Virus record (IMG/VR): IMGVR_UViG_3300007533_000026
Coordinates: 1-21,158 of that record
Source of the DNA: a virus
Strand: one strand, 5' to 3'
Length of the DNA stretch: 21,158 bases
The translations under genes were made by a program, and so were the position numbers. Shown here in pieces: positions 1 through 21,158 of this stretch (the stretch's first letter is position 1; the number at the start of each line of letters is the position of its first letter). The notes below the pieces were generated by a model. It was not told the origin of the DNA. It saw only the letters and a list, made by a program, of their open reading frames with translations, and did not search any database.

Positions 1-549
1 CTGACTGAGCGGCAGAAGCTCTTCGTGATCGCACTGCTGAAGTGGGGATCGGGAAAGGGCAATCGAAAGCGCTGTGCAAAGGAGGCCGGCTACACCGGAG
101 ACGACAACACGTTGCGCGTCACGGCCTACCAGCTCTTCCATGACCAGCGCATCCAGAAGGCGCTTCACGAGGTCGCCGCCGCGCACCTGGGATCGTACCA
201 GCTCTTCGCCGTCGAGGGCATCGCGGACATGGCAGAGGGCGCCCGCGACGAGAGCGTGAAGCTCAAGGCGTTGCTTGCCCTGGCCGACCGCACTGGCTTC
301 GCCGCGGCGCAGAACATCAACGTCAAACATGAGGACGTGAACCGGAGCGAGGACCAGCTCGTCGAGAAGCTGGTTGCGCTTTGCATGAGGAACCCCACCT
401 TCATCGACAGGGTCGAGGAGCCGCGCAAGGCTCTCGTGCGGGCCAAGATGGAAGAACGACTTGGCGGCCCGGCGTTTAAGCAGCCCGGTGTCATTGAAGG
501 CGAGATTGTTGAAACGGAGGACGACCCCGATGCCGCCTTCCTTTCTTGA
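1..549 (+). CDS. terS: Terminase small subunit, 5' partial
   Basis: The small terminase recognises phage DNA and brings it to the large subunit for packaging. The frame is open from base 1 and begins LTERQKLFV, the opening motif of many small terminases (LTxxQxxFV), followed by the typical Ala/Gly-rich helix-turn-helix stretch (RKRCAKEAGYTGDDNTLRVTA). The motif usually lies some residues after the start Met, so the true start is probably upstream of the window; GTG at 25 would cut through the motif. The rest is helical with an acidic tail (EGEIVETEDDPDAAF), as expected for the oligomerisation and large-subunit contact region. It lies 73 bases upstream of the large subunit. Role confidence is good from motif plus position; the exact subfamily is unknown. 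Confidence 0.8.
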   Translation: MTERQKLFVIALLKWGSGKGNRKRCAKEAGYTGDDNTLRVTAYQLFHDQRIQKALHEVAAAHLGSYQLFAVEGIADMAEGARDESVKLKALLALADRTGFAAAQNINVKHEDVNRSEDQLVEKLVALCMRNPTFIDRVEEPRKALVRAKMEERLGGPAFKQPGVIEGEIVETEDDPDAAFLS

Positions 550-622
550 ACCCCCGATCTGCCCGACTGGACTGGTTCTAGTCGACGCGGTGACATCTTT
601 TATCTGATCGCGGAGAGAGACG

Positions 623-2110
623 ATGAGCAGCCTTGAAGACGAAGTCGAGCTGATGGAGCTGCTCGACCGTGACATGCGCGAAAACCGGATGGTCTATTTC
701 AAGCCGGTCGAGAAGCACAAGCAGATGTTCGAACTCGGCGCCACCAAGCGTGAGCGGATGTTCGCGGCCGGTAACGGTGTCGGCAAGTCGGAGAGCGCGG
801 CCTATGAAGACGCCTGCCATCTGACCGGCGACTACCCCGACTGGTGGACAGGCATCCGCTATCCGCATCCCGTGAAGATGTGGATCGCGTCCGAGACGAG
901 CGTACTGTCGCGCGACATCATGCAGACGAAGCTGTGCGGGCCCTACGGCGTGACCAGCGCGTTCGGCACCGGCTTCATCCCGAAGGATCGCTTCGCTGAT
1001 CGACCGACCCTGGCCCGCGGCGTCACCGATGCATTCGACACGATCCAGGTCACGCACAAGACCAACGGCGTGATCGACGGCGTGTCGACCGGCAGCTTCA
1101 AGTCGTATGAGCAGGGTCGAGAAAAGTTGCAGGGTGAGAACCTCGACTACGGTCACTGCGACGAAGAACCGCCGATGGACATCTACAGCGAGATGCTCGC
1201 GCGTATCCGATCCAGCGACCGCTCGCGCATGTCGGTCACCTTCACCCCGCTGCACGGTCGCACCGATCTCTACAATCGCTTCGCGGAGAACCATCCCGAC
1301 CGCGCGCTCGTCACCATGTCGCTCGCTGAGGCCACTTGGTACAGCGAGGGGCAGAAGCAGAAGATGGTCGAAGGCTATACGTCGCACGAACGGGACGCGC
1401 GCCGGTACGGCATCCCGCTGCTCGGCTCCGGTCGCGTCTTCATGTATGACGAGGCGATGATCAAGGAACCCTACCTCGACTACGTCCCGCCGCATTGGTG
1501 GGCGATCTGGGGCATCGACTTTGGTATCGGTCATCCGTTCGCCGCCGCGCTCCTGCTCTGGGACAAGGACCTGGACGTGCTGCATGTTCATGCCGCGGTC
1601 AAGATCAAGGGCGACGAGACCACGCCCTGGATGACGCAGCCGCTCTTCCATGCGCAGCAGATGAAGGTGTTCGGTGCCAGCGTGCCGGTATCCTGGCCTC
1701 ACGATGGCCATCAGCGCAAGCAGGGCCAGGGCTCGAACGACACTGCCACGCTCGCGGCGATGTATAGGCGGCACGGGCTGAAGATGCTGCACACGCACGC
1801 GACCAACCCGGAGGGCGGTTATGGCATCGAGGCGGTGTTGCAGGAAGTCGACGAGCGCATCATGACCAATCGCTTCAAGGTGTCCGCGCACCTGGCGCCG
1901 TGGTTCGAAGAGTATCGCTTCTACCATCGCAAGGAGGGGCTAATCGTCCCGATCAACAACGACATCCTCGACGCCACCTGGAAGGCCGTGATGATGAAGC
2001 GGTTCGCCAAGCAGGTCCCGCTCGGCAACTGGGTGCAGAACCAGAAGCACCGGGCGCAGCAGATGGGCATCATCTCCCCCGGCGCCAGCGACGAGTTCTT
2101 CGGAATTTAA
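623..2110 (+). CDS. terL: Terminase large subunit (packaging ATPase-nuclease)
   Basis: This is the motor that pumps DNA into the prohead and cuts it. The 495-aa length fits the family. Residues 48-56 (AAGNGVGKS) are a Walker A loop, residues 174-182 (LDYGHCDEE) the Walker B strand with its acidic pair, and residues 204-212 (SVTFTPLHG) the ATPase coupling motif. The C-terminal RNase H-like nuclease shows candidate metal-binding acids at D299 (WGIDFG), D361 (SWPHDGH) and D447/D450 (NNDILDATW). The start ATG is preceded by GGAGAGAG about 4-5 bases away. A strong promoter-like element begins five bases after the stop, so packaging and lysis genes seem to be separate units. All catalytic motifs look intact. 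Confidence 0.95.
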   Translation: MSSLEDEVELMELLDRDMRENRMVYFKPVEKHKQMFELGATKRERMFAAGNGVGKSESAAYEDACHLTGDYPDWWTGIRYPHPVKMWIASETSVLSRDIMQTKLCGPYGVTSAFGTGFIPKDRFADRPTLARGVTDAFDTIQVTHKTNGVIDGVSTGSFKSYEQGREKLQGENLDYGHCDEEPPMDIYSEMLARIRSSDRSRMSVTFTPLHGRTDLYNRFAENHPDRALVTMSLAEATWYSEGQKQKMVEGYTSHERDARRYGIPLLGSGRVFMYDEAMIKEPYLDYVPPHWWAIWGIDFGIGHPFAAALLLWDKDLDVLHVHAAVKIKGDETTPWMTQPLFHAQQMKVFGASVPVSWPHDGHQRKQGQGSNDTATLAAMYRRHGLKMLHTHATNPEGGYGIEAVLQEVDERIMTNRFKVSAHLAPWFEEYRFYHRKEGLIVPINNDILDATWKAVMMKRFAKQVPLGNWVQNQKHRAQQMGIISPGASDEFFGI

Positions 2111-2115
2111 GCCCC

Positions 2116-2152
2116 TTGACAGCCTCCGCGAGATGGCGCAATATTATTGCGC
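2116..2152 (+). promoter_or_regulatory. Promoter-operator copy 1 (lysis unit)
   Basis: TTGACA at 2116-2121 is a perfect sigma-70 type -35 box. A 17-bp perfect palindrome, GCGCAATATTATTGCGC, lies at 2136-2152 (8-bp arms round one central base). With a 17-base spacer the -10 would be CAATAT (2139-2144); TATTAT at 2142-2147 is a better hexamer but sits 20 bases away. In the other two copies the palindrome is three bases closer to TTGACA, so this copy may be weaker or need an activator. The palindrome covers the -10, as expected for a dimeric regulator site. Promoter activity and regulator are inferred. Confidence 0.65.
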
Positions 2153-2170
2153 GCAACAATCTTGCGGAGG
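2123..2170 (+). repeat. Long inverted repeat spanning promoter copy 1
   Basis: CCTCCGCGAGAT (2123-2134) pairs with ATCTTGCGGAGG (2159-2170): 11 of 12 positions are Watson-Crick and the twelfth is G-U in RNA. The right arm contains the Shine-Dalgarno-like GGAGG of the mini-ORF at 2176. The left arm lies inside the promoter spacer, so it exists only in transcripts reading through from the terminase genes, not in those started at this promoter. Confidence 0.5.
2151..2167 (+). promoter_or_regulatory. Second, degenerate palindrome of copy 1
   Basis: GCGCAACAATCTTGCGG has the same GCGCAA-N5-TTGCGC form as the main palindrome, with 11 of 12 arm bases matching. It starts exactly 15 bases after the first and overlaps it by two bases. 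The same 15-base offset recurs at the portal promoter. It would lie around or just after the transcription start, a typical place for a second operator. Confidence 0.45.
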
Positions 2171-2175
2171 CGATC

Positions 2176-2205
2176 ATGTCATGCGATGGCGGAACGGTTT
2201 TGTAA
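2176..2205 (+). CDS. Possible 9-codon leader peptide
   Basis: ATG at 2176 opens a nine-codon frame (MSCDGGTVL) ending in TAA at 2203-2205. It is preceded by GCGGAGG at 2164-2170, one of the better Shine-Dalgarno matches in the window, with a five-base gap. The stop falls at the foot of the first of two tandem hairpins, and the muramidase gene follows. The layout resembles a translated leader controlling downstream hairpins, but nine codons can occur by chance and no amino acid run indicates a sensed substrate. This is a hypothesis from layout only. Confidence 0.3.
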   Translation: MSCDGGTVL

Positions 2206-2232
2206 TACGTGCGACTGCCTCCCCGCACGTAT
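2205..2232 (+). other. Leader hairpin A
   Basis: ATACGTGCG (2205-2213) and CGCACGTAT (2224-2232) form a perfect 9-bp stem with a 10-base loop. No T-run follows, so it is not a classic intrinsic terminator. It sits between the terminase and lysis units directly after the mini-ORF stop. Confidence 0.55.
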
Positions 2233-2233
2233 A

Positions 2234-2272
2234 GGCCGCCGGTAGAGCCTACCCCACAGGCTCCCGGCGGCC
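2234..2272 (+). terminator. Leader hairpin B, very stable; terminator or processing site
   Basis: GGCCGCCGG (2234-2242) pairs perfectly with CCGGCGGCC (2264-2272). Inside it, after a two-base TA bulge, GAGCCT (2245-2250) pairs with AGGCTC (2258-2263), leaving a seven-base loop. That makes 15 base pairs, mostly G-C. There is no T-tract after it, so it could be a U-less terminator, an RNase III site or a stability element for the lysis mRNA. The muramidase Shine-Dalgarno (AGAGG, 2281-2285) begins nine bases later and stays outside the stem. Confidence 0.5.
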
Positions 2273-2291
2273 ACCAATATAGAGGTTAGCT

Positions 2292-3170
2292 ATGAAGACG
2301 AGCGTCTCAGTGTTCTGTCACCAGGTCCTCCGCTACGAGGGCACGCGCTACACGGATGGCATCCACCCGTACGATCCGGGAGGTCCGACCAAGTATGGCA
2401 TCACGCTCGCGACGGCGCGCCGGTTCTGGAAGTCCGACGCCACCGCCATGGATGTGAAGAACATGCCGCTCCATGTCGCGCTGCGGATTTACGTGAAGCG
2501 CTACTGGAACGCGGTCAGGGGTGACGATCTTCCCGCCGGCCCCGACTTCACCACGGGCGACTACGCGATCAACTCCGGTCCCGGCCGCGCGAGCCGAGTG
2601 CTTCAGGCGGTTGTAGGTGTGCGCCGCGATGGCGTGATCGGCAAGGAGACGCTGGCTGCGGTCGGCGCGCGCGATCCCGATCAGGTTATCGATGCGATCT
2701 GCGACGAGCGCCTGGCCTTCATGAAGGGTCTCCGCATCTGGCATACCTACGGGCGCGGCTGGACCCGGCGCGTCGAGGATGTGCGCAAGACCGCACATAA
2801 CCTCGCGACGCAGGCCAAGAACAAGCCGCCGCATCAGACCGTGGCCGAGGCCGGTGCCATCGTGTCGGCGCAGCATGTCGATGTTCCGAAGCCCGAGGAT
2901 CAGCACAAGCATCTGCCGGCTGCGGTTGTGCCGCCGCCGAAGAAGCTGAAGAACACGATCCATGCTGCCACTGCAACCGCGAGCGCGTCGAGCGGCTATG
3001 AGTGGTGGGGCTGGATACAGCAGCATGAGATGCTCGCGGTCGGTGTTGCCGCGGGCGTTATCTTGCTCCTGTGGCAGGTCGTCCACATGATCAACGTCGC
3101 CCATGCAGTTAAGTCCGTGACGCCACATCCCGATGTGCGCGTCGTGCCCCCGAAGGAGAAGTCGTCATGA
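2292..3170 (+). CDS. GH108-type muramidase endolysin with C-terminal membrane segment
   Basis: Likely cleaves the peptidoglycan glycan strand at lysis. Residues 13-37 carry the GH108 signature: LRYEG with the probable catalytic Glu16, then DPGGPTKYGIT. Residues about 86-125 (DYAINSGPGRASRVLQAV followed by GVIGKETLAAV) match the peptidoglycan-binding half usually fused to GH108. After a Pro/Ala-rich linker (about 175-235) comes a hydrophobic span, roughly 247-267 (AVGVAAGVILLLWQVVHMI), flanked by WW and a basic tail, which is probably membrane-spanning. GH108 endolysins are normally about 170-200 aa and soluble, so the 292-aa anchored form is unusual. No N-terminal signal is seen. AGAGG precedes ATG by six bases. 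The stop overlaps the next start (ATGA). Confidence 0.8.
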   Translation: MKTSVSVFCHQVLRYEGTRYTDGIHPYDPGGPTKYGITLATARRFWKSDATAMDVKNMPLHVALRIYVKRYWNAVRGDDLPAGPDFTTGDYAINSGPGRASRVLQAVVGVRRDGVIGKETLAAVGARDPDQVIDAICDERLAFMKGLRIWHTYGRGWTRRVEDVRKTAHNLATQAKNKPPHQTVAEAGAIVSAQHVDVPKPEDQHKHLPAAVVPPPKKLKNTIHAATATASASSGYEWWGWIQQHEMLAVGVAAGVILLLWQVVHMINVAHAVKSVTPHPDVRVVPPKEKSS

Positions 3171-3562
3171 ATGCCGTGCTCATCATCCTGATTGCCGCGA
3201 CTGCAATCACAACCTACATCAACTTCGTGCGGCCGGTGCTGAAGCGCACCGCGACGTTCAGCGAACTCTACACCGCGGAGGGCGACGTATTCCGCGCGGT
3301 GAAGAAGAAGTTCGCCGGCCTGAAGCAGCGGCTCGCGACCATCGCGATTGCCGGCGCCTCGTTCGTCGTCGCAGCCTATGACAGCATCCAGCCCTACTTC
3401 GTGCAGTCTGGTATCCAGCTCCAGAACATCCACTCGCTGGCTGCCAAGGTCCCTGCGCAGGCTTGGCCCTTCATCCTGGGCGGCAGCTCGCTGCTCCTGA
3501 TGTATCTGCGCAAGCTCGCGGACGACCGCAACGCGGTGCCGCCGAGCGACCCCGGAGCCTGA
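3167..3562 (+). CDS. Small membrane protein, holin candidate
   Basis: 131 aa, starting in the ATGA overlap with the muramidase stop, so translation is probably coupled. Hydrophobic stretches lie at residues 2-21, 57-72 and 100-115, separated by basic amphipathic segments (VFRAVKKKFAGLKQRL). Size, several membrane spans and position right after an endolysin fit a holin or lysis accessory protein. No family signature was recognised, so the role is inferred from context. It could also be an antiholin acting with the next gene. Confidence 0.55.
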   Translation: MNAVLIILIAATAITTYINFVRPVLKRTATFSELYTAEGDVFRAVKKKFAGLKQRLATIAIAGASFVVAAYDSIQPYFVQSGIQLQNIHSLAAKVPAQAWPFILGGSSLLLMYLRKLADDRNAVPPSDPGA

Positions 3563-3564
3563 TC

Positions 3565-3996
3565 ATGGGCAGCATCCTGGGCGGCTTCCTGACTGGCGGA
3601 CCTGTAGGCGCGATCCTCGGGTTCGCTAAGTCGTTGCTGAGCCCGCTTGAGCACATCTTCAACAAGATCGAGACCACGAAGGTTCAGCTCGCCCAGGCCG
3701 ACAATGAAGACGAGCGTATCCGGCTGACGGCCAAGCTAGGCGCCTTGCAGACCAAGGCCCAGATGCTCGCTACCGAGAGCCGCTACACCAGGATGAACGT
3801 CTACATCCGGTCGGCCGCAGCCTCTGGCCCAATCTTCCTGGTGACGAAGATCATGGTCTGGGACAAGGCGCTCGGGCAGTGGACGCACGGGCATACCGAT
3901 GCGCTGTCGTCGCATCAGTGGTACATCATCTACATGGTCTACGGGCTCTACTTCCTGCACGAGATCGCCGGGACCTGGAACAAGAAGGCGGCTTGA
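3565..3996 (+). CDS. Membrane protein resembling 3-TM holins
   Basis: 143 aa. The frame is open further upstream, but ATG 3565 has GGAG at 3554-3557 and follows the preceding stop by two bases, so it is the likely start. Residues 3-27 are Gly-rich and hydrophobic, about 32-72 form a charged probable coiled coil (ETTKVQLAQADNEDERIRL), and 82-98 and 119-133 are probable membrane spans. The pattern of coiled coil, RxxR-type boundary, then two spans with a WDKALGQ turn resembles the holins described for gene transfer agents and related phages (3-TM holin family); this is from memory and uncertain. Its last codon region overlaps the next promoter element: TTGACA at 3993-3998 includes the TGA stop. 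Confidence 0.55.
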   Translation: MGSILGGFLTGGPVGAILGFAKSLLSPLEHIFNKIETTKVQLAQADNEDERIRLTAKLGALQTKAQMLATESRYTRMNVYIRSAAASGPIFLVTKIMVWDKALGQWTHGHTDALSSHQWYIIYMVYGLYFLHEIAGTWNKKAA

Positions 3997-4026
3997 CAGC
4001 CGCGGGGCCGCGCAATATTCTTGCGC
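3993..4026 (+). promoter_or_regulatory. Promoter-operator copy 2 (portal unit)
   Basis: TTGACA at 3993-3998 is followed after 17 bases by TATTCT (4016-4021). The -10 is embedded in GCGCAATATTCTTGCGC (4010-4026), an inverted repeat with 6-bp arms and a five-base centre. The layout matches copies 1 and 3. It sits in the 48-base gap before a 67-aa gene and the portal gene. The TTGACA overlaps the stop codon of the preceding gene. Confidence 0.7.
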
Positions 4027-4041
4027 GAAAGAAAGCTGCGC
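4025..4041 (+). promoter_or_regulatory. Second, degenerate palindrome of copy 2
   Basis: GCGAAAGAAAGCTGCGC matches GCGCAA-N5-TTGCGC at 10 of 12 arm positions. It starts 15 bases after the main palindrome with a two-base overlap, the same geometry as at copy 1. It would cover the first transcribed bases, ahead of ATG 4045. Confidence 0.35.
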
Positions 4042-4044
4042 ACG

Positions 4045-4248
4045 ATGCCCGCGATGAGCACCAAGAACATGATGATCAGCCCCGCTGCCTACGACCTGGG
4101 CATCGGGCAGGGCGACGCGCTCGCTCAGCAGGTCAAGGCGCATGTCGACGATATCAAGAAGAAGAAGCAGAACCAGCAGCAGATGCGGCAGCATAGCCAG
4201 GCTGTTATGGACTTGATGCACCCGACTTTCGGAGCGAACAATGGCTGA
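4045..4248 (+). CDS. Small protein preceding portal, unknown function
   Basis: 67 aa from ATG 4045; ATG 4054 is an alternative start (MSTKNMM). An upstream TTG at 4021 lies inside the operator palindrome and is unlikely to be used. No clear Shine-Dalgarno is visible, only purine-rich GAAAGAAAG. The product is polar, with a run DDIKKKKQNQQQMRQHSQ that is probably helical, and no membrane span. It ends NNG and overlaps the portal start by eight bases. Small genes upstream of the portal occur in T7-like phages (gp7.3 position), but I see no sequence likeness and assign no function. Confidence 0.55.
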   Translation: MPAMSTKNMMISPAAYDLGIGQGDALAQQVKAHVDDIKKKKQNQQQMRQHSQAVMDLMHPTFGANNG

Positions 4249-5986
4249 TCTGTCCGGCTACAACATTCTCCAGTACGTTCCGTCGCTTCAGGACAAGCGG
4301 GCGCAGGAAATCGTAATGGATACGATGATCGAGTTCCGTGAGGCGCAGACCTGGCGCGCGACGACCGCTGCGCAGTGGGAAGAGATCGCGTCGTTGATCC
4401 TGCCGAATTATCGCAACACCTTCTTCTTCGGCAACTACAACTTCCCCGGCCAGAAGAAGACACAGCTCCAGCTCGACAGCAATGGCCAGCTCGCGCTGCA
4501 TCGCTTCACCGCGATCCTCGACAGCTTGCTGACGCCGCGCAATATGTTCTGGCATGGGCTGGAGGCTGAGAAGGACTACCTGATGAAGGATCGCGCGGTG
4601 CGCGTCTACTATGAGCAGGCGGTCAAGCGGCTGTTCAAGGAGCGATACAAGTCGACCGCCAACTTCACGTCGCAGAACCAGCAGGTATGGCAGATGCTCG
4701 GCGCCTTCGGCACCGGCAGCATCTTCGTCGATGCTCTGTTCAGCGAGACCGGAGAGCGCGGTCTCCGCTACAAGGCGCTGCCGCCGGGGCAGCTCTACAT
4801 CAAGGAAAATCATCAGGGCCAGGTCGACAGTTTCATCCGCTGGTTCCGAATGACTGCGCGCCAGGCGAAGCAGATGTTCCCGGAGAGCTTCCCGGCTGTG
4901 CTTCAGGCTGCTCTCGACCGGAAGTCCCAGACCCCATTCAACTTCCTCCACCGCGTCTGCCCGCGGAGCGACTACCAGCCGAACAACCGCGGCCGCCGCG
5001 GCAAGCCGTGGGCTAGCTATTACATCTGCATCGAGAGCGAGACGTTGCTGCGCGAGGGCGGCTACAACACCTTCCCGCTGCCGTGCTCGCGCTATGAGCA
5101 GGCGCCCGACGAAGTGTACGGTCGCTCGCCTGCGATGATGGTGCTGCCGGCGCTCAAGACCCTGAATGCACAGAAGGGCATCTTCCTGAAGCAGGGACAT
5201 CGAGCGAGCGATCCGGTCCTCCTCACCGCGGACGATGGCCTCATGGACGTGAACCGTACGCCGGGCGCCGTCAACCGCGGCGGCTGGTCGATGGACGGCC
5301 ATGCACTCGTTGGCGTGCTGCCGACCGGCAACATCGCCATCAACGAGAAGATGATGGACGAGGAGAAGTCGCTGATCGCGGACGTGTTCCTCGTCACCCT
5401 CTTCCAGATCATGACCGAGACGCCGCAGATGACCGCGACCGAGGTCATCGAGCGCACCAACGAGAAGGGCATCCTGCTCGCTCCGACCGTTGGCCGGCAG
5501 CAGTCCGAATACCTCGGGCCGCTGATCGACCGTGAGCTGGATGTGCTATCACAGCTTCGGCTGCTGCCCGAGATGCCTGGCTTGCTGCGTGAAGCCAAGG
5601 GTCACTACAGTACTGTCTACACGAGCCCGATCTCGCGTGCCATGCGCGCGCAGGAAGCCGCCGGCTTCATCCGTACGGTCGAGACCGTCAAGGAGCTGGT
5701 GAACATCACGGGCGATCCGTCGCTTCTCGATCCGTTCAACTTCGACGTTGCCGTTCCCGCCATCGCGGACATTCAGGCGGTCCCGGCGAGCTGGATGTCG
5801 ACCGACGGCGAAGTCCTGACGAAGCGTCAGAACCGCGCCAAGATGCAGCAGCAGCAGGCTGCGATCCAGGCGATGCCGGCGCAGGCCGCAATGTTGAAGG
5901 CACAGGCCACGGTGCAGAAGAATGAGCCCGGCGTTGCGCCGGGTGCGAACCAGGGGCTTGGAGGCCCGCTGAAGGGCGCAGCTTAA
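4241..5986 (+). CDS. Portal (head-to-tail connector), T7 gp8 type
   Basis: 581 aa, close to the size of podovirus connectors. The dodecameric portal forms the vertex through which DNA enters and leaves and onto which the tail is built. Recognisable blocks are QWEEIASLILPNYRN (45-59), LDSLLTPRNMFWHGL (93-107), GAFGTGSIFVD (154-164), SPAMMVLPALKTLNAQKG (296-313) and the wing/crown hallmark MTATEVIERTNEKGILLAP (397-415) followed by RQQSEYLGPLIDREL (419-433). The C-terminus from about 530 is Gln/Ala-rich and probably helical (MQQQQAAIQAM), matching the barrel and tail region. The start ATG lies inside the preceding reading frame, suggesting translational coupling. Confidence 0.93.
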   Translation: MADLSGYNILQYVPSLQDKRAQEIVMDTMIEFREAQTWRATTAAQWEEIASLILPNYRNTFFFGNYNFPGQKKTQLQLDSNGQLALHRFTAILDSLLTPRNMFWHGLEAEKDYLMKDRAVRVYYEQAVKRLFKERYKSTANFTSQNQQVWQMLGAFGTGSIFVDALFSETGERGLRYKALPPGQLYIKENHQGQVDSFIRWFRMTARQAKQMFPESFPAVLQAALDRKSQTPFNFLHRVCPRSDYQPNNRGRRGKPWASYYICIESETLLREGGYNTFPLPCSRYEQAPDEVYGRSPAMMVLPALKTLNAQKGIFLKQGHRASDPVLLTADDGLMDVNRTPGAVNRGGWSMDGHALVGVLPTGNIAINEKMMDEEKSLIADVFLVTLFQIMTETPQMTATEVIERTNEKGILLAPTVGRQQSEYLGPLIDRELDVLSQLRLLPEMPGLLREAKGHYSTVYTSPISRAMRAQEAAGFIRTVETVKELVNITGDPSLLDPFNFDVAVPAIADIQAVPASWMSTDGEVLTKRQNRAKMQQQQAAIQAMPAQAAMLKAQATVQKNEPGVAPGANQGLGGPLKGAA

Positions 5987-5998
5987 CGGAGGCAGAGG

Positions 5999-6301
5999 AT
6001 GAAGATCACCAGGACGATGTATGATCGAACTATGTCGTTCTTGAGGGACAGAAAGGTCGGATACCAGTTGTTCTTCAAGCAGCCCGCCGGGCAGTTTATC
6101 TTGCAGGACTTGCTCAAGTTCTCGCATTGGATTGATGGGCCGGTCGGGCGAACTAACGAGGAGACGTGGCGGCTTATTGGCCGGCAGGATGTGATCCGTC
6201 GCATCCAGCAGCACACCAACCTCACGGTCGACCAGTTGTTCACCCTCTACAACGGTCAGATCACCGATCTCATAGAGGGCAAGGAAGAGAACAATGGCTG
6301 A
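5999..6301 (+). CDS. Bbp19-like small structural protein (putative)
   Basis: 100 aa with a good Shine-Dalgarno (GGAGG 5988-5992). The pattern FFKQPAGQFILQDLLKFSHW (25-44), then ETWRLIGRQDVIRRIQQH (55-72), resembles the small Bbp19-type proteins of Bordetella phage BPP-1 relatives (F..P.G..VL.DL ... G.R.VV..I), which lie between portal and capsid genes. In those phages the protein is annotated as structural, with no firm function. It ends NNG, and its last eight bases overlap the scaffold start. Family assignment is from remembered pattern, hence moderate. Confidence 0.6.
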   Translation: MKITRTMYDRTMSFLRDRKVGYQLFFKQPAGQFILQDLLKFSHWIDGPVGRTNEETWRLIGRQDVIRRIQQHTNLTVDQLFTLYNGQITDLIEGKEENNG

Positions 6302-7211
6302 AGAAACTGGAGAAGGTACTGGCGGCGCCCCTGCTGGCGGTGATGCTGCGGCGGCTGCCGCGGCTGCTGCGGCTGCGGCGGCGGCAGGCGCCCCCGGTGC
6401 GGGAGGCGTCTGGTATCAGGGCAAGGTCGATGCGGAGATGCTCGGCCACATGCAGAACATGGGCTTGCACGACAAGCCGGCCGAAGACGTGGCCCTCGCC
6501 GCGTTGAAGGCTCATCGCGAAGCGCAGAAGATGATCGGTGTCCCCGCCGACCGCCTGCTGAAGCTGCCGACCAAGTCGGCGGCCGAAGCTCCCGACGAGT
6601 GGGCTCCGATCTTCCAGCGGCTCGGCGCGCCGAAGGATGCGGCCGAGTACAAGTTCGACGGCATCCAGTTTAAGGATGGCTCGGACCTGGAGGAGGGCTT
6701 CGTCGACTTCGCTCGCAAGACCGCGTCGAAGTTGCACATGGCGGCGGGCGACGCGCGCGAGTTCGTGTCCGACCTCGTCAAGTACATGGAGGGCGCCGAG
6801 GAAAGCGAGACTGCCGAAAGCACCGCCGCCCTGTCGACTGCCAAGGCTCGCCTCGCTTCCAACTGGGGTGACCACTTCGATGCCAACAAGTTCGTCGCCT
6901 CGAAGGCGGCGGAAGCGTTCGGCCTCACGGCGCAGGAGATCGCGGCTCTCGAAGGTCTGGTCGGCTACGACCGGATCATGGAAGGGTTCCGCAAGTTCGG
7001 TACCGAGATGGGCGAGGACATCTTCGTGAAGGGCGCCGGCCCGAGCGGTGGTGTCATGACCAAGCAGCAGGCCGAAGCCAAGAAGGCCGAGCTGATGGCC
7101 GATCCCGAGTGGACAAAGCGTTACCAGGGCGGCGGCAAGAAGGAGCTGAACGAGATGATGGCGCTCACGCACATCATCGTCGGCTCCGGGGCGTCGCAGG
7201 TCACGGTGTAA
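6294..7211 (+). CDS. Capsid scaffolding/assembly protein
   Basis: 305 aa, acidic and highly helical, placed between portal and major capsid as in T7-like phages (gp9 position). The motif block fits podovirus scaffolds: a VWYQGKVD start, DAEMLGHMQNMGLHDKPAED, then LKAHREAQKMIGVPADRLLK, an LP(T)K anchor, WAPIFQRLGAPKDAAEYKF, and the C-terminal LMADPEWTKRYQGG. This helper is expected to line the prohead interior and leave on maturation. The N-terminus is a low-complexity Gly/Ala segment with 14 alanines in a row (18-31). The start overlaps the upstream gene in the same GAACAATGGCTGA junction seen at the portal. Confidence 0.85.
   Translation: MAEETGEGTGGAPAGGDAAAAAAAAAAAAAAGAPGAGGVWYQGKVDAEMLGHMQNMGLHDKPAEDVALAALKAHREAQKMIGVPADRLLKLPTKSAAEAPDEWAPIFQRLGAPKDAAEYKFDGIQFKDGSDLEEGFVDFARKTASKLHMAAGDAREFVSDLVKYMEGAEESETAESTAALSTAKARLASNWGDHFDANKFVASKAAEAFGLTAQEIAALEGLVGYDRIMEGFRKFGTEMGEDIFVKGAGPSGGVMTKQQAEAKKAELMADPEWTKRYQGGGKKELNEMMALTHIIVGSGASQVTV
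6345..6386 (+). repeat. GCN tract encoding 14 alanines
   Basis: Fourteen consecutive GCN codons (GCT, GCG, GCC, GCA mixed) encode A18-A31 of the scaffold. Mixed codons argue that the amino acid run, rather than simple replication slippage, is kept, though the tract could still vary in length between relatives. Confidence 0.9.
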
Positions 7212-7219
7212 CCACAACC

Positions 7220-7241
7220 GGGCGGGGCTTCGGCCCCGTCC
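7220..7241 (+). terminator. UUCG-loop hairpin after scaffold gene
   Basis: GGGCGGGGC (7220-7228), loop TTCG, GCCCCGTCC (7233-7241): nine base pairs, one of them G-U, closed by the very stable UUCG tetraloop. It starts nine bases after the scaffold stop and ends before the Shine-Dalgarno of the next gene. No T-run follows, so it could be a leaky terminator or a 3'-end protector. Confidence 0.5.
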
Positions 7242-7259
7242 ACCACTGGAGTAGGAACG

Positions 7260-7457
7260 ATGGCTAAGTCAAGCGCATTGGGGCGGGCAGCGAAGAAGAT
7301 CAAGCATCCGGGCGTCGAACAGCAGCGCGCCAAGGAGCACGGTATCTCAACGCACGAGCAGCTCGTGCGCGACAGTCACAGCTCGAATAAGACCTTGCGG
7401 GCGCGAGGAAACCTCGGCCTGGCGCTGACGAAGAGCGCGAAGCGGCGCTCGAAATAA
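7260..7457 (+). CDS. Small basic protein between scaffold and capsid, unknown
   Basis: 65 aa, rich in Lys and Arg from end to end (MAKSSALGRAAKKIKHPG at the start, LTKSAKRRSK at the end), with no membrane segment. GGAG and AGGAA lie 5-9 bases before ATG 7260. The charge suggests nucleic acid or acidic-partner binding, perhaps the acidic scaffold or packaged DNA, but this is a guess. It sits between a hairpin upstream and the capsid promoter-like element downstream, so it ends the portal-scaffold unit. Confidence 0.65.
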   Translation: MAKSSALGRAAKKIKHPGVEQQRAKEHGISTHEQLVRDSHSSNKTLRARGNLGLALTKSAKRRSK

Positions 7458-7472
7458 TCTTGCGCGGGGGTG

Positions 7473-7506
7473 TTGACACCCCTCCCAGAGCGCAATAATA
7501 TTGCGC
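7473..7506 (+). promoter_or_regulatory. Promoter-operator copy 3 (capsid unit)
   Basis: TTGACA (7473-7478), a 17-base spacer and TAATAT (7496-7501) make the best -35/-10 pair of the three copies. The -10 lies in GCGCAATAATATTGCGC (7490-7506), a perfect palindrome with 8-bp arms that is the exact reverse complement of copy 1. It precedes the major capsid gene, the most highly needed product. A degenerate half-site TTGCGC also occurs just upstream at 7460-7465. Confidence 0.75.
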
Positions 7507-7617
7507 CAAAGGTAAGACCTCGCATAACCCCCGCGGCGCGAGGCGGATGATCGGCCCCCTGACAGGACAAGGCCAGCAAGCAGTTGGTTTTGAAACTGGA
7601 CACAACAGGAGAGTGCC
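7507..7617 (+). promoter_or_regulatory. Major capsid mRNA leader (5' UTR)
   Basis: About 110 bases without a credible gene separate promoter copy 3 from the capsid start. CCTCGC (7518-7523) and GCGAGG (7538-7543) can pair as a 6-bp stem near the 5' end of the expected transcript, a common mRNA-stabilising arrangement. The leader ends with the strong Shine-Dalgarno AGGAGAG at 7607-7613. Confidence 0.45.
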
Positions 7618-8553
7618 ATGTCCGGCTCGTACGATCAGGGTCTTATCCCCGTCTTCACCACGCAGTATTCCACCAACCTGGAATTGCTGCTCCAGCAGAA
7701 GGGCTCGCTGCTTCGTGGCAAGGTCGCGGAGGGTATGCACGTTGGCAAGATGGCTTCGCCCATCCAGCAGGTCGCCCCCGTGCGTATGCAGAAGCCCGCC
7801 GGCCGCTTCGCCCCCAAGAACACTTCCGGTTCGCCGGACTTCGTTCGTCGGTGGGTGTTTCCGACCCCCGGTGATGTCGATCAGCTCATCGACAGCTTCG
7901 ACGAGTTGCAGACCATCATCGACCCGAAGAGCGCCTACACCCAGAACGCCGCGAACGCGGTCGGTCGTGGGTGGGACGACGAAATCCTCGCCGCGACCAC
8001 GCGCGTTGCGTACACCGGCCAGGACGCCGCCTCTCTCGCGCAGGAAGCCTTCGACACGTCGAAGTTCCAGGTCGCCGTGAACTTCGGCGCCTCGGGCAAT
8101 GTCGGTCTTACGGTCGCCAAGCTGCTCGAAGCGAAGCGCATCTTCCGCCACTACCACAACGATCTCGACACCGAGGAAATTACCTTCATCGGCGGCTCCA
8201 AGCAGGAGAATGACCTGCTCAAGCAGTCGCAGGTCGTGAGCACCGAGTACAATGACCGCCCGGTTCTGGTCGATGGCAAGCTGACCCGCTTCCTTGGTTT
8301 CAACCTGGTCTTCATGGAGCGCGTCCCGCAGACCACCGCCAGCTCCGTCCGCGGCTGCATCGCCTTCGTGAAGTCGGGCATGTACCTCGGCATGTGGCGG
8401 GATATCACCAACCGCGTGTCGATCCGTAACGATCTGACCGGCGAGCCCTGGGACCTCTACACCCAGGTCATGTACGGGGCGACCCGCACGCAGCCGGGCA
8501 AGGTCATCCAGATTTTGTGCGCCGATACGACCGGCGCGGACGTCAACCCGTAA
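7618..8553 (+). CDS. Major capsid protein
   Basis: 311 aa forming the icosahedral shell. The block SPIQQVAPVRMQKPAGRFAP (47-66), RRWVFPTPGDVDQLIDSFDE (77-96), then DPKSAYTQNAANAVGRGWDD (102-121) is typical of a widespread phage capsid family (Phage_capsid_2 type, HK97 fold expected). The C-terminal half has the expected alternation of strands, with RFLGFNLVFMERVP (224-237) and a late GKVIQILCAD strand. It starts at ATG 7618 after AGGAGAG. Position after the scaffold, and its own strongest promoter-like element, agree with the role. Confidence 0.88.
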   Translation: MSGSYDQGLIPVFTTQYSTNLELLLQQKGSLLRGKVAEGMHVGKMASPIQQVAPVRMQKPAGRFAPKNTSGSPDFVRRWVFPTPGDVDQLIDSFDELQTIIDPKSAYTQNAANAVGRGWDDEILAATTRVAYTGQDAASLAQEAFDTSKFQVAVNFGASGNVGLTVAKLLEAKRIFRHYHNDLDTEEITFIGGSKQENDLLKQSQVVSTEYNDRPVLVDGKLTRFLGFNLVFMERVPQTTASSVRGCIAFVKSGMYLGMWRDITNRVSIRNDLTGEPWDLYTQVMYGATRTQPGKVIQILCADTTGADVNP

Positions 8554-8594
8554 TCGGTCGCTGGCTCGATTGATCAACTGAACAGGAGAGTAAA

Positions 8595-9227
8595 ATGACC
8601 GAAGCTCTGAAGTCCGTGAACGTGACGGTCCTCGATCAGGACAGCCCGTTCCAGGCGCTCACCGCGGGTGAAGGTGCTGCGTCCCGTCTGAAGCAGGTCG
8701 AGGACACCGTTTCCCTGACTGCTGCCGGCCTGGTCGTCGGGTCGACCTATCGCATGTGCCGCGTCCCGGCCAACGCGAAGATCAAGAAGGTCGAGGTCTG
8801 GTCCGACGCCGCGCTGGATACCAACGCTGCGTCGACCCTGGCCTTCGACTTCTCGCTGGCCTTCTCCGACGCCCCGCGTGACGGTACCCCCGTCGACTAC
8901 CAGGGTCTCGCGCCCGCGAGCACCCTCGACGGCACCTTGGTTGCCGACACCGACGCCACCCGCAACAAGGTGTTCGGTTCGGTAGCCCAGGGCAACAACA
9001 CCGCGATCCCGGTGACCGACATCACCCTCAACGGCCTGGCGGCGCTGTCCAAGGTCTTCCTCGACCTGGTCGCGGCCCCGCTGTCGAAGTTCTTCGGCCT
9101 CGTCAACGGCCAGGGCTACGACATCAAGTTCCCGGGCTATATGGACGTGGTCGCCTACGTCAACACGGCCGCTGCGACTGCCGCCGCCGGCAACCTGAAT
9201 ATGCGGGTCACCTACGCCGCCGACTAA
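8595..9227 (+). CDS. Putative capsid cement/decoration protein
   Basis: 210 aa directly after the major capsid gene, with the same strong ACAGGAGAGT Shine-Dalgarno leader. Predicted mostly beta, small residues (Ala, Thr, Val, Asp), no Cys pair or membrane segment. The piece STYRMCRVPANAKIKKVEVW (51-70 region) resembles the strand pair of cement proteins such as Bbp16 of BPP-1 relatives, where a v.rvPanA.I..v pattern recurs. The end LNMRVTYAAD is a terminal strand. A role in clamping capsomers is inferred from position and fold style. Confidence 0.6.
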   Translation: MTEALKSVNVTVLDQDSPFQALTAGEGAASRLKQVEDTVSLTAAGLVVGSTYRMCRVPANAKIKKVEVWSDAALDTNAASTLAFDFSLAFSDAPRDGTPVDYQGLAPASTLDGTLVADTDATRNKVFGSVAQGNNTAIPVTDITLNGLAALSKVFLDLVAAPLSKFFGLVNGQGYDIKFPGYMDVVAYVNTAAATAAAGNLNMRVTYAAD

Positions 9228-9242
9228 TCGGCTTGTGATCGC

Positions 9243-9266
9243 TGCCCCCGGTTTCGGCCGGGGGCA
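9243..9266 (+). terminator. Hairpin after cement gene
   Basis: TGCCCCCGG (9243-9251) and CCGGGGGCA (9258-9266) form a perfect 9-bp stem with loop TTTCGG. It lies 16 bases after the stop and 16 bases before the next Shine-Dalgarno. There is no T-tract. It is likely an attenuating terminator or 3' stabiliser that lowers expression of downstream tail genes relative to capsid. Confidence 0.55.
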
Positions 9267-9292
9267 ACAGTGACAAGCTACAGGAGAGTGTC

Positions 9293-9499
9293 ATGGCTGA
9301 CAGCAACAAGATGGATCATGCTGCCCACGGGCAGGCCAAGGTCGACGCCCATGTGAATGGCGACGGCTCAGGCTTCATGCAGAACGCGATCAATGGGATG
9401 CGGACCTTCATCGGGTCCGGCGCCCTCGGCACTGCGCCTCTTAACGCGGGCGACGATGCGTGGCGGAAGTTCCACGGTCCCGGCCCGTCGAGCACGTAA
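9293..9499 (+). CDS. Small protein, unknown (capsid-tail interval)
   Basis: 68 aa, His/Gly/Asp-rich start (MADSNKMDHAAHGQAKVDAH) with no recognised domain and no membrane span. It has an excellent Shine-Dalgarno (AGGAGAG 9282-9288) in the same ACAGGAGAGT context as the capsid and cement genes, so it is probably well translated. The position suggests a minor head component. Confidence 0.65.
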   Translation: MADSNKMDHAAHGQAKVDAHVNGDGSGFMQNAINGMRTFIGSGALGTAPLNAGDDAWRKFHGPGPSST

Positions 9500-9510
9500 G
9501 GAGCTGACCC

Positions 9511-9741
9511 ATGGCCAACACGAACCTCTACATCGGGCTGAACAATGGCGATGACGGCTTTCAGCCGGACCAGATTGCCATCGGTCTCGGTGCCACCACC
9601 GGCAAGGATATTGAGCTGCGCGTCAACGCGGTCGATGTCAACGGCAACACCATCCGGCGCATCGACGCGCAGCGCGCGGTCGACGCCATGGAGCGCGTCC
9701 TCCAGTCCGGTGACTTCTATACCACCGACCTCGCGGAGTAA
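9511..9741 (+). CDS. Small protein, unknown (capsid-tail interval)
   Basis: 76 aa, MANTNLYIGLNNGDDGFQPD start, then a probable beta segment (GKDIELRVNAVDVNGNTI) and a helix (DAQRAVDAMERVLQSGDFY). AAGGAG at 9499-9504 precedes the ATG. The frame ends three bases before the next ATG, so the two are probably translated together. No family recognised. Confidence 0.65.
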   Translation: MANTNLYIGLNNGDDGFQPDQIAIGLGATTGKDIELRVNAVDVNGNTIRRIDAQRAVDAMERVLQSGDFYTTDLAE

Positions 9742-9744
9742 GCC

Positions 9745-10053
9745 ATGAACGTGACCGAAGCCTTCTCCTGGGACAACGTGTCCGCCACCCAGGCGAGCTT
9801 CACGGCGCTCGGCGGCAAGTACCTCCTGGGCGTCCATGCAGCCGCCTGGAATACCGGCTCCGTTGGCCTGGAGCAGCTTGCGCACGATGGCGTGACCTGG
9901 GTCCCGGTCGTCGGCCTCACCAGCGATGCCGCGAACAGCATCACGCTTGCTGTCGATGGCACTGTGTTGTACGATCTCCCGGGTGGCACCTATCGCATGG
10001 TTGTGTCCGCCGCCACCGGCATTTACGCCTCCCTCGCTCGTGTGCCGTACTAA
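9745..10053 (+). CDS. Small probable structural protein, beta-sandwich style
   Basis: 102 aa. Alternating hydrophobic strands, with GGKYLLGVHAAAWNTGSVGL (23-42), DGVTWVPVVG and LPGGTYRMVVSAATGIYASL. The LP-G-YR pattern near the C-terminus recurs in small virion-associated proteins of many phages, where function is undefined. GGAG of the previous stop region provides the ribosome site. It might be a head-fibre base or second decoration protein; this is inference from fold style and position. Confidence 0.65.
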   Translation: MNVTEAFSWDNVSATQASFTALGGKYLLGVHAAAWNTGSVGLEQLAHDGVTWVPVVGLTSDAANSITLAVDGTVLYDLPGGTYRMVVSAATGIYASLARVPY

Positions 10054-10079
10054 GCGTTGGGCGGCAGTAGGAGCTGCCC

Positions 10080-11240
10080 ATGTTGATCCTTAGTACCCCC
10101 GGCTTCACAAGCCCGACCGATATTGCGAACCGCGCCCTCAATCATCTGGGCGCGGATCACAAGATCGACGATCTCCTCACCGATGTCTCCAAGAACCAGC
10201 GCCTCGTCTTCAGCGTTTACACGAAGCTGCGCCAGGCCGAGCTGCGCCGGAACTCTTGGAAGTTCGCGATCAAGCACGCGATCATGCGACCGCTGGCGGC
10301 CGCCTCGATGCTGTGGACGCCGCCGGCCTACGATGCTGCGACCACCTATCGTGTCGGCCAGGTCGTCAGCTACGATGCCGGTTATGGCTCGCGCTATTGG
10401 ATCAATACCAAGCCGAGCAATCTGGGCAGTGCGCCCGGCGGCACAGACACGACCTGGGAGAACTATTGCGGGCCGCTCGTCGCCACCGCGTTCGATACCA
10501 CGCTGTCGAGCGCCTACTACCCCGGCGACCTCGTATACGAAACCGATAATGCCGGCTCGTTCACCACCTACATCAGCTTGACCGATCAGAACGCTGAGGA
10601 CCCGTCGACCACGGACACCTATAGCGCGACCACGACCTACAACAAGGACCAGATCGTCGTCTACAACGCGCAGAACTACATCAGCCTCATCGACCAGAAC
10701 CTCGGGCATCAGCCGGATACGAGCGCGGCCGAGTGGGCGACCACGGCGCTCACCGGCTCGTACCAGTGGGTCACGGTCGGTGGCACGCTCCAGCAGCTCA
10801 ACATTCTCTGGCCACTCGGTTCGGGCGTGGTCGACCAGTCGTCCAATGACAACGTCTACCCGCTGCCCTATTCCTATCTGCGCAAGGCACCCCAGGACCC
10901 GAAGGCAGGGCTGCATACGATCCTGGGCGCGTCGACCAATCGGCAGCAGGACGACTGGATCATCGAGAACAACTACCTCGTGTCGCGCGAGAGCCAGCCC
11001 ATAGCGATCCGCTTCGTGGCCGATATCGATGTGGTGGCGCTCATGGACCCGATGTTCTGTGAAGGCTTGGCTGCGCGCATCGCCTGGGAGCTGTGCGAGC
11101 CCATCACGCAGGCGGTGACCAAGCAGCGTGCTATCGCTGCCGATTATCAGAAGTTCATGACTGAGGCCCGGCTCGTCAATGGCATCGAGAATGAAGCAGT
11201 GATGCCGGCAGAAGACGACTGGATCGTTTGCAGGATGTAA
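10080..11240 (+). CDS. Tail tubular protein A-like, with inserted binding modules
   Basis: 386 aa, about twice the usual 190-200 aa of T7 gp11. The N-terminus (TDIANRALNHLGADHKIDDL, 13-32, then VYTKLRQAELRRNSWKFAIK, 46-65) and C-terminus (YPLPYSYLRKAP, then DPMFCEGLAARIAWELCEPI, 323-342) match the gp11 adaptor core that rings the portal and attaches the nozzle. Between them (about 84-219) lie about three repeats of a W/Y, GxxVxY ... PDT ... W type, resembling small carbohydrate-binding modules (CBM5/12, ChtBD3). The same repeat occurs in the next gene. AGTAGGAG precedes ATG 10080. Confidence 0.82.
   Translation: MLILSTPGFTSPTDIANRALNHLGADHKIDDLLTDVSKNQRLVFSVYTKLRQAELRRNSWKFAIKHAIMRPLAAASMLWTPPAYDAATTYRVGQVVSYDAGYGSRYWINTKPSNLGSAPGGTDTTWENYCGPLVATAFDTTLSSAYYPGDLVYETDNAGSFTTYISLTDQNAEDPSTTDTYSATTTYNKDQIVVYNAQNYISLIDQNLGHQPDTSAAEWATTALTGSYQWVTVGGTLQQLNILWPLGSGVVDQSSNDNVYPLPYSYLRKAPQDPKAGLHTILGASTNRQQDDWIIENNYLVSRESQPIAIRFVADIDVVALMDPMFCEGLAARIAWELCEPITQAVTKQRAIAADYQKFMTEARLVNGIENEAVMPAEDDWIVCRM
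10329..10736 (+). repeat. Carbohydrate-binding-like repeats inside tail tubular A
   Basis: Three diverged modules at residues 84-128 (TTYRVGQVVSYDAG ... TTWENY), 139-178 (AYYPGDLVYETD ... SLTDQN) and 181-219 (TTYNKDQIVVYNAQNYISL ... PDTSAAEW). Conserved positions are a leading Y, a G/D turn, V-x-Y, a Y-x-S-L strand, P-D and a closing W; aromatic spacing like this is seen in chitin- or cellulose-binding small domains. Confidence 0.6.
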
Positions 11241-11243
11241 GCC

Positions 11244-14200
11244 ATGGCTGGAGCCACCAATCAGCATCCCTCGTTCCTCGGCGGTGAATGGTCGCCGTTG
11301 GCGCAGGGTCGAGTGGATGATCGCTCGTATCAGATCGCGATGAATGTCTGCCGGAACGGCATCCCCGTCGAAGAAGGCTCCTGGACGCGCCGGCCCGGAT
11401 CACGGCTGTGCGGCCCGACCTATAAGGGCGGCATCGCGAAGCTCTATCCGTTCTTCTTCACCACCACGGCGCCGTACCAGGTTGAGTTCACGGATGGCAA
11501 CATCCGCTTCGTCAACGGCACCTATCCGGTGATCACCCCGGACTTCGTTGGCGTCAGCTCGATCAGCACCGCTACGCCCGCGGTTGTGACGCTGTCCGCG
11601 CCGGTCGCCTTCAGCACCGATGACGAGGTCGCGTTCTTCTTCAGCGGTGTCGGCATCACTGTTGGCCAGAATATGCGGCAGCGCGTGTTCCTCATCACGC
11701 CCGTTGCTGAGACCTATACCGCGTGGTCGAGCACCACCACGTACGGCATCGGTGACGTAGCGAGCTACGGCGGCACCAACTACATCAGCTTGATCAACCC
11801 GAACCTGAACCAGCAGCCGGACCTCGCTCCGACCTATTGGAGCGTGCTCAGCTCGACGGCCACGCGCACGTTCTCGCTGCGTGACGGCCTGACTGGGCTC
11901 GACATCGACGGCACGACCATCGACATCAGCGGCGGCATCGGCGGCGTCTACATGGTGCGCAGCTTGCGCTTGACGACGCCCTACACGGCCGGCGAATGGG
12001 AAACCGCGCGCATTGTCCAGAACAACAAGATCGGCCTGATCCTCAACGGCACCAATAAGCCGCAGGCCATCAAGATTACGCCGAACGCCGGCAGCCCGGT
12101 TGCCGCCAGCGCGTGGCTAAAGGACGCGCGGTTCATCGACGGCCCGTACCTCGACTATGTCGACAACACGGTGGCGACCGTCAGCGGCACGACCGGCTCT
12201 GTCTCCGTCACCATCGGCTTCCAGACCTGGCTCAGCACCAAGACGTATGCGCTCGGTGACTACGTGAAGTACGGCACCAAGGGCTACAAGTCGCTCATCG
12301 GTGGCAACCTGAACCTTCAGCCCGACACGCACACGGCCGACTGGGAAGCTGTCGATCTCGGCTACGCGGTCACCGGCCCTGGCAGCGATACCATCGGCTT
12401 CCAGTCGACTGACGTTGGCCGGCTCATTCGTCTGTTCAGCGAGCCCGCCGATTGGACGGCTACCAACTACGTTGCCGGCAACGTGGTGAAGTACGACAAC
12501 AACTACTATGTCGCGATCAATGCCAACGCCTCCGAGCGGCCGGACCTCTATCCGAATGACTGGCAGATCGACACCAACGCTGCGACCTGGACCTGGGGCG
12601 AGATCACCGCGGTCACCAACACCTACACGGTCACGGTGCAGATCAACGGCGTCGACATGCTCTACGCCGGCATCGACGTGCGCGACTGGCGCCTGGGTGT
12701 CTACAGCGACACCACCGGCTATCCGACTTGCGGCACCTATTGCGAAGGACGTTTCTGGTTCGGCGGCTCTGAGCCGGATCGCTTCGATGCTAGCTACGTG
12801 CGCGGTATCGACGGAGACGGCAATATCAACATGGCTCCGACCGCCAACGATGGCACGGTCACGGACGCGCATGGCATCAGCTATTACTTCGAGGCGAAGG
12901 AGCAGGAGCCGATCCTGTGGTTCGAACAGGATCACCTGGGCATCCTCTGCGGCACCAAGGGCGGCGAGTGGCTGATCCAGGCCAGCCAGCTCAGCGAGCC
13001 CTTCACGCCCACTAGCATCCAGGCGCACAAGATCACCAACTACAAGTGCGCCGACATCGAGCCCCGCAAGGCTGGTCTCGCGCTGCTGTTCGTGCAGGCG
13101 TTCAAGCGGCGCATCCATGAGATGATGGCGAACGTCTTTACCGGCAAGTTCGAAGCTCCGCATCTGACCGAGAAGGCCAAGCACCTGACGACCGGCAGCA
13201 TCGAAGAGCTGTGGTATCAGGAAGAGCTGGCGCCCATCGTCTGGTTCCGTGATGCGCTCGGCAAGCTGTTCGGCACGACCTATCGGCGCATGTCCGCGTT
13301 CGCCACCGAGCCGCCGAAGTTCAACGGCTTCCATCGCCATGACTTCGGTCATGCGCGTACGCTCAACAGCATCGCGGTCGGCCCGAACAATGATGGCACG
13401 CTCGACGCGCTGTCCATGGTCACCTATGACGGCACGCACTACTGGATCGAGCAGCTCACCACGTTGTTCGATCAGAATGCCAGCATCCTGAACGCCTGGT
13501 TCCTGGACGGCGGCATCGTGCCCGATCAGTATGGCGAGGACACTGTCAATGGCGTCACCGGCATTCGTTTCACCGGCCTCTACTACCTGGCCGGCAAGAT
13601 CGTCAGCGTGTTCACTGGCGGCCTCGATGTGGGCGACTTCACGGTGGATGCCAACGGCACCATCTTCGTCCCGTATGGCGATGGCGTCGATCCGTTGAAG
13701 TACGACTTCACCGCGGCTGGTGCCGGCGCCTGGCAGTTTACCTCGGCCTACATCACCCAGGTCCTTGCCAACGATGTCGCGCTGACCAATGGTGGTGTGA
13801 ACCTGGTCGTGAGCGAGACGCTTACCAGCAAGACGGTCGCAGCGAACCCGAACGGCAACACCAACAAGGTGCAGTCGTACATCGGCAACACGACCACCAC
13901 GCGCAGCGATGCCGCGAGCCTCGACTGGGGAACCGGCAACTTCCTGATGGTCGACACCGGCTACAGCGGCTTCGAGAAGTGGAATGGTGTCACGGGTGCG
14001 TTCATCGCACAGTACACCATGGCGAGCTATGGCTATACGACCTTGCTTGCGGCCTTCGACACCGACCGCGAGGGGAACGTCTACTTTGTCCATGACAGCG
14101 GCAACTTTGGGCCGATGGCGAAGGTGGCGGATGCCTCCATGTCGCTGACGTTCAACTATGGAGCAGCCTCCAGCTTTGGGCCGCCGGATAGTCCCGGCGT

Positions 14201-16121
14201 TGTGGCGCCGTCTGCCATCGCGGTTGCCGAGGCCAACAATCCTTGGGTCGTTGCGGTCGGCTTAGGCACGGTGGAAATTCATAAGGGGACGGATGGGACG
14301 TTCGTCTCGGGCAACAATAAGAGCACGGGCGCCTATGCGGGCGTGAACCAGACTGCATGGTCCCTGGCGCATAACGGCAACTCGCTGGACGCAGGCGCTC
14401 CGACGCACAATGGCAACGTGGCGTCCACCTATGTTGTGAGCTATGGGAGCGCTCCGTTCAACAGTGCGTCTCTTTATTTCATCGGTGTGGCAGACGGCTC
14501 TCCAACCCAGTCGAGCAACTCCCCCAACAACGGATCGACGGGCAAGAAGGGTAAGGGCAAGAAGGGCGCCAGTGATGGCGGCGTCATCCACACGCCGAGC
14601 GTAGACAATCCGCTGACCTTCTTTGGCCTGATCCACACGTTGGTCCCGACTGATATCGACAGCCGTTGGCAGCGGTTCAACAATTGCAGTGGTCTTGTCA
14701 TCGACTGGTCAGATAACAGCATGATCTTCGAAGCTGGCGTGTTCACCGGAGATTATTCGGCGTGGGCCGCAACTACGGTCTATGGCTACGATGCCACTCA
14801 GTACGCGAATTGGCTGAGCACGACGACCTATGCCAGTGGTGACCACGCTGCCGATACGACTGCGCTGACCAACAACACTGCTGTCTTGTACCGCAGTTTG
14901 CAGGCGAACAACCTGAACCACGCTCTCTCGGATACCAACTGGTGGGCGGTGGCTGGCACTGCTTATTTCAACTGGGACGCGGCGACTGCATACGCGATCA
15001 GTGATATCGTGATCGGCAGCGATGGCAACCCGTATCAGGCCAGCGCGGCAACTACCGGCACCGATCCGATTGGTGATGGCGGCACGCACTGGACGCCGCT
15101 TACTACGGACACCGCCGGCTCAACTGTCACGAATGGGACGCGCGACGATAACAAGGCGCGCTTCTGGTATTGCCAGGCGATCAATGTTTTGGACGTCGCT
15201 CCGAACACGGACGCGGGCGGCAATCCGTTCCCGTCCTCTAGCAATAACTGGAAGGAGATGCCCGGCAGCTACATCATCGCGTACCAGACTGGGCAGTACA
15301 GCCGCAGCAACGCTGGCCCGAATGCGGTGAAGTGGGTCGTGCCCGTTCGCAGTGATCGCGCGATCAGCAACCAGGGCCGTGTTCACGGTGGCATGTTTGC
15401 GTATTCGGAGCTGTACTCGACCTCGACTAGCTCCTATCGCATCGTGATGATCGACACCACGACCGGCGATTACTACGTCGCGCTCGTGCCTGGCATGAAG
15501 GCGTTTGCCGATTGGCAGGCGTGGGATGACCAGACCCAGAGCTTCGTGCTCGGTGGCGCAACCTACGACAGCACGATTGTCGGCGCTCCGACCGGCCTCA
15601 ACGGAACGGTCAGCTTCTCCGGGCAGTGGGCTCGGCTGTACCTGGGCGATGGTCTTGGCACCGACAGCACCGCGACTTCGACGTTGTCTTCGCAGCCGTC
15701 GACCTACACGTTCGTCTACAACAACGCGAGCACTGCCGCCGCGAGCTTGCCGTGTGTTGCCGGCTATACCTACACGTCGCAGGGTCAGATGCTTCGCCCG
15801 GCCGAGCCGCAGGATAGTGGCTCTCGTAACGGCCCGGCCATGGGGAAGACGCGCCGTGCTCATCGTCTGCTGACGATGCTGCACAAGACGCTCGGCATTG
15901 AGTTCGGCACCGAGTTCACCACCAAGGGCATGATCCGCGCCAATCTCGAAGATGAGGAGACCGGCGTGAAGAATGCCCCGCTCACGCCTTTCAGCGGAAC
16001 CTGGCGTTCGCCGCTGGAGGACAAGTACAGCTTTGACAGCATGGTTGCGTGGCAGATCGTGCGCCCCTATCCGGCGACTGTGGTCTCCATCGGCACTGCT
16101 CTCCATACACAGGATATGTGA
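11244..16121 (+). CDS. Giant tail tubular protein B-like nozzle protein
   Basis: 1625 aa, about twice T7 gp12 (794 aa). The start HPSFLGGEWSPLAQGRVDDR (8-27) with NGIPVEEGSWTRRPGSRL (38-55) is the hallmark of podovirus tail-nozzle proteins (F-GGE-SP---GR ... RRPG). The core EGRFWFGGSEPDRFDASYV (501-519) and EWLIQASQLSEPFTPTSI (575-592) are also typical, as is the end RPAEPQDSGSRNGPAMGKTR (1518-1537). Binding-like modules are inserted at about 158-201, 327-369, 402-441, 1188-1237 and 1241-1287. About 795-1085 looks like a beta-propeller, followed by a Lys/Gly linker (1087-1112). The protein probably forms the tail tip and may bind the host directly. Confidence 0.85.
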   Translation: MAGATNQHPSFLGGEWSPLAQGRVDDRSYQIAMNVCRNGIPVEEGSWTRRPGSRLCGPTYKGGIAKLYPFFFTTTAPYQVEFTDGNIRFVNGTYPVITPDFVGVSSISTATPAVVTLSAPVAFSTDDEVAFFFSGVGITVGQNMRQRVFLITPVAETYTAWSSTTTYGIGDVASYGGTNYISLINPNLNQQPDLAPTYWSVLSSTATRTFSLRDGLTGLDIDGTTIDISGGIGGVYMVRSLRLTTPYTAGEWETARIVQNNKIGLILNGTNKPQAIKITPNAGSPVAASAWLKDARFIDGPYLDYVDNTVATVSGTTGSVSVTIGFQTWLSTKTYALGDYVKYGTKGYKSLIGGNLNLQPDTHTADWEAVDLGYAVTGPGSDTIGFQSTDVGRLIRLFSEPADWTATNYVAGNVVKYDNNYYVAINANASERPDLYPNDWQIDTNAATWTWGEITAVTNTYTVTVQINGVDMLYAGIDVRDWRLGVYSDTTGYPTCGTYCEGRFWFGGSEPDRFDASYVRGIDGDGNINMAPTANDGTVTDAHGISYYFEAKEQEPILWFEQDHLGILCGTKGGEWLIQASQLSEPFTPTSIQAHKITNYKCADIEPRKAGLALLFVQAFKRRIHEMMANVFTGKFEAPHLTEKAKHLTTGSIEELWYQEELAPIVWFRDALGKLFGTTYRRMSAFATEPPKFNGFHRHDFGHARTLNSIAVGPNNDGTLDALSMVTYDGTHYWIEQLTTLFDQNASILNAWFLDGGIVPDQYGEDTVNGVTGIRFTGLYYLAGKIVSVFTGGLDVGDFTVDANGTIFVPYGDGVDPLKYDFTAAGAGAWQFTSAYITQVLANDVALTNGGVNLVVSETLTSKTVAANPNGNTNKVQSYIGNTTTTRSDAASLDWGTGNFLMVDTGYSGFEKWNGVTGAFIAQYTMASYGYTTLLAAFDTDREGNVYFVHDSGNFGPMAKVADASMSLTFNYGAASSFGPPDSPGVVAPSAIAVAEANNPWVVAVGLGTVEIHKGTDGTFVSGNNKSTGAYAGVNQTAWSLAHNGNSLDAGAPTHNGNVASTYVVSYGSAPFNSASLYFIGVADGSPTQSSNSPNNGSTGKKGKGKKGASDGGVIHTPSVDNPLTFFGLIHTLVPTDIDSRWQRFNNCSGLVIDWSDNSMIFEAGVFTGDYSAWAATTVYGYDATQYANWLSTTTYASGDHAADTTALTNNTAVLYRSLQANNLNHALSDTNWWAVAGTAYFNWDAATAYAISDIVIGSDGNPYQASAATTGTDPIGDGGTHWTPLTTDTAGSTVTNGTRDDNKARFWYCQAINVLDVAPNTDAGGNPFPSSSNNWKEMPGSYIIAYQTGQYSRSNAGPNAVKWVVPVRSDRAISNQGRVHGGMFAYSELYSTSTSSYRIVMIDTTTGDYYVALVPGMKAFADWQAWDDQTQSFVLGGATYDSTIVGAPTGLNGTVSFSGQWARLYLGDGLGTDSTATSTLSSQPSTYTFVYNNASTAAASLPCVAGYTYTSQGQMLRPAEPQDSGSRNGPAMGKTRRAHRLLTMLHKTLGIEFGTEFTTKGMIRANLEDEETGVKNAPLTPFSGTWRSPLEDKYSFDSMVAWQIVRPYPATVVSIGTALHTQDM
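11715..12566 (+). repeat. Carbohydrate-binding-like repeats in nozzle, N-terminal set
   Basis: Modules at residues 158-201 (WSSTTTYGIGDVASYGGTNY ... QPDLAPTYW), 327-369 (WLSTKTYALGDYVKYGTKGY ... QPDTHTADW) and 402-441 (DWTATNYVAGNVVKYDNNYY ... RPDLYPNDW). They share W, TxxY, G-[DN]-V-x-Y, Y, an N-L-N/S turn, PD and a terminal W. The third is shorter in its first loop. They are clearly related to one another and to those in the preceding gene. Confidence 0.7.
13626..14498 (+). other. Predicted beta-propeller-like insertion in nozzle gene
   Basis: Residues about 795-1085 have repeated strand blocks: GDFTVDANGTIFVPYGDGVD, FLMVDTGYSGFEKWNGVTGA, AAFDTDREGNVYFVHDSGNF and AIAVAEANNPWVVAVGLGTV. The D-x-x-G-x-[VIT] pattern at blade tips resembles NHL/SMP-30 propellers. 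It interrupts the gp12-like body and is followed by a flexible linker, so it may project as a separate domain. Fold assignment is by eye only. Confidence 0.45.
14502..14579 (+). other. Ser/Asn/Lys/Gly low-complexity linker in nozzle gene
   Basis: Residues 1087-1112 contain SPTQSSNSPNNGSTG then KKGKGKKGASDGG. This flexible, positively charged segment separates the propeller-like insertion from the C-terminal module set. Confidence 0.8.
14805..15104 (+). repeat. Carbohydrate-binding-like repeats in nozzle, C-terminal set
   Basis: Two more diverged modules: residues 1188-1237 (ANWLSTTTYASGDHAADT ... LYRSLQANNLNHALSDTNWW) and 1241-1287 (FNWDAATAYAISDIVIGSDG ... GTHWTPL). A further partial one may lie at 1303-1338 (FWYCQAINVLDV ... 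NNWKEM). They keep the leading W, T-x-Y, S/G-D and closing W, but the middle has drifted more than in the N-terminal set. Confidence 0.55.
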
Positions 16122-16122
16122 C

Positions 16123-16437
16123 ATGGCTGACCGGACGATCTCGCTGTCCACCTTGGCCGATAATAACTCCTGCCGGCCGAGCCGGGACGCCTTCAAGCGG
16201 CTCTATGGGGAGGGTCCGCTGCCGGCGACGCTCGACCGCTTCCTGGCGGGCGCCCAGGACTTCGACTGGGTCTACGGTGCTAGGCATATTCTGACGGAGA
16301 AGCAGTACTCCCACTTCAGAAACCTCATGGTCAACAGCTTCCGCGGCCTCCAGAGGGTTCACGATCCCGACCGAAAAAAGCGCAATCGGGCCATGGCATC
16401 CGCCTTCTATAAGGCGTATAATAGCCCCACGGAGTAA
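16123..16437 (+). CDS. Small protein between nozzle and internal proteins, unknown
   Basis: 104 aa from ATG 16123; the frame is open upstream but inside the nozzle gene, and this ATG follows that stop by one base with AGGA at 16111-16114. Helical and basic, with DFDWVYGARHILTEKQYSHF (46-65) followed by RGLQRVHDPDRKKRNRAMAS. No membrane span or known family. T7 has no direct counterpart in this position apart from gp13, with which I see no likeness. It could be a minor virion or assembly protein. Confidence 0.65.
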   Translation: MADRTISLSTLADNNSCRPSRDAFKRLYGEGPLPATLDRFLAGAQDFDWVYGARHILTEKQYSHFRNLMVNSFRGLQRVHDPDRKKRNRAMASAFYKAYNSPTE

Positions 16438-16440
16438 ATC

Positions 16441-16950
16441 ATGGCTATCACTGCACGAGGAATTGGCGGCGTGGTCGGCGGCATCAGCGGTGCCGTCAGC
16501 GACTTCTTTGGGGCCGACGCCAGCGAGACGACTGCACACGGTGACTTCGCTGCTGCGGCCCACTATGCCGACGCCGCGGATATGTCGCTGGAGAACAAGC
16601 AGATTGCCCATTCCGCCACGCTCATGCGCGAGGATCAGCTCACCAAGCACATCCGCGAGAGCATGGGCACACAGGAAGCTGTCACGGCTGGTGCGGGTGT
16701 CGAGGGTGGAAGCGAGCGCGATCTGATGAAGCAGTCGGCTCAGCAGGGCTCTCTCGCCAAGGCCGTCCTTAATGAGCAGGGCGCGCTTCAGGAGCGGTCG
16801 TATGAACAGCAGGCTATTGGCTTGCGGGCTCAGGAAACTTCGGCAACTGCCGCCGGCAATGCGCAGCTCAAGGCCGCTGAGGGTCAGCGCGTTGGCGGCT
16901 TCATGAACATTCTTGGCGCGGGCATCGGCCTCGCCGGAATGCTATTGTAA
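16441..16950 (+). CDS. Internal virion protein, gp14-like position
   Basis: 169 aa (T7 gp14 is 196). The N-terminus is Gly-rich, the middle is Ala/Gln/Glu-rich helix (QEAVTAGAGVEGGSERDLM, then AQQGSLAKAVLNEQGALQER), and the C-terminus is hydrophobic (GGFMNILGAGIGLAGMLL, 152-169), fit for membrane insertion. In T7-like virions gp14 is ejected first and forms a pore in the outer membrane. The place just before a transglycosylase-bearing internal protein fits. GGAG at 16431-16434 precedes ATG by six bases. Assigned by order and composition, not by a specific motif. Confidence 0.65.
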   Translation: MAITARGIGGVVGGISGAVSDFFGADASETTAHGDFAAAAHYADAADMSLENKQIAHSATLMREDQLTKHIRESMGTQEAVTAGAGVEGGSERDLMKQSAQQGSLAKAVLNEQGALQERSYEQQAIGLRAQETSATAAGNAQLKAAEGQRVGGFMNILGAGIGLAGMLL

Positions 16951-16959
16951 GGTGCCATC

Positions 16960-19152
16960 ATGGTCGGAAACATCAAGACGTACGATGCCGGGATGCCGAA
17001 CCTCCAGCCAGAGGAACGTGGCGTCACGTCCATGCGCGAGGCCGGTGTCTACGCCGCTCGTTATGGCCGAGAGGCGGGCGCCGCGGAGCGACAGGGCGGA
17101 CGTGCCATCGCGCAGGGCCTCGAAAGCCTGGGAATGAATGCCGGGCAGGTCTACGAGCAGTACCAGAAGCACGAAGACCAGCTCGCGATCACCGATGCGG
17201 GCATGAAGTCGGCGGACTTCGACTTGGCTCAGCACGCCAAGCTCGACAATATCATGACGCCGCATCAGGACCCGAACGATCCCGAGAAGACGATCACGCC
17301 CAGTCCGTCGCAGGGTCCGATGCTCATCGGGGAAAGCCTGACCCAGTGGAAGGCTGACCGTGAGAAGCTGCGCGAGACGATCACCAATCCGACCGCGCTC
17401 AAGGCGTTCGACCGCGAGACGATCTCCAGCTACAACGCCTTCGCCAAGAAGGCATACAGCACCGCTGGACATCTGGCCTATCAGGCGTCGAGCAACGCGC
17501 TGGTCAAGGGTGTGCAGGCCAACGCACAGCTCGTCTACAACGATCCGTCGCAGCTCGACGTGCAGCTCAAGAAGACGCTCGGTCAGGTTGACACCGCTGC
17601 CGGCACGATGAACCTGTCGGCTGAAGACCGGATGAAGTTCGGCACCAGCATCAAGCAGAAGGCTGCCCGATCTCTGATCGAGAGCGCCGTCGAGGGTGCC
17701 GCGCGCCAGAGTGAAGCGGGGCGTCAGTGGGCTGAGGGTGTTGTCAAGAGCGGGAAGTATGCCGAGTATATCGGCATGGACAGCGACAAGCTGCTCACTC
17801 ATATTGAACGCCAGCGCAAGGCCGCCGCCAGCGACCAGGAAGCCGCGCTCCGTTTGCAGAAGCAGCAGCAGCAGACGGCGGCCCTCAATGCTACCGATGA
17901 GTACATCCACGACCCGAACAAGAAGCTGACCGACATGGGGATCGACCCGGCGTTCAAGGGACGGCCCGATCTGTTGGAGAAGGCTCAGAAGATGGTTACG
18001 GCTATCCGCAATTACGATCCGAACTCGGTGCTGCCCACGACCTCGTCGCGCAACCTCGCCAACACCATCCATCGCATCGACATGGATGACAACAACCCGC
18101 TCCACATCAATTCGCGCGAGCAGATCGACGAGATGTTCGTGAACCATGAGCTGACGAAGACCGACTGGGAAACCGCCAGCAAGCACTTCATGAGCATGGA
18201 GAAGGGTCCCGACCCGGCCGACCGTAAGGCGGCGCGCAATCAGTTCATCAAGCAGTGGGCCAAGTCTCTCGATCCGGCGATGGGCGACATCAGCACCGGC
18301 TACAAGCCGTCTGCCTTGGGCGATGTCAAGATCGGCCGCCTGCGCCACGATCTGGAGCAGAAGGAAGTCGAACTGGCCCGCGAGGGTAAGGACTGGCACA
18401 CGCTCTATGACCCGTCCTCACCCAACTACTATGGCAAGCATCTCGACCAGTATCACACGTCGCTGGATCAGGCGAAGGAGTTCCAGAAGCAGAACACTGA
18501 CGACATGCTCGCCGCCATGCGCAAGTTCGACCCCGCCAGCATCGGTGAAGGCCCGATCTTCCCCGATAACCCGGTGATGGAACGCGCCGGTCTCGCCATC
18601 AAGGGCATCGAAAGCCGCGGTGGCAACTACAGTGCGCTCAGCAAGTGGACCGTCCACAAGGACGGCACGCGCGACCGTGCGTATGGTGCCTACCAGGTCA
18701 TGGGTGCGAACATCCCGAGCTGGACGAAGGAATATTACGGTCACGAGCTGACGCCGCAGGAGTTCTTGCACAACAAGAAGGCGCAGGACGCGGTCTTCAA
18801 GGGCGAGTTCGGACGGCTCATCCAGAAGTACGGTCTCGAAGGTGCAGCGCGTGCCTGGTTCGGCGGCCCTGGTGGCGTCACGCACCTGAACCGTACCGAT
18901 GTCTACGGTCGCCTCACGACCCGGGATTATGGCGTTCAGTTCATGGCGCTGTTCCATGGGCAGAAGCATATCCCGCTCGGCAGTGCTGAGCCTGTCGTCG
19001 CGCCGATCCCGCCTGGCTACGCTGGCCCGGCCAAGCGGCCGAAGGGCGCCGAGGGCTATTGGCACAACCCGAACACCGGACAGTATTGGGACCCGAAGTC
19101 GGGCCGGCTGTTCGATAAGGACTTCACCCCCATGGTCCCGGAGAGCAAGTAA
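16960..19152 (+). CDS. Internal virion (ejection) protein with C-terminal lytic transglycosylase
   Basis: 730 aa, close to T7 gp15 in size. Residues 1-530 are almost wholly helical and charged, with coiled-coil stretches (RQRKAAASDQEAALRLQKQQ, 284-303). Residues about 540-668 form an SLT-type lysozyme fold: probable catalytic Glu551 in IKGIESRGGNYSAL, the YGAYQVMG core (575-582) and AWFGGPGG (632-639). The tail GYWHNPNTGQYWDPKSGRLF (699-718) is a short aromatic motif. It probably forms the periplasmic conduit and locally opens the wall during genome entry. In T7 the transglycosylase is at the N-terminus of gp16, so the domain is relocated here. The stop overlaps the next start (TAATG). Confidence 0.85.
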   Translation: MVGNIKTYDAGMPNLQPEERGVTSMREAGVYAARYGREAGAAERQGGRAIAQGLESLGMNAGQVYEQYQKHEDQLAITDAGMKSADFDLAQHAKLDNIMTPHQDPNDPEKTITPSPSQGPMLIGESLTQWKADREKLRETITNPTALKAFDRETISSYNAFAKKAYSTAGHLAYQASSNALVKGVQANAQLVYNDPSQLDVQLKKTLGQVDTAAGTMNLSAEDRMKFGTSIKQKAARSLIESAVEGAARQSEAGRQWAEGVVKSGKYAEYIGMDSDKLLTHIERQRKAAASDQEAALRLQKQQQQTAALNATDEYIHDPNKKLTDMGIDPAFKGRPDLLEKAQKMVTAIRNYDPNSVLPTTSSRNLANTIHRIDMDDNNPLHINSREQIDEMFVNHELTKTDWETASKHFMSMEKGPDPADRKAARNQFIKQWAKSLDPAMGDISTGYKPSALGDVKIGRLRHDLEQKEVELAREGKDWHTLYDPSSPNYYGKHLDQYHTSLDQAKEFQKQNTDDMLAAMRKFDPASIGEGPIFPDNPVMERAGLAIKGIESRGGNYSALSKWTVHKDGTRDRAYGAYQVMGANIPSWTKEYYGHELTPQEFLHNKKAQDAVFKGEFGRLIQKYGLEGAARAWFGGPGGVTHLNRTDVYGRLTTRDYGVQFMALFHGQKHIPLGSAEPVVAPIPPGYAGPAKRPKGAEGYWHNPNTGQYWDPKSGRLFDKDFTPMVPESK
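18577..18963 (+). other. SLT/lysozyme-like domain of the ejection protein
   Basis: Residues 540-668 of the 730-aa protein. ES at 551-552 is the catalytic Glu-Ser of family 1 transglycosylases, GAYQ at 576-579 the substrate-groove strand and AWFGG at 632-636 corresponds to the AYN/AGxG region. All three appear in the right order and spacing, so activity is plausible. Confidence 0.75.
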
Positions 19153-21158
19153 TGGCTGGTCCTCTGTCGCCGCCGGAAGGCTTCGAACCCCCGGCGCCGG
19201 TCGCCGCTGCCACCCAGGAAGGTATGAAGCCGCCGGCCGGCTTCTTGCCGCCTGAGCCGGCTCCGGTGCCGCCTGGGCAGCCCAAGGCGTTCAATGCCCG
19301 TCTGGCCGATGGGAAGGCCCTGACTGACGCCATGGCGAGCCCGGACGCGCCGGCTGGAGCCCCGCGGGCCGGTGGCGGCCTGAACAGCCTGACGGCCCAG
19401 GACGGCAGCTCCTGGGGCTCCAGGGCGGCCAACGCCGTCAAGGCGGTCCATGACGCGGTCGGCGCCGGCAAGATGTCGTCCGAATGGGCGGCGGCTGCCA
19501 CCCGCGAGGGCGCGGCTGCCCGTGCGCAGGTAGGCAAGGGCATCACCGAGATCGGGCAGGGAATGAGCGCGACCGGCGTGGGCGACCTGTTCTGGGGCGC
19601 CGCTGCGGCAGTGTGGGCTCCTTTCGGGGCGCTCGGGGACGTTGCCGGGCAGGAAGCCACGAAGGCCACTGGGAACCCAGATTTCGGCGCCAAGGTCAAC
19701 ATCCTGGCCCAGGGCATGATGGGCGTGCCCGAGAGCGGCGAGGCCGCGCTGGCGCTGCGTCACCTGAGCCGGGCACCCGACATCGGGCCGGGCGTGGTGA
19801 CCAAGGAGGGCGACTTCGCTCGCCTGGTTCACGATCCTGCCACCAACGAGGTTCACGCCCAGATCGTCGGCCGCGCTCCCACACCGGGAACATTCAAGCA
19901 GGCCGGCAAGGATGTTGCGCGGCTCGCTGGCAAGGAAGGTGATCTGGAAGCCGAGGCCAAGGCGCAGCAGCATCTCCAGAACGCTTGGACGCTGGAAGGC
20001 ATCCACCCGAACGAAGCCATCGAGCGTGCCAGCCAGAGCGCTGCCATCGCTCATGACCTGTCGTCGGCACACGCGCCGGCCGTTCCTATTCCCATGACGC
20101 CCACGCCCGACTTCATTAAGAACGCGGACGACACTTTCAACCGGATCAAGACGCGGTCGCAGGCGCGCGATAGCTTCTGGCTCCAGTGGTCGAATGACCT
20201 GCCCGAGGGCCTGCGTTCCGATCCGGCGATGAAGGAGCGGTTCCTGCGCTACATGGAAGGCGATCCGACGCACGGCATGACGCCTGCGGACATGAAGGTC
20301 TACAAGGATGTCGTCGAGCCCATGCGAGCGCAGCAGGCCGAGCTGTACGAGTGGCTGTCGAAGACCGATCTCCCGCGGCTGTTCAAGGATACCGAGGGCC
20401 GCGAGTTCGAAATGGAGTTCGACCCCGAGTACGCCCACAAGATGCGCAAGGGCTACACGCCTGGCGTCGATCAGTTCACGGGCGAGGCCGGTGACGCCGC
20501 CGATCCCATCTTGGCCGGACGGGCGCCGGGAATGCTCAACACGCATCCCTCCTCACTTGAGCACGCCAGCTATTGGACGCTGCGCGATCAGGACGGCAAT
20601 CGTCGCTTGGTGCGGATGACGGATGGCGGCAAGAACCTCACCATGGTCGACAAGAAGAAGCCGTGGGCTGTCGAGCTGAAGAACGACAAGGAAGTGCCGG
20701 TCAATAACGTCGCGCATCCCGAGGAGCGGAAGTGGGCCAAGGGTGACACGGTCAAGGACAAGGAAGGCAACACCTGGGAGCTGACGAACGCCTGGCATAG
20801 CGAGGTCGAGAGCCTGACGCCTGTCCGCTACTATCATGACCCGATGTTGTCGCTGGTGAACAGCATCCGCGAGATGCAGACCGCGAAGGAAGCGATCTAT
20901 TCGATCCAGCAGCTCAAGGATACGCCCGAGTTCGGCGCGTATGCTCGGCCGCGATCCTTGCCGGCGCCGGACGACTGGATCACGCCCGACATGCCGTTCT
21001 TCGAAGGCTACAAGATGCACCCGAAGCTGGCTGCGGTGATCGACAACTTCTACCGCAAGCCCATGACCGACCCGTATGCGGCAGTCGCCTCCAAGGTGAA
21101 CCGCGCTGCCGTGCGCTCGCTCTTCTTGACGCCGGTCCCGCATCTGTTCAACGAGACC
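19152..21158 (+). CDS. Large internal virion/polyvalent protein, 3' partial
   Basis: Open to the last base of the window (669 codons, no stop), starting in a TAATG overlap with the ejection protein. The N-terminus is Pro-rich with PPEGFEPP and PPAGFLPPEP repeats, then Ala-rich helices with one hydrophobic stretch (DLFWGAAAAVWAPFGALGDV, 145-164). Later parts are mixed and soluble. The end FYRKPMTDPYAAVASKVNRA, VRSLFLTPVPHLFN resembles the helical repeat found in very large polyvalent phage proteins that are packaged and ejected. By order it is the gp16-like member of the internal core. No catalytic motif was found in the visible part. More of it should lie downstream. Confidence 0.8.
   Translation, partial: MAGPLSPPEGFEPPAPVAAATQEGMKPPAGFLPPEPAPVPPGQPKAFNARLADGKALTDAMASPDAPAGAPRAGGGLNSLTAQDGSSWGSRAANAVKAVHDAVGAGKMSSEWAAAATREGAAARAQVGKGITEIGQGMSATGVGDLFWGAAAAVWAPFGALGDVAGQEATKATGNPDFGAKVNILAQGMMGVPESGEAALALRHLSRAPDIGPGVVTKEGDFARLVHDPATNEVHAQIVGRAPTPGTFKQAGKDVARLAGKEGDLEAEAKAQQHLQNAWTLEGIHPNEAIERASQSAAIAHDLSSAHAPAVPIPMTPTPDFIKNADDTFNRIKTRSQARDSFWLQWSNDLPEGLRSDPAMKERFLRYMEGDPTHGMTPADMKVYKDVVEPMRAQQAELYEWLSKTDLPRLFKDTEGREFEMEFDPEYAHKMRKGYTPGVDQFTGEAGDAADPILAGRAPGMLNTHPSSLEHASYWTLRDQDGNRRLVRMTDGGKNLTMVDKKKPWAVELKNDKEVPVNNVAHPEERKWAKGDTVKDKEGNTWELTNAWHSEVESLTPVRYYHDPMLSLVNSIREMQTAKEAIYSIQQLKDTPEFGAYARPRSLPAPDDWITPDMPFFEGYKMHPKLAAVIDNFYRKPMTDPYAAVASKVNRAAVRSLFLTPVPHLFNET

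Follow-up and report, generated by a model that had tools for sequence, protein, structure and literature searches.

Three late promoters of a viral genome record carry candidate operators of a host Lrp/AsnC-type regulator

Results

Genes of the window and its relatives

The window, i.e. the whole 21,158-base viral record analysed here, encodes on its plus strand an endolysin (2292–3170; phrog_315, E 1.3e-42), a portal protein or head-tail adaptor (4241–5986; phrog_332, E 1.9e-110) and a major capsid (major head) protein (7618–8553; phrog_3437, E 4.5e-50). A small open reading frame (ORF) on the same strand, 4045–4248, lies between the second of the promoters described below and the portal gene, and a small ORF was found at the same place in relatives. 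The large terminase is of the P22 type with 37–42% identity to known phages, and a search of known phages at the DNA level gave no match to the window. Portals 61–75% identical to that of the window are encoded by 11 viral contigs. An integrase (phrog_1) is present in one relative, G010, therefore the group includes temperate members.

Sigma-70 promoters of the late units

In the preliminary description, three copies of TTGACA followed by the palindrome GCGCAA-N5-TTGCGC had been placed before the lysis, portal and capsid units. Both the copies and their positions were confirmed: TTGACA begins at 2116, 3993 and 7473, the palindromes occupy 2136–2152, 4010–4026 and 7490–7506, and the genes that follow are those of the endolysin (the first long gene past promoter 1, starting at 2292), the portal (4241) and the major head protein (7618). 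Copy 3 is the exact reverse complement of copy 1, as had been described.

The three elements are sigma-70 promoters for three late units of this podovirus, each with TTGACA, a spacer of 17–18 bp and a -10 hexamer matching the consensus at four of six positions; all are on the plus strand. Before the portal gene, the -35 hexamer at 3993–3998 is followed by TATTCT at 4016–4021, and before the capsid gene the -35 at 7473–7478 is followed by TAATAT at 7496–7501. In both cases the promoter scan placed the -10 at the centre of the palindrome with a 17-bp spacer, in agreement with the earlier reading. The lysis copy had been regarded as deliberately mis-spaced, which did not hold. Its -35 at 2116–2121 is paired with AATATT at 2140–2145, within the palindrome, at an 18-bp spacer, and this promoter scores 10/12, equal to those with TATTCT and TAATAT. 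The host type of the promoters was upheld, all three reaching 10/12 in the sigma-70 scan with hexamers 17–18 bp apart. In an independent promoter scan the three sites were joint best, with one other site of equal score (ATGGCA/TATAAT at 16393); promoter-like sites in the window numbered 9, with 3.4 expected. The search for a T7-type RNA polymerase (PF00940) gave no match in six partial records, and the control genomes also gave none.

The exact palindrome occurs three times in the window and nowhere else in it. The arrangement TTGACA-N(8-20)-GCGCAA was observed three times versus 0.03 expected, and none of 100 shuffles reached three. That the three promoters resemble each other by chance or through coding constraint has next to no probability: a single palindrome core does permit chance matches, such as the matrix site inside a gene at 19904 (score 14), but the layout recurs in other phages and this explanation was refuted by conservation.

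Palindromic boxes in the window

A symmetric weight matrix of 17 positions was built from 54 distinct palindromes in viral loci. With a threshold of 10 bits, seven sites were detected in the window versus 1.2 expected, and six of the seven lie at the three promoters; since its training set consisted of perfect palindromes, numbers of weak sites are approximate. Each promoter was found to carry a second, weaker box, absent from the preliminary description. At the lysis promoter, the candidate Lrp-type operator 1a (GCGCAATATTATTGCGC, 2136–2152, score 24.7) is followed by box 1b (GCGCAACAATCTTGCGG, 2151–2167, score 23.0). At the portal promoter, the candidate operator 2a (GCGCAATATTCTTGCGC, 4010–4026, score 25.5) is followed by the weaker box 2b (GCGAAAGAAAGCTGCGC, 4025–4041, score 13.1). 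At the capsid promoter, box 3a (TCGAAATAATCTTGCGC, 7449–7465, score 18.7) lies upstream of the -35, and the candidate operator 3b (GCGCAATAATATTGCGC, 7490–7506, score 24.7) covers the -10. The suggestion of a dimer-type operator over the -10 was thus supported by the matrix boxes and the promoter scan, as a predicted operator.

There is a 9-codon ORF at 2176; box 1b, reading CGCAACAATCTTGCG plus GAGG, overlaps the leader together with the GGAG that precedes this ORF. The relative L030 has a comparable layout, with GGAG and a start codon after its box. Past the 9-codon ORF, two stable hairpins (TACGTGCG...CGCACGTA and GGCCGCCGG...CCGGCGGCC) lie at 2204–2271 between promoter 1 and the endolysin gene. 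The leader of the lysis unit folds 3.3 standard deviations better than shuffles, and the hairpins are a possible attenuator of the lysis genes.

Boxes in portal relatives

The conservation expected in relatives was seen in those chosen by gene. A portal-unit promoter with a box was detected in L030, L031, L032, L034–L037 and L038/L039. Throughout L030–L037, the box lies directly past a TTGAC-N17-TATAGT or TAATAT promoter (L033 being without a strong box), and in L038 the -10 AATAAT is within the box. The small terminase gene has 1–6 boxes upstream in L030, L031, L032, L037 and L038. L033 (L033/G004) has no strong box anywhere and retains a similar TTGACA promoter before the capsid gene; in the remaining portal relatives the capsid promoter is also kept and a good box is absent. 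The promoter therefore does not require the box; it seems to be the older of the two, with the box a later addition retained chiefly at terminase and portal. In alphaproteobacterial genomes with portal relatives at 40–43% identity, no strong box was found in the flanks seen.

The box GCGCCAGATTGTTGCGC was observed inside a lysozyme-like gene in several relatives (L034 at 3056, L037 at 5827, G002 at 24286, G003 at 5211), which could be due to coding constraint.

An element GGCCCCCTG-N3-5-GGAyAAGGCC lies at 7552–7575 of the window, past the capsid promoter and before the start of the capsid gene. It is nearly invariant in 11 phages (the window, L030, L031, L033, L039, L040, L056, L097, L100, L141 and L142), whereas the rest of the leader varies. 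The element resembles a nested hairpin whose outer stem is GGCC/GGCC, and no Rfam family was found for it in the six sources searched. It possibly serves translational control of the capsid.

Boxes in other phages

Further phages were chosen by motif. The scan of viral contigs with TTGACA plus palindrome resulted in 26 matches, near the estimated chance level, and was not used as evidence. Most matches of the single-palindrome scan were probably chance as well, and only contigs bearing additional copies were taken further; such copies numbered about 53, versus 2 in reversed controls. The double-box search of annotated phages gave no real match.

In the multi-box contigs, boxes lie at the head of the packaging operon, where about half of the clusters examined were located (a rough figure). 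Counted over distinct phages, boxes stand before the small terminase gene in about 12, before the portal gene in about 7 and before the capsid gene in about 5. Within the operon of the window's group, a box was never seen before the scaffold gene and hardly ever before the large terminase gene. Boxes were found before the small terminase in L060, L075, L097, L100, L131, L157 and L272; before the capsid in L056, L100, L141 and L142; and past the large terminase in L131 and L157. The design of the window, with the -10 at the box centre and a 17-bp spacer, is shared by L100 (capsid) and L157, and in L056, L142 and L131 the box fills the -35/-10 spacer. Boxes also precede the packaging genes of phages with unrelated large terminases, L084 (phrog_15) and L270/L275 (phrog_9). 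The proposed coordination of late units was supported by these positions, since the boxes mark small terminase, portal or capsid starts. In a 45-kb viral contig, L058, about 20 boxes form two long arrays (864–1228 and 4013–4307), the most seen.

The tandem arrays in non-coding DNA and a possible stem of 5–6 bp would also fit a role as a hairpin in RNA, or as a mobile or REP-like repeat in DNA, instead of as a protein operator. This is very improbable: transcripts of the window would start inside or past the box, leaving no full hairpin, the 4017–4060 leader folds no better than shuffles, and no Rfam match was obtained. Many promoters have a single copy, and the copies vary at their centre, which is unlike a mobile repeat.

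The same palindrome at a host Lrp/AsnC gene

Bacterial and archaeal genomes totalling 257 Gb contained 18 places with two close boxes. Five of the 18 (L160, L163, L164, L167 and L171, the last from Oceanibaculum) lie directly upstream of one gene, that of an alphaproteobacterial Lrp/AsnC regulator; three of these loci are close relatives, making about three lineages in effect. In the flanks that were read, greA and carB adjoin this gene; exact boxes occur nowhere else in the five genomes. The regulator of L163 was confirmed to have the PF01037 and HTH domains. In an Enhydrobacter metagenome-assembled genome (MAG), a box lies about 45 bp upstream of the same Lrp gene, and a prophage of this MAG carries a box array before ParB/methyltransferase, small terminase and large terminase genes.

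A broader test of the association covered 77 orthologs, taken from alphaproteobacterial genomes drawn evenly, with 370–400 bases of upstream sequence. Matrix scores of at least 10 were reached in 25/77 ortholog upstreams compared to 4/180 flank windows (Fisher p 3e-11) and 2/13 AsnC paralogs; with a score of at least 12 the values were 22/77, 3/180 and 0/13, respectively. A strong box is absent in about two thirds of the host orthologs, and exact palindromes upstream of them are rare, degenerate sites being revealed only by the matrix. The host sites are mostly 40–140 bp before the start, with the consensus GYAAyAWTnTTGCGC. In the promoters of L199, L259, L265 and L298, the right half TTGCGC is located, by eye, 16–18 bases before a -10-like hexamer. 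This is a plausible -35 position, therefore the geometry is as expected for autorepression.

The boxes are 15-bp palindromes with an AA-N-AWT-N-TT centre, and each position of this core has its counterpart in the consensus of E. coli Lrp, YAGHAWATTWTDCTR, as cited in PMC5554404. The phage boxes are the same element as that upstream of the host regulator gene. In the open-licence papers searched, no account of Lrp at late promoters of phages, nor of a GCGCAA box in Alphaproteobacteria, was found.

In the preliminary description the late genes were assigned to a single phage regulator. This was not borne out, because the palindrome recurs upstream of the host Lrp/AsnC gene and the AsnC ligand domain PF01037 was detected in 0/30 box-bearing or related viral records (fragments, some longer than 40 kb), with 11/14 controls positive. 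The absence of the domain in these fragments favours a host protein. A phage-encoded repressor or activator unrelated to Lrp could still read the palindrome and coordinate the late promoters: the boxes cluster in arrays in phage genomes and mark late units, and the known contigs are incomplete. We consider it unlikely, because the same element stands upstream of the Lrp/AsnC gene in bacteria and because the box is carried by phages with three unrelated large terminases, which are not easily served by one inherited regulator. Moreover, neither a shared phage regulator nor a candidate gene for a cognate phage repressor was identified among the fragmentary records.

Discussion

Proposed control of the late promoters

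The arrangement of the window probably represents late promoters of the host RNA polymerase, each overlapped by the operator of a host-encoded Lrp/AsnC repressor. We infer that an Lrp-type protein binds the boxes, that the window's own host has such a protein, and that its binding represses the late promoters. The three promoters would be read by the host RNA polymerase, and a host Lrp/AsnC-type dimer or oligomer on the -10, helped by the second box, would block the polymerase. The lysis, portal and capsid units would then stay low until the Lrp-type protein leaves. Its release could conjecturally be caused by an amino-acid ligand, by a falling Lrp level, or by dilution and titration over many replicated phage copies. 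On the basis of these sequence comparisons, a host nutritional regulator probably controls the timing of particle making.

Repression is favoured because a box that covers the -10, fills the spacer or lies just past the -10 would block the polymerase. Proteins of the Lrp family both activate and repress. It is conceivable, though clearly less probable than repression, that the host Lrp-type protein binds the boxes and activates late transcription or bends the DNA. The arrays located 40–440 bp before the small terminase gene in several phages could serve activation, and Lrp can activate from such an upstream position. In contrast, the boxes of the window cover the -10, those of its relatives fill the spacer or lie just past the -10, and in several host lrp promoters the right half-box coincides with a plausible -35, which is the geometry of autorepression.

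Comparison with known systems

The boxes are similar to the E. coli and Vibrio Lrp operators in being 15-bp palindromes with a centre of the A-W-ATT-W-T type. Negative autoregulation of lrp has been reported in Vibrio (PMC5554404), and a box at the regulator's own gene is a further likeness to that system. The flanks differ, GCGCAA/TTGCGC here and YAGH/DCTR in E. coli and Vibrio, and the sites described here belong to late promoters of phages. Between the alphaproteobacterial protein and E. coli Lrp the relationship is only distant, the former scoring 119 bits with the NCBIfam Lrp model, whose cut-off is 233.

Host regulators act on phage promoters in other systems. Spo0A boxes occur in promoters of the Bacillus phage phi29, which, as predicted here, are bound and restrained by a global host regulator that responds to nutritional state; the protein family and the host are different, and the promoters are early there and late here. 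LexA controls some phage promoters, which is comparable to the host repressor operator over a phage promoter predicted for the window, whereas the signal in that case is SOS and the operator differs. Mycobacteriophages carry stoperators and start-associated sequences which, like the boxes, are short intergenic sites in many copies, some adjoining start codons. Unlike the boxes, these are linked to repressors that the phages encode, or to a single phage cluster; the box described here matches the promoter of a host gene and crosses unrelated phages.

Implications

We tentatively suggest, as a rather doubtful extension, that unrelated phages of Alphaproteobacteria have repeatedly gained host Lrp operators at packaging, portal, capsid and lysis starts, and that at least six sites per genome act as a replication counter. 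The late genes would open once replicated phage DNA titrates the host protein, or when the amino-acid supply signals a productive cell. If a host Lrp-type protein controls these promoters, many environmental phages would tie particle building to a host nutritional regulator, with no late activator of their own. The box would offer a practical way of testing sequences for phages of Alphaproteobacteria, and is a predicted DNA target for a widely conserved and little studied Lrp-type protein.

A variant box, TTGGAATAATATTTCAA, was observed within the -35/-10 spacer of the G010 capsid promoter (L039, 9375–9391). Boxes of the GAAA type upstream of some other Lrp orthologs, e.g. GTGAAATTTTCTTTCGT of L258, are similar to it, and the phage and host box types may vary together.
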